Positions 1 through 64,000 of a stretch of DNA of 64,000 nucleotides are shown piece by piece. Positions within the stretch are counted from its first letter, which is position 1, and each line of letters starts with the position of its first letter. The position numbers and the translations under genes were made by a program. A model generated the notes under the pieces. The model made no database searches, was not told the origin of the DNA, and was given only the letters and a program-made list of their open reading frames with translations. The DNA is from Phycisphaeraceae bacterium. Its GTDB lineage: Bacteria; Planctomycetota; Phycisphaerae; Phycisphaerales; Phycisphaeraceae. The DNA lies in assembly GCA_020849625.1 (NCBI GenBank), contig JADLFV010000084.1, positions 1 through 64,000 on the forward strand, given 5' to 3'.

Positions 1-337
1 CACTCACTCACTTGGGCCCGGTCGCGTCCGTGCCGAACGTTTTTTTCCGTTCAGGCGACTGGGGGTAATCAAGCAATTGAGCCTCATCCGAAACCGGACG
101 GCCTTCCTATAAAAGGGCCAAGCGCAACGTTTGTGCGCGCCGGAGGCAGTTTTGGGGGGTCAAAAAAGTGTGCAAGTGCTGATGCAGGCTGCAATAGAAA
201 TTTTTTCGCGCGACCCTCGAAAAAATGAGAATCGCTGGCCAGCCTGTGCGCGCAACCCGCGGGATTTTCGCATTTCTGCAACAACCGATACATCGCGGCC
301 ACTTTATTCCAACACCGATCGCGCTATAGTCCAGTCC
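1..337. other. Non-coding left edge
   Basis: No convincing gene is seen in this stretch. The plus-strand reading frame of the first gene is open back to position 131, but the peptide it would add has no signal-like or domain-like character, and a good signal peptide begins at 338. The short minus-strand frames here (about 72 and 87 residues) have no recognisable composition. A T-run at about 40-47 between a GAACG/CGTTC pair could be a weak terminator of a gene to the left. Confidence 0.5.
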
Positions 338-1366
338 ATGAAGCAAGACCTGGACCCCGCGGCACGACAATGTCTGGCAGTTCTGATAGTCACCCTGTTG
401 AGCCTGCTGGCGCTGCCGGCCGAGGCGGCGGTCGAGCGATACAAGACTGAATCAGCCTACCTGGCGCGGCTCTCCCAACTCGGATTGCAGACACTCACCG
501 AGGGCTTTGAATCGTCAGCCTGGGATGTCGCCCGTTCGCCGAACATCAACGACCGTCACGCATTTCCGCAGGTGATCAGTCAGACGTTGCTGTGGGAGTC
601 GGCCGCGAAAGATGTCTGGGGCAGCGCCTACTCCACCAAGGCCCACGGCGTCACCACCAATCACAACTGGGCACGCAGCGGCCTGTGGGGCATCTACGAA
701 GATCACAACGGCGAGCCCTATCCCACCACCATCCGTGTCACCGCGCCCGTGCCCATCTTCGCCGTCGGTGGCTGGTTCGACACCAACCCCGATGGTCAGA
801 GCGTCGGCTTTCTCTTTGAAGGTCGCACCACCGCCAACGAGCCCGGCTACGTCCTGCCCGGCTACGGCGCGATGTATCCCGGCGACAACCCGTCCTTCGG
901 CCACGAGTTCGTCGGCATCGTCGATCCCGACGGCTTCACCAGCGTCATTCTCACCGGCACATTGCAACTCAACGAAGAAAACGTCCTGGAAGGCGGCAAC
1001 ATCTTCGGTGCTGACGACTTCACCTTCGGCATCCCACAGGGCCAGTTCGATTATCCCGGTGACGCCAATCACGACGGCATGGTCAATCTCACCGACCTGC
1101 AGATCCTCGGCGATCACTGGCAATCCAGCGCCGCCGGCTGGACCGAAGCTGATTTCACCGGCGACAATTTCGTCAACCTGGCCGACCTGCAAATCCTCGG
1201 CGACCATTGGGGTCACGGCTTCAGCGCGGACATCTCTTTCGATCAGGCTGTCCAACAGGCAGGTTTTATCATCCCCGAACCAGCCTGCTTCGCCTTGCTG
1301 AGCTTCGGGCTGATGATCTCCACCTGTCATCGCCCGTCAGAGTTTTCGCAAGGCCTGATTGCTTGA
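338..1366 (+). CDS. Secreted dockerin-repeat PEP-CTERM protein
   Basis: A predicted exported protein of 342 residues and unknown function. The start at 338 is chosen because it puts a signal peptide (hydrophobic core at about residues 11-25, ending PAEAA) at the N-terminus; the frame is open further upstream. The middle (about 30-235) has no family I recognise. Two calcium-binding dockerin-like repeats follow, GDANHDGMVNLTDLQ near residue 241 and GDNFVNLADLQ near 274, each with a LGDHW ending. At about residue 311 comes IIPEPACFALLSFGLMI, a PEP-CTERM-like sorting tail whose final basic part is weak. Paired dockerin repeats before a PEP tail are typical of Phycisphaerae exported proteins; the giant protein at 25394-27898 shares the same end arrangement. 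Confidence 0.8.
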   Translation: MKQDLDPAARQCLAVLIVTLLSLLALPAEAAVERYKTESAYLARLSQLGLQTLTEGFESSAWDVARSPNINDRHAFPQVISQTLLWESAAKDVWGSAYSTKAHGVTTNHNWARSGLWGIYEDHNGEPYPTTIRVTAPVPIFAVGGWFDTNPDGQSVGFLFEGRTTANEPGYVLPGYGAMYPGDNPSFGHEFVGIVDPDGFTSVILTGTLQLNEENVLEGGNIFGADDFTFGIPQGQFDYPGDANHDGMVNLTDLQILGDHWQSSAAGWTEADFTGDNFVNLADLQILGDHWGHGFSADISFDQAVQQAGFIIPEPACFALLSFGLMISTCHRPSEFSQGLIA

Positions 1367-1438
1367 CTGCCTGATTGTCTGAATGTGCTACACCCTGCTG
1401 CCTGCTGTCGATTCTGTCTGCGATTATCATGAGCAACC

Positions 1439-3868
1439 ATGCGGGAGCATCCGGGCATTGCGGCGGTGGCGGGGGCGTGGATCGTCGGCATTCTGCTGGG
1501 GGCGGAGATCGGCTGGTTAAGTCTGTGGTTTGTCTGCGCGGTGTTGCTGACGACGATGGCGTTGTGGCGCAGACATCGTGCGCTGTGGCTGGGCGCAATC
1601 GTGACGTGCGGCGCGGCGTGGTACGTGGTGCGATGTGATTACACGGCTGAAAATGATGTCGGGCGATACGTGGGCAGTGAATCGCATCTAGTGCGGGTGG
1701 CGGGCGTGGTGGAGGGGCCGATCGTTTTTTCGTCGCCCTGGCGGGGAGCGATGGGCATGTTCACTTATCACCGCGAGCCGAACACGCTGGCGGTGCTGCG
1801 AGTTGAGCGCGTGATGGATCAGCAGGCCTCGGGCAAGCTGCTGCTGCGGGTGCGGGAGTTGGATCAGCGGTTAGCGGTGGGGCGGCGGATCGAAGCGACG
1901 GGCTGGTTGTTCCCGGTGCGGTCGGCCATGAACCCGGGTGAGCTGGATTACCGCAGGCAACTGCGCGAGCAAGGCATCGAGGGGCAGATTTCACTGGCGC
2001 GGACAGACAATTGGAAAGACCTGGGCGAAGCGCCGCTGCGCTGGGCACTGCCGCGTTGGTCGAGTGCGGCGGGTAGTGCAGCAGAACAGACGTTGAACAT
2101 CGGGATGGAAAACGATTCGGTGCAGTTGGCGTTGCTGCAGACGCTGCTGCTGGGGCGCTGGAGCCGGGAACTTGATGGATTGGACGACACGTTCCGCGAC
2201 GTGGGATTGGCGCACATGCTGAGCATATCGGGGGCGCATCTGGGCATTTTGCTGGGGCTGGTGTGGTTGATCTGCCGGCTGCTGATGGTGCATCCCGCGC
2301 GGTCAGCGATGGTGGTGCTGGTGGTGCTGGGCTTGTTCATGCTGGCGGTTCCGCCGCGCGTGCCGATCGTGCGTGCGGGGATCATGGCGGGGTTGCTGTG
2401 CGGCGCGGTGTGGTGGGGCAAGCGGATCGATGTGCGGCAGACGCTGGCGCTGGCGGCGCTGATCGTGCTGATCTGGCGGCCGAGCGATCTGTACAACGCG
2501 GGATTTCAGTTGAGCTTCCTGGTGGTGGCGGCATTGATTCTGTTCACGGGTCCGCTGCTGGAGCGGATCTGGCCGGCCGAGTGGATCATGATGGGCCAGC
2601 CGGGCATCGGGGTGCGCGTGCTGCGCTGGGTGCTGGGTTATGCGATTGCCAGCACGGTGGCGTTCGCGGTGGCGCTGCCGCTGGTGGCGTATCACTACAG
2701 CATGGTGAATCCGCTGGCGGTGTTGCTGTCGTTGCTGGCGCTGCCGGCGCTGACGGCTGTGCTGGCGATCGGGTACGCCAAGATTCTTTTCGGGCTGATT
2801 TCTCCGAGCATTTCGCTGATGCTGAGCGGACCACTGCGCTGGGTGACCGATGCGATGCTGGGCCTGGTCAATGAAGCGCACGACTGGCCGGGCGCGACGC
2901 TGCGGTTGAGCGGTGAGCCGAGCGCCGTCTGGAGCCTGGGCGTGCTGGCGGTGATCTGGTTTACGCTGGCGGGAATGTTTCGCGGCAGGCGGAAAACGCT
3001 GATCGCCGCCTGGTGCATCGCGGCAGGCTGGACGCTGTGGATGCAACTGCCGCCGCTGCCTCGGCCGCTGCTTCAGGTCAACGCCTTGGCGGTGGGCGAC
3101 GGCTCGTGTTTCCTGGTCCGCTCGCATGGCCGAACGCTGATGTTCGACTGCGGGTCGCAGCGCTACATGGACGTCGGCCTGCGCAGCGTGAGCCCGGCGC
3201 TGCAGACGCTGGGCGTGCGGCGGATCGATGTGATGGTGATCTCGCACAGCGACCTGGATCACTACTGCGGCATGCTGGACGTGGCGGACAAGACGCCGGT
3301 GCGCGAAGTCTGGCTGACGCCGCAGTTGCTCACCGAGGCGCGGGAGAAACCCGACGGCGCGACGGCGTTTCTGCTGGAAGGGCTGACGCAGCGCGGGGCG
3401 ACGTTGCGCGTGGTGACCGCCGGCGAGCGCGCTGATCTGACGGAGCAGGTGAGTTTGAACGTGCTCTGGCCTGCGGGTGATTACCAGCCGCGCGTGCAGA
3501 ACGACGGCTCGATCGTGCTGGCGATTCAAGCGGGAGATCGGCGTGCGTTGCTGACCGGCGACATACAGCAGGATGCGATCACGCGATTGCTGGAGTCGGG
3601 AATCGACTTGGAGGCTGGCATCATGGACCTGCCGCACCACGGGAGCATTGTCGAAGCAACGGGCGATCTGCTGGATGCGGTGGAGCCGAGGTTTGTGTTG
3701 CAATCGTGCGGGCCGGACCGGCGGCGAGACGAGGATTGGGCGGGCCTGCTGCAGCCGCGCAGCATTCGTCGCTGTGTCACCGATTGCGACGGGATGATCG
3801 AGATCAGCCTGTTTGGCGATGGTTCGATGCGGGTTGAAACGTTCCGTCAGGGCGCGGGGGAGTTCTGA
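1439..3868 (+). CDS. comEC: ComEC/Rec2 DNA-uptake channel protein
   Basis: A polytopic inner-membrane protein of 809 residues, full length for the family, that forms the channel for single-stranded DNA entry during natural transformation. The order is an N-terminal membrane segment and DUF4131-like domain (about 1-200), the Competence membrane domain with many helices (about 220-510; the stretch LAHMLSISGAHLGILLG is a family hallmark), and a C-terminal metallo-beta-lactamase-like domain (about 555-800). The latter keeps metal-site motifs ISHSDLDHYCGM near residue 600 and DLPHHGS near 730. No other competence gene is nearby, so function in uptake is inferred from the family. Confidence 0.95.
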   Translation: MREHPGIAAVAGAWIVGILLGAEIGWLSLWFVCAVLLTTMALWRRHRALWLGAIVTCGAAWYVVRCDYTAENDVGRYVGSESHLVRVAGVVEGPIVFSSPWRGAMGMFTYHREPNTLAVLRVERVMDQQASGKLLLRVRELDQRLAVGRRIEATGWLFPVRSAMNPGELDYRRQLREQGIEGQISLARTDNWKDLGEAPLRWALPRWSSAAGSAAEQTLNIGMENDSVQLALLQTLLLGRWSRELDGLDDTFRDVGLAHMLSISGAHLGILLGLVWLICRLLMVHPARSAMVVLVVLGLFMLAVPPRVPIVRAGIMAGLLCGAVWWGKRIDVRQTLALAALIVLIWRPSDLYNAGFQLSFLVVAALILFTGPLLERIWPAEWIMMGQPGIGVRVLRWVLGYAIASTVAFAVALPLVAYHYSMVNPLAVLLSLLALPALTAVLAIGYAKILFGLISPSISLMLSGPLRWVTDAMLGLVNEAHDWPGATLRLSGEPSAVWSLGVLAVIWFTLAGMFRGRRKTLIAAWCIAAGWTLWMQLPPLPRPLLQVNALAVGDGSCFLVRSHGRTLMFDCGSQRYMDVGLRSVSPALQTLGVRRIDVMVISHSDLDHYCGMLDVADKTPVREVWLTPQLLTEAREKPDGATAFLLEGLTQRGATLRVVTAGERADLTEQVSLNVLWPAGDYQPRVQNDGSIVLAIQAGDRRALLTGDIQQDAITRLLESGIDLEAGIMDLPHHGSIVEATGDLLDAVEPRFVLQSCGPDRRRDEDWAGLLQPRSIRRCVTDCDGMIEISLFGDGSMRVETFRQGAGEF

Positions 3869-3900
3869 GTAACCGATAGGGGCGCGGAGGTATTGGGGAA

Positions 3901-3927
3901 GACGGCCGGTAAACCGGCCTCCGCCGT
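3901..3927. repeat. Intergenic hairpin after comEC
   Basis: A perfect inverted repeat GGCCGGTAAACCGGCC (3904-3919) with flanking ACGG/CCGT bases 33 bases after the comEC stop codon. There is no T-run, so it is more likely a repeat element than a factor-independent terminator. Confidence 0.5.
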
Positions 3928-4005
3928 GCTGGAACAAAGTGGCCTGGGCTGGGGCTATTCCGTGGGGCGGGGGAATAAGTGGCAACTTCTGCCGGTTTAG
4001 ACTGC

Positions 4006-5148
4006 ATGAAAACGCTCACCATGCTGCTCGTACTATCGGTAGCCGGCTGCGGCGGCGAGGCCCAATCTCACGAGGAATCATCCATGCAGGCGCAGAACAA
4101 GGATATCCCCACGGTCATGGTCAAAGTCTTCAACGCGGCCGGCGAACTGGTCGGGCCGGCGCCTTCGCACAAGCTGATCAAGACCGATGAGCAATGGAAA
4201 GCGCAACTGACACCCGATCAATACCGCATTCTGCGTCATGCCGCGACCGAAGCACCTTTCTGCGGCCTGCTGCTGGATAACAAAACCCCGGGCGTTTACG
4301 CCTGTGCCGGCTGCGGACTGCCGTTGTTTTCATCCGACACCAAGTTCAAGTCCGGCACCGGCTGGCCCAGTTTTTATGCACCCATCGCCGAGGAAAACAT
4401 TGTCGAGAAATCCGACGACAGCTTCGGCATGGTGCGCACGGAAATTTTGTGCGCCCGCTGTGACGGACATCTGGGCCACGTCTTCGATGACGGCCCGGCC
4501 CCGACAGGTCAGCGGTATTGCCTCAACAGCGAATCGTTGACGTTCACTTCCAGCGAGGATGTTGCGAAGCTGGCTGATCCCGCGGCCCAGGTCAAGCCTT
4601 CGCAGTCGATCGTGCTGGCGGGCGGATGTTTCTGGTGCACGGAAGCGGTGTTCGAGCCCGTCAAGGGCGTGCTGGACGTGGAGTCGGGCTATTCGGGTGG
4701 TACGGCCGACAACGCGGATTACGAAACGGTGTGCACCGGGACGACGGATCACGCCGAGGCGATCAAGGTGACTTACGATCCATCGCAGGTGGACCTCGAT
4801 GAGTTGTTCAAGATTTTTTTCACCATCGCCCACGACCCGACGCAACGCAACGGCCAAGGCGCCGACCGCGGCCGCCAGTATCGCTCCGCCATCTTCTACG
4901 CCGATGAAGCCCAGAGGCAGGCCGCCGAGTCCTACATCAGGCGCCTGGAGCAGGAGCACACGTTCGACAAACCGATCGTCACCACGCTCGAACCGCTGAC
5001 GGGTTTTTATCCAGCGGAGAAGTATCACCAGGACTACGCCCGTCGCAATCCCAATCAGCCCTACATTCAAGCGGTAGCCCAGCCGAAGGTCGAGAAGCTG
5101 GAACAGAAGATGGGCGACAAGCTGAAGAGCGGCGCCGCCAGCGATTAG
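4006..5148 (+). CDS. msrAB: MsrB-MsrA fusion lipoprotein, methionine sulfoxide reductase
   Basis: Repairs oxidised methionine: MsrB acts on the R and MsrA on the S sulfoxide epimer. The ATG at 4006 is preferred over the GTG at 3979 because it starts a lipoprotein signal ([15 protein letters not shown]), so the enzyme should sit outside the inner membrane. The 380-residue protein has MsrB first: zinc motifs CAGC (about 100) and CARC (about 148), GWPSF substrate motif, and catalytic RYC (about 170). MsrA follows with GCFWC at about 207-211. B-then-A order with a lipobox is less common than the A-then-B order of neisserial-type fusions. It converges on the anti-sigma gene with a 9-base gap. Confidence 0.94.
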
Positions 5149-5157
5149 CCATCTTCA

Positions 5158-6684
5158 TCATGGTTCATGCGTTGCTGGTGAATCATGACTGCTGGACGGT
5201 GGCGACGTTTCGATCAACTCCACCACGACGTTGACGCGGCGGGCGGGATCGGGCAATGGAGTTCGTTTGGCGCCGGCGAAGTGCTGCACCGGCGTCAGCG
5301 GCAACTGGTTGTTGAGCACCTGGGCCCAGTCAATATCAAGATCAAAGGGCGCGGATGGCTCGGCGGCGTCGGGTTTGGAGACGTCAGGTTTGCTGCCATC
5401 AGCTTCGGCGATTGGCGTGGGGGCGGGCACGGAAGCGAATCCAGCCAGACCCTGGGCTTGCACCGGAGCCTGTCCAAGAGCTTCGGTTTCGGCCTTCGGT
5501 TGACCGGTCGCCCGGCCGAGGAACCATTCCCGTTGATCGCGCACAACGGCGGCACGCTGGCCGGCCTGCGTGTTGAGGTAGTCGGCTAACTGCTCGACCT
5601 GCGACTCATCCATCTGCACGATCAGCGTCTGGGGCCTCGCTTGCGGCACGGACGCAGTTTGTGCGCTGAAGAAGGAACTGGTGGTCTGAGCGCCGCGGGA
5701 CGGCATCATCGAGCGGCCGACGGCGGACGATGATGCCGATGGCAACGGCGCAGGCGGCTGGAAGGTGGGCTCGATCACCTGGGCCCGGTTGCTGATCGCC
5801 CACTGCATCACCTGCTGCTGCGTGTCATTTGTCCTGGCGGTGGTCACTTCGATGCGCGTCGGTGTCGCCTCACTTCGGCCGCGCGTCAGGCGGTTGACCT
5901 TTTGATCAGTCTGGGGAGCGATGCGTGACATCACCATTTGCGAGGCGGCAGGCAACTGGTCGCGGTCGTTAGTGCGCTCAGTGCCCTTGAGTTGGGGCTG
6001 GTCAAGGGCTGGCGCTTTGGCGGCAGATGACAGGGCGGCGGTCGGCAACTGTCGCGGGGCCTGGGCCAGGGTTTCGGTGGGCGGGGCGGTGACCGGTTCG
6101 GCTGCGGACGCGGCTGCGGTGGCTTCTTCGGTTTGTGACACATCGCTGCCAGCCGCCGGTTGCTCTCCGGCTTCGCGCAGGCCGAAAGTGGCGTCGGCCA
6201 TCTGTTCCGTGGCGCCCGGTTCGAGCGTCGGCTCGTCCAGCAGGGGATGTGCGGTCGAGTCGGCCAGTTGCGTTGGTGACTGATCCGGCGGCAACACGAG
6301 GGTCTGCAAGATGATCCCGCCGCTGATCAGCAGGATGGCGGCAACCGCCAGACCCACCAGCAGGCGGGTGCGCGACAGGCGGGCGTGGGGAGTGGTGCTA
6401 ATGGGGATCGTGCCGGCCAGCCTCGGCTGCATATCGGCCAACTCGTCGCCGCCCAGCAGCATGCGCCGCTCCAGGTGACCGATGGCTGCATCGACCAGGC
6501 CGATCGGAGCGCTGTCGCGCAAGGACAACTGGCGCAACGCTTCGCGGTCAGCCAACAGGTCGTTGACCAGTTGCCGCAGGGCGGGGTCGGCTGCGAGCAA
6601 CAGCTCGAACGCCTGGCGCTGCTGTTGGGACAGCTCGCCTTCGACGTAGCCGAGAATCGCATCCTGGTCGTAGCGTTGGGTCAT
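5158..6684 (-). CDS. Anti-sigma factor with long extracytoplasmic domain
   Basis: A 508-residue membrane protein encoded directly downstream of an ECF sigma gene (6-base gap), so it is inferred to hold that sigma factor. The N-terminal cytoplasmic part (about 1-100; [16 protein letters not shown], then [10 protein letters not shown]) looks like an anti-sigma domain, but I see no HxxxCxxC zinc site. One membrane helix lies at about 108-130. The remaining roughly 375 residues are predicted extracytoplasmic, rich in Ala, Pro, Gln and Ser, with a structured patch [19 protein letters not shown] late in the protein. Signal perception by the outer part is inference. Confidence 0.8.
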
Positions 6685-6690
6685 GATCTG

Positions 6691-7305
6691 TTACTCGCTG
6701 CCCCGTTCCAGCTTCAACATCACCTGTCTGAGGGCCAGTCTGGCACGGAACAATCGGCTTTTGACCGTGCCCAGGTTGATATCGAGCGATTCGGCGATCT
6801 GCTGGTAGTCCATGCCGTCGATATCCCGCAGCACCAGCACCGCCCGGAAGTCGGGTTCGAGGCGGTTCAGGGCCAGTTCCAGCAATTGCAGCCGCTCTCT
6901 GGTTTGGACGCGCAAAGCCGGGTCATGTTCCGCGGGGCCTGCCAGTTGCCGGCGAAGGGCGGAGGCCTGGTCCCCCCCGGAATTGCCCCCGGAACCACGG
7001 GCGGGCGACTCGGCATCCAGGCTGACGGTGCGGCGGAGCTTGCGGCGGCGCAGGAAGGTCAGGGCCTGGTTCATGGCGATGCGGGTGATCCAGGTGGTGA
7101 ACTGGGCCTGGCCGCGGAATTCGCCCACGTGCTCGACGATGCGCATCATGACGTCCTGGCAGACCTCGGCCGCATCGTCGCGGTTGTTGACCATGCGCAG
7201 GCAGATGCGGTAAAGCCGATCCTGATGCGTGGTCAGCAGACTGCCCAGGGCCGCGGGGTCCCCGGCTTGGGCGTCGGCCAACAGTTGGTCTGCCGAAAGG
7301 CTCAT
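6691..7305 (-). CDS. ECF RNA polymerase sigma factor
   Basis: An extracytoplasmic-function sigma-70 factor of 204 residues. Region 2 is at about 20-95 ([17 protein letters not shown], then [20 protein letters not shown]), and region 4 at about 145-195 ([20 protein letters not shown], then [17 protein letters not shown], the helix-turn-helix). The linker between them contains a Gly-rich patch [13 protein letters not shown] encoded by two close copies of the TTCCGGGGG string, so that piece looks inserted. It is probably cotranscribed with the anti-sigma gene below. Its regulon cannot be read from the window. Confidence 0.93.
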
Positions 7306-7395
7306 GCGTGTCCGTATGCTACGACGGCAATCCGCGGCCGTTCGTTTTCAGGCTGCAAAGTCTGTAATATGGCGATTTACAGGCACACGGTCAAA

Positions 7396-8835
<1,440 letters not shown>

Positions 8836-8845
8836 TGGATAACGC

Positions 8846-8874
8846 TTGACGTTAATAGCGCGACGCGTTATTAT
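8846..8874 (+). promoter_or_regulatory. higBA promoter with internal palindrome
   Basis: TTGACG (8846-8851), a 17-base spacer and TATTAT (8869-8874) form a near-consensus housekeeping promoter. TAATAGCGCG-A-CGCGTTATTA (8853-8873) is a palindrome with one mismatched pair filling the spacer and -10 box, a typical place for autorepression by the antitoxin HigA. The -10 box ends six bases before the GTG start at 8881, so the transcript would be leaderless or nearly so. Confidence 0.7.
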
Positions 8875-8880
8875 TGGTGG

Positions 8881-9162
8881 GTGATCGTCAGTTTCGCCGA
8901 CAGGCAGACGGAAGCGTTGTTTCATCGCCAGCCGGTCAAGCGGCTGGACGCAAAGCTGCTGGCCGTGGCATTGCGCAAGCTGGTGATGATCGACGCGGCG
9001 ACGAAGCTGGACGATTTGCGAATGCCGCCAGGCAACCGGCTGGAAGCGTTGCGCGGCGATCGAGCCGGGCAATACAGCATTCGGATCAACAACCAATGGC
9101 GCATCTGTTTTCGCTGGCACAACGGCAACACGCACGATGTGCAGATCGTGGATTATCATTGA
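8881..9162 (+). CDS. higB: HigB-family toxin (RelE/ParE superfamily)
   Basis: A 93-residue mRNA interferase-type toxin that in the family cuts translated mRNA at the ribosome. The conserved block is intact: LRMPPGNRLEALRGDRAGQY at about 51-70, then SIRINNQWRICFRW. The start is GTG; MIVSF matches the usual family N-terminus. The antitoxin gene starts 10 bases downstream. In higBA loci the toxin commonly precedes the antitoxin, as here. The module sits between two copies of the purB 3' end. Confidence 0.93.
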   Translation: MIVSFADRQTEALFHRQPVKRLDAKLLAVALRKLVMIDAATKLDDLRMPPGNRLEALRGDRAGQYSIRINNQWRICFRWHNGNTHDVQIVDYH

Positions 9163-9172
9163 AGGCAACATC

Positions 9173-9472
9173 ATGGCGACAAAAAAACTGCGTCCCATCC
9201 ATCCCGGGCAGGTGCTGCGCGAGGAATTCCTCAAGCCGATGAAGCTCAGCCAGTACCGACTGGCCAATGATGTGAGTGTCCCCCCGCGGCGCATCAACGA
9301 GATCGTCCACGGCAAGCGGTCGATCACCGCGGACACCGCATTGCGCCTCGGCCGCTACTTCGGCACCAGCGCCGAGTTCTGGATGAACCTGCAATCGCGC
9401 TATGACCTTGAGTGTGCCGCGGACGCGCTGGGGCCACGCTTGAAGGCAGAAGTCACGACCCACGCCGCGTAA
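9173..9472 (+). CDS. higA: HigA-family antitoxin, XRE-type DNA-binding protein
   Basis: A 99-residue antitoxin that binds and neutralises HigB and, in studied systems, represses its own promoter. The start at 9173 gives the family N-terminus KLRPIHPGQVLREEFL. The helix-turn-helix spans about 20-70 (LSQYRLANDVSVPPRRINEI, HGKRSITADTALRLGRYFG), followed by TSAEFWMNLQSRYDLE, a conserved HigA segment. The palindrome at 8853-8873 is the likely operator. The purB tail copy begins 12 bases after its stop codon. Confidence 0.94.
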   Translation: MATKKLRPIHPGQVLREEFLKPMKLSQYRLANDVSVPPRRINEIVHGKRSITADTALRLGRYFGTSAEFWMNLQSRYDLECAADALGPRLKAEVTTHAA

Positions 9473-9484
9473 TCGCCGGGCCGG

Positions 9485-9592
9485 ATCGGCCTGGCCCCGC
9501 AGCAGGTCGATGACTTCGTGCGCGACGTGGTCGATCCGGTCCGCGCCCGCTATGCCGAGGCGCTGAAGTACGATCCGACGCTGAAGGTATAA
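9485..9592 (+). pseudogene. Duplicated 3' fragment of purB
   Basis: A 36-codon remnant, in frame to its own TAA stop, encoding exactly the last 35 residues of adenylosuccinate lyase. It has no start codon or ribosome site. All four differences from the intact gene end are synonymous or stop-to-stop, and three fall in the last three codons. This is what would be left if an incoming segment replaced the gene end with a related copy and pushed the original end downstream. Confidence 0.95.
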
Positions 9593-9606
9593 CAAGCCCG
9601 CAGATC

Positions 9607-9676
9607 AAACCGCAGATTTCACAGATTGCGCAGGTTTTCAATTCTGAATCTGCGTCATCTGCGCAATCTGCGGTTT
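9607..9676. repeat. CAGATT-type intergenic hairpin
   Basis: An imperfect inverted repeat built from CGCAGATTTCACAGATTGCG and its complement CGCAATCTGCGG, between the purB remnant and lpxA. The same family is at 11420-11490 after lipB. Its position between two convergent genes allows a role as transcription end, but no T-run supports that. Confidence 0.75.
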
Positions 9677-9697
9677 CTTCATGGCTCGTGTTGGCGC

Positions 9698-10501
9698 TTA
9701 TTCCTCATCAGCCTGTCTGTACCGGCAGATGCCGCGCTTGGAGGCGCGGATGAACTGGGCCATTTCCATGCACAGCGGGTCGTCGCCGAGCTGCGTTTCA
9801 ATCAGTTCAACGGCGGTGCTGTTGCGGTGGCCCTGTTCCCAGATGATGTCGAAGGCTTTTTTGAGTGCGGGGATGTGATCGCGGTAGCCGGCCCGGCGCA
9901 GGCCGACGATGTTCAGCGAACCGACGTAACGGGTTTCATAGACCACGCAGAACGGCGGCACATCCTGGGTGATGCCCGCCAGGCCGCTGATCATGCACAG
10001 GCGACCGATGCGGCAGAACTGGTGAACTCCGGCATTGCCGCCGAGGATCACGTGGTTGGCCAGGTGAACGTGACCGCCCAGCAGGATGTTGTTGGCGAAG
10101 GTGCAGTCGTCGCCGATGACGCAGTCATGGCCGGCGTGGGAGTTGACCATCCAGTAGTTGCGGTTGCCGACGGTGGTGGGTCGATCGCCGGTGGCGCGAT
10201 GGATGGTGACCGACTCGCGGAAGATGTTGTCGTCGCCGACGAGTAATCCCGCGCCGTCGGAGCCGACATCGAACTTGCGATCCTGCGGGGCGTAACCGAG
10301 GCAGGTGAACGGATAGATGAGATTGTTGCGGCCGAAGGTGGCTGGTCCGCGGATGATGGCGTTGGCGACGAGGCGGCAGCCGGCTCCGAGCGTCACGCGG
10401 CCGACAATGGCGCAGCCGGGGCCGACGTCCACGTCGTCAGCGAGTTGGGCTTTGGGATCAACAGTAGCGGTAGGGTGGATGTTGGCCAAGACCGCTATCA
10501 T
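9698..10501 (-). CDS. lpxA: Acyl-ACP--UDP-N-acetylglucosamine O-acyltransferase (LpxA)
   Basis: First step of lipid A synthesis, which implies an outer membrane with lipopolysaccharide. The 267-residue length is normal. The N-terminal two thirds is left-handed beta-helix hexapeptide repeats (IHPTATVDPKAQLADDVDVG and on). The catalytic histidine motif SHAGHDC places His at residue 125, as in the family, with HRATGDRPTTVG before it. The C-terminal helical domain starts near 195 (GLRRAGY). It is divergent from lipB with nine bases between the start codons, and no other lipid A gene is in the window. Confidence 0.95.
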   Translation of the reverse strand: MIAVLANIHPTATVDPKAQLADDVDVGPGCAIVGRVTLGAGCRLVANAIIRGPATFGRNNLIYPFTCLGYAPQDRKFDVGSDGAGLLVGDDNIFRESVTIHRATGDRPTTVGNRNYWMVNSHAGHDCVIGDDCTFANNILLGGHVHLANHVILGGNAGVHQFCRIGRLCMISGLAGITQDVPPFCVVYETRYVGSLNIVGLRRAGYRDHIPALKKAFDIIWEQGHRNSTAVELIETQLGDDPLCMEMAQFIRASKRGICRYRQADEE

Positions 10502-10510
10502 AAATCAGTG

Positions 10511-11482
10511 GTGACCGAGTTCTCAACTGACGAGCAAGTTCTACCGGTGCGCGACCTGGGACGGATGGTTTATGCCGCGGCCCTGGAGCTTCAGCGCACG
10601 GTCAATCAGCAGGTGATCGACGGGCAGCCCGGCGTGCTGCCCCCGGATGTGAAGTACGCCTCGCCCCAAGCGTCTGGGCAGTCCGGCGTGATGAGCCGGG
10701 AAATAAAGCACGCCTCGCCCCAGGCAATTCTGGGGGCGGGAGTGGGGGTGTTGCTGCTGGTCGAGCACGAGCCGGTGATAACCGTGACACATCGGCCGGG
10801 CGTGAGCGATCATCTGCTGGCCGACTCGGACAAGCTCAAAGAACTGGGCATCGAACTTTGCCTGACCGACCGCGGCGGCGACATTACTTACCACGGCCCG
10901 GGCCAACTGGTGGCATATCCGATCCTCAACCTCAACCGCCTGAAGCTGAACCTCGGGCGCTACATGCGACTGCTGGAGCAGATCGTCATCGACACGGTGG
11001 CAGCCTTCGGCATCGAGGCGATGCGGGTGGATGGCTGCACAGGGGTGTGGGCGAGGTCGGGTATCGGGTATCGGGTATCGGGTATCGGGTTGGAGAGTTC
11101 GTTGGCGAATCATTCCGATGTGTCTTTACCCGAAACCCGAAGCCCGATACCCGATACCCGACACGCCAAACTCTGTGCCCTGGGCGTGCGGGTGCGGCGG
11201 GGGGTGAGCATGCACGGGCTGGCGCTGAACGTAAGCACGGACCTGTCGCACTTCGAGACGATCGTGCCGTGCGGGCTGGCCAACCGATCCGTCACGAGCA
11301 TGGCGGAGCTTCTGGGCGAGCGGGTTCCGAGCATGGATCAGGTCAAAGAGGAACTGATCGCACAATTTCGAAAACAGTTGAACCGCAGAGACGCGGAGAA
11401 CGCAGAGCAAGACAGAAACAAGAAACCACAGATTACGCAGATGACGCAGATTGATGATTCTTCATCTGCGCAATCTGTGTAA
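10511..11482 (+). CDS. lipB: Octanoyltransferase LipB expanded by in-frame repeats
   Basis: Transfers octanoate from ACP to lipoyl domains. Core motifs are intact: LLLVEHEPVITVTHRPG, DRGGDITYHGPGQLVAYPIL, catalytic Lys in KLCALGVRV (residue 220) and catalytic Cys in IVPCGLANRSVTSM (about 254). At 323 residues it is much longer than the usual 210-250. The excess is repeat DNA read in frame: two 18-residue tandem units (38-73), a 38-residue segment (182-219) inserted just before the catalytic Lys, and a repeat-derived tail (about 291-323). GTG 10511 is taken as start because lpxA begins at 10501 on the other strand; GTG 10508 is equally possible. Confidence 0.88.
   Translation: MTEFSTDEQVLPVRDLGRMVYAAALELQRTVNQQVIDGQPGVLPPDVKYASPQASGQSGVMSREIKHASPQAILGAGVGVLLLVEHEPVITVTHRPGVSDHLLADSDKLKELGIELCLTDRGGDITYHGPGQLVAYPILNLNRLKLNLGRYMRLLEQIVIDTVAAFGIEAMRVDGCTGVWARSGIGYRVSGIGLESSLANHSDVSLPETRSPIPDTRHAKLCALGVRVRRGVSMHGLALNVSTDLSHFETIVPCGLANRSVTSMAELLGERVPSMDQVKEELIAQFRKQLNRRDAENAEQDRNKKPQITQMTQIDDSSSAQSV
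10622..10729 (+). repeat. 54-bp tandem repeat, two units, inside lipB
   Basis: Units 10622-10675 and 10676-10729 are each exactly 18 codons and lie on codon boundaries. They share GGGCAGYCCGGCGTG at the left and ACGCCTCGCCCCA at the right. The encoded peptides have the pattern GQxGV....K.ASPQA. Normal LipB proteins have nothing comparable here. Confidence 0.85.
11054..11167. repeat. GGGTATC inverted-repeat element inside lipB
   Basis: Four GGGTATC units on the left arm (about 11058-11090) pair with GATACCC/GAAACCC units on the right arm (about 11137-11162), giving a long imperfect hairpin. Its 114 bases add 38 codons between GVWA and the catalytic-lysine motif KLCALGV of LipB. Confidence 0.85.
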
Positions 11483-11517
11483 TCTGCGCTTACCTTTTTC
11501 CAGTTTCTGCGGTTCAA
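11380..11517. repeat. Nested repeat hairpin at the lipB 3' end
   Basis: Outer arms GAACCGCAG/CTGCGGTTC enclose a CGCAGAG-type direct repeat and a CAGATT-type hairpin (11420-11490) like the one at 9607-9676. The lipB frame runs through most of it, adding about 33 low-information residues to the C-terminus. Confidence 0.8.
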
Positions 11518-11523
11518 ACCGAT

Positions 11524-12414
11524 TCAGATCACGCGGAAGAGGATGCTGGGCTGTTGAGGCGGTGAGCCGTCGGGTGAGGGTTCGACGGCGGGTTCGCCTT
11601 CGGTCGGCGACTGGGCAGGCTCTGGTGTGGGAATGCTGACCGTGGACGGCTGACTGGTTTCCTGCGGCTGCGGTTCGGTGCCGGGCGGCGCGTCGATGAG
11701 GTTGAAGGGATAACGTGCCTGCAGGTCTTTGATGCGCGGGCCGTAGTGCGAGACGTTGTTGACGATGATGAAGTCGTCGTAGGTGAATAGCCCAATGCAG
11801 ACGGAGCTGTTGCGTGGGCCGTGGTAGAAATAGGCCTCTTCGCCTTTCTGGCGCAAGTCACGGGTGACCTGCTCGGCCGCCGCCCGTCGATCGCCGGCGT
11901 AGTTTTCGGTGAAGACCGCCACCTGGAGGGAGAAGAAGCCGACGAACTGCTGCAGGTCGAAGGGGTCCAGTTGCACGCGGTGGCCGCCGACCAGGGGGAT
12001 GATCTTGACCTTGGCGTAGGGTTTGTCGCCTTCGATTTCAATTTCACGGATGCGATCGAGCGTCTGCTGGGTCTGTGGATCGCCGGGTGAAGCGAAGCGT
12101 CCGCTGTAGAGGGTGGCCTTGTTCTGGTAGTCCTCGAACCACATGTCGGGCAGGTTGTGATCGAGCAGTTGGCGACGGGCTTTTTCGATCTGCTTGAAAC
12201 GATCGGGCCCTTCGAAGGTGATCAGGGGGATGGACCAGTCATGGCCGGCGATCGGCTCCTGATCGGTGCTGGGTGACGACATGTCACGCGGCTTGTCACT
12301 GACCTCGCGCAGACCTGCGAAGCTGGGTCTGACGACTTTGACCTCCGGTTCGCAGCCGGCGGCGGCGAACAGCAGTGTCAACGAAAACAGCGCGATCAGA
12401 CCTTGACGGATCAT
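11524..12414 (-). CDS. Lipoprotein of unknown function
   Basis: A predicted lipoprotein of 296 residues: hydrophobic core at 5-19, lipobox AAAGC with Cys at 21. A folded region spans about 65-240. The part RAAAEQVTRDLRQKGEEAYF followed by YHGPRNSSVCIGLFTYDDF resembles the strand-helix-strand layout of SPOR-like or peptide-stacking modules, but I do not assign it. The last 50 residues are Pro/Glu/Gln/Ser-rich. The next gene upstream in the same direction (12441) starts 1.3 kb away and ends 26 bases before this start, so cotranscription is likely. Confidence 0.75.
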   Translation of the reverse strand: MIRQGLIALFSLTLLFAAAGCEPEVKVVRPSFAGLREVSDKPRDMSSPSTDQEPIAGHDWSIPLITFEGPDRFKQIEKARRQLLDHNLPDMWFEDYQNKATLYSGRFASPGDPQTQQTLDRIREIEIEGDKPYAKVKIIPLVGGHRVQLDPFDLQQFVGFFSLQVAVFTENYAGDRRAAAEQVTRDLRQKGEEAYFYHGPRNSSVCIGLFTYDDFIIVNNVSHYGPRIKDLQARYPFNLIDAPPGTEPQPQETSQPSTVSIPTPEPAQSPTEGEPAVEPSPDGSPPQQPSILFRVI

Positions 12415-12440
12415 TCAGTTTTGCCGGCCGGGTGGTGGGA

Positions 12441-13697
12441 TTACTTTTCAGCGGTGACGAAAGTCGTGGGGGTGCGTCCGCCGCTGAAGTGATGATAGCC
12501 GCGCAGATCGAAACGTCCGGCCGGTCGTGTGAACGCGAAGCGGCCGGTCTCGTGCAGCATGATGTCCTGGGCTTCGCATTGCACGAAGGCGTCATGGATG
12601 CCGGGGATGGCGCGGGTCAGCGTCTCGAAGCGGTCGGGGGTGACGGTGATCTGGTCGTCGCTGATCTCATACACGGGCGTGGCTTCGGAGAAGCCGCAGA
12701 CGGCCAACGTCTGCTGCCGGGCGATTTCGAGGGTGGCCACCGTGTCCTGCGGCCCCAGCGTTCCGGCCAGATTACGGGCCCAGGCATGCACGAGGTACCT
12801 GGGCATGCTGACGTGATCGCGCTGGATGACCTGTTCGCCCTGGTCGGTGATGATGCGGTAGCACTGGTTGTCGCGCTCAATGAGGCCTTTTTCGCCGTAG
12901 AAACGGAACAGCGGGCCGGTCTCGACGGCGCAGGCGTGCGTCAACAGCACCATGAACGGCACATCGACGTCGGTATGAATGCGGGCGCATACGGTGTCGT
13001 AGTTTTCGATGGGGGCGGCCCGATAGAGTTCTGCCTCCACCGCGGTGGGCGTGGCGGATTCGTGCAGCGATCGGCCCATCATCATCAGGGTGATGTTGAT
13101 GTAGTGCGACAGGGCGTTGTTGGCAGGACTGTCGAGCACCCAGGCCCCGGAGTGGCGGATGCGGCCGGCCCAGGCGTTGCGGGAGAAATACCACTCCCCG
13201 CGCGGCCAGCAAGATTGCAGGCTGGTGCGCTGCAGCTTGCCGATCACACCGTTGAGCATCATCTGCTTGACCTGAGCGGTGGTCGGATCGTACACGTCCT
13301 GGTAGCCGATCAGCACGGGCAGCCTGGCCCGATCGCGGGCGGCGATCATGGCGTCGGCGTCGTCAATACAGCCGGCCACGGGCTTTTCGCACATCACGAA
13401 CTTGCCGGCCGCCAGAGCCTTTTCAGTGAACGGACGGTGCAGATTGATCGGCAGCGGCAGCCAGACGCCTTTGATGTCCGGCCGAGCCAGCAACTGGTTA
13501 AAATCCTCGTAAATTTCGACGTGGGCTTCGCGCAGCCTGGCGACCTGCTCGGACAGCTTGCTCCGGTTGGGGTCGCAGGCAGCCAGCAGGCGCAGCGGAG
13601 GCTGCGCGGTCGGGCCGTGCTGAAGCAGGTATTTGGCAACTGTGCCGGCATAGCCCCCGATGCCGCAAACACCGACCCCGATGGCTCCCTCTTTCAT
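12441..13697 (-). CDS. Gfo/Idh/MocA-family oxidoreductase
   Basis: A cytoplasmic NAD(P)-dependent oxidoreductase or dehydrogenase of 418 residues. The N-terminal Rossmann fold shows GVCGIGGYAGT at about 9-19, and the family motif CEKPVAG (about 106-112) carries the conserved Lys. The C-terminal alpha/beta domain is about 140-390. There is no signal peptide, unlike the family member at 57413. Substrate cannot be told from sequence; in planctomycetes these enzymes usually act on sugars or inositol-like compounds. Confidence 0.85.
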   Translation of the reverse strand: MKEGAIGVGVCGIGGYAGTVAKYLLQHGPTAQPPLRLLAACDPNRSKLSEQVARLREAHVEIYEDFNQLLARPDIKGVWLPLPINLHRPFTEKALAAGKFVMCEKPVAGCIDDADAMIAARDRARLPVLIGYQDVYDPTTAQVKQMMLNGVIGKLQRTSLQSCWPRGEWYFSRNAWAGRIRHSGAWVLDSPANNALSHYINITLMMMGRSLHESATPTAVEAELYRAAPIENYDTVCARIHTDVDVPFMVLLTHACAVETGPLFRFYGEKGLIERDNQCYRIITDQGEQVIQRDHVSMPRYLVHAWARNLAGTLGPQDTVATLEIARQQTLAVCGFSEATPVYEISDDQITVTPDRFETLTRAIPGIHDAFVQCEAQDIMLHETGRFAFTRPAGRFDLRGYHHFSGGRTPTTFVTAEK

Positions 13698-13780
13698 ACC
13701 AACACTTTCAAACTGGCATTTCTGAAAGACCTACAACATTACAGCATGATGCCATCGGACACAATTCATGCCGTGGGACA

Positions 13781-13810
13781 TTGACGCGGGCCATGGTGTT
13801 GCATTATTAT
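13781..13810 (+). promoter_or_regulatory. Promoter of the ArsR-methyltransferase gene
   Basis: TTGACG (13781-13786) and TTATTA or TATTAT (13804-13810) with a 17- or 18-base spacer. Its position shows that the upstream in-frame ATG at 13768 cannot be the start of the main product. The box sequences closely resemble the higBA promoter at 8846. Confidence 0.6.
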
Positions 13811-13826
13811 ATCCGGATACCCGGAT
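13811..13826. promoter_or_regulatory. Candidate autorepressor operator
   Basis: ATCCGGAT (a perfect 8-base palindrome) followed two bases later by CCGGAT lies immediately downstream of the -10 box and covers the expected transcription start and the ATG. That is a common site for ArsR-family self-repression. The assignment rests on position and symmetry only. Confidence 0.45.
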
Positions 13827-14778
13827 GATTAAGGCCGACCACCAGCCCGACGCCCTCCTGCACTGGATGGGCAGCCTCGCCGACGCCACCCGCCTGCGCC
13901 TGCTGGGGGTGCTGGAGCGAAACGAGCTGGGGGTCAGCGATCTTTGCCACATCCTGCAACTGCCGCAGTCCACGGTCAGCCGGCACCTGAAGCTGCTGGG
14001 TGATGAGGCCTGGCTGACCAGCCGGCGGCAGGGCACCACAAATCTGTACCACATGGCCCTGGGCGAACTGAGCCGATCTCAGGCCCGCCTGTGGCGCCTG
14101 GTGCGCCAGCAGACGCGCGATTGGGCCACGTTCAACCAGGATCAACTGCGTCTGACCCGCCAGCTTCGCCGCCAGCAGCGCGGCAGCCGCGATTTTTTCG
14201 CCGGGGCGGCTGGTCAGTGGGACCAGACACGCAAGCAGATGTACGGCGAGGGCCTGACCAACCACGTCCTGCTGGGCCTGCTGCCGGCCGAGTGGACGGT
14301 GGCGGACTTAGGCTGCGGCACGGGGCTGGTCACAGCGGAACTGGCCCGGCGGATGAAGCAGGTGATCGCGGTGGACGTGTCGCAGGCCATGCTCGAGGCA
14401 GCCCGCAAGCGCACGGAAGGTCTGAGCAACGTGGAACTGCACCACGGGGCGCTGGAGTCGCTGGGCTTGGATGACGGTTGCTGCGATGCGGCGGTGATGG
14501 TGATCGTGCTGTCGTACGTGGCACAACCGCGACGGGTGCTGGAGCAGATGCGGCGAATCTTGCGCCCGGGCGGGCGAGCGGTGGTGGTCGATCTGATGCG
14601 TCACGATCGTGATGACTTTCGTCGGCAGATGAACCAGCGTTGCCTGGGCTTCGAGCCGGGACAGTTGACGGTGATGCTGCAAGAGTCGGGATTGACAGCG
14701 GTGGCCTGCCATCCATTGCCGCCGGAGCAGCAGGCCAAGGGGCCGGCCCTGCTGCTGGCTACGGGAGTTGCGCCATGA
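13825..14778 (+). CDS. ArsR-type regulator fused to SAM-dependent methyltransferase domain
   Basis: A two-domain protein of 317 residues. The winged helix-turn-helix occupies about 5-85 (SLADATRLRLLGVLERNELG, then LPQSTVSRHLKLLGDEAWL). A class I methyltransferase fold follows from about 125, with motif I VADLGCGTGLVT near 159. This architecture matches SahR-type regulators, which sense S-adenosylhomocysteine and control the SAM cycle. ahcY, the SAH hydrolase gene, lies two genes downstream, which supports that reading. The start at 13825 is after the promoter at 13781. The stop overlaps the next start (ATGA at 14775). Confidence 0.85.
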   Translation: MIKADHQPDALLHWMGSLADATRLRLLGVLERNELGVSDLCHILQLPQSTVSRHLKLLGDEAWLTSRRQGTTNLYHMALGELSRSQARLWRLVRQQTRDWATFNQDQLRLTRQLRRQQRGSRDFFAGAAGQWDQTRKQMYGEGLTNHVLLGLLPAEWTVADLGCGTGLVTAELARRMKQVIAVDVSQAMLEAARKRTEGLSNVELHHGALESLGLDDGCCDAAVMVIVLSYVAQPRRVLEQMRRILRPGGRAVVVDLMRHDRDDFRRQMNQRCLGFEPGQLTVMLQESGLTAVACHPLPPEQQAKGPALLLATGVAP

Positions 14779-15497
14779 GTGAGGCGTGTGATTTACATAC
14801 GCAAGCTTATTTCGACGCTCACACGCCGCAGTGGCGCAGCGATCGCTATCTGCCCATGATCGACTGGCTCAAGGCGCACGCCCGCGGTGATCAATCGCTG
14901 ATCGACATCGGCTGCGGCACAGGCAACATCCTGGCATTCATCAAGCAGAACACGCCGCTGCACGAATTGGCCGGCATCGACATCACGCAAAGATATCTGG
15001 ATCAGGCGGCCGCCAACGTCGGGTGCACCACGCATCTGGGCAGCGTGCTGGATGATGAGCTTTGCCGCAAGATCGGGCCGCGCTATGACTATGCGGTGAT
15101 GGGGGCGGTATTGCATCACCTGGTCAGCGCCACGAGGCGATCGAGTTTTGACAATGCACGTCGCGCACTGGTCAACGCAGTCGCCATGCTCAAGAGCGGC
15201 GGGCACCTGTTGATCTATGAGCCGGCCCATTATCCGGCGGCTGCGATGTGGGGCGTGTTCTGGCTCAAGCGCTGCGGATCGGCCATCGCGCCGCGCCGGC
15301 TGGAAGTGGGCAAGCAGTGGCTCAACTTCGGCCTGCCCGTGGTCAGTTACTTCACCAACGAACAACTGCTGGCGATGTTCAACGCCGTCGGCGTCGAATT
15401 GATCGAGCAGCAGATCAACGATCCCAAGAAGCTCGGCCTGGGCATCCGCCGCACGTCGAGCACGTTTGTGTTGCGAAAGACCGGTTCCCCTGTTTAG
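14775..15497 (+). CDS. Class I SAM-dependent methyltransferase
   Basis: A 240-residue methyltransferase with motif I SLIDIGCGTGN at about 40-50, motif II-like GIDITQRYLDQA, and motif-IV region YAVMGAVLHHLVSA. The substrate is unknown. Its start overlaps the stop of the ArsR-methyltransferase gene by four bases, so translation is coupled, and it precedes ahcY, which removes the SAH it would produce. A short hydrophobic stretch AAAMWGVFWLKRCG near 156-169 may contact a membrane or a lipid substrate. The stop codon lies inside the repeat at 15493. Confidence 0.85.
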   Translation: MSEACDLHTQAYFDAHTPQWRSDRYLPMIDWLKAHARGDQSLIDIGCGTGNILAFIKQNTPLHELAGIDITQRYLDQAAANVGCTTHLGSVLDDELCRKIGPRYDYAVMGAVLHHLVSATRRSSFDNARRALVNAVAMLKSGGHLLIYEPAHYPAAAMWGVFWLKRCGSAIAPRRLEVGKQWLNFGLPVVSYFTNEQLLAMFNAVGVELIEQQINDPKKLGLGIRRTSSTFVLRKTGSPV

Positions 15498-15544
15498 CGG
15501 GCGAACTTGTTCGCCTCAAGGTGGAGCAAGCTCCACCGCTAAAC
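15493..15544. repeat. Three-way-junction repeat before ahcY
   Basis: Outer arms TTTAGCGG/CCGCTAAA enclose two perfect hairpins, GGCGAACTTGTTCGCC and GGTGGAGCAAGCTCCACC. It starts at the stop codon of the methyltransferase gene and lies 46 bases upstream of the ahcY ATG. It does not match the conserved core of an SAH riboswitch. Confidence 0.85.
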
Positions 15545-15590
15545 GTTTGATTTGTAACTTGTAACTCGTACCTTGAAACTGGAGCTTCCC

Positions 15591-17054
<1,464 letters not shown>

Positions 17055-17056
17055 GG

Positions 17057-17108
17057 GTTTAGCCCCGGGCTTTGCCCGGGTTGTCCCCCGGCAGAGCCGG
17101 GGGCTAAT
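17057..17108. repeat. TAGCCCC-type paired-hairpin repeat
   Basis: TAGCCCCGGGCTTTGCCCGGG and CCCCCGGCAGAGCCGGGGGCTA form two hairpins with outer TAGCCCC/GGGGCTA arms between convergent ahcY and the nuclease-like gene. The same family occurs at 41257-41315 in the BMC operon. Confidence 0.85.
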
Positions 17109-17113
17109 GAACA

Positions 17114-18061
17114 TCACGGCGAAACCGTGCGGCGCGGGGCAGGCTGCATGGCCAGGGCCGGCGTGGCGGTCAGGCGCACGGTGGCGGTAACGGGGTAGTG
17201 ATCGGAGACGGGTCGGCCGGTGACAGACTGGCGGAGAATGCCGGCATCTTCAGTGGCAAAGGCGCTGGAGGTGAGGATCCAGTCCATGCGTTCGCCGGTG
17301 GTTTTGCCGCTGAACTCGTGGCGCGTGCCTTCATAGGCTGACCGTTGGGGATGGCTGATGCGGTAGGTGTCGAACAATTGTTCGCTGCCGGCCGCGGTGA
17401 GTGTGCGATAGGTGGTCGAGCCTTCACCGTCGTTGAAGTCACCGGTGACGATGAAGGGTGTCCGGCCGGCGATGTGATCGATCTGCTGGCGCAGCAGTTG
17501 GGCCGACTCGATGCGGGCCTCGTTGCTGAAGGTTGAAAAGTGGGTGTTGAACAGGAAGAAATCCTGTCGCAGCACGCGGTCGTGCAGTTTGACCCAGGTG
17601 GCCATGCGCGGGAACCAGGCGCCGTCGAAGCTTGTGCCGGGCTTGGCGGGTTGGTTGCTGAGCCAGAAGCTGCCGGCATCGAGCAGGTCGAAGCGGCGGG
17701 AGTCGAAGAAGACGGCACACATTTCACCGTCGAGCTTGCCGTCATCGCGGCCGGCGCCGACGCAGCGGTATCCGGGCAGACCGCGCATCAGATCGCGGGC
17801 CGGGGAGGCCAGGCATTCCTGGGTGGCGATGATGTCGGGATTGACCTGGCGCAGGGTGGCGGCAAGGTTGTCGCGGCGATGGGACCAGTAGTTGGGCCCG
17901 TCGGTGAATACCGGCCGGCGCAGGTTGACACTGACGATGCGCAGGTCGCGCGGCTGGTCGGCGGCCTGCGGGCGCAGAGTCAAGGGTGCGGAAGGATACC
18001 CGCTGCAGCCCGGCATCAAGGCACAGGCCAGCAACAACAACACGGGGGGCAGGTACTTCAT
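17114..18061 (-). CDS. Exported endonuclease/exonuclease/phosphatase-family lipoprotein
   Basis: A 315-residue lipoprotein (lipobox LMPGC, Cys 19) with the DNase I-like metal-dependent fold. Catalytic features are visible: Glu 82 in TQEC, FNTHFS (His 174), GDFND (207-211) and SDHYPV (286-291). Family members cut nucleic acids, inositol phosphates or sphingomyelin; a surface location points to scavenging phosphate or nucleotides, which is inference. It is transcribed away from satP and converges on ahcY. Confidence 0.88.
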   Translation of the reverse strand: MKYLPPVLLLLACALMPGCSGYPSAPLTLRPQAADQPRDLRIVSVNLRRPVFTDGPNYWSHRRDNLAATLRQVNPDIIATQECLASPARDLMRGLPGYRCVGAGRDDGKLDGEMCAVFFDSRRFDLLDAGSFWLSNQPAKPGTSFDGAWFPRMATWVKLHDRVLRQDFFLFNTHFSTFSNEARIESAQLLRQQIDHIAGRTPFIVTGDFNDGEGSTTYRTLTAAGSEQLFDTYRISHPQRSAYEGTRHEFSGKTTGERMDWILTSSAFATEDAGILRQSVTGRPVSDHYPVTATVRLTATPALAMQPAPRRTVSP

Positions 18062-18312
18062 GCAGGTGGTTTATCGGCAGGGAGATTAGAAAAACTCCAA
18101 TGGCCGATGGAGGGCAGACAGTAGCACCACGTGACAGGAATCGGCAATCAGGGAAAACCCGTGCGGGGTTCAGGAGCGTCATTTTCGACGGTTTTTGGCG
18201 GGGAAGGACAACCGTTTTGGGTTGTTGATGTTTGGAGTCGTTCTATCCATTGCATTCGCCGCCACATTCGCTAATCATGTGCGGCCCCAACCACTTTCTA
18301 GGAGTCATGTTT

Positions 18313-18918
18313 ATGTCGGATCAAGCCTCGCTCACCTCGATCAAAGACACCACAGCGAACCCTGCGCCCCTGGGGTTGTTGGGCTTCGGCATGACCACCG
18401 TCCTGCTGAACCTGCACAACGCGGGCTTCTACTCGCTGGACACCATGATCCTGGCCATGGGTATTTTCTACGGCGGCATCGCGCAGATCATCGCCGGCTC
18501 TATGGAGTGGAAAAAGAACAATACCTTCGGCACCACCGCGTTCACCAGCTACGGCCTGTTCTGGCTGACACTGGTGGCCCTATTGCTGATGCCGAAGCTC
18601 GGCTGGTGGGACAAGCCCCAGGAAGGCGGCATGATCGCCTACTTCATCATGTGGGGCATCTTCACTGGTGTGCTGTTTATCGGAACCCTCAAACTCAACC
18701 GCGCCCTGCAGTTTGTCTTTTTCTCCCTCACCGTGCTGTTCTTCATGTTGGCCATCCGCGACTACGTCGGCAGTGCCATGCACCCCACGTTCGCCAAAGC
18801 CACCGGATGGGAAGGCATCGTCTGCGGCGCTTCGGCGATCTATACGGGCCTGGCCCAGGTGCTTAACGAAGTTTACGGCCGGACCGTTTGCCCGCTGGGC
18901 CCGGTGCAGAAGGCGTAA
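18313..18918 (+). CDS. satP: Acetate/succinate uptake permease (GPR1/FUN34/YaaH family)
   Basis: A 201-residue inner-membrane protein with six predicted helices that takes up acetate and related short acids by proton symport. The family signature [20 protein letters not shown] is at about 17-36. The ATG at 18313 is preferred because TAGGAG lies nine bases upstream; the in-frame ATG at 18307 is too close. A strong hairpin terminator follows. It could recover acids, including products of the BMC pathway, but that link is speculative. Confidence 0.93.
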
Positions 18919-18942
18919 TTCACAGGCAAAACAATGCCTGCG

Positions 18943-18991
18943 ACAAGCCCGGTTTGCGCTCCGCATTGTGAGCGCGGGCCGGGCTTGTTAA
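18943..18991 (+). terminator. Terminator hairpin after satP
   Basis: ACAAGCCCGG (18943-18952) pairs with CCGGGCTTGT (18979-18988), with further pairing GCGCTC/GAGCGC inside. It is followed by TTAACTT rather than a long T-run. A small extra hairpin, CAGGC...GCCTG, sits just upstream at 18923-18940. Confidence 0.6.
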
Positions 18992-18993
18992 CT

Positions 18994-19018
18994 TGATTGG
19001 GAGTTTACTGGCCAATCA
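18994..19018 (+). promoter_or_regulatory. Inverted repeat abutting the fabI ribosome-binding site
   Basis: TGATTGG (18994-19000) and CCAATCA (19012-19018) form an inverted repeat with an 11-base loop. Its right arm ends at the AGGAGC ribosome-binding sequence. It could be an operator or a leader hairpin; I cannot decide which from one site. Confidence 0.35.
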
Positions 19019-19031
19019 GGAGCGAATCACG

Positions 19032-19826
19032 ATGGGTTTAATGGACGGCAAACGCGGCATCATCTTCGGCATCGCCAACGAACGCAGCTACGCTTACTTC
19101 ATCGCACAGTCTCTCCGGCAGCACGGGGCCCAGAGCCTGTTCACCTATCTGCCCCTGGGCAAGATGGAGATGCGCGTACGCAAGGCGGTCGAGGGCCTGG
19201 GCATCGAAAATCCCTGGATGATGCCCTGCGACGCCAACAGCGATGAGTCGTTGGACGCGGTGTTCGACAAGATCAAAAGCGACTTCGGCGCCATCGACTA
19301 CGTGGTCCATTCCATCGCTTTCGCTAACAAGGATTTCCTGAAGCTGGACACCTTCCACACCACGCCGCGCGATGTTTACCTCAGCGCCATCGACACCAGC
19401 GCCTACACCCTGCTGGCCATGGCCCAACGCGCCCTGCCGCTGATGCCCGCTTCCGGGGGCGGCGGATCCATCGTCTGCCTCAGCTACTACGGCGGTGAAA
19501 GGGTCACGCCCGGCTACAACGTCATGGGCGTGGCCAAGGCTGCTCTCGAACAGACCACGCGCTACCTGGCTTACGAGCTGGGCGACAAGGGCCGTAACGT
19601 CCGCGTCAACTGCATTTCCGCCGGCCCCTTCAAGACCCTGGCTGGCGCAGGCGTCGGCGGCATGGATGACATGATCGCCCACCAGGAACGCAAGAGCTCG
19701 CTCAAGCGGGCCAACACCGGCGAAGAGGTCGGCGATACGGCTGTCTATCTGCTGAGCAACCTCTCCAGCGGCGTGACCGGCGAAACCATCCACGTCGAGT
19801 GCGGCTTCAGCATTGTGGGAATATAA
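19032..19826 (+). CDS. fabI: Enoyl-[acyl-carrier-protein] reductase (NADH)
   Basis: Last reduction of each fatty-acid elongation cycle, in the cytoplasm, and the target class of triclosan. The 264-residue protein starts at 19032 after AGGAGC. It has the FabI nucleotide motif GIIFGIANERSYAYFIAQ at about 8-25, VVHSIAFANK (about 95-104), catalytic Tyr and Lys in GYNVMGVAKAALE (Tyr about 162, Lys about 169), and the C-terminal TGETIHVECGFSIVGI. A Gly-rich stretch PASGGGGSI is encoded by a TTCCGGGGG string. Confidence 0.96.
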   Translation: MGLMDGKRGIIFGIANERSYAYFIAQSLRQHGAQSLFTYLPLGKMEMRVRKAVEGLGIENPWMMPCDANSDESLDAVFDKIKSDFGAIDYVVHSIAFANKDFLKLDTFHTTPRDVYLSAIDTSAYTLLAMAQRALPLMPASGGGGSIVCLSYYGGERVTPGYNVMGVAKAALEQTTRYLAYELGDKGRNVRVNCISAGPFKTLAGAGVGGMDDMIAHQERKSSLKRANTGEEVGDTAVYLLSNLSSGVTGETIHVECGFSIVGI

Positions 19827-19828
19827 AA

Positions 19829-20105
19829 CGCAGGAAACGCCGAAAGCGCGGGAAACGCAGGAAATCGAAATACGCCGAGCCCTGAGGAGTCCGCGACGAA
19901 GGGCCGGATTGCGTGGTCATGCGCCTTCGATCCGGCCCTTCGTCGTCGCGGACTCCTCCTCAGGGCTCGGCGTCGCTGTTATCAACGACATTGACGGCTG
20001 CCGGTGAACCGTGTTTTTTGGTGCGCTGCTGCGGCGGCTACCGATAAGAAACGCGGTGACCAGGCCGAGGTTTTCTGCGCTTTCTGCGTTTCCTGCTTTT
20101 CAAGG
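19829..20105. repeat. Nested inverted-repeat element after fabI
   Basis: The core 19873-19972 is a long hairpin with arms of about 40 bases, starting CGCCGAGCCCTGAGGAGTCC and ending in its near complement. Outside it, CGCAGGAAACGCC-type units at 19830-19865 face complementary GCGTTTCCTGC units at 20070-20100. No reading frame in the element looks like a gene. A partial copy of the core lies inside queG at 24382-24420. Confidence 0.85.
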
Positions 20106-20113
20106 GTTTGATC

Positions 20114-21088
20114 ATGCCCATTCGCTTTCACTGTGAATCGTGCGAGGCTCGCGTCAAAGTGCCAGCCGGGTCCGAGGGTCGGCGGGTCAAGTGTCCGCGT
20201 TGCGGGCATCTGCAGCGGGTGCCGCGGCACAGCGAACAACTGGTGACCGTGGGGGCTGGTTCGAGCGATCCCTCGGGTGATTCAGCCATGGGTCAGGACA
20301 GCGGCAGCTTCCAGGCTGTGCAGACCGAGCCGCCCGTGGAGCAGACGTCATCGAAGAAAAAGAAGATCGAGCTGGGCGACAGTCTCTCGGACCTGGCCAT
20401 GGACTTCGAGAAAGACATGACCCCGCCGCAGATGCAGCGCGACGAGCCGCCGGCCGACGAACGTGAGCCGGAGGTTGAGCAGACGGCCGAGCAATCTGAA
20501 CAGATGAGCCTGCTGGAGCAGCCTGAGCTGGAGGAGCAGCCGTTGCCGCAGGTTGAATCGCACCAGATCGCCGCAACCGCCGCCGCAACGGCCCCGCAAC
20601 TTGAGCAATCGTCCGTGGCGGAGGCCGGTTCATTGGCCGTCACTTCTCCTGCACCAGCCGAGGAGCCCGCGACACCACTCATCCAGACCACCGTGGCAGC
20701 ACCCGCCACCCAATTGCCCCCCGCGCCGCCGCCGCCGATCATGCTGAGCGGATCAGCCTCCCGTGCGACGGTGAAAGTCAGCGAACCTGCCGTTGAACCT
20801 GTCGCGGTCACCGCCGTCGCCGCTGTTGCAGCGACCCAAGAGCCTGAGTCATCACGTCCGCTGCGTCCAGCCCGTCACGTCAAGCCGTACACTGCGTTGA
20901 AGAACCTGGCCACGTTGCTGCGCGTCGCGCCGGCGGTGCTGATTCCCGTGGTGCTGTGGCACGTGCTGCAGACGGTGACCGTCAGCGGGGCGATCGTGAC
21001 GCTGATCAGCGGAGCGGCGATGGTGGCCATGACCTGGACGCTGGCGGAGATCGCCGATGCCGTGCGCGATCTGGCGCGGCGGGCCTGA
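20114..21088 (+). CDS. Zinc-ribbon membrane protein of unknown function
   Basis: A 324-residue protein. An N-terminal zinc ribbon has two CxxC pairs, CESC (about 8-11) and CPRC (about 29-32). About 200 residues of Glu/Gln/Ala/Pro-rich linker follow, then two membrane helices near the C-terminus (about 262-280 and 287-305). The ATG at 20114 is chosen over the TTG at 20108. The same plan (zinc ribbon, acidic linker, C-terminal membrane pair) occurs at 52148-52801. Function unknown; the ribbon resembles those in planctomycete MJ0042-type proteins. Confidence 0.75.
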   Translation: MPIRFHCESCEARVKVPAGSEGRRVKCPRCGHLQRVPRHSEQLVTVGAGSSDPSGDSAMGQDSGSFQAVQTEPPVEQTSSKKKKIELGDSLSDLAMDFEKDMTPPQMQRDEPPADEREPEVEQTAEQSEQMSLLEQPELEEQPLPQVESHQIAATAAATAPQLEQSSVAEAGSLAVTSPAPAEEPATPLIQTTVAAPATQLPPAPPPPIMLSGSASRATVKVSEPAVEPVAVTAVAAVAATQEPESSRPLRPARHVKPYTALKNLATLLRVAPAVLIPVVLWHVLQTVTVSGAIVTLISGAAMVAMTWTLAEIADAVRDLARRA

Positions 21089-21103
21089 GCGCCGACAGTG
21101 GGC

Positions 21104-22315
21104 ATGGATCAAACGGACAGCCAGGAGCAGAGACGCAGCAACCGGCGGGCGACCGCGGCGTGGTTTTGCCTGGTCGTCGCATTTGAATTGGTACTGGCAG
21201 CGAGTCTGGGACTGAATCGGCCGCTTTCGGGCGATGAGCAACACTTCGTTCATACGGTGCAGCAGTTCGCCACGGGACTGAACCTGCCGCTGCTGCGCAG
21301 CTACGAGGAGATGTCCGGGCCGCTGCCATTCATGCTCTACGCCGGCTGGGCCAGGCTGTTCGGCACGCACGTGGCGAGTCTGCGTCTCTGCTCGCTGCTG
21401 ATCGCGCTGCTGACGCACATGATGCTGTGGTGCTGGCTGTCGTCCGTGCTGGACAAGCCGGGCAAGGTGTGGTTCGCATCCTTGCTGCTGCTGTTGAATC
21501 CGTACATGGCGTATCTGAGTTTTTACGTTTACACGGACATGCTGGCCATGCTGGGGCTGGCGCTGGCGTTGTGGGCGTATGCGTGTCGGCGGCCGGTGCT
21601 GCTGAGCGCGGGTCTGGCCGTGGCGGTGCTCAGCCGGCAGTACCTGCTGTTCGCGGTGGCGGCGACGGGGGTGATAGCCGCGGGACAAATGTGGCGCGGC
21701 GAAAAGGCGGGACGGCAGATGCTGGCAGCCGCGGCAGTTTCGCTGCTGCCGCTGGCGGCCCTGGTGGCGCTGTGGCGCGGGCTGAGCCCGGACAACCAGA
21801 TGAAGTCGCTTTACGTGGACCAGATGCTCAGCTTTCATCCGACGTCATTGGTGGTTTACGTGGCGTGCGTGGCGCTGTACACGCTGCCGGTGCTGGCGTG
21901 GCGTTGGCGGATGCTGCTGGCTGATCGCGTGGCCTGGGTGAGCGCGGGGTGCATCGGCTGGGCATACCTGCTGTGGCCGGTGCGGGCTTCGCAGGTGTCG
22001 ATCACGGCAGGGTTTCAGACGGTGGGAGTATTTCATCGTCTGCTGAAGCTGTTAACGGACAGTCTGCTGCTTCAGGACGCGGCATGGTGCGCGTTCTGGG
22101 TGCTGGGTCTGGTGCTGCTGATCCACGTGGCGCGGGACTCACTGCGGCGACTGGTGGCGCAGCGCTGGGACCAGCTACAATACTGGAACGTGATGATTCT
22201 CTGGTTCTTTGCGGTCATGCCCCTGTCGTACCTGCACTGGGAGAAGTACGCGCTGCCGCTGCTGCCGGTGTTGATGGCGCGCCTGCTGGCAGATGGGGGG
22301 CGGCTGGAAGCATGA
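21104..22315 (+). CDS. Polytopic GT-C-like glycosyltransferase
   Basis: A 403-residue membrane protein with about ten helices. An acidic pair sits in the first external loop (RPLSGDEQHFVHT, about 39-51), the usual position of the catalytic acidic motif in GT-C glycosyltransferases that use lipid-linked sugars; MSGPLPFMLYAGWARL follows. ALG10-like or PMT-like enzymes are the closest comparison I can make, without certainty. The stop overlaps the next start (ATGA at 22312), so the two membrane proteins are made together. Confidence 0.65.
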   Translation: MDQTDSQEQRRSNRRATAAWFCLVVAFELVLAASLGLNRPLSGDEQHFVHTVQQFATGLNLPLLRSYEEMSGPLPFMLYAGWARLFGTHVASLRLCSLLIALLTHMMLWCWLSSVLDKPGKVWFASLLLLLNPYMAYLSFYVYTDMLAMLGLALALWAYACRRPVLLSAGLAVAVLSRQYLLFAVAATGVIAAGQMWRGEKAGRQMLAAAAVSLLPLAALVALWRGLSPDNQMKSLYVDQMLSFHPTSLVVYVACVALYTLPVLAWRWRMLLADRVAWVSAGCIGWAYLLWPVRASQVSITAGFQTVGVFHRLLKLLTDSLLLQDAAWCAFWVLGLVLLIHVARDSLRRLVAQRWDQLQYWNVMILWFFAVMPLSYLHWEKYALPLLPVLMARLLADGGRLEA

Positions 22316-24306
22316 TGAGCACGGCCGGCGCTGACAACACGACGATTCACCGCGCCGACAAGACCCTGCTGCACCGGCTGCTGCCGGCACTGGTGCTGGT
22401 GGTGGTGGCGACAGGTCTGTATCTGAATACGCTGCCAGGCCCGTTCATCTTCGACGACGAGCCGAACATCTCCGCCGACAAAAGCCTGCGTGATCTGCCG
22501 CAGGTGACGCAGCAGACGATGCTGGACATGGTGCGACTGCACCCCGGTACCCTGCGGCCGCTCACTCGATGGACGCTGGCGGTCAACTGCGCCATCGACG
22601 GGTTGGAGCCGCGCGGGTATCACCTGTTCAACCTGCTGGTGCACGCGGCGGCAGGGCTGGCGCTGTTCGGGGTGGTGCGGCGGACACTGCTGCTGCCGCG
22701 CTGGGCGCCGCACCTGGCCGCCCACGCACACTGGTGGGCGTTCGCGGTGGCACTGCTGTGGGTGGCCCATCCGCTGAACACGCAGGCGGTGACCTACATC
22801 ATCCAGCGCGGCGAGTCGCTGATGGCCGCATTCTTCCTGGCATCGATGTACGCGGCGATCCGGCAGTGGCAGTCGCCGACGAGCACGGGACGCTGGTTGT
22901 GGGCGATCGCCTGCGTGGCGGCGGCGCTGCTGGCGACGTGGTCGAAGGAAGTGGCGATCGTTCTGCCGGGGGTGTTGCTGGCCTACGACTGGGTGATGTT
23001 GCGGCCGGGCTCGCTGAAGGCGTGGCTGCGGCGGCGCGGGGCGTTGACGGCGGCGCTGTGCCTGGTCAGTGCCTGGCTGATGCTGCGCTCATTGGGGACG
23101 GCGACGCAGGAGGGCTCATCGGCGGGATTCGGGTTGCCGGTGGTGGGGCCGTTTGGATACCTGATTTCGCAGTCTGGGGTGATCCTGCACTACCTGCGCC
23201 TGGCATTCTGGCCGGACGTGCTGGTTCTGGATTACTTCTGGATGCCTGCGATTCCGCACGACACGCCGTCGCCGTACGTGACGACGCTGGTGATGCGTTT
23301 CGTGTTCTGGCAATCGCTTGCGATCGGTGGACTGTTGATCGCGTCGCTGATCGGCCTGATCCGGCGTCAGTGGTGGGCGTTCTGCGGCGTGGCGTTCTTC
23401 ATGATCCTGGCTCCGACCTCCAGCGTGATGCCCATCGCGGACCTGGCGGTGGAGCATCGCATGTATCTGCCGCTGACCTGCGTGGTGGCGATAGTGGTGA
23501 TCGCGGCAGGCCTGCTGATTCGCTGGATAGCGCCGAGCAAGGCGGCCAAGATCGGGGCGGCGATATTGATCCTGACCACTGCGGCCCTCGGCTCGCGCAC
23601 GGTGATCCGCAACTTCGATTACCTGTCGCCGATTCATCTGTGGGACAAGATGGTGATCGATCGTCCGGACAATCCCCGGGCCTGGCAGAACCTCGGGGCG
23701 CTGCTGTTGGCTGACGGCCGGGAGGATGAGGCGCTGTTTTGCTTCGAGCGTGTGTTGAGCATCCTGCCCAACTACGCAGCCGCCCACGCGGGACTGGGCG
23801 ACATCTACCTGGGGCGAAGCGATGCCGCACGGGCGATCGCGCATTACGAGTCAGCCGTCGCAATCGACCCGCAGAGCCCTGCCTTTCATTATGACTTCGG
23901 CCGGGCCTTGCTGGTGGTGGGGCAGACGGACAAAGCGCAGCAGGAGTTGTCGAAGGCAATCGAATTGCAGCCGATCTATCCCAGGGCTTACAACAACCTG
24001 GGGCTGCTGTACCTTTATCAGGGTAAGCTGAACGAGGCGATCGCCAACCTGGAGTTGTCCATTTCTCAGGACCCCGAGCAGCCGGAGGCGTACGTGAACC
24101 TCGCCACCGCCTACGAGCGCCGCGGCCAACCGGATCGGGCGGTTGATGCGATCCGCCAGGCGATCGATGCAGCACAGCGTGCCCATGACGATCCGCAGCA
24201 GAAGGAGAAGCTGGACGCCCGGCAGCAGGAGCAGCGGATGCAGAAGCTCAAGGCTCGTCTGGAAGAACTGAGCGAGAAAGCCGGGCCAGCACCTGCTTCG
24301 CCGTGA
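22312..24306 (+). CDS. TMTC-like membrane protein with C-terminal TPR repeats
   Basis: A 664-residue protein. About ten membrane helices (about 18-430) carry the motif FIFDDEPNI at about 46-54, matching the DD motif of TMTC and other GT-C O-mannosyltransferases. At least four TPR units follow from about 455 to 620 (WQNLGALLLADGREDEALFC; AHAGLGDIYLGRSDAARAI; YNNLGLLYLYQGKLNEAIAN; YVNLATAYERRGQPDRAVDA). The tail is a charged helix. It overlaps the upstream GT-C gene by four bases and converges on queG with a 59-base overlap. Protein glycosylation outside the inner membrane is inferred. Confidence 0.78.
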   Translation: MMSTAGADNTTIHRADKTLLHRLLPALVLVVVATGLYLNTLPGPFIFDDEPNISADKSLRDLPQVTQQTMLDMVRLHPGTLRPLTRWTLAVNCAIDGLEPRGYHLFNLLVHAAAGLALFGVVRRTLLLPRWAPHLAAHAHWWAFAVALLWVAHPLNTQAVTYIIQRGESLMAAFFLASMYAAIRQWQSPTSTGRWLWAIACVAAALLATWSKEVAIVLPGVLLAYDWVMLRPGSLKAWLRRRGALTAALCLVSAWLMLRSLGTATQEGSSAGFGLPVVGPFGYLISQSGVILHYLRLAFWPDVLVLDYFWMPAIPHDTPSPYVTTLVMRFVFWQSLAIGGLLIASLIGLIRRQWWAFCGVAFFMILAPTSSVMPIADLAVEHRMYLPLTCVVAIVVIAAGLLIRWIAPSKAAKIGAAILILTTAALGSRTVIRNFDYLSPIHLWDKMVIDRPDNPRAWQNLGALLLADGREDEALFCFERVLSILPNYAAAHAGLGDIYLGRSDAARAIAHYESAVAIDPQSPAFHYDFGRALLVVGQTDKAQQELSKAIELQPIYPRAYNNLGLLYLYQGKLNEAIANLELSISQDPEQPEAYVNLATAYERRGQPDRAVDAIRQAIDAAQRAHDDPQQKEKLDARQQEQRMQKLKARLEELSEKAGPAPASP

Positions 24307-25375
24307 GCCGCACCAGTTCGCATTCGGTTTCATCATCAGCGATCTGGGTGATGCGTTGCTTCAGGTGATTCCAAGTGGCGGGAGCCGGCCCTTCGCTGCG
24401 CTCAGAGCTCGGCGTCGCTAGCTTTTTGAGCAGATTCCCCGCTGCGATCAGGGCGTTGCGTTTCATCATGTCCAGCTTGATGCGCTTCAGGGCGCTGCGT
24501 TGAAAAGCGGCGCGGCGATCGTTTTCGCTCCAACCCAGCACCGCCAGCAGATCGAAGCTTTTTCCCCTGTTCTCCGCCCTCTGCCCTCCGCCATTCCGGG
24601 GGTCCGCCTTCTGATTAAACGGACAAACCTCCTGGCACACATCGCAACCGGCAATCCAGTCGCCCATCATCGGCTGCAGATCGGGAGCAATGGGGCCGCG
24701 ATGCTCGATGGTCAGATAGCTGATGCAGCGCGAGGCATCGAGGCTGTAGCCCTCGGGCGCGATGCAGCGGGTGGGGCAGGCGTCGATGCAGCGCGTGCAG
24801 GCGCCGCAGTGGTCCGGCATGGGTTGATCGCGGGGCGTCATCTCCAGCGTGGTGACGATCGTGCCCAGCAACAGATAGGAACCACCATTCCGGGGACCAT
24901 TTCGGGGGTGGGGGTGAATGGTCAGCGTGTGTTTGCCGATCCAGCCAAGCCCGGCCCGCACCGCGTGCTCTCGCTCAAGGATCGGCGCGGTATCCACCGT
25001 GGTGCGGAACTGATGCCCGGGATGTTCAGACGCCAGCGCATCAGCCAGCTTGTGCAACCGCTTCCTGATGGTTTTGTGGTAATCATCGCCCCAGGCGTAA
25101 CGAGCGACTCGGCCTCTCGTAACTTGCGGCTCATGGCTCGCGGCTGATTCGTACCGATCGGCCGCGACGATGATAGTTTTTGCTCCCGGAAGAAGCATCG
25201 CCGGGTCCAGTCGCGTTTCAAGATTACGGGCCAGGTAATCCATCGAGCCGTGCTTGCCGTCAGCCAGCCACTGACGAATGAACGTTTCGCGCTCGCTGCG
25301 CTGGGCGCGGCAGACGCCGATCAGGTCGAAGCCGAGTTGCGTGCCGAGTTCGATGGCCCGGCGAGTGGGGTCCAT
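24248..25375 (-). CDS. queG: Epoxyqueuosine reductase
   Basis: Last step of queuosine tRNA-modification synthesis, using cobalamin and two [4Fe-4S] clusters. It has 375 residues. Cluster motifs are CGACTRCIDACP (about 188-199) and CDVCQEVCPFNQ (about 238-249). The substrate region GWIGKHTLTI is present. Three spots look like repeat DNA read in frame: HPRNGPRNGG (about 157-166), DPRNGGGQRAENRG after the second cluster, and TPSSERSEGPAPAT near the C-terminus, the last being the repeat core seen at 19873. The 3' end overlaps the TPR gene by 59 bases. Confidence 0.94.
   Translation of the reverse strand: MDPTRRAIELGTQLGFDLIGVCRAQRSERETFIRQWLADGKHGSMDYLARNLETRLDPAMLLPGAKTIIVAADRYESAASHEPQVTRGRVARYAWGDDYHKTIRKRLHKLADALASEHPGHQFRTTVDTAPILEREHAVRAGLGWIGKHTLTIHPHPRNGPRNGGSYLLLGTIVTTLEMTPRDQPMPDHCGACTRCIDACPTRCIAPEGYSLDASRCISYLTIEHRGPIAPDLQPMMGDWIAGCDVCQEVCPFNQKADPRNGGGQRAENRGKSFDLLAVLGWSENDRRAAFQRSALKRIKLDMMKRNALIAAGNLLKKLATPSSERSEGPAPATWNHLKQRITQIADDETECELVRLTAKQVLARLSRSVLPDEP
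24382..24420. repeat. Partial copy of the 19873-type repeat inside queG
   Basis: GGAGCCGGCCCTTCG...CTCAGAGCTCGGCGTCGC matches the right arm of the large inverted repeat after fabI (CGGCCCTTCG...CTCAGGGCTCGGCGTCGC) but is shorter. It is translated on the minus strand as part of QueG. Confidence 0.7.
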
Positions 25376-25393
25376 GCGGATAGTGTAGGACAG

Positions 25394-27898
25394 TCAGAAA
25401 ACTTCACCGGGCGTCAGCGTATCCGATGGGTGGTCCAGTTCAGGATCAAGGTAGCGTCGCTGGGCGTGGCGCAGGAGCAGGACGCTGCCCGCGCCCAGCA
25501 GCAACAGACCGGCCGGCTCGGGAATGACCACGGTGTCCAGTGCTTGCGTAAAACTGATGTCCGCACCGGTGCCGTAGCCCCAGTTGTCAGCGAGGGCCTG
25601 CAGGTCAGCCAGGTCCACGTAATAGTCGCCGTTGAAATTGCATTTCGACCACAGGCCCGTAGTGGCGTGCCAGTTGTCGCCCAGGTCCTGCAGATCAGAC
25701 AGGTTGACGATGCCATCGAGGTTGGCGTCTCCCGGCACGGCGGCGGTGATGGTCACCTTCGTCGCGGTGTAAATGACCGCCAGGCCGAGCTGATTGCTGA
25801 CCATTACGCCGTCGATGCTGCTGAAGCTGCCGCTGATCGATGATGCGGTGAGGATATCGAAGCTGTCGCCAAGATCGGGCACATAGCCGGGCATCAAAGA
25901 GAGGCTGAGCTTGCCGTCCAGTTCCGCGGCACCGGTGACGGTTAACTTGTCCACGTCGCTGGCCTGATCGCCGTTGATGTCGATCAGCAGGGCGCTGTCG
26001 CCGGTGAGTTTCAGCTTGCCGTCAATGGTCAGTTCGCCCGGTGAATTGCCCGGCGAAATGGCGCCGGAGTTTCTCACGTCGCTGTAGATGGTGCCGACGC
26101 CGCTGATGGTGCCCCCGTTTCCAATGCCGTATTCCACCTCGGGGCCGTGAACCGTCGTGATCGTGCCGTGATCGAGGAGGATGGCTGATTGGCCTGATGG
26201 GCCAAAAGGTGAGTACAATACGACGTCATGGCACGTGACGCTTCCACCGTCGCTGATGGTCAGGATGCCGCCGCCGGCCGTTCCGATTTGAATGTTGTAA
26301 GCGGTCCAGGTCGAACCCGCGCCGTCCACGGTGACCGCTCCCGCGCCCGGAGTTTTTGGCGCGCCGATCTCACCGGTATAAGTGGTCGTCACACTGCCGC
26401 CGTTGCTGATTGTCAGGCTGCTTGAACCGCTGAAACTGACATACTCATTGGTCCACGTCGAGCCGGCGCCGTCCACGACCACGTCACCCTTAACCAGTGC
26501 GATCCAGCTTGACAGGTGCCCGCCGTTTCTGATGGTGACGCTGCCGGTGCTGTGATAGGCATTGGCGACAAACAGGAAACGATCGATGCTCATGCTCGAT
26601 CCTGGGCCGTCAATGCTGACGGAGCCTGAGCCTTCCCGGCCCCCAACCGTCACATTGTGATAGCTCGTCACGTTGCCGCCGGCACTGATGTTCAATTCAC
26701 CGGTGACGCCGTCGGCCAGTCCGATTTCAATGTCGTTCGCGTACCACGTGGATCCAACTCCATCCACGTTCACCGAGCCGGACGATCCTTCCATCTCACC
26801 GATCTTGCCGACGCCGCTGGACAAGCTTCCGCCGTTGCTGATCTGCACCTGGCCGGTCCCTTCGTATCCGACGTGCAGGGTTGACATCGTCCACGTCGAA
26901 CCATCGACCGCAACTGTGCCCGATGCCCCGGCATTCCTGCCGACGTAGCCCTGCTGGTTGGACACTTTGCCGCCGCCGGTAATCGTCAAGTCGCCCGAGC
27001 CGGATTCGCCCACGGACAGGTCGGTGGCGTGGGTCCAGGTTGATTCATTCCCGCTGACCGTCACCTGGCCCGATGAGCCGGCAGCGTAACCGATGTTACC
27101 GTTATCGTCGGACACCACCGCCTTATTGCTGATCGTCAGGTGGCCCGTTCCTTCGTAACCGATATGCAGATTGGATGTGTTGCTCCACATTGAGTCGAAA
27201 CCATCCACGGTGGTATGGCCGACGGCTCCCGCGTTCCTGCCCACGTAAGCGGCAGCGCTGCTGAGGACCGCGCCGACCTCGATGAGCAGAGTGCCCGACC
27301 CGCTGTTACCCACGTACAGCGTATCGGCGAGATTCCACTGGGAACTGGTTGTCGATAGCTTGACCTCGCCGGTTGACCCGTTCGTGCGGCCGATGCTCGC
27401 GCTGGTGCTGGTGAGCGTGCCGCCACTGATCCACAGATGCGCGGATTGACCCGCCATGCCACCGACGACGAAGGAGCCTTCCAGCTCCAGTGAGGTTGTG
27501 GCGTATTCGTGACCCTGTAAACCAAACAGGATGGTGCCATCATTCACGAAGAGTTGATCGGTGGTGACGTCGGATGCGAAGGTCACGATCTGCGTGGCGT
27601 TCTGAGGAAAGATGGCCAAGTCGAGTGGGCCGGGCACGACAGGGCCAACGGCGCTGACCCAGTTGTTCGCATCATTGAATGAACCTCCCGCCAAGCTGTT
27701 CCAATAGATGACCAGCGGCGCGGCTGTCGGCGTGGCGCTTTCACTCAGATCACCATCGCGTGATAACCCCGTGTCATCGCCGGCAGAATCAGCGGATGCC
27801 GCCGTGCTCAGCGTCAGCACAACGCAGAGGCTGACTGTGAATGCCGCATGCGTGATGAGGCCGTGATGACCGACTCGACCTGCCTGATTGTTCTTCAT
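25394..27898 (-). CDS. Giant surface protein with T5SS/PEP-CTERM-associated repeats
   Basis: An exported protein of 834 residues. The ATG at 27898 gives a signal peptide (AAFTVSLCVVLTLSTAASA); longer starts add an unlikely leader. About eight repeats of the T5SS/PEP-CTERM-associated type follow (TVDGAGSTW, then xIGxxGxGxLTISNGGSV), which form a beta-helix. Then comes a short autotransporter-like block (GTISGVGTIYSDVRNSGAIS), two dockerin-like repeats (GDANLDGIVNLSDLQ; NGDYYVDLADLQ) and VVIPEPAGLLLLGAGSVLLL with basic HAQRR. About 18 further residues trail the PEP-CTERM segment, which normally ends the protein. Likely a surface or matrix protein. Confidence 0.88.
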   Translation of the reverse strand: MKNNQAGRVGHHGLITHAAFTVSLCVVLTLSTAASADSAGDDTGLSRDGDLSESATPTAAPLVIYWNSLAGGSFNDANNWVSAVGPVVPGPLDLAIFPQNATQIVTFASDVTTDQLFVNDGTILFGLQGHEYATTSLELEGSFVVGGMAGQSAHLWISGGTLTSTSASIGRTNGSTGEVKLSTTSSQWNLADTLYVGNSGSGTLLIEVGAVLSSAAAYVGRNAGAVGHTTVDGFDSMWSNTSNLHIGYEGTGHLTISNKAVVSDDNGNIGYAAGSSGQVTVSGNESTWTHATDLSVGESGSGDLTITGGGKVSNQQGYVGRNAGASGTVAVDGSTWTMSTLHVGYEGTGQVQISNGGSLSSGVGKIGEMEGSSGSVNVDGVGSTWYANDIEIGLADGVTGELNISAGGNVTSYHNVTVGGREGSGSVSIDGPGSSMSIDRFLFVANAYHSTGSVTIRNGGHLSSWIALVKGDVVVDGAGSTWTNEYVSFSGSSSLTISNGGSVTTTYTGEIGAPKTPGAGAVTVDGAGSTWTAYNIQIGTAGGGILTISDGGSVTCHDVVLYSPFGPSGQSAILLDHGTITTVHGPEVEYGIGNGGTISGVGTIYSDVRNSGAISPGNSPGELTIDGKLKLTGDSALLIDINGDQASDVDKLTVTGAAELDGKLSLSLMPGYVPDLGDSFDILTASSISGSFSSIDGVMVSNQLGLAVIYTATKVTITAAVPGDANLDGIVNLSDLQDLGDNWHATTGLWSKCNFNGDYYVDLADLQALADNWGYGTGADISFTQALDTVVIPEPAGLLLLGAGSVLLLRHAQRRYLDPELDHPSDTLTPGEVF

Positions 27899-28338
27899 GA
27901 TTCCCTGCTCCATGGCTGAAAGCGGGGCCAGGGTGAGTCGGTCATACGATTTTGTGACCACCGGCGACTGCCCCGAAGTTGAGCCTGCATACGGACAGAT
28001 ACGAGATATTATTGCCAACACCGGCATGAATGTTCAATAGCTACACAGGCAGATGTCGCAACATCAGGGAAATATGTGGGTGCTATGCTGGAACCACTCC
28101 AGCCCGCGCAGTTTCTTGAACAGCGCGGACACAAGAGCAATATCCATCCGAACGCCGTCAGCTACAACGACTACAGCCCCGGGATCACGATGCGGTTGAT
28201 CTGGCCATTGTGATCGGCATCGTGTCGTGGGGCGGCGAGTCAACGCTAATCCTGCTCGGGACAAGGATTTCGGGATGCCTTGAAGGCGGCCGAGGTCGAG
28301 GCGTTGACGCTTCGGCGGCAGGCGGTGACAATGCGGCC
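27899..28338. other. Non-coding gap between divergent genes
   Basis: 440 bases between the start of the giant surface protein and gpsA. Both promoters should lie here. On the minus strand a short stretch (28171-28225) reads HDADHNGQINRIVIPGL to a stop, and another frame reads VRMDIALVSALFKKLRGLEWF (about 28090-28150). They are in different frames and have no start, so at most they are gene remnants. I see no repeat hairpin here. Confidence 0.4.
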
Positions 28339-29376
28339 ATGACAGGAAAAAAGCAACATATCGCCATCATCGGCGACGGCTCCATGGCCACCGTGCTGGC
28401 GATGCTGCTGGATAGTCGGGGTTTTGCCGTCACCATCTGGGGCGCTTTTCCCGACTACATCGACGCCCTGATCCAGACCCGCGAGAACCGCCGCTATCTG
28501 CCCGGTTATCGCCTGCCGCAGGCCATTCGCTTCACCGCCGATCCGGCCGCGGTCTTCGACGGGGCGGACCTGATCGTCAGTGCGATTCCCACGCAGTTCA
28601 TCCGTCCGACCTGGACAAAACTGGCTGAACATCTGCCGCAGGGTGTGGGCATTGTGTCGGTGGCCAAGGGCATCGAGACGGACACGCTGCTGCGGCCGAC
28701 GCAGGTGATCGCCGACGTGATCGCGGGGACCGCTGACGACCCGGATCGGGCAGCCCGGCCATTGGCGTCGATGTGCGGACCGTCAGTGGCTCACGAACTG
28801 GCCCGATGTCTGCCCGCCACGGTGTGCGCCGCGTGTGATGATGAAACATTCGCGCAGCGCGTGCAGGAGATGTTCACCACGCAATGGTTCCGTGTTTACA
28901 CGCACGATGATCTGCTGGGCGTGGAGTTGGCGGGAGCGACCAAGAACGTCATCGCCCTTGCGGCCGGCATCATCGACGGCTTGCAGGCGGGCAACAATGC
29001 CAAAAGCGCCTTGCTCAGCCGCGGCCTGGCGGAAATCACACGACTCGGTGTGGCCATGGGCGCTTCAGCCCAGACTTTCTTCGGCCTGACCGGCGTGGGC
29101 GACCTGGCGACGACCTGCTTCTCACCGACCGGCCGCAATCGCACCTGCGGCGAGCAACTGGGAAAAGGGCGTAAACTGGACGATGTGCTCGCGGGCATTC
29201 CGGGGGTGGTCGAAGGCGTGCCCACGACCAAAGCGGTGGTGCGACTGGCTCAGAAATATCGCGTGGAGATGCCGATCACCGAAGCGGTCAACGCGGTGCT
29301 GTTCGAGTCGATGGACCCCATCGAAGCGATCGGCCGCCTGATGAGCCGGCGGATGAAGTCGGAACGTATCGGGTAG
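28339..29376 (+). CDS. gpsA: Glycerol-3-phosphate dehydrogenase [NAD(P)+]
   Basis: Interconverts DHAP and sn-glycerol 3-phosphate, supplying the phospholipid backbone. The 345-residue protein starts at 28339. It has the dinucleotide motif IAIIGDGSMATVLA (about 7-20, with GDGSMA where GxGxxG/A is usual), SVAKGIE, the active-site LAGATKNVIALAAG with catalytic Lys (about 202-215) and GLTGVGDLATTCFSPTGRNR. Together with glpF and glpK nearby it links the triose pool to glycerol. Confidence 0.95.
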   Translation: MTGKKQHIAIIGDGSMATVLAMLLDSRGFAVTIWGAFPDYIDALIQTRENRRYLPGYRLPQAIRFTADPAAVFDGADLIVSAIPTQFIRPTWTKLAEHLPQGVGIVSVAKGIETDTLLRPTQVIADVIAGTADDPDRAARPLASMCGPSVAHELARCLPATVCAACDDETFAQRVQEMFTTQWFRVYTHDDLLGVELAGATKNVIALAAGIIDGLQAGNNAKSALLSRGLAEITRLGVAMGASAQTFFGLTGVGDLATTCFSPTGRNRTCGEQLGKGRKLDDVLAGIPGVVEGVPTTKAVVRLAQKYRVEMPITEAVNAVLFESMDPIEAIGRLMSRRMKSERIG

Positions 29377-29411
29377 GCCAATGCTCTCCAACAATCCAAC
29401 AGCCCAACAGC

Positions 29412-29467
29412 CGGGCCGCTACGCGGCCCTGGCGACCAGGATCGCGTAGCGATCCGGCTACAGGGCT
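29412..29467. repeat. Twin hairpin between convergent gpsA and xylB
   Basis: GGGCCGCTACGCGGCCC and GGATCGCGTAGCGATCC are two adjacent perfect hairpins. They may end transcription from either side, but neither is followed by a T-run. Confidence 0.65.
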
Positions 29468-29501
29468 ACAGATCACGTGCAGAACCACGACGCTCGTTGC
29501 T

Positions 29502-30983
29502 CTAAGCAGGCGCGAATTCGCTTTTGAGCGCCGGATACAGGCGATCGAAGCGCTGTTGCAGCTTGCGATAGACGTCGCGTTGCCGCGCGTCAGGCTTGAT
29601 GGTGCGGGTGACTTCGATGGCGGCCCGGCAGGCTTGCGGGACATTATCAAATTCACCGCAGCCGACGGCCGCCAGCAGGGCGACGCCGTAGGCGGGGCCT
29701 TCTTCACAGTTGATGGTGACACAGGTTGAGCCGTAGATGTTCGCCTGCAATTGTCGCCAGAATGCGCTGCGTGCGCCGCCGCCGGAGAGACGAATCTGAC
29801 TGATGCGCTGGCCGTGACTTCGCAGCAGCAGCAGGGCGTCGTTCATAGCGAAGGTGACGCCTTCCAGGACCGAGCGGGCCAGATCGTTGCGAGTGGTGGT
29901 GGCGCTGATGCCGAACCATCCGCCACGGGCGTGGGGGTCGGCGTGCGGTGTGCGTTCGCCGGTGAGGTAGGGCAGAAAGAAGACGCCGTTGCCGCCCGGT
30001 GATGATTTGGCAGCTTGCGCGGTGAGTTTGTCGTAGGAATCGTTGAGCGTGTCGCGCAGCCACTGGAAGCTGCCGCCGGCCGAGAGGATGCAGCCGAACA
30101 TGCACCACTGGCCCGCCACGCAACTGCAGAAGGTGTTGATGCGGCTGTGCGGATCGGTGCGATAGCGATCGCTGTGGACATAGACCACGCCGCTGGTGCC
30201 GATGGCGGCACTGGTCAGTCCCGCGCGGACGACGCCGTTACCCACCGCACCGGCCGGCTGATCGCCGCCGCCGCCGACCACGGGTGTGCCGGCAGACAGG
30301 CCCATTTCATCGGCAGCTTTGCGGGTCAGTCGGCCGGTGATGTCATGCGATTCGACCACCGGCGGCAGGATGTCGGCATCGATCTGGAACTTCGAGAGCA
30401 TCGGCTTGGACCATTGCCGCGTGCGCTGATCCAGCATCAGCGTGCCGGACATATCGGAGACATCGCCCACGTATTCGCCGGTCATGCGCAGGCGCACGTA
30501 GTCCTTGGGCAGCAGCATGTGTCGGATATTGTCGTAGACGCGCGGCTCGTGGCGGCGGACCCACAGTAGCTTGGTCAGCGTGAAGCTGGTCATGGCGGCG
30601 TTGCCGGTCAGCTTGATGAGCTTGGCTTTGCCGCCGACCATGCGTTCGATCTCGGCAGCTTCGGCCGCGGTGCGCTGGTCGTTCCAGATGATGCTGGGAC
30701 GCAGCGGTTTGCCGACGCGGTCGGTGATGACCAGTCCGTGCATCTGGCCGCTCAAGCCGATGCCTGCGACGTTGCGGCCATTGAAGCGTGCTTTGCGCAG
30801 CACGGAGCGTGTGGCCTTGACGCAGGCGGCGTACCAGTGGCGCGGATCCTGCTCGCTCCAGCCGGGATGTGGTGAGAGCACACCGTACTCGGAGGTGGCA
30901 GTGGCCAGCACGCGGCCGCGGGCGTCCATGATCAGGGCCTTGGTGCCGGAGGTTCCGATGTCGAGTCCGAGGTAGTGGGCCAT
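29502..30983 (-). CDS. xylB: Xylulokinase
   Basis: Phosphorylates D-xylulose to xylulose 5-phosphate for the pentose phosphate pathway. The 493-residue FGGY-family kinase has the phosphate motif LDIGTSGTKALI (about 6-17), GLSGQMHGLV and IIWNDQRTA of the xylulokinase group, GGGGDQPAGAVGNG, and the C-terminal RLSGGGARSAFWRQ. It lies downstream of xylA in the same direction; the 142-base gap holds two hairpin repeats. Confidence 0.95.
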   Translation of the reverse strand: MAHYLGLDIGTSGTKALIMDARGRVLATATSEYGVLSPHPGWSEQDPRHWYAACVKATRSVLRKARFNGRNVAGIGLSGQMHGLVITDRVGKPLRPSIIWNDQRTAAEAAEIERMVGGKAKLIKLTGNAAMTSFTLTKLLWVRRHEPRVYDNIRHMLLPKDYVRLRMTGEYVGDVSDMSGTLMLDQRTRQWSKPMLSKFQIDADILPPVVESHDITGRLTRKAADEMGLSAGTPVVGGGGDQPAGAVGNGVVRAGLTSAAIGTSGVVYVHSDRYRTDPHSRINTFCSCVAGQWCMFGCILSAGGSFQWLRDTLNDSYDKLTAQAAKSSPGGNGVFFLPYLTGERTPHADPHARGGWFGISATTTRNDLARSVLEGVTFAMNDALLLLRSHGQRISQIRLSGGGARSAFWRQLQANIYGSTCVTINCEEGPAYGVALLAAVGCGEFDNVPQACRAAIEVTRTIKPDARQRDVYRKLQQRFDRLYPALKSEFAPA

Positions 30984-30990
30984 GTTTCTA

Positions 30991-31113
30991 ACTCCCTCTC
31001 CCCTTGGGAGAGGGTTGGGGTGAGGGCTGAAGTTCCCAGGTCATCATTGCAAAAACATGTCAGTGGTTAATCCGCCCTCACCCTGCCCTCTCCCACCCCC
31101 GGAAAGGGAGAGG
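30991..31113. repeat. Two CCCTCTCCC-type repeats between xylB and xylA
   Basis: CTCCCTCTCCCC...GGGAGAGGG...GGGTGAGGG (30991-31028) and an opposite-strand copy at 31073-31113 sit back to back. Further members are at 43129-43168, 45430-45468 and 53684-53721. Confidence 0.85.
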
Positions 31114-31125
31114 ATTCTGAAACTA

Positions 31126-32439
31126 TTACGAGATGAACTGGTTGATCAGGTTCTCCAGCATCTCGACACGGCCGGACTGATTGGGGGCGATTTCACCTTT
31201 GTCCAGCATGTACCGGCGGGCCTGATCGAGCGTGACCTGGCCGGCTTCGATTTGAGCGCCGATGCCGGTGTCCCAACTGGCGTAGCGCTGCTTAATGAAG
31301 CGATCGAGTGAGCCGTCAGCGCGGATGGCGGCTGCGATCTTGAGGCCTCGGGCGAAGCTGTCCATGGCCCCGATGTGGGCGTGGAACAGATCGATGGGCT
31401 CGAAACTTTCGCGGGCCACCTTGGCGTCGAAGTTGAGGCCGCCGCCTTTGAAGCCGCCGGCTTTGAGGATGGTGAGCATGGCCAGCGTGGTGTCGTAAAT
31501 GTCCGTGGGGAATTGATCGGTGTCCCAGCCCAGCAGCACATCGCCGCGGTTGGCATCGACGGAGCCGAGCTTGTCATTGATCGCGGCCACTTCCAGTTCG
31601 TGCTGGAAGCTGTGCCCGGCCAGGGTGGCGTGGTTGGCTTCGATGTTCAGGTCGAAGTGTTCGAGCAGGTCGTACTTCTGGAGGAACGCCAGGCACGCGG
31701 CAGCATCGCTGTCGTACTGGTGCTTGGTCGGTTCTTTGGGTTTTGGTTCGATGAAGAAGCGACCTTTGAATCCGATCTTGTGCTTGTGCTCGACGGCCAT
31801 GTGCAGCAGGCGGGCCAGGTGATCCAGCTCGCGCTTCATGTCGGTATTGAGAAGTGTCTTGTAACCTTCGCGTCCGCCCCAGAAGACGTAGCCGGCTCCG
31901 CCCAGTGCGTGCGTGACCTCCATGGTCTTGGCGATCTTGGCGGCGGCGTAAGCGAAAGCGTCGGCGTTGCAGCTTGTGCCAGCCCCGTGCATGAAGCGCG
32001 GATTGCTGAAACAGTTGGCGGTGCCCCACAGCAGCTTGACGCCGGTCTTCTGCTGACCTTCCCGCAGCAGCGGCACGATGCGGTCGAAGTTGGCGAAGCT
32101 CTCGGCCAGCGTCGCGCCTTCCGGGGCTACGTCATTGTCGTGGAAGCAGTAGAACTCGATGCCGAGCTTCTGACACATTTCGAAACAGGCGGCGACTTTG
32201 TTGGCGGCCGTTTGCATCGGATCATCAACCTGCCACGGCATCAGTCGGGTGTTGACGCCGAAGGGGTCCGAGCCGCCGCCGCAGAAGCTGTGCCAGTAAG
32301 CGATCGAGAAGCGCAGATGCTCGCGCATCGGTTTGCCTTCGACCAGCTCATCGCGGTTGTAATGTTTGAAGGCCAGCGGGTCGCGGGATTGTGGGCCTTG
32401 GAAAGGAACGCTGCCGATTTGCGGGAAGAATTGGGCCAT
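31126..32439 (-). CDS. xylA: Xylose isomerase
   Basis: Converts D-xylose to D-xylulose. The protein has 437 residues from the ATG at 32439; the upstream in-frame extension to 32484 overlaps the neighbouring gene and is not family-like. Family blocks: [20 protein letters not shown] (about 41-60), [13 protein letters not shown] with the catalytic His and Asp (about 97-109), [42 protein letters not shown] and DSFARGLK. The length is that of the class II enzymes. The methyltransferase gene ends 10 bases upstream, so they may share a transcript. Confidence 0.96.
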
Positions 32440-32449
32440 GCCCCAAAGC

Positions 32450-33289
32450 TTAACCGATCGTCTGCACTGAGCAAGAGGGCGCAAGGCGGCGGCCGAACAC
32501 GCCCACGTCGCCCAGGCGGCCCAGCGGTGGACAGTAGCGCATCAACTCATAGTCAGCCCGCTGAAGCTTCCAGTACAGCCCGCGCAGACGATCGGGACGC
32601 AGGCGATAAGCACGCTGCAGCAGGGAGAAGCGCTGGAAGAACACCGGCTGGGCAAAGGTCCGGTTGATCAGGCGAATCTCGTCGCGCCCGAGCTTGCGTT
32701 CGTCTTCCGTCACGTGCACGTCGCGCTGCAGCGAGACCTGCCGGCGGCGGTGCATGAGCGTGCGCAATGCGTCCAGCGGATTGTCCGCCAGCGGTTCCTT
32801 GAAGATCGCCACGCCGCCCGGGCGCAGCACGCGGGCCAGTTCCTTCAGCACGGCGCTTACTTCCACGTGATGCAGAAAGTCAATGCCCACCACCACGTCG
32901 AAACTATGGTCGGGAAAGCCGAGTCGCTCGGCGGGCATGGCCAGAAAACGGCATCTGTCGGATAGTTCGTGTTGCTGGGCCAGCCGGCGGGCCACTGCGA
33001 GATTACCCTCGGAGATGTCGAAGCCGGTGACCTGGAAACCGAGTTTTGCAAAGCAGACGGAAGCCGCGCCCATGCCGCAGCCGGCATCGAGCAGCGCGCG
33101 AGCGCCGGCGTCATAAGCATCGCGCACCAGGCGGCAGACAGTCCAGTAAGGGCTCCACGGCCGGCGCTGGTTGCTGAGCACGGGTGTGAAGTCCACCTGG
33201 CGCACGGCATGAAGATGAGCGTACTGATCGTAATAGGAAGCTTCGCGCTTCTGGCGATCGGTGCAGACGGTGGCCGGGGCGCTGCTCAT
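32450..33289 (-). CDS. Class I SAM-dependent methyltransferase
   Basis: A 279-residue methyltransferase of unknown substrate. Motif I is [19 protein letters not shown] at about 66-84, the acidic ribose-binding residue is in [10 protein letters not shown], and post-I motifs are [15 protein letters not shown] and [19 protein letters not shown]. The C-terminal 90 residues are basic ([20 protein letters not shown]). It lies 10 bases upstream of xylA, but nothing in the protein links it to xylose. Confidence 0.82.
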
Positions 33290-33371
33290 GTAACGATATG
33301 TCGGCTGAACCGGCGGTGCGGTTGATGCGGGCGATAGGGACTGTGCGGTTTGAGGTGCCGATAAAAGATAA

Positions 33372-33434
33372 GGCCGCTTGCGGTGTTCGGGAACGCAGCC
33401 GAGGTCGGGCGGGTTCGCGAAGCCGCAAGCGGCC
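33372..33434 (-). terminator. Hairpin after the HEAT-repeat gene
   Basis: GGCCGCTTGCGG (33372-33383) pairs with CCGCAAGCGGCC (33423-33434) across a 39-base loop that has little structure. It lies just beyond the 3' end of the minus-strand gene that ends at 33459, so it may stop that transcript. Confidence 0.5.
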
Positions 33435-33458
33435 GTGATGGTTTGATTCAGCGAGCGG

Positions 33459-35606
33459 TTACTTGAGGATTTCCTGCACGCTGTTACTGGTGGGCAGGGC
33501 CAAGGCGCCGTGAGCGCGGCTGGCGGCCAGGGCGGTGTCGCCGGTGGACGAAAGCACCAGTGTCAGCAGCAGATCGCTCTGCTCGCGGGAAACCATGTTG
33601 CCGAAGTGCGAAGCGGAGTCGGCCAGACTGTGCAGCAGAGCAACCTGGCTGTCTCCGCTGGCCTTGAGGGCCGATTCGATCAGGGCGCTCTGAGATTCGG
33701 CGCTGTTGATCAGGGCCAGCACGGCAGCCGAACCGGTGACCACCTCGGCATCCGAGGCGTCCAGCGAGGCGATCAGCGCCGGCTGAGCGTCCTGCACGTT
33801 GTACACGTCACTGGCCAGAGCCACGGTGGCCAGCAGTTGCAGTGACTCGAGCGCCATCTGCTTGGCGGTTTCGGCGCCGACTTCCTTGGGAGCGATCAGC
33901 TTGAGGGCCGACTCCAGAGCGCCGGTCAGCGTCTCAGCCTCGGCCGGGATCACACTGCTGACCAGTCGGGACTGGTTGCCGTAACGCTCGTTGAGTTCCA
34001 CCTGCTGGGCGGGATTGACCATGGCCAGCACGGGCACGGCACCCAGGCGGTAGTCGCCCTCGCTGCCAGCCAGCACAGTCTGAATCGAAGCGAGGCTGCC
34101 GCCGGTGATGATGACATCGACGGCGGCGGCGGTGGCGACCTGATCCTGCACACCGGCCAGAGTCGTGCCGCTGAGCACGGTGTAGCCCAGTTCGCCTGCC
34201 GAGGCCACCAGACTGTTGAGTAGTTCCTGTTTGTCGGACAGCACCAGGGCGACCTTGGTGTCGCTGGGGCGCAGGGCCTCCGCCAGCACGGGCACCACGC
34301 GGTACGAGCCGGGGAACACATCCGCTGGTCGTGCGCTGGTCAATGCGGCGGCGGCACGGAAGCGAACCATTGGATCGGGGAACGACAGCGCGCTGACCAG
34401 CGGTTTGTCGCCGTCGCCGCCGACCTGGTCCTTGACGCCGGCGGTCTCGGAGAGGGCATCAATGGCGTCAATGGCCAGCACCGGATCACGATCGCTCAGA
34501 GCGCGGGCCAGCACGTCCTGCAGACGGGCCGGGCCGGCCAGCAGAGCATAGAACATCGGGTCCTGACGGTCGGGGGCGTAGCTGGGATCGGTTACGCCCT
34601 GGGGCAGATTGTTCTGCCGGCGAAGGTTGGCCATCAGGTACAGGCTCAGGGCCTTGTCCAGTGATGGATCCAGGGCGAGGGCAGCCGTGGCAGCCCGCAT
34701 GGCCAGCACGTCACCGAAGACCGACCCGGGCACCGGCACAGCCACCAGGCCCACCTGGGCGTCGTAATGCCAGACGATGCCCTTGCCCTCGGCCGCGTCG
34801 TAGCCGGGAATTTCCTGGCCGCTGGTCTGATGCTTGTATTGGCTTTCGCCCAGCAGCAGGTAGAGCATGGCGGCGTTCAGATCGCTGGGTAGCTCGGTGC
34901 GCTCGAGCAACTGCTCGTAAGCCTTGCGAGCCAGCACGCGGGCATTGGCATCGGTGGCTGAATCGTCGATGATCTGCTTGAGGTAGGGCAGCGGATGGGG
35001 GTAGCCGATCTCAGCGAGCACCTGGGCGATGCGGCCCTGATTGACCGGATCAAGCTGGGGCAACGCTTCAGAGAGCGGCGCCACCAGTGGGCGGCCGACG
35101 GCGACCATCGCCTGCAGCACGTAGGGATGCAGAGAGGTCTGTCCGCCGTCGTGCAACACGGCCAGCAACTGCGGCGCAGCGTATTGCCCGGCTGACTTCA
35201 GTCGCTCAACGGCGTTCAGATAAGGGCGCTGACCGTTGGCCAGTTTGCTGATGTCGTCGCCGATGCGCTGTGATTCGCGGCTGCGTGCGATGCGGGCGGC
35301 CTGAATCCTGGCGTCCAGTTGACTGGCGATGTCACCGAGGCCTTCGGTCTTGGCGGCGCGCTGCAGCGTGCGATCATAGTTCGCATAATCGCTGGCTTCG
35401 ACCACGTCCAGCAATTGCTGTTCATCGGCCTTCTGTAACAGCGCTTCGCCGGCGGCTTTGGCCAGGTCCGGACGGGCCACCAGCACGTAGTGATTGAAGT
35501 CCGCCCAGAGGCCGGCCGCGTCTTGGTCCTGGGCTGACAGCGGTAGCGCCACCAGCACACTCAACAGCAGCGCCACCATCCCGACAGCGTGCGATCGGAT
35601 CGTCAT
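33459..35606 (-). CDS. Exported HEAT-repeat protein with receiver-like domain
   Basis: A 715-residue exported protein (signal MTIRSHAVGMVALLLSV..ALPLSA; a start at 35612 is also possible). HEAT-like helical pairs are seen at about 90-180 (YAAPQLLAVLHDGG; LQAMVAVGRPLVAPLSEALP) and again late (about 590-700). At about 445-572 lies KVALVLSDKQELLNSLVAS through VDVIITGGSLASIQTVL to AVPVLAMVN, which follows the strand-helix order of a response-regulator receiver, but the phospho-accepting Asp is absent. Role unknown; partner binding in the periplasm is the best guess. Confidence 0.75.
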   Translation of the reverse strand: MTIRSHAVGMVALLLSVLVALPLSAQDQDAAGLWADFNHYVLVARPDLAKAAGEALLQKADEQQLLDVVEASDYANYDRTLQRAAKTEGLGDIASQLDARIQAARIARSRESQRIGDDISKLANGQRPYLNAVERLKSAGQYAAPQLLAVLHDGGQTSLHPYVLQAMVAVGRPLVAPLSEALPQLDPVNQGRIAQVLAEIGYPHPLPYLKQIIDDSATDANARVLARKAYEQLLERTELPSDLNAAMLYLLLGESQYKHQTSGQEIPGYDAAEGKGIVWHYDAQVGLVAVPVPGSVFGDVLAMRAATAALALDPSLDKALSLYLMANLRRQNNLPQGVTDPSYAPDRQDPMFYALLAGPARLQDVLARALSDRDPVLAIDAIDALSETAGVKDQVGGDGDKPLVSALSFPDPMVRFRAAAALTSARPADVFPGSYRVVPVLAEALRPSDTKVALVLSDKQELLNSLVASAGELGYTVLSGTTLAGVQDQVATAAAVDVIITGGSLASIQTVLAGSEGDYRLGAVPVLAMVNPAQQVELNERYGNQSRLVSSVIPAEAETLTGALESALKLIAPKEVGAETAKQMALESLQLLATVALASDVYNVQDAQPALIASLDASDAEVVTGSAAVLALINSAESQSALIESALKASGDSQVALLHSLADSASHFGNMVSREQSDLLLTLVLSSTGDTALAASRAHGALALPTSNSVQEILK

Positions 35607-35754
35607 GTCCACAGCTCCAGTTATTTCTACTAAAGGAACTTACGCAATTTATCGGGGTCCGTCAGGACCGTCAAGCAGCCCCCCAGGCCAAGGCACCGTG
35701 ACTCGCGTTCACGGCCGAGGCCGGCTGGCCGGCCGTCTCCGCGCCATGGAAAAC

Positions 35755-36477
35755 TCAAATGTGCAGGGCCACGGCGGCGGCGGTCGCGGCCAGTCCGCCC
35801 AGCAGCGGGCCGATGACCGGGACCCAGGCATACCCCCAGTCGCTGTCGCGCTTGCCGGGGATGGGCAGGATGGCGTGAGCGATGCGCGGGCCCAGGTCAC
35901 GGGCTGGGTTGATGGCATAGCCGGTGGTCCCGCCCAGCGACAGGCCGATGGCCAAGACCAGCAGGCCGACTGGCAGGGCTCCGAGGCTGCCCAGGCCGAC
36001 GGTGGGGGTGTTGCCGGTGGTTCCCATGCAGAAGATGGGAAAAACCAGCATGAAGGTGCCCAGGACCTCGCAGAAGAAATTGTTGGGAATGTTGCGGATG
36101 GCCGGGCCGGTGCAGAAGACGGCCAGCTTGAGGTCGGCATTGTCGCTGGCGGCAAAGTGATCTCGGTAGTGGAAAAAGACCAACATGCCACCGAGGATGC
36201 CGCCGAGCATCTGGGCTGCGATGTATCCGCCGGCCGTGGCGACGCTGATTTTGCCCGCCGCCAGCATGGCGACGGTGACCGCCGGGTTGATGTGAGCGCC
36301 GCTGTAAGCCGCGACGCAGAACACCGCCACGAACACGCCCATGGCCCATCCGAAGGTGATGACGATCCAGCCACCACCCTGGCCCTTGGTCTTGTTGAGC
36401 ACCACGTTGGCGACCACGCCATCACCGAAGATGACCAGAATGGCCGTGCCGATCAATTCCGCGAGAAAATAGTGCAT
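35755..36477 (-). CDS. glpF: Glycerol uptake facilitator (aquaglyceroporin)
   Basis: A 240-residue inner-membrane channel with six helices and the two NPA half-helices: HINPAV (63-68) and INPARDLGPR (189-198). The Asp of NPARD marks glycerol facilitators rather than water channels. GGTTGYA precedes the second box. It is encoded 54 bases downstream of glpK in the same direction, the classic glycerol-uptake pair in reversed order. Confidence 0.95.
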   Translation of the reverse strand: MHYFLAELIGTAILVIFGDGVVANVVLNKTKGQGGGWIVITFGWAMGVFVAVFCVAAYSGAHINPAVTVAMLAAGKISVATAGGYIAAQMLGGILGGMLVFFHYRDHFAASDNADLKLAVFCTGPAIRNIPNNFFCEVLGTFMLVFPIFCMGTTGNTPTVGLGSLGALPVGLLVLAIGLSLGGTTGYAINPARDLGPRIAHAILPIPGKRDSDWGYAWVPVIGPLLGGLAATAAAVALHI

Positions 36478-36531
36478 AAGCGACCTTTCGAAAATAGGCA
36501 GAAGCTCGAAACAGGATACGTTGAGATGACA

Positions 36532-38034
36532 TTAGCTGGAAGTGCGTGGCTCCCACTCGGCAGCCCGGCGCAACGCTTCGCTCCAGCGGGAACGATGCTG
36601 AGCCACTTCATCGGCAGGCATTCGCGGCTCGAAGCGGCGCTCGACCAGCCAGTGATGGGCGATTTCGTCGAGGTTTTTCCAGAACCCGACCGCCAGACCC
36701 GCCAGGTATGCAGCGCCCAATGCGGTGGTCTCGGTGATTTTCGGGCGCACCGTGGGCACGCCCAGCATGTCCGCCTGGAACTGCATCAGCAGGTTGTTGG
36801 CCGCCGCACCGCCATCGACGCGCAGCTCCTTGATCTTGACGTGAGCGTCCTGCTGCATGGCGTCCAGCACGTCGGCGACCTGGTAAGCGATGCCCTCGAG
36901 GGCGGCTCGGGCCAGGTGGGCGGCGGTAGCACCGCGGGTCAGGCCGGTGATAATGCCGCGGGCGTACTGATCCCAGTGCGGAGCGCCCAGGCCGGCGAAA
37001 GCGGGCACGAGATAGACGCCGCCGTTGTCGGGCACACTGGCGGCCAGTTGCTCGATTTCCGGGGCGGATTTGATGATTTTCAAACCGTCACGCAACCACT
37101 GCACCACAGCGCCGGCAATGAAGACGCTGCCTTCCAGTGCGTAGGTGGTTTTCGAGTTGACCTGCCAACCGGCGGTGGTCAGCAGCTTGTTTTTGGACGC
37201 GGTGGGCTTGTCGCCGATGTTCATGAGCATGAAGCAGCCGGTGCCGTAGGTGTTCTTGGCCATGCCGGGTTGGAAACAGGCCTGGCCGAAGAGAGCCGCT
37301 TGCTGGTCGCCGGCAATGCCCGCGATGGGAATGGCTTTGCCCAACAGGTCGGAAGTTGTCGCGGCGATCTGTCCACTGCTGGCGTGAATCTGCGGCAGCA
37401 CGCTGCGCGGCACGCCGATCAGCTCGAGCATCTGTTCGTCCCAGTCGCCGGTGGCGATGTCCATCAGCAAGGTGCGCGAGGCGTTGGTGATGTCGGTAAC
37501 GTGCGTCTTGCCGCCGGTCATCTTCCAGATCAGCCAGGTGTCGATGGTGCCGAAGGCCAGTTCCCCTTTTTCAGCGCGTTGTCGTGCCCCGGGGACGTTG
37601 TCCAGCAGCCAGCGGATTTTGGAGCCGGAGAAGTAAGCATCGACCACCAGGCCGGTCTTTTGTTGGATGAGTTTGTCCTGGCCTGCTTTGCGCAACTGAT
37701 CGCAGAAAGCGCTGGTGCGGCGGTCCTGCCAGACGATGGCGTTGGCGATGGGCTTGGAAGTCTTGCGATCCCAGACGACAGTGGTCTCGCGCTGATTGGT
37801 GATGCCGATGGCGGCAATGTCGGCGGCGCTGATCTTGGCTTTTGCCATCGCCTGTTTGGCGACGGTCAATTGCGTGGTCCAGATTTCCTCCGCGTTGTGC
37901 TCGACCCAGCCTGCCTGGGGATAAATCTGTTCGAACTCCTGCTGGGCGACGGCCAGGATGTTGCCGCCGTGATCGAAAAGGATGGCCCGAGAGCTGGTGG
38001 TTCCCTGATCCAGAGCGAGAATGGCTTGCACCAT
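36532..38034 (-). CDS. glpK: Glycerol kinase
   Basis: ATP-dependent phosphorylation of glycerol to sn-glycerol 3-phosphate, trapping it after GlpF entry. The 500-residue protein starts at 38034 ([20 protein letters not shown]); the longer frame is not family-like. Blocks include [72 protein letters not shown] and [13 protein letters not shown]-type [16 protein letters not shown]. It is divergent from the BMC operon; the 216-base gap between them must hold both promoters. Confidence 0.97.
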
Positions 38035-38181
38035 GTTGATCCTTTCGTCGAGAGGGGACGCGGGGCGAACGCCTTTGAAAAGAGGATAGCGAGCCTGAGC
38101 AGAAGGTTCAGGCGGCCGGGGTTTATGGAAGATCATGCCGGCGTCGCAGATGGGAGATTGTGATATATTTTGTCTTAAGAA

Positions 38182-38210
38182 TTGCAAGTAATGGAATAAT
38201 TTGGTAGATT
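38182..38210 (+). promoter_or_regulatory. Candidate promoter of the BMC operon
   Basis: TTGCAA (38182-38187), a 17-base spacer and TAGATT (38205-38210) in an unusually AT-rich patch 40 bases before pduL. TGGTAGATT is repeated directly at 38202 and 38212, so the -10 region is part of a direct repeat that could be bound by the DeoR protein encoded at the far end of the operon. Both assignments are by eye. Confidence 0.5.
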
Positions 38211-38250
38211 ATGGTAGATTTTAACCGTTCTCCACGCCAAGGGTTTCGAT

Positions 38251-38985
38251 GTGACAGCCGCCACCCTCGCCGATCTTCCGCAACTTAAGTCTCTGAAAGG
38301 ACTTGAGCGAAGCCAGGTCGAGCAGATCGTCCGGCAGGTTCTGCGCGACCACTGGGCCGGCCCTTTGCCCAGTTACCGTGACAGCCGGCCACACGACGGG
38401 CCGAACCCCCTGGTGGTCAATGTTTCCGCCCGCCATGCCCACGTCACGCAGGCCGATCTGGAAGTGCTCTTCGGCCCCGGATCAAAGTTGACCAAGCTCA
38501 AGGACCTTTATCAGGAAGGCGAGTTCGCCAGCGAGCAGACCGTCAACATCATCATCCCCGGCAGCCCGCGCAATCGCATGACACCCAACGTGCGAATCCT
38601 CGGCCCCACCCGCAACTACACGCAGGTTGAACTCAGCTACACCGATGGCGTCTTCCTCGGCCTAGACCTGCCGCTGCGCATCAGCGGCGATCATCGTGAC
38701 ACGCCCGGCTGCGTGCTGGTCGGTCCGCACGGTGCGCTGACCTTGCGGCAGGGCGTCATTCGCGCTGAGCGGCACGTGCACATGAGCCCGGCCGACCTGA
38801 AGCACTTCGGCGTCAAGGACGGTGACTACATGAAGCTGAAGATCGAAGGGCCCTGCGGCCTGGTCTTCGACCGCGTCAAAGTGCGCCAGCATCCCAAGGT
38901 GCGACTGGAAGTGCACATCGACACCGACGAAGGCAACGCCTGCCACCTGGACACGGCCACACGTATGGAGCTGTTGAAGATTTAA
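38251..38985 (+). CDS. pduL: PduL-type phosphotransacylase with encapsulation helix
   Basis: Converts acyl-CoA to acyl phosphate and releases CoA inside the microcompartment. The 244-residue protein starts with GTG. It has the two PduL beta-barrel domains with metal-binding VSARHAHVT (about 58-66) and AERHVHMSPADL (about 172-183). The N-terminus (about 12-34, LKGLERSQVEQIVRQVLRDH) is an amphipathic helix typical of targeting to a BMC lumen. It is the first gene of the operon. In this pathway the substrate is expected to be lactyl-CoA. Confidence 0.95.
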   Translation: MTAATLADLPQLKSLKGLERSQVEQIVRQVLRDHWAGPLPSYRDSRPHDGPNPLVVNVSARHAHVTQADLEVLFGPGSKLTKLKDLYQEGEFASEQTVNIIIPGSPRNRMTPNVRILGPTRNYTQVELSYTDGVFLGLDLPLRISGDHRDTPGCVLVGPHGALTLRQGVIRAERHVHMSPADLKHFGVKDGDYMKLKIEGPCGLVFDRVKVRQHPKVRLEVHIDTDEGNACHLDTATRMELLKI

Positions 38986-38994
38986 CAACAATGA

Positions 38995-39063
38995 GCCACG
39001 AAGGCACGAAGGACACGAAGATGTCAAACCATTCAACTCGGCTTTCCTTCGTGCCTTCGTGGC
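38995..39063. repeat. CACGAAG-type hairpin between pduL and first BMC-H gene
   Basis: GCCACGAAGGCACGAAGGAC pairs with its near complement at 39046-39063. A second member is at 58752-58825. Both lie between genes. Confidence 0.9.
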
Positions 39064-39102
39064 GAATCTGATCGAGACACACTGTTTTACGGAGATACAT
39101 CA

Positions 39103-39390
39103 ATGGCACAAGCAGCACTCGGCATGGTGGAAACCAAGGGCCTGACCGCCCTGATGGAGGCCAGCGACGCGATGCTCAAGGCCGCCAACGTCACGATGAT
39201 CGGCTGGGACAAATGCGGCGCGGGGCTGGTCACCAGCTTCATCAGCGGCGACGTGGCTGCGGTCAAAGCAGCCATCGACGCAGGCGCTGCGGCTGCCGGT
39301 CGCGTCGGCAGTCTGGCGGCCGTGCACGTCATCCCCCGGCCGCACGATGAACTGACCAACGTCATGCCCAAGTCCCCCCGGAAGAAGTAA
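39103..39390 (+). CDS. BMC-H shell protein 1 (hexamer), Cys in pore loop
   Basis: A 95-residue single-domain shell hexamer of the PduA/EutM type. [20 protein letters not shown] opens the BMC fold, and [21 protein letters not shown] and [11 protein letters not shown] close it. At the pore position, where PduA reads KIGSG, this protein reads KCGAG, placing six Cys around the central pore. The C-terminal extension [10 protein letters not shown] is basic. A ribosome site ACGGAG precedes it. It is the first of three BMC-H genes in the operon, each with its own pore sequence. Confidence 0.96.
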
Positions 39391-39442
39391 TTCCCACGCC
39401 TTTCATTTTTCATCAAGCACCTGACTGATAGGAGTCTGTCAC

Positions 39443-39709
39443 ATGGCTTCACTAGGCATTCTGGAAACCCGCGGCGAGACCGGCCTGATGCAGGCCACCG
39501 ACGCCATGCTCAAGGCCGCGGACGTCAAGCTCGTCAAGAGCATCGCGATCGGCGGCGGCTACGTCACCGTGATCGTGCAGGGAGATGTCGGTTCGGTCAA
39601 AGCGGCGATTGACGCAGGCGCTGAGGCCGGCGGGCGCGTGGGCGAACTGGTCGCGGCTCACGTGATTCCCCGGCCGCACGACGCGCTGTTGGCCTCGTTC
39701 GGTGCGTAA
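39443..39709 (+). CDS. BMC-H shell protein 2 (hexamer)
   Basis: An 88-residue shell hexamer: [52 protein letters not shown]. The pore loop reads AIGGGY, with Ala in place of the usual Lys, so its pore is smaller and uncharged. AGGAG lies 14 bases before the start. It is close to shell protein 1 in sequence, so the two may form mixed facets. Confidence 0.96.
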
Positions 39710-39710
39710 C

Positions 39711-39767
39711 GAGCCGGACTCTGTGAGTCCGGTTTTCCGGGGGCCGGGAACACAGTTCCCGGCTCTG
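39711..39767. repeat. ACTCTGTGAGT-type repeat before the kinase gene
   Basis: Two hairpins, GAGCCGGACTCTGTGAGTCCGG and CCGGGAACACAGTTCCCGGCTC, fill almost the whole gap between shell gene 2 and the kinase. Other members are at 43513-43630 (inside a gene) and 46269-46332. Confidence 0.9.
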
Positions 39768-39779
39768 ATATGGAATCCC

Positions 39780-40961
39780 ATGATCGTGCTCGTGGCCAAC
39801 CTCGGCTCGACCAGCTTCAAATACAAGCTGTTCGACCTCGACGCTCAAAGCCAGCAGGTGCTGGCCCGCGGTGACGCTGATCGCATCGGCTTGGGCGACA
39901 GCCGCTGGTCCATCACCGCGCCGCAGGGCGAAGGCTCCGGCAAGCGCGATCTTGCGGACCACGGTCAGGCCATCGACCTGCACCTGGAGCAGCTTGGCAA
40001 GCTTGGCGTCGAGCAGGCGAGTCGTCTGGAAGCCATCGGCTTCAAGGCCGTGCACGGCGGCCCGATCAGCGGGGCGGTGCGCGTGGACGACGAAGTGATT
40101 GCCGTGATGGAACGTTTTGCAGATCTGGCTCCCGCGCATAATCCGCCCTACATCGCGGCCATGCGATCTTTCCATGAGAAACTTCCGGGGGTTCCGCAGG
40201 TTGCGGCGTTTGAGACGGCTTTTCACCAGAGCATTCCCCTGGCACGACAGGTCTATGGCACGCCGTACGAGTGGATCGACATGGGTGTGCGCCGTTATGG
40301 CTTCCACGGCGCGTCCAACACCTACATCGCCCGCCGCATGAAGCAGATCGATCCCGATTCGGGCCGCATCATCAACCTGCACCTGGGCGGCTCCAGCTCC
40401 GTCTGCGCCATCCGCGACGGAAAAAGCTGCGCCAACTCTTTCGGCACCACGGCCCAGTCGGGTCTGTTTCACGCCAGCCGCGTGGGCGACTTCGATGCCT
40501 TCGCCATGCTCATGCTGCAGAAGCACGGGCTCAGCCAGCAGGACATATTCAGGAAGCTCGCCAGCGGTGGGGGACTGGCCGGCCTCAGCGGCGTGAGCCC
40601 CGACATGCGACTGGTGAAGCAGGCGGCTGCGCAGGGCAACGCCCACGCCCAGTTGGCCATCGACGCTTTCATCGAGGCGATTCGCCACTACCTGGGGGCC
40701 TACCTTGTGGTGCTGGGAGGCGTCGATGCCATCACCTTCACCGGCGGCATCGGTCAGCACGACTGGCAACTGCGTCAGGCGGTGCTGGCGGACCTGGATT
40801 TCCTGGGCTTGCAACTGGATCAGAAGAAAAACGAATCGGCCCCCGGCAATGGGGAATCGTGCATCAGCGGGTCAGATAGCAACGTGAACGTCTGGGTGCT
40901 GCCGACCGACGAGGAGTTGGTCGTCGCCCGCCAGACATTTGAGGTGATTACCAACAACTGA
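39780..40961 (+). CDS. Divergent acetate-kinase-family enzyme (acyl-phosphate kinase)
   Basis: Expected to make ATP from an acyl phosphate (lactyl or acetyl phosphate) released by PduL. The 393-residue protein starts at 39780 (MIVLVANLGSTSFKYKLF); the upstream frame is repeat DNA. The ASKHA fold blocks are present, but several active-site positions differ from characterised acetate kinases: FKAVHGG for HRVVHGG, FETAFHQ for FDTAFHQ, GFHGASN for GFHGTSH, and HLGGSSS for HLGNGAS. ASRVGDFD keeps the catalytic Arg, and PTDEELVVAR keeps the C-terminal Glu. Substrate choice may therefore differ from acetate. Confidence 0.85.
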   Translation: MIVLVANLGSTSFKYKLFDLDAQSQQVLARGDADRIGLGDSRWSITAPQGEGSGKRDLADHGQAIDLHLEQLGKLGVEQASRLEAIGFKAVHGGPISGAVRVDDEVIAVMERFADLAPAHNPPYIAAMRSFHEKLPGVPQVAAFETAFHQSIPLARQVYGTPYEWIDMGVRRYGFHGASNTYIARRMKQIDPDSGRIINLHLGGSSSVCAIRDGKSCANSFGTTAQSGLFHASRVGDFDAFAMLMLQKHGLSQQDIFRKLASGGGLAGLSGVSPDMRLVKQAAAQGNAHAQLAIDAFIEAIRHYLGAYLVVLGGVDAITFTGGIGQHDWQLRQAVLADLDFLGLQLDQKKNESAPGNGESCISGSDSNVNVWVLPTDEELVVARQTFEVITNN

Positions 40962-40990
40962 ATCAGCCATCCATTTACGGAGTTACGCAC

Positions 40991-41254
40991 ATGGCACAGC
41001 AATCCATCGGAACCATCGAGACCAAAGGCATCATCGCCTCGGTCGAAGCGCTGGACGCAGCGTTGAAGGCGGCCAACGTCACCTTCGTGCGCCAGGACAA
41101 AGTCGGCAGCGGCTTTGTGGCGATCACCGTCACCGGCGACGTCGCGGCGGTCAAGGCAGCCATCGACGCCGGCGCCGAGGCGGCCCGCCGCGTGGGCGAA
41201 GTCGTCTCGGTCAACGTCATCGCCCGCCCGCACGAGGACGTGGCGAAGCTGTAG
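40991..41254 (+). CDS. BMC-H shell protein 3 (hexamer)
   Basis: An 87-residue shell hexamer: [51 protein letters not shown]. The pore loop is KVGSG, the closest of the three to the PduA sequence. It starts 29 bases after the kinase gene with ACGGAG as ribosome site. It is more diverged from shell proteins 1 and 2 than they are from each other. Confidence 0.96.
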   Translation: MAQQSIGTIETKGIIASVEALDAALKAANVTFVRQDKVGSGFVAITVTGDVAAVKAAIDAGAEAARRVGEVVSVNVIARPHEDVAKL

Positions 41255-41256
41255 CA

Positions 41257-41315
41257 CATAGCCCCGGCCTTGGCCGGGGTTCCAGGCGCATCCCCAGCCA
41301 AGGCTGGGGCTATAT
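41257..41315. repeat. TAGCCCC-type paired hairpin in the BMC operon
   Basis: ATAGCCCCGGCCTTGGCCGGGG and CCCCAGCCAAGGCTGGGGCTAT form two hairpins with complementary outer arms. It is the same family as 17057-17108 and fills most of the gap before the first pentamer gene. Confidence 0.9.
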
Positions 41316-41337
41316 GCCAGGTGAAAGGAGCTTCAAC

Positions 41338-41688
41338 ATGTTCCTCGCCAGAGTCAAAGGCCACGTGGTGGCCACCGTGAAGGACAAGTCGGTCGGCGGC
41401 AGTAAGCTGCTGATCGTCGAGCCGCTGAAGGTTGACTACGAGCATGACAAACTCGCTGCGACGCCGGAAAATGGAAATTCCGGGGGCGGACGGTTCGGCG
41501 TCACCGGACGGGCCATCGTGGCCATGGACATGATCGGCGCAGGCATCGATCAGTTGGTGCTGGTGACACAGGGCTCCAGCGCCCGCATGGCTGAGGGCTG
41601 CAACAAGATTCCCACCGACGCGGTGATCATCGGCATCGTCGATGAAGCGGTCGTCGGTTCCAAGAAAATCTATGACGGCAAGTCATGA
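41338..41688 (+). CDS. BMC-P shell protein 1 (EutN/CcmL pentamer)
   Basis: A 116-residue vertex protein: MFLARVKGHVVATVKDKSVG, GSKLLIVEPL, AGIDQLVLVTQGSSARMAEG, VIIGIVDEAVVGSKKIYDG. The ATG at 41338 follows AAAGGAGC; the frame is open from 41314. It is longer than the other two pentamers because of a loop containing ATPENGNSGGGRFG, encoded around a TTCCGGGGG string. The stop overlaps the aldehyde dehydrogenase start by four bases (ATGA). Confidence 0.95.
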   Translation: MFLARVKGHVVATVKDKSVGGSKLLIVEPLKVDYEHDKLAATPENGNSGGGRFGVTGRAIVAMDMIGAGIDQLVLVTQGSSARMAEGCNKIPTDAVIIGIVDEAVVGSKKIYDGKS

Positions 41689-43100
41689 ATCAGCAACTGT
41701 TGGTTGACAACGTGGTGCAAGAGGTGCTTCGCCGGCTGGCGATGAATCAATCGTCATCGCAACCGCCGCAGGCGAAGCTATCGGACGGTTCGGGCTTATT
41801 CCCGGATGCCGACTCGGCGGTCGCGGCCGCGACGCGCTCGCAGAAACAACTGGCGGCCAAAGACCTGAACGTGCGCGACGGCATCTGCAAGCTCATCAAG
41901 CAGATGGCCAAGCAGAACGCCGACGCCTGGGGCCGCATGGAATATGCCGAGACGAAAGTCGGCCGACTCGAGCACAAGGCTGCCAAGCTGGAGTTGCTGG
42001 AGAAGGTGCCCGGCGTGGAGTTCCTGCGCACGACGGCTCACAGCGGCAGTGCCGGCATCGGGTTGGATGAAGGTGCGCCGTGGGGCGTGATCGGCGTCAT
42101 CACACCGGTGACTCACTCCGTGCCCACGGTCAGCGCCAACGCCATCAACATGATCGCGGCCGGCAACGCCATGGTCATCAACGCCCATCCTTCCGGCGCC
42201 AACTGCCTGGCCACCGCGGTCGAAGCGTACAACCGGGCCATCAAGGACAAGTTCGGCATCGACCCGCTGATGTGCGTGATTCATCCGCCGACGCTGCGCA
42301 CGGCTGAAGCGGTTTTTCAGCATCCCGACATTCCGCTGCTGGTGGCGACCGGCGGCCCGGCTGTGGCGCGGGCGGCCGCCAAGCAACCCAAACGGGCGAT
42401 TGTGGCCGGACCGGGCAATCCGCCGGTGGTCGTCGATGAGACGGCCGACCTGGATCGGGCGGCATACTCCATCATTTTCGGCGGCGGCTTCGACAACAAC
42501 CTGCTGTGCATCGGCGAAAAGGAAGTGTTCGTCGTCGAGTCGGTGTTCGACCGCATGATGGATGCGATGAAGCGGGCCGGCGCGGTGCGGCTGGATGCCG
42601 GGCAGATCGCGCGGCTGACCGAGCAGGCGCTGACCAAACACGGCGAACACTGGGTGGCTCAGAAGGATTTCGTGGGCAAGAATCCCAGCGTGCTGGCCAA
42701 GGCGGTGGGGATGAGCATCGACGACAAAGTCGAGTTGCTTTTCGGTGAAACGCCGGCCGAGCATCCATTTGTCACGGCCGAGCAGATGATGCCGTTCATG
42801 CCCTTCGTGCGCTGCCGCGATTTCGATCAGGCCCTGGCGATGGCGCTGAAGTACGAGCACGGCTTCCAACACACCGCCCTGATCCACTCCAACAACTTCA
42901 AGAACATCACCCGCATGGGGCAAGCGATGAACACCACGATCTTTGTCGTCAACGGCCCCTGCACCGCGGGCCTGGGCATCGAGGGCGAAGGCTATCCCAG
43001 TTACTCGATCGCCACGCCCAGCGGTGAAGGCATTACCAACCCCTTGACCTTTACGCGCTTCCGCCGCATGAGCATCAGCGGGGCGCTGCGCATGGTGTAG
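41685..43100 (+). CDS. CoA-acylating aldehyde dehydrogenase (PduP-like)
   Basis: Oxidises an aldehyde, expected to be lactaldehyde, to its CoA ester with NAD+ in the microcompartment lumen. The 471 residues begin with an amphipathic helix (about 3-19, QQLLVDNVVQEVLRRLA) and a Ser/Gln/Pro linker, a cargo-targeting arrangement. The catalytic domain shows ETKVGRLEHKAAK, GVIGVITPVTHSVPTVSANA and NNLLCIGEKEV with the active Cys at 275. It is coupled to the pentamer gene before it. NADH must be reoxidised by an enzyme not encoded here. Confidence 0.95.
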   Translation: MNQQLLVDNVVQEVLRRLAMNQSSSQPPQAKLSDGSGLFPDADSAVAAATRSQKQLAAKDLNVRDGICKLIKQMAKQNADAWGRMEYAETKVGRLEHKAAKLELLEKVPGVEFLRTTAHSGSAGIGLDEGAPWGVIGVITPVTHSVPTVSANAINMIAAGNAMVINAHPSGANCLATAVEAYNRAIKDKFGIDPLMCVIHPPTLRTAEAVFQHPDIPLLVATGGPAVARAAAKQPKRAIVAGPGNPPVVVDETADLDRAAYSIIFGGGFDNNLLCIGEKEVFVVESVFDRMMDAMKRAGAVRLDAGQIARLTEQALTKHGEHWVAQKDFVGKNPSVLAKAVGMSIDDKVELLFGETPAEHPFVTAEQMMPFMPFVRCRDFDQALAMALKYEHGFQHTALIHSNNFKNITRMGQAMNTTIFVVNGPCTAGLGIEGEGYPSYSIATPSGEGITNPLTFTRFRRMSISGALRMV

Positions 43101-43128
43101 TGGAGTTGATCGAGGGCCACAGATTGTC

Positions 43129-43168
43129 GGCCCTCACCCCGGCTCTCTCCCAGGGGGAGAGGGAGTAA
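43129..43168. repeat. CCCTCTCCC-type repeat in the BMC operon
   Basis: CCCTCACCCCGGCTCTCTCC and its partner GGGGGAGAGGG occupy the gap between the aldehyde dehydrogenase and second pentamer genes. Confidence 0.85.
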
Positions 43169-43186
43169 GACAGGAACGCGATTTTT

Positions 43187-43456
43187 ATGCAGCTTGCACG
43201 CATCATCGGCCGCGCCACCAGCACCGTGAAGCACCGCTCGCTCAGCGGCGCCAAGCTGCTGATCGCACAGACGGTCAGTGTGGATCGCAAGCTCGAAGGC
43301 GATCCCCTGCTGGTGGTCGATCGACTCGGCGCCGGCCACGGCGACCTGGTGCTGATCACCAGTGATGGCCTTGGATTGCGGCAACTGCTCAACGACGACA
43401 ACAGCCCGGCCCGATGGTGGACGCTGGGCATCGTGGACCACGCGGAAATTGCATGA
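43187..43456 (+). CDS. BMC-P shell protein 2 (EutN/CcmL pentamer)
   Basis: An 89-residue vertex protein: MQLARIIGRATSTVKHRSLS, GAKLLIAQTVSVDRKLEG, VVDRLGAGHGDLVLITSDG and WTLGIVDHAEIA. Its stop overlaps the start of the RpiB-like gene by four bases. The final NDDNSPARWWTLGIVDH is the usual assembly segment. Confidence 0.95.
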   Translation: MQLARIIGRATSTVKHRSLSGAKLLIAQTVSVDRKLEGDPLLVVDRLGAGHGDLVLITSDGLGLRQLLNDDNSPARWWTLGIVDHAEIA

Positions 43457-44265
43457 GCCAGATTGATCCCCAACTCGTGCAGCGAATCGCCGACGAGGTG
43501 ATGCGGGCGATGACCGGACTCACAGAGTCCGGCTCGGTCAAGCCGGGTTCCCCCGAATCACGGATGGGTATGTGTCAGGCTGCGCCGTCGTCCTGCTCGA
43601 CTTCATCCGGCCTCGCAGAGTCCGGCTCGGATGGCCGCCGCGCCAAGCCGAACCTCAGCGGATTCGTCACCGCCAACCAGTTGGAAGATGCGCTGAACGC
43701 TGCCAAGGGCGGATCGGTGACGCTGGCTGCTGACGCGAAACTGACGCCGCTGGCTCAGGATCTGGTGCGCAAGTTCGCCAAGCGCGTGCGGCGGGAGGGC
43801 GTGTCGGAAGATTCAACGGACATCGGCCAGATCGTGGGCGGGTTGCCCTGGATGTGGTGGACCTGCGGCAGTTGCCAGGCGGTGCAGCGGGTGGTGGAGG
43901 AGCGGCGATCGCGCCTGCTTCCGTGCATTGCGCCGCGGCAGGGACGCATGATCGCCCGAGCGGTGCGCGACATCGACGCCGCGGTAGCTGAGGGGCGAGC
44001 GGCCGGTGGTTTGATGTTCGTCACCAAAGCGGCGCGGGCGATGTGTCTGGCCAATCGTCGCCGGGCGCTGCGGGCGATCCTGGGGCATTGCGATGACGCT
44101 GTCAGCGAAGGGATTGCCGAGGTCGGCGCGAATCTGCTGGTGCTGGAGTTTCCGTTTAACGATTACGCACAGATGGCCCGCCGGGTGGACCTGATGCTGG
44201 CAATCGCGCCGGGTGTGCCGGCCGAGATGCGTTCGCTGCTGGCGACGACGGAAGGGGTGGTCTGA
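43453..44265 (+). CDS. RpiB-like protein of the BMC operon, function unknown
   Basis: A 270-residue protein. Residues 3-20 (QIDPQLVQRIADEVMRAM) form an amphipathic helix like those on known cargo. Residues about 21-66 are largely encoded by two ACTCACAGAGT-type repeats, so this linker is repeat-derived. From about 120 the protein reads LPWMWWTCGSCQAVQRVVEE and then AARAMCLANRRRALRAILGH..GANLLVLE, which follows the ANK-GIRA...NANVL order of RpiB/LacAB sugar-phosphate isomerases, but their catalytic residues are not kept. It is coupled at both ends to pentamer genes. Lumenal isomerase-like or structural roles are both possible. Confidence 0.75.
   Translation: MSQIDPQLVQRIADEVMRAMTGLTESGSVKPGSPESRMGMCQAAPSSCSTSSGLAESGSDGRRAKPNLSGFVTANQLEDALNAAKGGSVTLAADAKLTPLAQDLVRKFAKRVRREGVSEDSTDIGQIVGGLPWMWWTCGSCQAVQRVVEERRSRLLPCIAPRQGRMIARAVRDIDAAVAEGRAAGGLMFVTKAARAMCLANRRRALRAILGHCDDAVSEGIAEVGANLLVLEFPFNDYAQMARRVDLMLAIAPGVPAEMRSLLATTEGVV
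43513..43630. repeat. ACTCTGTGAGT-type repeats inside the RpiB-like gene
   Basis: CCGGACTCACAGAGTCCGGCTC (about 43514-43535) and a variant CCGGCCTCGCAGAGTCCGGCTC (about 43607-43628) are read in frame as GLTESGS and GLAESGS. Between them lies GCCGGGTTCCCCCGAATC, like part of the 39711 copy. Confidence 0.88.
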
Positions 44266-44573
44266 TGCGCATCGGACGTGTGACAGGTCAGGTGACGCTC
44301 GGGCGCAAGCTGGCGGAACTGCCGGCAGCGAGTCTGCTGGTTGTCGAAGCGCTGGATGTGACTGCCCTGCTGGGCCACGACCAGGGCGCCCATCGGGCCA
44401 AGGCGGACTCGCAGTCGCTGGTGGTGCTCGATCAACTGGGTGCGGCTGTCGGCCAACTGATCGCGGTCAGTGAAGGACGCGAGGCAACCATGCCGTTTTA
44501 TCCGCAGCGCGTGCCGATCGATGGCTATTGTGCGGCGATTCTTGATCAAATCGAGGTGGAGGTTCCGTCATGA
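44265..44573 (+). CDS. BMC-P shell protein 3 (EutN/CcmL pentamer)
   Basis: A 102-residue vertex protein: MRIGRVTGQVTLGRKLAELP, GASLLVVEALDV-type ASLLVVEALDVTALLGH, SLVVLDQLGAAVGQLIAVSE and VPIDGYCAAILDQIEVE. Its start overlaps the previous stop by one base (TGATG) and its stop overlaps the aldolase start by four, so translation is coupled on both sides. Confidence 0.93.
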   Translation: MRIGRVTGQVTLGRKLAELPAASLLVVEALDVTALLGHDQGAHRAKADSQSLVVLDQLGAAVGQLIAVSEGREATMPFYPQRVPIDGYCAAILDQIEVEVPS

Positions 44574-45430
44574 CCCACACACCGATCTGGCAACTGAAGA
44601 AACAGATGTGCGAAATCGGCAGCAACATCTGGCAGCGCGGCTTCTGTGCCGGCAACGAAGGCAATCACTCCGTGCGCATCAGCGACGATCGCGTGCTATG
44701 CACTCCGACCGGCGTGTCCAAGGGTTTCCTCAAGCCCGAAGACATCTGCGTGGTCGATATGGACGGCAAGCAGGTCGAAGCCAATCCCGCCGGGCGCAAG
44801 CGCACCAGTGAAGTGCTCGTACATCTGGCGATCTACAAGCAGCTTCCGAACACAAAAGCGGTGATCCACTCGCATCCGCCGCACGCGGTGGCGTTCTGTC
44901 TGGCGGGCATGCCGCTGCCGGAAGGCATTCATCCGGAAGCGGAGGTGTTCCTCGGCCGCACCGTGTTTGCGCCTTACGCCACACCCGGTGGCCCGGACTT
45001 GCCCAACAGTTTCCTGGGCAAGATCACCGAGCAGACCAACACGATTCTGATGGCCAACCACGGCTCGGTCAGCCTGGGCAAAGACCTGACCGAAGCCTAC
45101 TACCGCCTGGAAATCCTCGACAACTACGCCAAGCAGCTCATCCTCGCCCGCCAACTGGGCAAGGTGAACGTGCTCAAGAACGACCAGATGGTCGAGCTGC
45201 TGCAACTCAAGCAGGCGTTCGGTTTCCCCGATGACCGGCTCAGTTGCGCGGCCGACGGCTGCGTGGGGCAGGACAACCGCGTGTTCCTGGCGAGCTTCGG
45301 CATCACGCCCATGTCCGCTCGTTGCGACGGCCCCGGCGGGCTGGTCAGCAGCACCAGTGGACACGATGATGACGACTTTGAAAAGATGGTCCAGACCATC
45401 ACCGATCAGATCATGGCTGCCTCAAATTGA
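44570..45430 (+). CDS. Class II aldolase (fuculose/rhamnulose-1-phosphate type)
   Basis: Zinc-dependent aldolase expected to split a 6-deoxyketose 1-phosphate into DHAP and L-lactaldehyde, the aldehyde the shell retains. In 286 residues: substrate site GNEGNHSVRIS (about 27-37), zinc ligands in VIHSHPPHAVAF (about 98-109) and LMANHGSVSLG. The C-terminus (about 268-285, DDDDFEKMVQTITDQIMAAS) is an acidic linker and amphipathic helix, a C-terminal encapsulation peptide. It is the last structural gene. Rhamnulose versus fuculose specificity cannot be read by eye. Confidence 0.93.
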   Translation: MTHTPIWQLKKQMCEIGSNIWQRGFCAGNEGNHSVRISDDRVLCTPTGVSKGFLKPEDICVVDMDGKQVEANPAGRKRTSEVLVHLAIYKQLPNTKAVIHSHPPHAVAFCLAGMPLPEGIHPEAEVFLGRTVFAPYATPGGPDLPNSFLGKITEQTNTILMANHGSVSLGKDLTEAYYRLEILDNYAKQLILARQLGKVNVLKNDQMVELLQLKQAFGFPDDRLSCAADGCVGQDNRVFLASFGITPMSARCDGPGGLVSSTSGHDDDDFEKMVQTITDQIMAASN

Positions 45431-45468
45431 CTCCCTCTCCCCACGGGAGAGGGCTGGGGTGAGGGCCG
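45430..45468. repeat. CCCTCTCCC-type repeat before the DeoR gene
   Basis: CTCCCTCTCCCCACGGGAGAGGG followed by GGGGTGAGGG fills the gap between the aldolase and regulator genes. Confidence 0.88.
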
Positions 45469-45487
45469 ATGAACGGGACGTGATTCG

Positions 45488-46264
45488 ATGTTGATCGTCG
45501 AACGACACAACCAGTTGCTCAATGTGCTCAAGCAGCGCGGTTCGGCTGGTCTCGATGAACTGGCCCGGATGTTCGACGTCAGCGTCTCGACCATTCGCCG
45601 CGACGTCGATACACTCGAAGAACGTAAGCTGGTGCGGCGCACGCACGGCGGCGTGGTTTACGAAGGCAACGGCTTGGCTGAGCTTGCTCCTTCTTCCGGG
45701 GGCGGGGGTGGAGCGCTGGCTCAGCGCATGACCGAGCAGGTCGAGCAGAAGCAGATCATCGGCAGTTGCGCCGCGGCCTTGGTGCAGCCGCGCATGACGG
45801 TGTTGCTGGACGGCGGCTCGACCGTCATCTTCGCCGCACGGCAGATCACCACACGCCCGATCCAGGTGGTCACCAGTTCGCTGGCCGTGGCCCAGCACTT
45901 TGCCGACGACGACCAGGTGGAGCTGACGCTGATCGGCGGCACGCTCTATCCACGCACCGGCGTCATGGTGGGCCCGCTGGCGCGGCAGTGTGCGGGCGAC
46001 CTGTTTGCCGACCTGTGCTTCATCAGTCTGGCCGGGATCGACGAGGAAGCGGGCTACAACATCAACCTGGAATTGGCGCGGGTCGAGCGGGTGATGATCG
46101 AGCAGGCGGCCCACAAGGTGCTGCTGATGGATTCGAGCAAGTTCGGCCGTCGCTCGCTGGTGCGCGTCTGCGGCCTGGATGCCATCGACGCCATCCTGAC
46201 CGATGGCGGCATCGGCGCGGAATGGCGGTCGCGGCTCGGTGAAAAACTGGTGGTCGCAAAGTAG
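45488..46264 (+). CDS. DeoR-family transcriptional regulator of the BMC operon
   Basis: A 258-residue sugar-phosphate-sensing regulator. The N-terminal winged helix is at about 3-58 (RHNQLLNVLKQRGSAGLDEL, then VSTIRRDVDTLEERKLVRRTHGG-type recognition helix). The DeoR sensor domain follows from about 90 (LDGGSTVIFAARQIT; GGTLYPRTGVMVGPLA; MDSSKFGRRSLVRVCGLD). A Gly-rich stretch PSSGGGGGAL is encoded by a TTCCGGGGG string. Position at the operon end and the family suggest repression lifted by a deoxysugar phosphate. Confidence 0.93.
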   Translation: MLIVERHNQLLNVLKQRGSAGLDELARMFDVSVSTIRRDVDTLEERKLVRRTHGGVVYEGNGLAELAPSSGGGGGALAQRMTEQVEQKQIIGSCAAALVQPRMTVLLDGGSTVIFAARQITTRPIQVVTSSLAVAQHFADDDQVELTLIGGTLYPRTGVMVGPLARQCAGDLFADLCFISLAGIDEEAGYNINLELARVERVMIEQAAHKVLLMDSSKFGRRSLVRVCGLDAIDAILTDGGIGAEWRSRLGEKLVVAK

Positions 46265-46268
46265 ACGC

Positions 46269-46332
46269 ACCGGACTCACAGAGTCCGGCTCTGTCCGTTG
46301 GCGTCATCCGAGCCGGACTCTGTGAGTCCGGT
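46269..46332. repeat. ACTCTGTGAGT-type repeat after the BMC operon
   Basis: CCGGACTCACAGAGTCCGGC and its inverse copy CCGGACTCTGTGAGTCCGG (each itself a hairpin) lie five bases after the DeoR stop. It may end the operon transcript, although no T-run follows. Confidence 0.88.
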
Positions 46333-46354
46333 GTGTTCGGCTTATCATGTTCCC

Positions 46355-46564
46355 ATGCTCTCGCGCCTGCTGATCGCGCTGGTTTACCTTTACCGATACA
46401 CCTTGGGGATGCTGCTGGTGGGCCGCTGCCGCTTTCAGCCGACGTGCAGCCAGTACATGATCGACGCCATCCGCAAGTACGGCCCGATCCGCGGCTCGTG
46501 GCGGGGCGTCAAACGACTTGGCCGCTGTCATCCCTTCGGCGGCAGCGGGTATGATCCTGCCTGA
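46355..46564 (+). CDS. yidD: Membrane protein insertion efficiency factor YidD
   Basis: A 69-residue small membrane-associated protein of the family that helps YidC insertion. The ATG at 46355 gives the family start MLSRLLIALVYLYRYTLGML. The diagnostic Cys-rich block CRFQPTCSQYMIDAIRKYG is at about 25-43, and LGRCHPFGGSGYDP closes the protein. The stop overlaps the next start (TGATG at 46562), so it is coupled to the YihY-like gene instead of the more common rnpA-yidC context. Confidence 0.95.
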   Translation: MLSRLLIALVYLYRYTLGMLLVGRCRFQPTCSQYMIDAIRKYGPIRGSWRGVKRLGRCHPFGGSGYDPA

Positions 46565-48057
46565 TGACGAAACTGACTCAAGCCATCTCGAGCAAGATCA
46601 GCCGCCTGCTCAGCGAGCCGGCCGGTGAGTTGACCCGCGTGCAGCGCACGGTGCGCTACAGCCTGGAGCTGGCCCGCTATTGCGTGGAACAACTTCGTCG
46701 CGACCGCGCCCCGCAGATGGCGGCCGCCCTGACCTATCGCACGATCTTCAGCCTGGTGCCCACGCTGATCCTGGCGTTGCTGGTGTTTCGAGCATTCGTG
46801 AGCTTTGATGAAGCCAAGACTTTTCTGGAAGAAAAGATCTACACGACGATGGCCCTGGATGTGATTGCTCTTCAGCCCGAGCAGTCAAAGCCGGTGCTGC
46901 AGGAAGGTGAGCCGACCACAACGCAGTCGCCGCAGCAGGCGCCTGCCGTCCCCAGCCCTGAATCCGCAACAGCAACACCAACTACGACCCCCGCAGCAGC
47001 CGAAGCAACAGCATCCAAAGCGCAGCCCGAATCCATGCCCTCACTCACGGAAACAATTACAGGTTTCGTGGAGCAGGGCTACAACCTCAACATCGCGGGC
47101 ATCGGCATCATCGGCCTGGGCGTGCTGGTCTGGTCGGCGCTGGCCTTGATCATCACGGTCGAGCAATGCTTCAACCTGGTGTTCGACTGTCGCGTAGGGC
47201 GGCCGTGGCATCTGCGCATCCTTCTCTATTGGGGCGTGCTCACGCTTGGCCCCGTGCTGTTGATGGCCAGCATGTACCTGACCGGGCGTCTGTACGGCGT
47301 GGCGTCGGAACTGCCTTACGTCGGGGCCCTGTTCCAGACCCTCGGCTCGTTCGCCGCACTCGGCGCAAGCTGGCTGCTGCTGATGCTGCTGTATGTGCTG
47401 ATGCCCAACACGCAGGTGAATCTGCGACCGGCCATGATCGGGGCGTTCGTCGCCGCCGTGCTGTGGGAACTGGGCAAAGTCGGCTTCAAGTTCTACATCA
47501 CGCACGTGGTCAAAAGCTCGGTGATCTACGGCTCGCTGGGTTTGCTGCCGTTGTTCCTGTTCTGGGTGTACCTGACCTGGCTGTTCGTGCTGTTCGGATT
47601 GGAGTTGACGCACGTCTTGCAGACCATGCCCGGCCGACGGCTGCACCAGCAGAAGCGGACCGATGAGCGCGACCTGATCTCCGATTCGCGCTATCTGCTG
47701 CCGATGATGACCGCCCTGGGCGAAAGCTTCCAGCGCGGCAAGGCCATGACCAGCGACGATCTGGCCCGGCAACTGCAACTGTCCGGTTCGCTGGTAGCCA
47801 ACTTCTGTCAGCGATTGGAACGCGAGGGGCTCATCCACCAACTCAGCGGCGGCGGCTACACCCTGGCCCGTCCCGCCGAGCACATCGCCGTGGCCGACCT
47901 GCTCAAACTCTCGCGCTCGCTGTCACATCTGGATCATCAAGGCTCAGCCGACAACCCCGGCTGGGCGCTGCTTGCGGAACTGAACGCCGCCGAGACACAG
48001 GCCAGCGCCAACCGCACCCTCGCCCAAGTGCTGGAGCGGAGCAAGCCGGAGGATTGA
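46564..48057 (+). CDS. YihY/BrkB-family membrane protein with winged-helix tail
   Basis: A 497-residue inner-membrane protein. The family block AAALTYRTIFSLVPTLILAL is at about 58-77. A Pro/Thr/Ala/Gln-rich loop (about 115-155) follows the first helix, then five more helices to about 350 (KSSVIYGSLGLLPLFLFWVY). The C-terminal part (about 370-470; MTSDDLARQLQLSGSLVANF, QRLEREGLIHQLSGGGYTL) is a winged-helix domain like Rrf2 regulators. The family was once called ribonuclease BN, but that activity belongs to another protein; a transport role is more likely. Confidence 0.85.
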   Translation: MTKLTQAISSKISRLLSEPAGELTRVQRTVRYSLELARYCVEQLRRDRAPQMAAALTYRTIFSLVPTLILALLVFRAFVSFDEAKTFLEEKIYTTMALDVIALQPEQSKPVLQEGEPTTTQSPQQAPAVPSPESATATPTTTPAAAEATASKAQPESMPSLTETITGFVEQGYNLNIAGIGIIGLGVLVWSALALIITVEQCFNLVFDCRVGRPWHLRILLYWGVLTLGPVLLMASMYLTGRLYGVASELPYVGALFQTLGSFAALGASWLLLMLLYVLMPNTQVNLRPAMIGAFVAAVLWELGKVGFKFYITHVVKSSVIYGSLGLLPLFLFWVYLTWLFVLFGLELTHVLQTMPGRRLHQQKRTDERDLISDSRYLLPMMTALGESFQRGKAMTSDDLARQLQLSGSLVANFCQRLEREGLIHQLSGGGYTLARPAEHIAVADLLKLSRSLSHLDHQGSADNPGWALLAELNAAETQASANRTLAQVLERSKPED

Positions 48058-48084
48058 ATCAACAGGCGGACGGCTGCCGCCTGA

Positions 48085-48924
48085 TCACTTGCGCACGGGG
48101 ATCAGATTGAAGAAGCCACCCCTGGTCTCCATGTCCAGCAGACGGTCGTCGCTGCCTTGGTAGTTGGCCACGGAGCCATCTTTTTTGAGGAAATCGCCGT
48201 CCAGTCGGAAACGGATGTCTTCGGTGAATATAGTAAAAAGTCCTTGGTAGTACGATTCGACAAACCCTTTGCCTGCACTGGTGGGGGTGGCCGCAATGAG
48301 AAATCCTGAGTAACCACCGGTATGGTTGACACGGTAGTCGCTGCTGGCTCTGGTGAGTCGATCGCCTGCCAGGCTATCGACAGTGTAGCCTTCGTATATC
48401 CATTGGTCTTGGGTACGGACCCATTTCTTGTCTTTGTGTTCAACATGTGAAGCATCAATATCGTAGTAGTAGCCTCCCAGCAGGTTGAAATCGCCATAGA
48501 CGCGTTTGGTGTCCTTGGGTATGGCGGCTAGGCTACGGTCCACCGGTTCCGGGAAGGGGCAAGTCCGATAATTGGCGCTGGTGATGTAATGAACGTAAAG
48601 CGGGCGCACGTCGGAAGTTTTCGTCGGGTTAGTCTCAATATTGCTAAGCCGGTGCAACCACGAATCCGAACCTGCCAGTTCCGTGGCTTGAGCCGGCACA
48701 CGCCCCTCATCGCTCTCATAAGCCAGAATGGCGATACCCACCTGACGCAGGTTGGACAGGCAGATCGAGAGCTTCGCCACCTCTCGGGCCTTGCTCAGGG
48801 CCGGCAGCAGAATGGCGATCAGCAACGCGATGATGCTGATGACCACCAGCAGTTCGATCAGCGTAAAACCTGGCAACTTCCGGGTGCGGGTCCGTTGTGG
48901 CTTCCTGGCCGGTGAACGCTTCAT
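48085..48924 (-). CDS. Prepilin-type N-terminal cleavage protein (pseudopilin-like)
   Basis: A 279-residue protein with a type IV prepilin leader. The basic start ends at [20 protein letters not shown] (about 18-37), with cleavage after Gly and Glu at mature position 5, followed by [21 protein letters not shown], the usual planctomycete continuation. The rest is an uncharacterised globular domain. The ATG at 48924 is chosen; the longer frame lacks a leader. Such genes occur in many copies in planctomycetes and their role, secretion pseudopilin or surface fibre, is unsettled. Confidence 0.9.
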
Positions 48925-49374
48925 GATGCTGCTCCAGAGAGGGTTTGAAATGTCGCACATCCACACATCCCGGAGTAACTCCCACGCCCCCGGAACATCC
49001 CCGGCCGCCCCTGGAATGTTCCCGGCTGTCCCCGGCAGACCCCGAAAGCGATCCGCGAGCTTCGTTGTTTATAAGCTTTCCAGACTCCTGACAGACCTGA
49101 CAAATCCATCGTCCAGACAAGGTGCTGAATCGACGCTCACCACGCCGAAAGCCCCAAGATATCGCCATATATATTATTAGTTCCGATTCCCGGCCAGTCA
49201 AGGCAAAATGTAGCCATGAGCGATGAGCGGTGAGCTAAAAGCCTAGATGCAGTAGGAGCCTCCAGATTCGACATTCGAAATGGATTCAGCCTTGGTTGAT
49301 GGGCAGATGCAAAAGCCATGTCAACCAATGGCCGCGTAGCCAGCAATGCACCCCTCTCTGATTGATCCCTGGGC
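48925..49374. other. Non-coding gap with CCCCGGAA-rich tract
   Basis: 450 bases upstream of the prepilin-like gene. At 48984-49050 there is a run of related CCCCGGAACATCCCCGG / TGGAATGTTCCCGG units that can pair with each other. At 49216-49236 there is a GATGAGCGGTGAGC simple repeat. No frame looks like a gene. Confidence 0.5.
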
Positions 49375-49527
49375 CTATAGCTTGCCCATGTACCACATGA
49401 TCCCCAAGCCGAGCACGACGAGGCCGATTCCCATGGCGGGCAGCGTGTCCCATTTTTTGTTGTACGGCCAGATCGGCAGCACGGCCACCAATGCGATCAC
49501 CATGAAGATCATCAGATACAGCATCAT
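49375..49527 (-). CDS. Small DUF3309-family membrane peptide
   Basis: A 50-residue peptide whose frame is easily missed. It reads MMLYLMIFMVIALVAVLPIW, then PYNKKWDTLPAMGIGLVVLG and a final helix ending YMGKL. Two short membrane helices flank the PxWPYxxxW motif typical of DUF3309 peptides (usually 50-60 residues, function unknown). The overlapping plus-strand frame at 49346-49750 has no such character. A perfect TATAAT on this strand lies about 230 bases upstream. Confidence 0.8.
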   Translation of the reverse strand: MMLYLMIFMVIALVAVLPIWPYNKKWDTLPAMGIGLVVLGLGIMWYMGKL

Positions 49528-49944
49528 ATGGGTTCACTTTCTGTTGCCGGCGAACCCTTGTTCACCGCGAGGAGCGCAGCCGTCCCGGCAACACTGCCGC
49601 GACCTGTGCGCAAAGCACAAACACCGACGTGTTGATGCACCCGATCGGTGCCACAGCACAACGGCTCGTTTAGTCACCGGTCGACCGAAGTCACCGGACC
49701 TCTTATATGAATCCTGCGGCGGAGCCAGGCGAGGTGTGGTCGCTCCGTGAAGAGCCTTTTATTATAGCCCTAATCACCCCTTTAAACTGTATTTTTCAGA
49801 ATTTGGACAAAACTTAAGCAGAATCGTCCTAGAACGGGTACAATGCTTCGTCATGCCCGGTATAAACCGGGTTCAATTCGAGACGCCCGCGAAGCTCCAT
49901 TGTCTGGCAGCCCACACGTACGCCTCTCTCTCAGGAGCTTCATT
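49528..49944. other. Gap between divergent DUF3309 and RRM genes, with promoters
   Basis: 417 bases without a clear gene. TGTTGCCGG (49541-49549) and CCGGCAACA (about 49584-49592) form a stem around a 34-base loop. A perfect TATAAT lies on the minus strand (49761-49766) with a poor -35, and TACAAT on the plus strand (49839-49844) about 100 bases before the RRM gene. The region 49755-49830 is distinctly AT-rich. A structured leader or small RNA is possible but not shown. Confidence 0.45.
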
Positions 49945-50253
49945 GTGAAGATCTATGTCGGTAATCTCAGTTTCACTACCACGCAGGACACCCTTGAAGG
50001 GCTGTTCAGCAACTACGGCACCGTCAACGAAGTGGCCGTGGTCACAGACCGCGACACCGGCCGTCCGCGCGGCTTCGCGTTTGTCACCATGGACGATGAA
50101 GGCGCCGCCAAGGCCATCACCGAGCTCAACGGTAAGGAGTTCGACGGCCGGAGCCTCAACGTCAACGAAGCCAAACCTCGCGAGTCCCGCTCCGGTGGCG
50201 GTGGCGGCGGTGGCCGAGGCGGTTATGGACGCGGCGGCGGCAGTCGCTATTAA
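49945..50253 (+). CDS. Single-RRM RNA-binding protein
   Basis: A 102-residue RNA-binding protein of the bacterial glycine-rich RRM type. RNP2 is KIYVGNLSF (about 2-10) and RNP1 is RGFAFVTM (about 41-48). A Gly/Arg tail ([20 protein letters not shown]) ends it. The GTG start at 49945 follows CAGGAG. Relatives in cyanobacteria and planctomycetes respond to cold or bind mRNA; the leader of about 100 bases is consistent with cold-type control, though that is inference. Confidence 0.93.
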
Positions 50254-50278
50254 GCCACAGATACAATAACACACCAGG

Positions 50279-50312
50279 TTGCCCGCCCTCTCAGGAGTGG
50301 CGGGCATTTTCT
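50279..50312 (+). terminator. Rho-independent terminator of the RRM gene
   Basis: TTGCCCGCC (50279-50287) and GGCGGGCA (50299-50306) form a stable stem with an 11-base loop followed by TTTTCTT. It is the clearest factor-independent terminator in the window. Confidence 0.85.
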
Positions 50313-50336
50313 TGCGCCGTCTCGGGAGCGCGCATC

Positions 50337-50633
50337 ATGACACCCATCGAACAACTGCAAGCGTTTATCCAACAGCACCACGGCTGCGGCTCCACGCTGT
50401 TGGAATCCGTGCACATCTGTGAAGAACGCGGCGGCCGGGTCATCTGGGAAGGCGATGTCCACGTGTTCTCGCTGCAAGGTCATCAACGCGCCCGCCGATG
50501 CTACGCCTGGCAACACACGGGCACAGCCGACAATCCCCACTTCGTGGCGATCCTCGCCGTCGGCCACATCGACTCCGCCCGCGCTGCCGTCCGCGCCGCC
50601 ATGGTGGATGAGAGCCGCCGCCAGGGTGAATAA
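50337..50633 (+). CDS. Small hypothetical protein
   Basis: A 98-residue soluble protein I do not recognise: MTPIEQLQAFIQQHHGCGST, then a strand-rich middle (GGRVIWEGDVHVFSLQGHQR, CYAWQHTGTADNPHFVAIL) and a C-terminal helix SARAAVRAAMVDESRR. Codon use and the GC pattern match the neighbours, and it lies between two well-supported ends, so it is probably real. No clear ribosome site was seen. Confidence 0.55.
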   Translation: MTPIEQLQAFIQQHHGCGSTLLESVHICEERGGRVIWEGDVHVFSLQGHQRARRCYAWQHTGTADNPHFVAILAVGHIDSARAAVRAAMVDESRRQGE

Positions 50634-50653
50634 AGTCCTGTGTCCCAAACGCA

Positions 50654-51724
50654 TTAACCCCGCGCACGCACCATGCACTGGCGCACCGGGCACCACAGCT
50701 TCAGGCGCAGGCAACGGTAAATCTCCGCAATCTCCAGGGTGGATCGTGCCGGCGCCTGTAACGCTTTCATGTGGCGCATCGCTTCCGGCAATCGGTAAAA
50801 CGGGATGCGCGCGTTGAGGTGATGCACGTGGTGATACCCGATATTCCCGGTCAACCAGTGCATCATCGGCCCGATGTCGAGGTAGCTCGACGAATGCAGC
50901 GCCGCAAACACGTAGTCCCATTCCGAACGCTCACGCAGGTCCACCTCAGGGAAGTTGTGCTGCACGTAGAACAGATACGCCCCCAATGCCGCCGCAATCG
51001 CCATCGGCAGAATCACCGCGAACAACATCGCCATCGGCGAAAACACCGCCAGCAGCGCGATCAGCCCGCCATGCACCAGCACCGCCGCCGCGCAATCATA
51101 ATGCCGCCGGGGCGAGGTGATCAGCGGCAGCAGACACATGCTGAACAGGAACACCGTGGCGTAACCAGCCAGCAGTGTCAGCGGATGTCGCTGGATGCTG
51201 TAAGTCAACCGCTGCCGCCACGTCGCCGCTGCATACGACGTGGTCGTCAGCACGGGGAACGAGCCGTGGCTGGCCCCCTTGAGTTGGGCGGTGTGCTTGT
51301 GGTGATACTCGTGCGACCGGTTCCACGCGCTGACCGGGTTCAGGCTTAGCAACCCGAACAACCACATGTATCCCCTGGCGAGTCGGCTGCCGCGCAGGAT
51401 CGCCTTGTGCTGAAAGTCGTGGTAGATAACAAACAACCGCGTCACCAGCAGTCCCGCCAGCAGCGCCGCAGCCAGACGCGCCCACCACGCCAAAGGCGAT
51501 GCCGCAGCGCCCAGCAACGTTGCAAGGATCGCTGTCGTCGAGATCAGGTGCCACCAGCTCCGCAGCGGTTGCTCCCTGGCGTAGGGAATCGTCGCGCGGA
51601 CAAGCCCGATCTCTCGCTCTCGGCTAAGGGTGGAAACGCGCTTGCAAACGGGATGGGGAGTATGTGGCAAGGTGCAATCATATGCCCCCGAGCGGATCAA
51701 ACCCAGTTCCGCGCCACAATTCAC
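50654..51724 (-). CDS. Membrane fatty-acid desaturase
   Basis: An integral-membrane di-iron desaturase of up to 356 residues. The three histidine boxes are HDFQH (about 106-110), HEYHHKH (about 138-144) and HHVHH (about 295-299), with four to six helices between. The first roughly 30 residues from the GTG at 51724 look unlike coding sequence, and no ATG exists before VSTLSREREIGLV, so the true start is uncertain. Relatives desaturate acyl lipids or hydroxylate carotenoids. Confidence 0.88.
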   Translation of the reverse strand: MNCGAELGLIRSGAYDCTLPHTPHPVCKRVSTLSREREIGLVRATIPYAREQPLRSWWHLISTTAILATLLGAAASPLAWWARLAAALLAGLLVTRLFVIYHDFQHKAILRGSRLARGYMWLFGLLSLNPVSAWNRSHEYHHKHTAQLKGASHGSFPVLTTTSYAAATWRQRLTYSIQRHPLTLLAGYATVFLFSMCLLPLITSPRRHYDCAAAVLVHGGLIALLAVFSPMAMLFAVILPMAIAAALGAYLFYVQHNFPEVDLRERSEWDYVFAALHSSSYLDIGPMMHWLTGNIGYHHVHHLNARIPFYRLPEAMRHMKALQAPARSTLEIAEIYRCLRLKLWCPVRQCMVRARG

Positions 51725-51835
51725 CCGTGAATGAGGGCAAACCCTCGCTGGAATCTCCGTGAGCGGTGTTCGCTTAATGGGAAGCTATCCGCCATGAGCT
51801 AAGGGCCAACTGCTAACCGCTGACAGCCATGAGTG

Positions 51836-51973
51836 CGTGACCGCTGGCTGGAGAAAGTCGCCGCCGAGCCGACCTTGCTGGCCGCATCATCGAGTGGTGG
51901 CAAATACGACGTCAGCCGGATGCTGGAATCGCCGGGCGCGGTGGATGTGACGCGGAGGTTTGAAGCGGCGTGA
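51836..51973 (+). pseudogene. C-terminal gene fragment, family unknown
   Basis: A frame without a usable start reads RDRWLEKVAAEPTLLAASSS, GGKYDVSRMLESPGAVDVTR and FEAA before TGA. The composition and clean in-frame run suggest the end of a lost protein-coding gene. I do not recognise the family. Confidence 0.35.
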
Positions 51974-51978
51974 GGAAT

Positions 51979-52016
51979 GTCTGATGTCTGATTGCTGATT
52001 GCTGATTGCTGATGTG
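51979..52016. repeat. GATTGCTGATTGCTGAT simple repeat, left of the AT-rich island
   Basis: Tandem GATTGCT units. An inverted relative (CATCAGCAATCAGCAATC) lies at 53601-53643, so the pair brackets the two AT-richer genes between them. Confidence 0.8.
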
Positions 52017-52147
52017 GGGGATGGTTATTGGTTGTTGGCTTGCGGCTCCCCATTCCCTACTGCCTACTCACTACATCCCTGCATATTCGCAGCAATCTGA
52101 TTCGCTAGTGGGTAGAAAAACGGGGTCTATACTGTGCCGCAACACAC

Positions 52148-52801
52148 TCACGATCGCCAAGGCGGAAACGCGGCTGCGGCATCATTCTCGCGCACGTCCT
52201 GACTCGCTTGGCGGGTATCTTGGCCTCTTATTTCTTTTTGAAGAATCCCCTCAATCCGTCGAAGTCGATTGGCTGCCTCCTTGACGTTCAAAATGATCGA
52301 AGCGAAACCGAATAATACAAGAGCACTGAATAAGCCGCTAAAAAATATCGCCCACCCGAGCGCAATACTGCCATTCACCCCAATTGCATTTCCAACAATT
52401 GCTGCGGCAATTATTTCTAAACAACCCAGTCCGACGAGAATAACAGCAATCGGTGACTCTGAAAATGGGTCATCATTCTCTGTGCCACCATTCGAACGCT
52501 GCGCCGACTGCGTTGTTACAGCCGATAAGGTTTGACCATCAGTGACAGCCTTTACATGCGTCTCCGATGGGATGCTTTGGTGCGCTACCGCGTCGACTTG
52601 TGGTTCTTGTTTCTTCTCTTCCGCTGCTTCTTCCTGTTGCCGCAATTCATCCCCGCCGGGAACCTTGAAACGATGTCCACAGTAAGGACATTTGTCATCC
52701 TGGTCAGCATCCTTCAGCGGGGACTCGAGTTCAGAATGACAGTGATCACACTCATAAAGTACCTTTGCCCCTAGTAGTCCATGCTTTACGGTGTATTCCA
52801 T
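52148..52801 (-). CDS. Zinc-ribbon membrane protein of unknown function
   Basis: A 217-residue protein. The N-terminal zinc ribbon has CDHC (18-21) and CPYC (38-41), then an acidic Gln/Glu linker, two membrane helices (about 112-134 and 142-168) and a charged C-terminal helix (AANRLRRIEGILQKEIRGQD). The plan is like the protein at 20114-21088 but the sequence is not close. The gene is AT-richer than its neighbours, as is the next one, suggesting recent arrival. Function unknown. Confidence 0.72.
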   Translation of the reverse strand: MEYTVKHGLLGAKVLYECDHCHSELESPLKDADQDDKCPYCGHRFKVPGGDELRQQEEAAEEKKQEPQVDAVAHQSIPSETHVKAVTDGQTLSAVTTQSAQRSNGGTENDDPFSESPIAVILVGLGCLEIIAAAIVGNAIGVNGSIALGWAIFFSGLFSALVLFGFASIILNVKEAANRLRRIEGILQKEIRGQDTRQASQDVRENDAAAAFPPWRS

Positions 52802-53005
52802 GTTGTCTACCTTTACTCACTGATGCAGAAATGCCATAAGTTATTGCATATTGGCATCAATCGTTGTTGTCGCGACTATTCCTTGAAGATGTGTTCGGTT
52901 TACGGCAAACCACGGAACATCCGGAACAGGCTCCCACCGGCGTTTCGATTCTACATCGGAGATCAGCAACCAGACATCCGCCGTCAGGCATGTAGGTGTT
53001 GCCGG

Positions 53006-53470
53006 TCAACTGAGTTTAAGGGGCACTCGATTAATGTACGAACTAATGCTGTATCGTTGACCACATGAGCCTTGCGGCGAAAGCTGCTCATCGGATAAAT
53101 GGATATCGACGCGCCACTGCTCGCTGTGGTTACCAGTAAAACTCGCGTCGCCTACTTGCTTGTGATGTTGAAGAATCTTCAAAAGGTATTCAGCAGGAAT
53201 AATAGGCAGCCTAGTTTCACCTTCGAAGAATAGTGCCACAAAATCGACCCGTTTCAGTGCGTCGACGATTATGCCTACCAGGTATCGGTCGGTTTCAGGT
53301 TGGTTGTGACGACATTGGATGAGAAACCAAGTCTCTTTGCCATCTTTGGCCATCTTATGCACACTGCGACTACGACAATCGACTAATCGGTCCCAGCGCA
53401 TGGAGTAGCCAAGTGTTTCTAAGGCGGCAAATGCGTTTGATTTAAGCGTTGCGGTCCCAGGTTGTGCCAC
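53006..53470 (-). CDS. Hypothetical protein, possibly nuclease-fold
   Basis: A 154-residue soluble protein not assigned to a family. ETWFLIQCRHNQ followed by VDALKRVDFVALFFEG and RLPIIPAEYLLKIL resembles the strand and helix order around the core of PD-(D/E)XK-type endonuclease-like proteins, but I cannot place the catalytic residues. It is AT-richer than average and shares the island between inverted simple repeats with the zinc-ribbon gene. Confidence 0.55.
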   Translation of the reverse strand: MAQPGTATLKSNAFAALETLGYSMRWDRLVDCRSRSVHKMAKDGKETWFLIQCRHNQPETDRYLVGIIVDALKRVDFVALFFEGETRLPIIPAEYLLKILQHHKQVGDASFTGNHSEQWRVDIHLSDEQLSPQGSCGQRYSISSYINRVPLKLS

Positions 53471-53600
53471 GGGCGCGTCCCCCTATTAAGTGAATTTAGG
53501 AAACAGTTATGCTTTCATATCATCCAATGACGAGCCGCATCTTGTCAAGCACAATACCTCGCGTGTATGGAAGTCCTAACTGCCTACTTCCAACTCCCTG

Positions 53601-53643
53601 ATTAGACATCAGCAATCAGCAATCTGACATCAGCAATCCGATT
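53601..53643. repeat. CATCAGCAATCAGCAATC simple repeat, right of the AT-rich island
   Basis: Inverted relative of the tract at 51979-52016, with an extra GACATCAGCAATC unit. An ACTGCCTACTTCCAACTCCC tract just before it (53578-53597) also has a partner on the left side (52055). Confidence 0.8.
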
Positions 53644-53683
53644 AGCGAAGGTCGTTTATCAATTTCAACGCGGGTCCATCATC

Positions 53684-53721
53684 GGCCCTCACCCCGGCCC
53701 TCTCCCGAGGGGAGAGGGGGT
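53684..53721. repeat. CCCTCTCCC-type repeat
   Basis: CCCTCACCCCGGCCCTCTCC and GGGGAGAGGG lie just past the 3' end of the TIM-barrel gene at 53735 and may serve as its transcript end. Confidence 0.85.
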
Positions 53722-53734
53722 TTGCAGCAGTCGC

Positions 53735-54661
53735 TTACGCGAAGTCATCGCACCAGCGATAGGCGTCGATCAGTTTCTGTTCGCCTTCCTTGCCATCCTG
53801 GCTGAGGCCGTGCTCCATGCCGACGATGCCGGTGAAGTTTTTCTTATGCAGGTGGGCGAAGATGTTGCGGTAGTTGATTTCGCCGGTGAGTGGTTCCTTG
53901 CGGCCGGGGTTGTCGCCGAGCTGGAAGTAGGGGATGTGTTTCCAGGCCAGGTCGATGTTGGGGATGAGGTTGCCTTCGGTGACCTGCTGGTGATAGAGGT
54001 CGTCGAGGATCTTGCAACTGGGGGAGTTGACCGCCTCGCAGATCATGTAGGCCTGGGGGATTTTGCTGAGGAACATGCCGGGGTGGTTGGTCCAGGGGTT
54101 GAGCGGTTCGAGCACCATGGTCAGGCCGGCCGGCTCGCAGATTTCGCACATGGCGCGGAGGCAGTCGATGACGTTGGCGGTCTGGTAGTCCCACTCGAGG
54201 TTGTTGACGAAAGGCCCGGGCACGACGGTGCACCATTTGGCGTTGACCCGCTGGGCGACTTCCACGGCTTTGCGGGCGCGGTCCTGGAGGGTTTTGAAAG
54301 CGTCGGGGCCGCCCTTGACGTAGATCGGCTCTTTCCATTCGGCGTCGGCGACGAACACGCCCATCTCCATACCCAGTTCGTTCATGGCGGTGGCGATCTT
54401 TTCCTGTTCGTCGATCGGCCGCTTCATCATGCCGTTGTCTTCCCACCCCCGGAAGCCCATCTCGTAAGCGAAGTGCAGTTGGTCGATCAGGTCATCACCG
54501 GCGAGGTTCTTGAACATGCCGAAGTGCGGGGCGTATTTGAGCTTGAACGGCGGCTGGGGCATGGCGTTCTCCGAGTCGGATGATTGTTGTGCGTTGGCGC
54601 TGAGGGCCAGGCCCGCGGCGGAGGCCAGGGAGGCGGCCAGGAAACTGCGGCGGTCGATCAT
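53735..54661 (-). CDS. Tat-exported TIM-barrel sugar isomerase-like protein
   Basis: A 308-residue protein of the xylose-isomerase-like TIM-barrel superfamily, closest to hydroxypyruvate isomerase-like proteins. A Tat signal (DRRSFLAASLASAAGLALSA) shows export. Motifs include YAPHFGMFKN, WCTVVPGPFVNN, LEPLNPWTN with a metal-binding Glu and VGMEHG near the end. Its start overlaps the apbE stop by four bases. Planctomycetes have many exported members with unknown sugar substrates; the oxidoreductase at 57413 is also Tat-exported. Confidence 0.87.
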   Translation of the reverse strand: MIDRRSFLAASLASAAGLALSANAQQSSDSENAMPQPPFKLKYAPHFGMFKNLAGDDLIDQLHFAYEMGFRGWEDNGMMKRPIDEQEKIATAMNELGMEMGVFVADAEWKEPIYVKGGPDAFKTLQDRARKAVEVAQRVNAKWCTVVPGPFVNNLEWDYQTANVIDCLRAMCEICEPAGLTMVLEPLNPWTNHPGMFLSKIPQAYMICEAVNSPSCKILDDLYHQQVTEGNLIPNIDLAWKHIPYFQLGDNPGRKEPLTGEINYRNIFAHLHKKNFTGIVGMEHGLSQDGKEGEQKLIDAYRWCDDFA

Positions 54662-55788
54662 GACGGGTTCTCCGAGGATGGGGCAGTTGTTTCTTCTGCC
54701 GGTTGATTCGCAAACCAGACCCGGACCTGGGGGTAACTGCGGGCGAGCAGCGCCTGGTAATCCTGCGGCACCATGATAGTGCCAAGCGTGGCCAGCGGGT
54801 CGGCGGTGAGTCCGGTGGGGGCGACGACCAGACAGGTGCGGTGTGTTTGTGTGGGCTGCGCGGTGCGTGGGTCGATGATGTGGCCGAAGCGGCGGTGGTT
54901 GATGATGGTGTATTGCACGCTGTCGCCGGAGATGGCGGCCGCGCAGTTGGCAAGGCGGAGTTCAGGGAGCTGGTCGGATTCGGGGCGGACGAGCCAGCCG
55001 GAGTTTTCTTGCGGGGTCGGGGAGTCAACTTCCGGGGGCGGGGGGGGCGGATCGGCGAAGACCATGTCGCCGCCGGCCTCGAACATGGCGCGGGTCAGGT
55101 GATGTTGGCGCAGCACGAGCAGGGCCTGATCGCCGACGTAACCCTTGGCGATGGCGCCGAGGTCCAGCAACATGCCTGGTCGCAGCAGTTGCACGGTGCG
55201 ATGCGTTTCGTCGAGCTTCATCAGTGGGAAGCCGACGAGTTGCTGGGCGGTGCGCAGGGCATCGGGGTCGGGCAGTTGATGCTCGGCCCGGGCCTTGCGC
55301 CAGAGACGGATGAGCGGGGCGGCAGTGGGATCGAGCAGGCTGTCGGATTGTTCGGCCAGGTGTTGCGCGGCTGCGAGCACCGTGAACAGGTCTTCGCTGA
55401 CAGGCACCGGGTGGCTGCCGGCCTGACGGACCAGTTGCGAGAGTTCGGAATCGGGTTCGTAATCCGAGAGAATCTGATTCAACTGGGCGATGCGCTCGAA
55501 TGCAGCCCGACAGGCGGCACGGCCGGTCTGCTCGTCGGGGGCATAAACCCGCAGATGCACGGGCATGCCCATGTGGACCTGCGTGACCTCGACCAGCACG
55601 AGCGGATCGGCTGCATAAGCGTTGACGGTGATAGCGGCAAGCACTAGGCTTTGTCGGAAAATTGAAGGTGGAGCGGGCGACCCGTTCGCTGGCGGCCGAG
55701 ACGGCCACCCCACCAACGCATTGGATCGTTTTTCGACAAAGCCCAGGATCGCGGCAAGAAAATGAAAGATCGAAGTGCGATCATTCAT
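54658..55788 (-). CDS. apbE: FAD:protein FMN transferase (ApbE)
   Basis: Attaches FMN to Thr or Ser of exported flavoproteins such as NQR or RNF subunits. The 376-residue length assumes ATG 55788; 55797 and 55824 are also in frame. ApbE blocks are MGMPVHLRVYA, YEPDSELSQL, DLGAIAKGYVGDQAL (flavin site), FEAGGDMVFA, and HIIDPRTAQPTQ with TADPLATLG. An inverted-repeat element (55647-55743) interrupts the signal region, so hydrophobic FHFLAAIL is separated from VLAAITVNAYAA by about 30 repeat-encoded residues. A Pro-rich loop at a TTCCGGGGG string is a second oddity. Confidence 0.9.
   Translation of the reverse strand: MNDRTSIFHFLAAILGFVEKRSNALVGWPSRPPANGSPAPPSIFRQSLVLAAITVNAYAADPLVLVEVTQVHMGMPVHLRVYAPDEQTGRAACRAAFERIAQLNQILSDYEPDSELSQLVRQAGSHPVPVSEDLFTVLAAAQHLAEQSDSLLDPTAAPLIRLWRKARAEHQLPDPDALRTAQQLVGFPLMKLDETHRTVQLLRPGMLLDLGAIAKGYVGDQALLVLRQHHLTRAMFEAGGDMVFADPPPPPPEVDSPTPQENSGWLVRPESDQLPELRLANCAAAISGDSVQYTIINHRRFGHIIDPRTAQPTQTHRTCLVVAPTGLTADPLATLGTIMVPQDYQALLARSYPQVRVWFANQPAEETTAPSSENPS
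55647..55743. repeat. GGCTTTGTCG inverted-repeat element inside apbE
   Basis: Terminal arms GGCTTTGTCGGAAAA (55647-55661) and TTTTTCGACAAAGCC (55729-55743) enclose further pairing GGTGG/CCACC and GGCC. About 97 bases long, it lies in the part of apbE that encodes the signal peptide. Confidence 0.85.
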
Positions 55789-55859
55789 GTTCGTCATGTT
55801 AGTGGCCGTGCCTGTCCGCGGCAATGTTTTCGTACCCGACCACGCGGCGGCGGCACTCC

Positions 55860-57401
55860 ATGAAAAAAAAGCTGGCGATCGTCATCGTGGCGTTGGTTGC
55901 GTTGGTGGGATTGGTGTATCTGCTGATCCCCAATGCCCGCGATGAAGCCAAAGACCTGACATCCATGCAGATCAGCGAGAGCGATGGGACAGCTCAACCA
56001 GCGGCTGCACATTCTGACGCGATGCAATTAAGTATTTCGGCGCAAAACACAAGGGTGGACTTTTCCTGTGCAAAGATAGTCGCAGGTAAGACGCTGCTGG
56101 TTCGCGGCGGGTGGAGCGAACGCTTCGGCAGCGAGATTGAAGGCACGCTGGGTGTCGATCCTGACACGCACAAACCGTTGACCATTCAGGCGAAAGTGCG
56201 GATCGACAGCTTGTGGTCCGAGCACGACATGCTGACGACCGCGTTGCTGACGATGGGTTTCTTTCGGCCGCAGGAACATCCGTGGGCGGCTTTCGAGGGC
56301 AGTTTCACGCCGGATGACAGCAGCGGGGCGGGTGCGTACCAGGTGGCGGGCGACTTCCAACTCAACGGCATCACCAAGCGCATTTCATTTCCCGTCACCG
56401 TGCAGAACGAAGCCGATGCGATCCATATCAACAGTGCCTTCAGTCTGGATCGTAAAGCGTTCGACGTGTTGTTCAAAGAGGAAGGCGCGTTCGGGCTGCT
56501 GACAGATAGCGACATCGTGGACATGGTGGCGGTCAAGTTGCAGGTTGACCTGCCGTTTGCCGGTGAATCACCGCAGGTGCCCCCGGAAGTGGGGCAGACA
56601 GAGCAACCTTCACAACAGCCGCAGCTTGACGTGGCGGATTGGCCGGCGATGTTCATCGAGACGATTCCATCGACGCAGGTGCAGTTTGAGATGGTGCTGG
56701 TTCCGGGGGTGCCGGGCGACAGTGCGACCGGGGCGCGGCCGTTCTACATCGGCAAGTGCGAGGTGACGTGGGATGAGTTCATGCCGTGGGTGATGGGCAA
56801 CGATCTGGTGGATGAAGCGGAGGTCGGGCAGGAGCGTGCGTTGAAGCTGCGTCCCAGCGCCCCCTACGGTACCGTGGATCGCAACTTCGGCACTTACCAA
56901 CGTCCGGCCCTGGGCATGTCGCAACTGGCAGCCAATCTTTATTGTCAATGGCTAAGCAAGCAGACGGGGCATACTTATCGTCTGCCCACTGAACAGGAAT
57001 GGGAACACGCCTACGCGGCCGGGGGCGGCGATCCGCATGCAGCCCTGTCCGCTGACGAGGCCGAGCGCATGGCGACCTACGAGGAAAACTCCTGGAACGA
57101 CAGCATCGGCGACTGGGCCACGACCAAAGTCGGCCAGCGCGAGCCCAATCAACTCGGCATCTGTGACATGGCGGGCAACGTGGCGGAGTGGGTGACCGAC
57201 GCCGGCGACCAGCAGGTGGTGCGGGGCGGACACTTCGAATCGCCCGCCGGCGATCTGGTCGTCGGTCGCATCGTTGAAGACCAGGAAGAATGGAACCGCG
57301 ATTATCCCAATGACCCCAAGAGTCAATGGTGGTATGTTAACGCTCGCTGGGTCGGCTTCCGCCTCGTCTGCGACGCCCCGCCCGTGAGGACCTCTGAATA
57401 A
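55860..57401 (+). CDS. YceI-like domain fused to formylglycine-generating-enzyme-like domain
   Basis: A 513-residue membrane-anchored or exported protein (KKKLAIVIVALVALVGLVYL at about 2-21). The first domain (about 50-235) follows the YceI lipocalin-like pattern: FSCAKIVAGKTLLVRGGWSE, HPWAAFEGSFTPD, GDFQLNGITKRISFPVTVQ. The second (about 270-505) is FGE/SUMF type: YIGKCEVTWDEFMPWV, YRLPTEQEWEHAYAAGGG, LGICDMAGNVAEWVTD, RWVGFRLVCD. Activity as a true formylglycine enzyme is doubtful, since many SUMF relatives are binding modules. No sulfatase is nearby. It is followed after 11 bases by the Gfo/Idh/MocA gene. Confidence 0.85.
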   Translation: MKKKLAIVIVALVALVGLVYLLIPNARDEAKDLTSMQISESDGTAQPAAAHSDAMQLSISAQNTRVDFSCAKIVAGKTLLVRGGWSERFGSEIEGTLGVDPDTHKPLTIQAKVRIDSLWSEHDMLTTALLTMGFFRPQEHPWAAFEGSFTPDDSSGAGAYQVAGDFQLNGITKRISFPVTVQNEADAIHINSAFSLDRKAFDVLFKEEGAFGLLTDSDIVDMVAVKLQVDLPFAGESPQVPPEVGQTEQPSQQPQLDVADWPAMFIETIPSTQVQFEMVLVPGVPGDSATGARPFYIGKCEVTWDEFMPWVMGNDLVDEAEVGQERALKLRPSAPYGTVDRNFGTYQRPALGMSQLAANLYCQWLSKQTGHTYRLPTEQEWEHAYAAGGGDPHAALSADEAERMATYEENSWNDSIGDWATTKVGQREPNQLGICDMAGNVAEWVTDAGDQQVVRGGHFESPAGDLVVGRIVEDQEEWNRDYPNDPKSQWWYVNARWVGFRLVCDAPPVRTSE

Positions 57402-57412
57402 AGGGACACATC

Positions 57413-58720
57413 ATGAGCAACCAGTCATCACCAGACCGTGCAGACAACCGGGGCGTGTCGCGCAGGACGTTTCTTCAAAGCTCCGCTGCTGCTGCGGCTA
57501 TGACGGTCATCCCGGGCTGGATGGGATCGACCGCATATGCTCAGAGCGGCGGCACCGTGCTGAAGCTGGCAACGGTCGGATGCGGCGGGCGCGGCAAGGG
57601 GGCGATGGCCAACGCGATCGAAGCGGCCGGGCAACTGGGCATCCAAGCCAAGGTGGTGGCGGTGTGCGATTACTTCGCGGACCGCACGAATGAAGCCGGC
57701 GACAAGTTTGAGGTGCCGCCGGAGATGCGGTTCACCGGGCCGCTGGGATATCAGGAATTGATGCAGGTGGACGCGGACGTGGTGATCCTGGCCACGCCGC
57801 CGATCTTCCGCCCGGTGCACCTGGCGGCGGCAGTGGCAGCGGGACGGCACGTGTTCCTGGAAAAGCCGGTGGCGGTCGATCCGGTCGGTTGCCGGCAGGT
57901 CATGGCGATTGCCGACGAAGCCAAAGCCAAGGGTCTGAACATCATTGCCGGCACACAACGCCGGCACGAGATCAAGTACCTGCAATTCGCCAAAGCTGTC
58001 GAGCAAGGCGCCATCGGCACCATCGTCAGCGGACAGATCTACTGGTGCCAGTCGCGGCTCTGGTACAAGACGCGCGAAGAAAACGACTCCAACAACGATT
58101 ACCTGGTTCGCAACTGGGTCAGCTTCCTGGAAATGTCCGGCGACCACATCGTCGAACAGCACGTACACCAGATCGACCTGGCCAACTGGTTCCTGGGACG
58201 CCCGCCGGTCTCGGCCGTGGGCATGGGCTCGCGGGCTCGCCGTGTCACGGGCAACATGTACGATCAGTTCAGCGTGGAGTTTGACTACGGCGAAGGCTGC
58301 ACCATTGCCTCCATGAGCCGCCAGATCAGCGGCTGCTGGAACCGGGTGGACGCCCAGTTCGTCGGCACGGAAGGTCGCGTGTGGGACAACCGCCGCATCG
58401 CCCGCTATGACAAGGCGGAGATCGAACTGCCGCAGATCGACAGCGGTGACAAACCGTACGTGCAGGAACACGTCGATCTGCAGAAGGCCATCCTCAACGG
58501 CCCGACAGTCAACGAAGCGCAACAGGTCGCCGAATCCACCATGGCTGGGCTCATGGGCCGCATTGCCGCTTACACCGGCCAGCAGGTGACCTGGGATGAC
58601 CTGGTGAACAAGCAGGACAGCCCGTGGTACAACCTGGCGCTGTCGCCCGCGGCCAGGGATTTCGAAGCTGGTGACGTACCTATTCCGCAGGAAGATATCG
58701 TGCCGTTGCCGGGCGAGTGA
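57413..58720 (+). CDS. Tat-exported Gfo/Idh/MocA-family oxidoreductase
   Basis: A 435-residue exported oxidoreductase. The Tat motif SRRTFLQSSAAAAAMTVIPG is at about 16-35, the Rossmann motif VGCGGRGKGAMANA at about 55-68, and the family EKP motif FLEKPVAVDP at about 147-156. QHVHQIDLANWF carries the probable catalytic His. It is separated from the YceI-FGE gene by 11 bases, so they form an operon. Exported members normally carry a tightly bound cofactor. The substrate is unknown, probably a sugar or sugar acid. Confidence 0.9.
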   Translation: MSNQSSPDRADNRGVSRRTFLQSSAAAAAMTVIPGWMGSTAYAQSGGTVLKLATVGCGGRGKGAMANAIEAAGQLGIQAKVVAVCDYFADRTNEAGDKFEVPPEMRFTGPLGYQELMQVDADVVILATPPIFRPVHLAAAVAAGRHVFLEKPVAVDPVGCRQVMAIADEAKAKGLNIIAGTQRRHEIKYLQFAKAVEQGAIGTIVSGQIYWCQSRLWYKTREENDSNNDYLVRNWVSFLEMSGDHIVEQHVHQIDLANWFLGRPPVSAVGMGSRARRVTGNMYDQFSVEFDYGEGCTIASMSRQISGCWNRVDAQFVGTEGRVWDNRRIARYDKAEIELPQIDSGDKPYVQEHVDLQKAILNGPTVNEAQQVAESTMAGLMGRIAAYTGQQVTWDDLVNKQDSPWYNLALSPAARDFEAGDVPIPQEDIVPLPGE

Positions 58721-58751
58721 GACGCGGTTTTCGCTTATTGCCCGTATGATT

Positions 58752-58825
58752 CACCACGAAGACACGAAGGACACGAAGATTCAGGTCATGCTGCCTTCCT
58801 TCGTGTCCTTCGTGTCTTCGTGGTG
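58752..58825. repeat. CACGAAG-type hairpin
   Basis: CACCACGAAGACACGAAGGA and its near-perfect complement at 58796-58825 flank a short loop. It lies between convergent genes and is the second member of the family at 38995-39063. Confidence 0.9.
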
Positions 58826-58899
58826 CAATGAATCGTGCAGGCTATGGCTGTCCTGATCCCGATGCCGCGGCCCGCTGCAAACATCTCACGGGCTCAAGA

Positions 58900-60288
58900 T
58901 CAACTGAGTTGCTCGTTGCCGTTGTTCGCGCCGTAGTATCCGAGCCAGGCAAGGTCCAGCAGCGTTTCGTTGATGTGGAACGGTTCCCCGCGATAACGGC
59001 AGATGTCAGCCACGCGGTTAACCAGGTCGCGCGGGACGCAGCCGTGCAGCGGCCGATCTTCCTCCAGGTGGCGCTCGATCAGCTTTTCGATCAGTTGATC
59101 GTCGATCTCCTGGCTGTAACCAGCCACGGTGCGGTGGAAGATTTCGGTGTACTCATCGGCGGTGGGATTGTCCACGTAGAGGCGATACCCGATGCGGCGC
59201 AGGATGGCCGGCTCCATCACGGTGTCGGGATCGAGGTTGGTGGAGATCACCAGCATCTGGCGGAACGGCACGTACACCTTCTGCCCGTTCTTGAGCATGA
59301 GGAAGTCCACGCCGTGCTCGAGCGGGAACACCCAGCGGTTAAGCAACTGGAAGGGATTGGCCCGCTGATAGCCGATGTCATCGAGCAGGAACACGCCGCC
59401 GTTGGCCTTCATGGAAAGCGGCGCTTCATAAAAGCGCAGCCCCGCGGAGTAGGACAGGTCCAGCTCGTGCAACTGCAATTCACCGGCCGCTGCGATGAAG
59501 GGCCGCTTGATCCGCACCCAGCGCTGATCGACCTGTGAAAACTCAGCCGGTTTCAGAGCGAGCGGCTGCTCCTCGTGAACCTGCGGGTCGAAGACACGAA
59601 TGACGTCGTTGCCGACGAGAATGGCATGCGGAATCCAGATTTCACCGCGCAGGCTTTGATGCAGCAGGTGCCCGATGGTGGTCTTGCCGTTGCCGGGCGG
59701 CCCGTACAGGAAGAGGCTGCGGCGGGACATGGCAGCCAGCCCGATGATTTCCATCGTCAATGGAGGCAGCACCAGGGACTGGGTGACCCGCTGCACGTCG
59801 GCGCTGGTGACGTTGGGCAGATGCTCGCACTGCCACTCGATCATGGCGACGTAAGAATCGACCGAGACCGGGGCTGGCCCGGTGTAGGCGCAGATCTCCA
59901 GCAGGTGCATGGCCCGCTGGCGCCCCTTGTCGGTGATGGCCCAGCGGTAAGTCAGCGGGCTCTCCTGGCCGATGACTTCAACCATGCGGTCCATCATCAA
60001 CTGCTCGAGTCGATTGGCGATCACCGAACGCGCCAGGCGAATGCGCTGGCCGACCCAGTCCGCGGTGAAGTGCGGCACGAGGTACACCGTTTTCAACAGC
60101 AGGTCGTCGATGTATTCCAGGGGAATATCCGCCTGCTCAAAACTCTCAGGCGCGGCCGGCGCCATGGCGCCGCTGACATCAATCCAGCGCGGGCGCGCGG
60201 CAGACGCATCACGACGAACAGGTGCTTCGACTTGAATGAGTAGCTCCTTTCGTCTGCGGGTGGCGTTTGGATCCGGAATATGACTCAT
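58900..60288 (-). CDS. AAA+ ATPase at the end of the Tad operon
   Basis: A 462-residue AAA+ protein. The N-terminal part (about 50-150) is helical with a winged-helix look (VGQRIRLARSVIANRLEQLM). Walker A is LYGPPGNGKTT (about 194-204) and Walker B is VFLLDDIGY (about 297-305), followed by sensor-1-like MLVISTNLDP. The ATG at 60288 follows GGGGAG; the upstream extension is non-coding. It lies downstream of the Tad genes in the same direction, 31 bases after the TPR gene, which suggests a role in pilus or secretion control. It is not a standard Tad component. Confidence 0.8.
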   Translation of the reverse strand: MSHIPDPNATRRRKELLIQVEAPVRRDASAARPRWIDVSGAMAPAAPESFEQADIPLEYIDDLLLKTVYLVPHFTADWVGQRIRLARSVIANRLEQLMMDRMVEVIGQESPLTYRWAITDKGRQRAMHLLEICAYTGPAPVSVDSYVAMIEWQCEHLPNVTSADVQRVTQSLVLPPLTMEIIGLAAMSRRSLFLYGPPGNGKTTIGHLLHQSLRGEIWIPHAILVGNDVIRVFDPQVHEEQPLALKPAEFSQVDQRWVRIKRPFIAAAGELQLHELDLSYSAGLRFYEAPLSMKANGGVFLLDDIGYQRANPFQLLNRWVFPLEHGVDFLMLKNGQKVYVPFRQMLVISTNLDPDTVMEPAILRRIGYRLYVDNPTADEYTEIFHRTVAGYSQEIDDQLIEKLIERHLEEDRPLHGCVPRDLVNRVADICRYRGEPFHINETLLDLAWLGYYGANNGNEQLS

Positions 60289-60319
60289 GGGGCACTCCCC
60301 GGGTAAAAGTTTGATCTTC

Positions 60320-60958
60320 CTACTGCACGGTAGCGGCCAACTGGCGCTCGCTGGCGGCCCGTTCATGGTCGCCCCGCGCGTCACAGAGCAGCGCCAGATT
60401 GCCATGCGCCTGGTTCCGGGGCAGGCTCACCAGATAGGCGCTCAGTGCCGCGTCGTAGTCACCATTCAAACCCAGAGCGGTCGCCTTGTTATTGTGGTAG
60501 CGCATGCTGCGCGGGCACAGTTCGATGGCCTGCTCGAAATGACTCACAGCCGCTGCATAGTCCTCAGCCATCATCGCCGCCATGCCGCGGTTGTTGTGCA
60601 GCGACGCATGATCCGGCGCAACTGCAAGGCCGGCCTCCAGCGTGGCGATCGCGTCCTCCATGTGGTCATGGCGCATCTGCAACTCGGCCAGCTCGTTGTA
60701 GGCCTCCGCCATGTCCGGGTACTGATCCAACAGACGACGCAGCACGTACGCCGCCTTGAGGTCCTGACCCCGGTCCACCAGGATGCGTGCCATGGCGTAA
60801 AGCGTGTCGGCACTGGGGGCGCGGTCCTTGCTCGCCTCGAACTCATCGACGATCGAATTGTTGCGGGTTGTCGTGCCCGTGGTGGTGCACCCGATCATCG
60901 TCATGCAGACCAGGGCGGCGCTTGTCAGGCAGATCAGATATCGACGTGTGACGGACAT
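60320..60958 (-). CDS. TPR lipoprotein, TadD-like
   Basis: A 212-residue lipoprotein (signal with CMTMIGC, Cys near 24; start at 60958). Four or five TPR units span about 45-200: YAMARILVDRGQDLKAAYVL, YNELAELQMRHDHMEDAIAT, LHNNRGMAAMMAEDYAAAVS, HNNKATALGLNGDYDAALSA. Size, repeat content and place after tadC match TadD pilotins, which help outer-membrane secretin assembly. It is followed by the AAA+ gene. Confidence 0.85.
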   Translation of the reverse strand: MSVTRRYLICLTSAALVCMTMIGCTTTGTTTRNNSIVDEFEASKDRAPSADTLYAMARILVDRGQDLKAAYVLRRLLDQYPDMAEAYNELAELQMRHDHMEDAIATLEAGLAVAPDHASLHNNRGMAAMMAEDYAAAVSHFEQAIELCPRSMRYHNNKATALGLNGDYDAALSAYLVSLPRNQAHGNLALLCDARGDHERAASERQLAATVQ

Positions 60959-61011
60959 GGCATTCTCCAGCAATGGGGCGATCATGTCAGGATCGAAACG
61001 GTTTGTAGGCA

Positions 61012-61521
61012 TTATTGTTCGTGGCTCATCGGCTTGTCTTCAGACAATGGCTGACCGATCTTCTCATCGAGAATCACCAGCACGCGCTCGCTGACCAGGC
61101 CGTCGCCCCCGGCCGAGGCGTCGGCGATGGCGACGCGGCTCACATCCACGCCGTTGTCAGCCAGCAGGTCCTTGACCGCCTGCACGCGCGCGCCGTAAAG
61201 CTCGTCGCCTTCGCTGCCGCGACGGATGTTGAGCGTCCCGGGATGGTCGCGATAGCGATCAGCCAGGATGTGCGCATCGCGCAGGCCCAGATCGTTCAGG
61301 GCGCTGGCGTTGGCGACAAAGTGATGCGGATAGAGCGTGTGCTGCGCAATGACGGCCCCAGCCACGTGCTGATCCTGAAGGTCGCTGACCATCCAGCGGT
61401 TCATGGTCATGCGACGGTCGCGCGGCCACTCCGCGGACTGATCCGAGTCCTTGGGATAGTTGCTGCACGCGCCCAGGCAGGACACTGCGGCCAGCATGAT
61501 GATGAGTCTGCAATGATTCAT
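61012..61521 (-). CDS. Pilus-associated lipoprotein, CpaD-like
   Basis: A 169-residue lipoprotein (LAAVSCLGAC, Cys 19) starting at 61521. The main part (about 60-155; HHFVANASALNDLGLRDAHI, YGARVQAVKDLLADNGVDVS, VSERVLVILDE) has the strand-helix order of OmpA- or CpaD-like proteins. Location between tadC and the TadD-like gene favours CpaD-like, an outer-membrane partner of the Tad secretin. Identity to known CpaD is not evident by eye. Confidence 0.65.
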   Translation of the reverse strand: MNHCRLIIMLAAVSCLGACSNYPKDSDQSAEWPRDRRMTMNRWMVSDLQDQHVAGAVIAQHTLYPHHFVANASALNDLGLRDAHILADRYRDHPGTLNIRRGSEGDELYGARVQAVKDLLADNGVDVSRVAIADASAGGDGLVSERVLVILDEKIGQPLSEDKPMSHEQ

Positions 61522-61552
61522 GGTCCGGCTCCTCAATGGGAACTTGTTTTGC

Positions 61553-62464
61553 TCACAGCGCATCGAATATCTGCATGATCTTGATCACCGCGCCGCCGCC
61601 CATCACGATCAGGATGGCGGGCAGAATGAACACGATCATGGGAAACAGCATCTTGATGCCGAGCTTTTCCGCCGCTTCCGCAGCCCGGCTCTGGCGCGCC
61701 TCGCGCACCGATTCAGCGAACACCCGCAAAGCGTCGCCCACCGACGTGCCGAACTTCTCCGACTGCACCAGCGTCGCCACCAGCGAGCGCAGGTCATCGG
61801 AGTCGGTGCGGTCAGCCATGTGCCGCATGGCGGTGGCGCGGTCGGCACCCAGGTGAATTTCCAGGTTGGCCAGCGCCATCTCATCGGCCAGCGTCGGGCT
61901 GACCTGGCGAATCTCATCGCTCACCGCGTTCCACGCCATGTCCAAACCCATGCCCGCGCTGACACAGATCTCCAGCATGTCCACCGCATCGGGCAGATGG
62001 TGGCGGATGTCTGTCGAACGCGCATTGCGGCGCATGTCCACGTACAGGCTCGGGCCCAGCGAAAGCACGAAACCGCTGCCCAGCACGAGCATGAACTTCA
62101 CCGGCAGCATCAGATCCAGCGGCAGCACCAGCGCCAGGGCGATCAAAATGCCCACCGACATTACGATCATGCGCGAGCCGACGTAGATCATGGCCGCGGA
62201 ATTGGAGAAGTACCCCGCATGGGCCAGGCGTTTGCGCAGCATGGCCAGCGAATGCTGCGGTGTGACGCGCTGGCCCAGCCGTTCGATCACCAGCAGCAGC
62301 GACCGCAGCGGTGAAGTCTGGTCGTCGGTTCTGACCGCCAGGTCGCCGAACTGATCCAGCCGCATGCGCAGGCGCTTGACCTTTGCCTGTCGCGCGATGA
62401 CCACAGCCGCGCCGATGGAGGCCACGGCCACGAATGTCAGGATGGGAATCAGAGTCTGCGGCAT
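61553..62464 (-). CDS. tadC: Tad pilus inner-membrane protein TadC
   Basis: A 303-residue type II secretion F-domain protein. One N-terminal helix, a pair near 95-135, then the T2SSF domain (about 165-290; LPDAVDMLEICVSAGMGLDM, LVATLVQSEKFGTSVGDALR, MLFPMIVFILPAILIVMGGG). It forms the inner-membrane platform of the Tad/Flp pilus with TadB, encoded immediately upstream (25-base gap). Confidence 0.92.
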   Translation of the reverse strand: MPQTLIPILTFVAVASIGAAVVIARQAKVKRLRMRLDQFGDLAVRTDDQTSPLRSLLLVIERLGQRVTPQHSLAMLRKRLAHAGYFSNSAAMIYVGSRMIVMSVGILIALALVLPLDLMLPVKFMLVLGSGFVLSLGPSLYVDMRRNARSTDIRHHLPDAVDMLEICVSAGMGLDMAWNAVSDEIRQVSPTLADEMALANLEIHLGADRATAMRHMADRTDSDDLRSLVATLVQSEKFGTSVGDALRVFAESVREARQSRAAEAAEKLGIKMLFPMIVFILPAILIVMGGGAVIKIMQIFDAL

Positions 62465-62489
62465 GTCTTCGATCGTTTCTTCTTTACGT

Positions 62490-63476
62490 TCAATACTTGA
62501 GGTTCGCCATTCGATTCATGGTGTACCAGCCCAGCAGCATGGCCACGCCGCCGGCAATCAGCATGCGATGGCCCAACGGGTGAATAAACAACGGCTCCAG
62601 GTGGGCCGGGTTGAGAATGCTCAGCAGCAGCAGCATGATCAGCGGCAGGGCCAGCAGGATGCGTTTGGAAAGCTGGGTCTGGGCAGCGACCACGCGAATG
62701 CGCTGGCTCAGTCGGATGCGCGAGCGGATCACAGCCGCCAGGCGATCCATCATGTCCGCCAGGTTGCCGCCGGTGCGAAGCTGAATCGCCACCGACGTGG
62801 CAAAGAGCTTGACATCGCTGCTGCTGGTTTCCTCGCCGACGTGGCGCAGCGACTGCTCAACATTGATGCCCAGGGCCTGCTCCTGGCACAGCCGCTCGAA
62901 AATGTGACTCACCGGGGCGTGCATTTCCTCAGCGGTCAAACGGAATGCGCCGGTCAGCGGATGACCCGCCCGCAGTGATCGCGCCAGCAACTGCAAAGCA
63001 TCGGCGAACTGCCGCTCGAAACGGGCCAGGTTTCTGGCGATGCGATAGCGCGTGTAGATCGTGAAGATCACCACCAGCACGATCACCGATCCCAGCGCGG
63101 GCAATAGATGCTGAGTCACGGCAAACACAACTGCCGACAGCAGCACCGCTACGCCTGCCACGCCCAGCAGCACCGACGACATCGGCGCCGTCCAGCCCGC
63201 ATCCTCCGGCACCTGGCTCATCCGCTGCAACCACTGCTTCAGTGATGAATGACCCGGCACCGTCAGGCTTGCCGCCTTGTTCTGTTGCCACAGGCGCAGC
63301 ACGCGCACTCGCTTGGTGCTCGGATCGACTTCGCCCAGGCGCACGGCAATTTCCGCATCGCGCTGGTTGCGTCGCATGGTGACGAACACCACCGCGATCA
63401 TCCACACCGACACCACCAGGCCGAACGTGCCGGCGGCAATCAGTATCTGCTGCGAACTCCATCCATCAAATGGCAT
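62490..63476 (-). CDS. tadB: Tad pilus inner-membrane protein TadB
   Basis: A 328-residue type II secretion F-domain protein starting at 63476. A helix at about 9-30, a helix pair near 110-155, and the T2SSF domain (about 165-300; FADALQLLARSLRAGHPLTG, LFATSVAIQLRTGGNLADMM) with helices at the C-terminus. It is paired with TadC to form the pilus platform. It starts ten bases after the end of tadA. Confidence 0.92.
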   Translation of the reverse strand: MPFDGWSSQQILIAAGTFGLVVSVWMIAVVFVTMRRNQRDAEIAVRLGEVDPSTKRVRVLRLWQQNKAASLTVPGHSSLKQWLQRMSQVPEDAGWTAPMSSVLLGVAGVAVLLSAVVFAVTQHLLPALGSVIVLVVIFTIYTRYRIARNLARFERQFADALQLLARSLRAGHPLTGAFRLTAEEMHAPVSHIFERLCQEQALGINVEQSLRHVGEETSSSDVKLFATSVAIQLRTGGNLADMMDRLAAVIRSRIRLSQRIRVVAAQTQLSKRILLALPLIMLLLLSILNPAHLEPLFIHPLGHRMLIAGGVAMLLGWYTMNRMANLKY

Positions 63477-63486
63477 GGTGATCCCT

Positions 63487-64000
63487 TTACGCTTCCGGTT
63501 CCAGGCGGCGGCGGCGGAACATCTCCGGCGACAGGTCAACGCCCTCGGCATGAATGCGGTTGAGCAACTGCGGCCGCACGCCGGTGGCTTCGAAATAACC
63601 CTTGGCGAAACCACGATCATCCAGGCCGGTCTGGCGGAAGATGAACAGGTCCTGCATGCAGATCTGGTCGCCTTCCATGCCGGTCAGCTCGCACACCGCC
63701 ACGATTTTGCGCTGTCCGCCGGTCAGACGGTCAGCATGAATCAGAATGTCGAGGGCTGAGGCCATCTGCTCGCGGATCGTGTGCACCGGGAAGTTGAGCC
63801 CGGCCATGGAGACCATGTTCTCCACGCGGCGGGTGGCGTCGCGCGGGTTGTTGGCGTGCACCGTGGTCATCGAGCCTTCATGCCCGGTGTTCATGGCCTG
63901 GAGCATGTCCACAGCCTCGGCTCCGCGCACTTCGCCGATAATGATGCGGTCCGGCCGCATGCGCAGCGCGTTGCGCAGCAGGTCGCGCTGCGTGACCTGG
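63487..64000 (-). CDS. tadA: Tad pilus assembly ATPase TadA/CpaF, C-terminal part
   Basis: Powers assembly of the Tad/Flp pilus as a hexameric type II/IV secretion ATPase. Only about the last 170 residues are in the window; the gene runs off the right edge. Visible are the Walker B region [19 protein letters not shown], the His box [20 protein letters not shown] and the C-terminal [20 protein letters not shown]. It is the first visible gene of the minus-strand operon tadA-tadB-tadC-CpaD-like-TadD-like-AAA+. Confidence 0.95.

Follow-up and report, generated by a model that had tools for sequence, protein, structure and literature searches.

It is unsettled how catabolic microcompartments fix cargo to their shell, and EutQ and PduM have each been described in isolation so far. 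The stretch of DNA analysed here (64,000 nucleotides from a Phycisphaeraceae bacterium, referred to as the window) raises the question of what is done by a gene, hereafter X, that lies between two shell pentamer genes. Single-sequence searches of Pfam, NCBIfam and PDB with its product gave nothing useful, and the C-terminal half was without a Pfam match. An earlier note on this DNA had described X as an RpiB-like protein with a CxxC motif and had considered a redox, metal-binding or shell-scaffold role as likely as isomerase activity. The gene is real, being an intact open reading frame for 270 amino acids, and its operon contains the following genes:

38251..38985, + strand: PduL-type phosphotransacylase (PF06130, E=5.5e-67)
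39103..39390, + strand: BMC-H1 hexamer gene (PF00936)
39443..39709, + strand: BMC-H2 hexamer gene (PF00936)
39777..40961, + strand: acetate/propionate-family kinase (PF00871)
40991..41254, + strand: BMC-H3 hexamer gene (PF00936)
41314..41688, + strand: BMC-P1 pentamer gene (PF03319)
41685..43100, + strand: CoA-acylating aldehyde dehydrogenase, AldDH (NF011927, E=2.7e-167), with an N-terminal encapsulation-type peptide read from the sequence
43187..43456, + strand: BMC-P2 pentamer gene (PF03319), ATGA overlap with X
43453..44265, + strand: X, 270 aa, candidate pseudo-RpiB core-shell linker (intact ORF, orthologues in the same slot)
44265..44573, + strand: BMC-P3 pentamer gene (PF03319), TGATG overlap with X
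44570..45430, + strand: class II aldolase with a C-terminal encapsulation-type peptide and without the TPxAxD module described below
45488..46264, + strand: DeoR-family regulator, named by sequence and by the PVM operon plan (PMC11958385)

The translational coupling of X to two pentamer genes, proposed in the earlier note, agrees with start/stop overlaps on both sides (ATGA at 43453 between BMC-P2 and X, TGATG at 44265 between X and BMC-P3; a further ATGA at 44570 joins BMC-P3 and the aldolase) and with the assignment of both neighbours to the EutN/CcmL-type BMC-P family (PF03319, E=1.8e-22 upstream and 2.8e-16 downstream). The locus has the PVM gene set, namely class II aldolase, AldDH, PduL, AckA, BMC-H and three BMC-P genes, and the same set has been reported for PVM fucose/rhamnose microcompartments (PMC4207490; PMC8857213; PMC11958385). 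Judged by position and gene order only, the slot of X is probably that of pvmL in P. limnophila. Genes whose translations read as glycerol-kinase-like (36532-38187, - strand) and aquaporin/glycerol-facilitator-like (35755-36477, - strand) are divergent from the microcompartment operon, and genes reading as FGGY-type sugar kinase-like (29502-30983, - strand) and xylose-isomerase-like (31126-32484, - strand) are located upstream.

The AlphaFold2 model of X, made with the orthologue alignment, had a mean pLDDT of 83 and placed a helix at residues 6-25, disorder at 27-61 (pLDDT < 50 across these residues), a small domain at 62-118 and an RpiB fold from residue 130. The resulting anatomy of helix, linker, module and dead RpiB fold is well supported:

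43453..43527, + strand: N-terminal encapsulation-type amphipathic helix, residues 1-25 (PQLVQRIADEVMRAMTGL)
43528..43650, + strand: disordered linker, residues 26-66 (low pLDDT)
43651..43803, + strand: TPxAxD module, residues 67-117, beta-alpha-beta-alpha-beta, with TP at 98-99 and D103
43840..44256, + strand: RpiB-fold pseudoenzyme domain, residues 130-268
43864..43875, + strand: CxxC (Cys138-Gly-Ser-Cys141), species-specific, at the first strand-loop of the RpiB fold, the position of Asp-His in RpiB

The earlier note had identified the RpiB-like half correctly, but it overlooked the N-terminal helix and the TPxAxD module. The same parts were apparent from the orthologues. The locus collection drew on AldDH matches at the chosen cut-off, which were present in 47 of 392 planctomycete genomes and included a small number of divergent non-PVM loci. 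Of the 44 planctomycete loci fetched, 38 have a gene at the place of X, flanked by BMC-P2 and BMC-P3, and X was detected by HMM in 70 of 80 further named loci, which came from a profile search of genome contigs with a conserved AldDH alignment. Three parts were conserved in the orthologue alignment: the N-terminal helix, the TPxAxD motif, and a CxANR...RA...N pattern at the C-terminus. Among 96 aligned orthologues Pro99 was invariant, and the conservation of Thr98, Asp103, Asn227, Arg202 and Asn201 was 0.89-0.95.

The module, about 45 residues long, connects X to other microcompartment proteins. When its model was run against the genome to which X belongs, X was the only match (E=7.5e-14), and on 690 ORFs of the window X scored 49.8 bits against 9.4 for the next. 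Neither a sequence match in the PDB nor a significant Foldseek match was obtained for the module, and its fold is therefore known from AlphaFold2 only. Outside PVM loci the model matched EutT and EutQ at their N-termini, TIGR02536-type proteins at their C-termini, and also an Enterococcus EutQ-like cupin and eut proteins of Cetobacterium. Alignments by hhalign gave E=2.6e-8 for EutT, E=1.7e-6 for EutQ over its residues 2-46, and E=2.1e-4 for PduM together with two TIGR02536-type proteins. PduM alone was a weak match (pairwise E=0.021); a bridge from PduM through TIGR02536 to the module is supported by an Ilyobacter protein, the C-terminus of which was matched by both the PduM and the TIGR02536 models. 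It has been reported that EutQ residues 9-41 (H1/H2) are required for shell attachment and residues 62-99 for cargo, and that its partners in the shell are EutM and EutL (PMC12487888). This shell-attachment part falls inside the aligned EutQ stretch (2-46), which equates the two module helices with H1/H2, and the homology suggests that X docks on the shell through its module. Genes of the module or PduM type were also seen directly adjoining an EutN/BMC-P gene in Cetobacterium (L108, 11262-13766), Ilyobacter (L107, 12628-13618) and Kosakonia (L106, 4581-5343).

The N-terminal helix has the features of an encapsulation signal. Among the 18-mers of the window, residues 6-23 ranked at the 99.8th percentile for hydrophobic moment. 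An HMM built only from the C-terminal peptides of verrucomicrobial aldolases and run on 332 ORFs of the window put the window's own aldolase at the top and X next (E=0.015), the third-ranked ORF being at background. A helix pattern upstream of the module was present in 82 of 96 orthologues, compared with 12% of shuffles; about six Phycisphaerae orthologues seem to be helix-less and to start right at the module, and their start codons may be misread. Encapsulation peptides drive condensation of the core (PMC12339742), and an N-terminal encapsulation signal is a trait of PduM that X, by sequence and model only, shares.

The linker that follows contains two in-frame copies of a DNA repeat, CAGAGTCCGGCTCGG, at 43523-43537, overlapping the end of the helix-coding part, and at 43616-43630. 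Further copies are located in the window at 39709-39723 (-), 46308-46322 (-) and 46279-46293 (+), and genome-wide the repeat was found at 47 places with at most one mismatch, against 0 for the reversed control. An interspersed element therefore seems to have expanded the linker. The Phycisphaerae orthologues (L061-L064, L127-L136) have a conserved linker motif, PPxGxCTGDYSKF, which is degraded to RMGMCQAA in the X of the window at the site of the repeat.

From the experiments on EutQ and PduM, the shuffling of the module between carriers and the position in the operon, we infer that X is a pseudoenzyme that links the core of the PVM microcompartment to its shell. We regard this as the best reading, with a probability of roughly 0.6, and it favours the shell-scaffold role that the earlier note had offered as one of several. 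The helix of X would join the condensate of aldolase and AldDH via their own encapsulation peptides, the module would dock on the inner face of the shell in the way of EutQ helices H1/H2, and the dead RpiB domain would be the dimeric, multivalent body by which X could bridge core and shell during assembly. PduM is a precedent, as a signal at its N-terminus targets it to the core and without PduM core and shell come partly apart, although accounts of its mode of action differ between papers (PMC9132943; PMC12108088).

Recurrence of the slot and of the three-part plan across planctomycete PVM loci argues for the core-shell linker, and so does the recognition of X by an encapsulation-peptide HMM from another phylum. 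The loss of catalytic residues throughout the family, the shell genes found at non-PVM module loci and one in-frame fusion of X to BMC-P3 in a MAG (L197) point the same way. The verrucomicrobial loci suggest that an equivalent job can be done by the module fused to the aldolase. The module stood at the aldolase N-terminus in 25 of 26 verrucomicrobial PVM loci (in the remaining one, L244, the aldolase reads RLTPGAKD by eye), and there BMC-P2 adjoins BMC-P3 and X or another separate module carrier is absent. Among 109 planctomycete loci in which an aldolase was within reach, 104 had the module on a gene of its own and none had it on the aldolase. The verrucomicrobial class II aldolase thus resembles X in its operon type and in bearing both the module and an encapsulation-type peptide, and differs in that the module is fused to the enzyme in one polypeptide and no RpiB-like domain is present. 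Against the core-shell linker stand the apparently helix-less orthologues, the weakness of the match to PduM alone, and four deviating PVM loci: two with neither X nor module (L101, L148) and two from Gemmatales (L158, L200), in which X has shrunk to an RpiB-like domain of about 150 aa lacking both helix and module.

The Gemmatales proteins show that the RpiB-like domain can be retained without the helix or the module, and this domain may therefore have an independent role, for instance in dimerisation or pentamer contact. That the C-terminal half is RpiB-like, as the earlier note had stated, is supported by profile comparisons and by the model. The orthologue profile matched 13 RpiB/LacAB chains at E <= 0.05 (best 4e-4), hhalign gave E=2.3e-9 against canonical RpiB, and the AlphaFold model matched RpiB over 119-146 residues with Z of 14.6-17.6. 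RpiB/LacAB came out on top in both Foldseek and VIA; in VIA 19 entries had Z of 14.6-17.6 compared with 8.8 for the next unrelated fold, and the best Z of 17.6 corresponded to 2.0 A over 119 residues. The fold at residues 130-268 is predicted to be complete and the whole of it is shared with RpiB/LacAB (PF02502), including the RpiB of SPU-type microcompartments, and X retains the ANK-like, RA and NV framework.

The active site, however, is not intact. The earlier note had stated that the catalytic residues are absent, and a column comparison with the RpiB of the same genome agrees: in the X family the Cys base (Cys/Glu across RpiB/LacAB) is replaced by Thr, Val, Ala or Ser and the active-site His by Gln, Glu, Ala or Ser, the anion-hole glycines (Gly-Ser/Thr-Gly) are gone, and the Asp-His after strand 1 is lost, the X of the window having Cys-Gly there. 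The compared positions were lost in essentially all of the 96 orthologues. Judged by its motif, the conserved Asn227 corresponds to the structural Asn further along the HNDAN stretch and is not counted as a catalytic residue.

A conserved domain without catalysis could instead be a sensor, in that the RpiB-like pocket would bind a sugar phosphate of the pathway and regulate the aldolase, AldDH or the shell pores, while the helix and the module would only deliver it. The solitary domain of Gemmatales and the conservation of Cys198, Asn201, Arg202, Arg207 and Asn227 are consistent with such ligand sensing, but the loss of the Asp-His, the Cys base, the anion-hole glycines and the active-site His, and the lack of an RpiB-like domain in verrucomicrobial PVM loci, make it unlikely.

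It is also rather improbable that X is simply a cargo or vertex-associated protein, imported by its helix and module and placed between BMC-P genes because it assembles together with the pentamers, a proposal that overlaps in part with the core-shell linker. The slot lies strictly between BMC-P genes, module carriers adjoin EutN-type genes elsewhere, and in one planctomycete MAG (L197) X and BMC-P3 form a single reading frame. However, that fusion comes from a single MAG and may be an assembly error, and EutQ touches EutM and EutL, not EutN (PMC12487888). A second apparent fusion of X and BMC-P3, in L193, was discounted because the stretch holds N and a frame change.

The earlier note had also pointed to the cysteines and offered a redox or metal-binding role as one possibility. 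WWTCGSCQ (Cys138, Cys141) and LLPC (Cys158) are present as it described, so that three Cys do exist in the X of the window, and Cys141 is retained in 18 of 21 Phycisphaerae-type orthologues. However, the CxxC occurs in 1 of 96 orthologues, that of the window, position 138 being Asp in 14 and Gln in 5 of the 21 Phycisphaerae-type orthologues (G also occurs), and Cys158 is a Cys in 1 of 21 close relatives, again only in the window. The earlier note had named homologues lacking the Cys as a refuting outcome, and this is what the orthologues show; the redox or metal-binding reading therefore fails and is largely refuted by conservation. The one widely conserved Cys is Cys198 (73 of 96 orthologues), within the AMCLANR that the earlier note had quoted while passing over this residue.

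Although the RpiB fold is present and SPU-type microcompartments contain RpiB (PMC8217296), it is very improbable that X is an active RpiB-type isomerase, and its parity with a scaffold role is unsupported, because the catalytic residues are lost and two canonical RpiB genes are located elsewhere in the same genome.

The core-shell linker proposed here would work like EutQ, PduM and TIGR02536 proteins while not being one of them. EutQ, the linker of the ethanolamine microcompartment, has an N-terminal module homologous to that of X and shell-binding in EutQ (for X by homology only), accompanied by cargo-binding helices and a separate body domain. In EutQ this body is a cupin, active as an acetate kinase, and the cargo is bound by H3/H4 after the module, whereas X has an RpiB fold as its body and an encapsulation-type helix that precedes the module; against the EutQ family NF012001, X scored under the 193-bit cut-off and lacked the cupin C-terminal domain. 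PduM, from the propanediol microcompartment, has an N-terminal encapsulation signal, a C-terminus that resembles the module and a gene that adjoins a BMC-P gene (pduN-like). It differs in that no RpiB domain was detected, the module is C-terminal and without the TP proline, and the similarity is significant only via TIGR02536-type intermediates. X gave no match at E <= 1 to the PduM families TIGR04493/NF011957 (cut-offs 50/179 bits), for which the best X members reached about 16 bits, and according to one paper (PMC12108088) no homologues of PduM are known outside Pdu. Proteins of TIGR02536, an ethanolamine utilization family, carry the module C-terminally, where 23 of 34 X members matched, and are otherwise unrelated to X; the best X member reached about 25 bits, over the module only, against a cut-off of 152.6 bits.

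The module was found on further carriers. Its model matched 95 of 392 planctomycete genomes (E <= 0.001), and BMC-H or BMC-P genes were present in 24 of 40 fetched non-PVM planctomycete module loci. Among the carriers were ACT-domain proteins, triosephosphate isomerase (PF00121, E=5e-76) and RpiB whose catalytic motifs are intact (PF02502, E=6e-50 and 2e-46); the latter two enzymes are established constituents of SPU microcompartments (PMC4207490; PMC8217296). Seven carriers of the module with an active-type RpiB sit beside BMC-P genes in non-PVM planctomycete loci. The order helix-module-RpiB with intact catalytic residues recurs in L291, L307, L313 and other planctomycete loci, whose proteins retain the Asp-His, the anion hole and the C-terminal Arg that X has lost, and this suggests that X descended from an encapsulated isomerase. 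In a tree of RpiB domains X formed one group on a branch of length 5.5, too long to be placed among RpiBs, and the proposed descent therefore rests on the shared architecture.

We tentatively propose, at a confidence somewhat short of even, a wider reading with two parts. In the first, the module would be a mobile element for docking on shells, used by microcompartments in general and carried by EutQ, EutT, PduM, TIGR02536 proteins, verrucomicrobial PVM aldolases, microcompartment RpiB, triosephosphate isomerase, ACT proteins and X. In the second, X would have begun as an encapsulated isomerase, lost its catalysis and come to serve planctomycetes as the core-shell linker of their fucose/rhamnose organelle. 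If so, a single docking mechanism would be provided by one short module that EutQ, EutT, TIGR02536 proteins, X and several enzymes have in common and that changes carriers while keeping its place in the organelle; it would also be a candidate targeting tag for engineering, and X would document how an enzyme can become a scaffold.

Several other carriers were observed. Triosephosphate isomerase with an N-terminal module occurs in L284, L286, L288, L293 and L300, from genomes without a PVM locus, and no shell genes were present within the stretches fetched around these genes. ACT-domain proteins with an N-terminal module occur in L289, L292, L306, L308, L311, L318 and L321, each with shell genes in the same stretch, and also in L290. 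In L289, L305, L308, L310, L318 and L321, short proteins that consist of the module and a small C-terminal part (e.g. ...YVVVVKNGVASI...) adjoin BMC-H genes and are possible minimal linkers.
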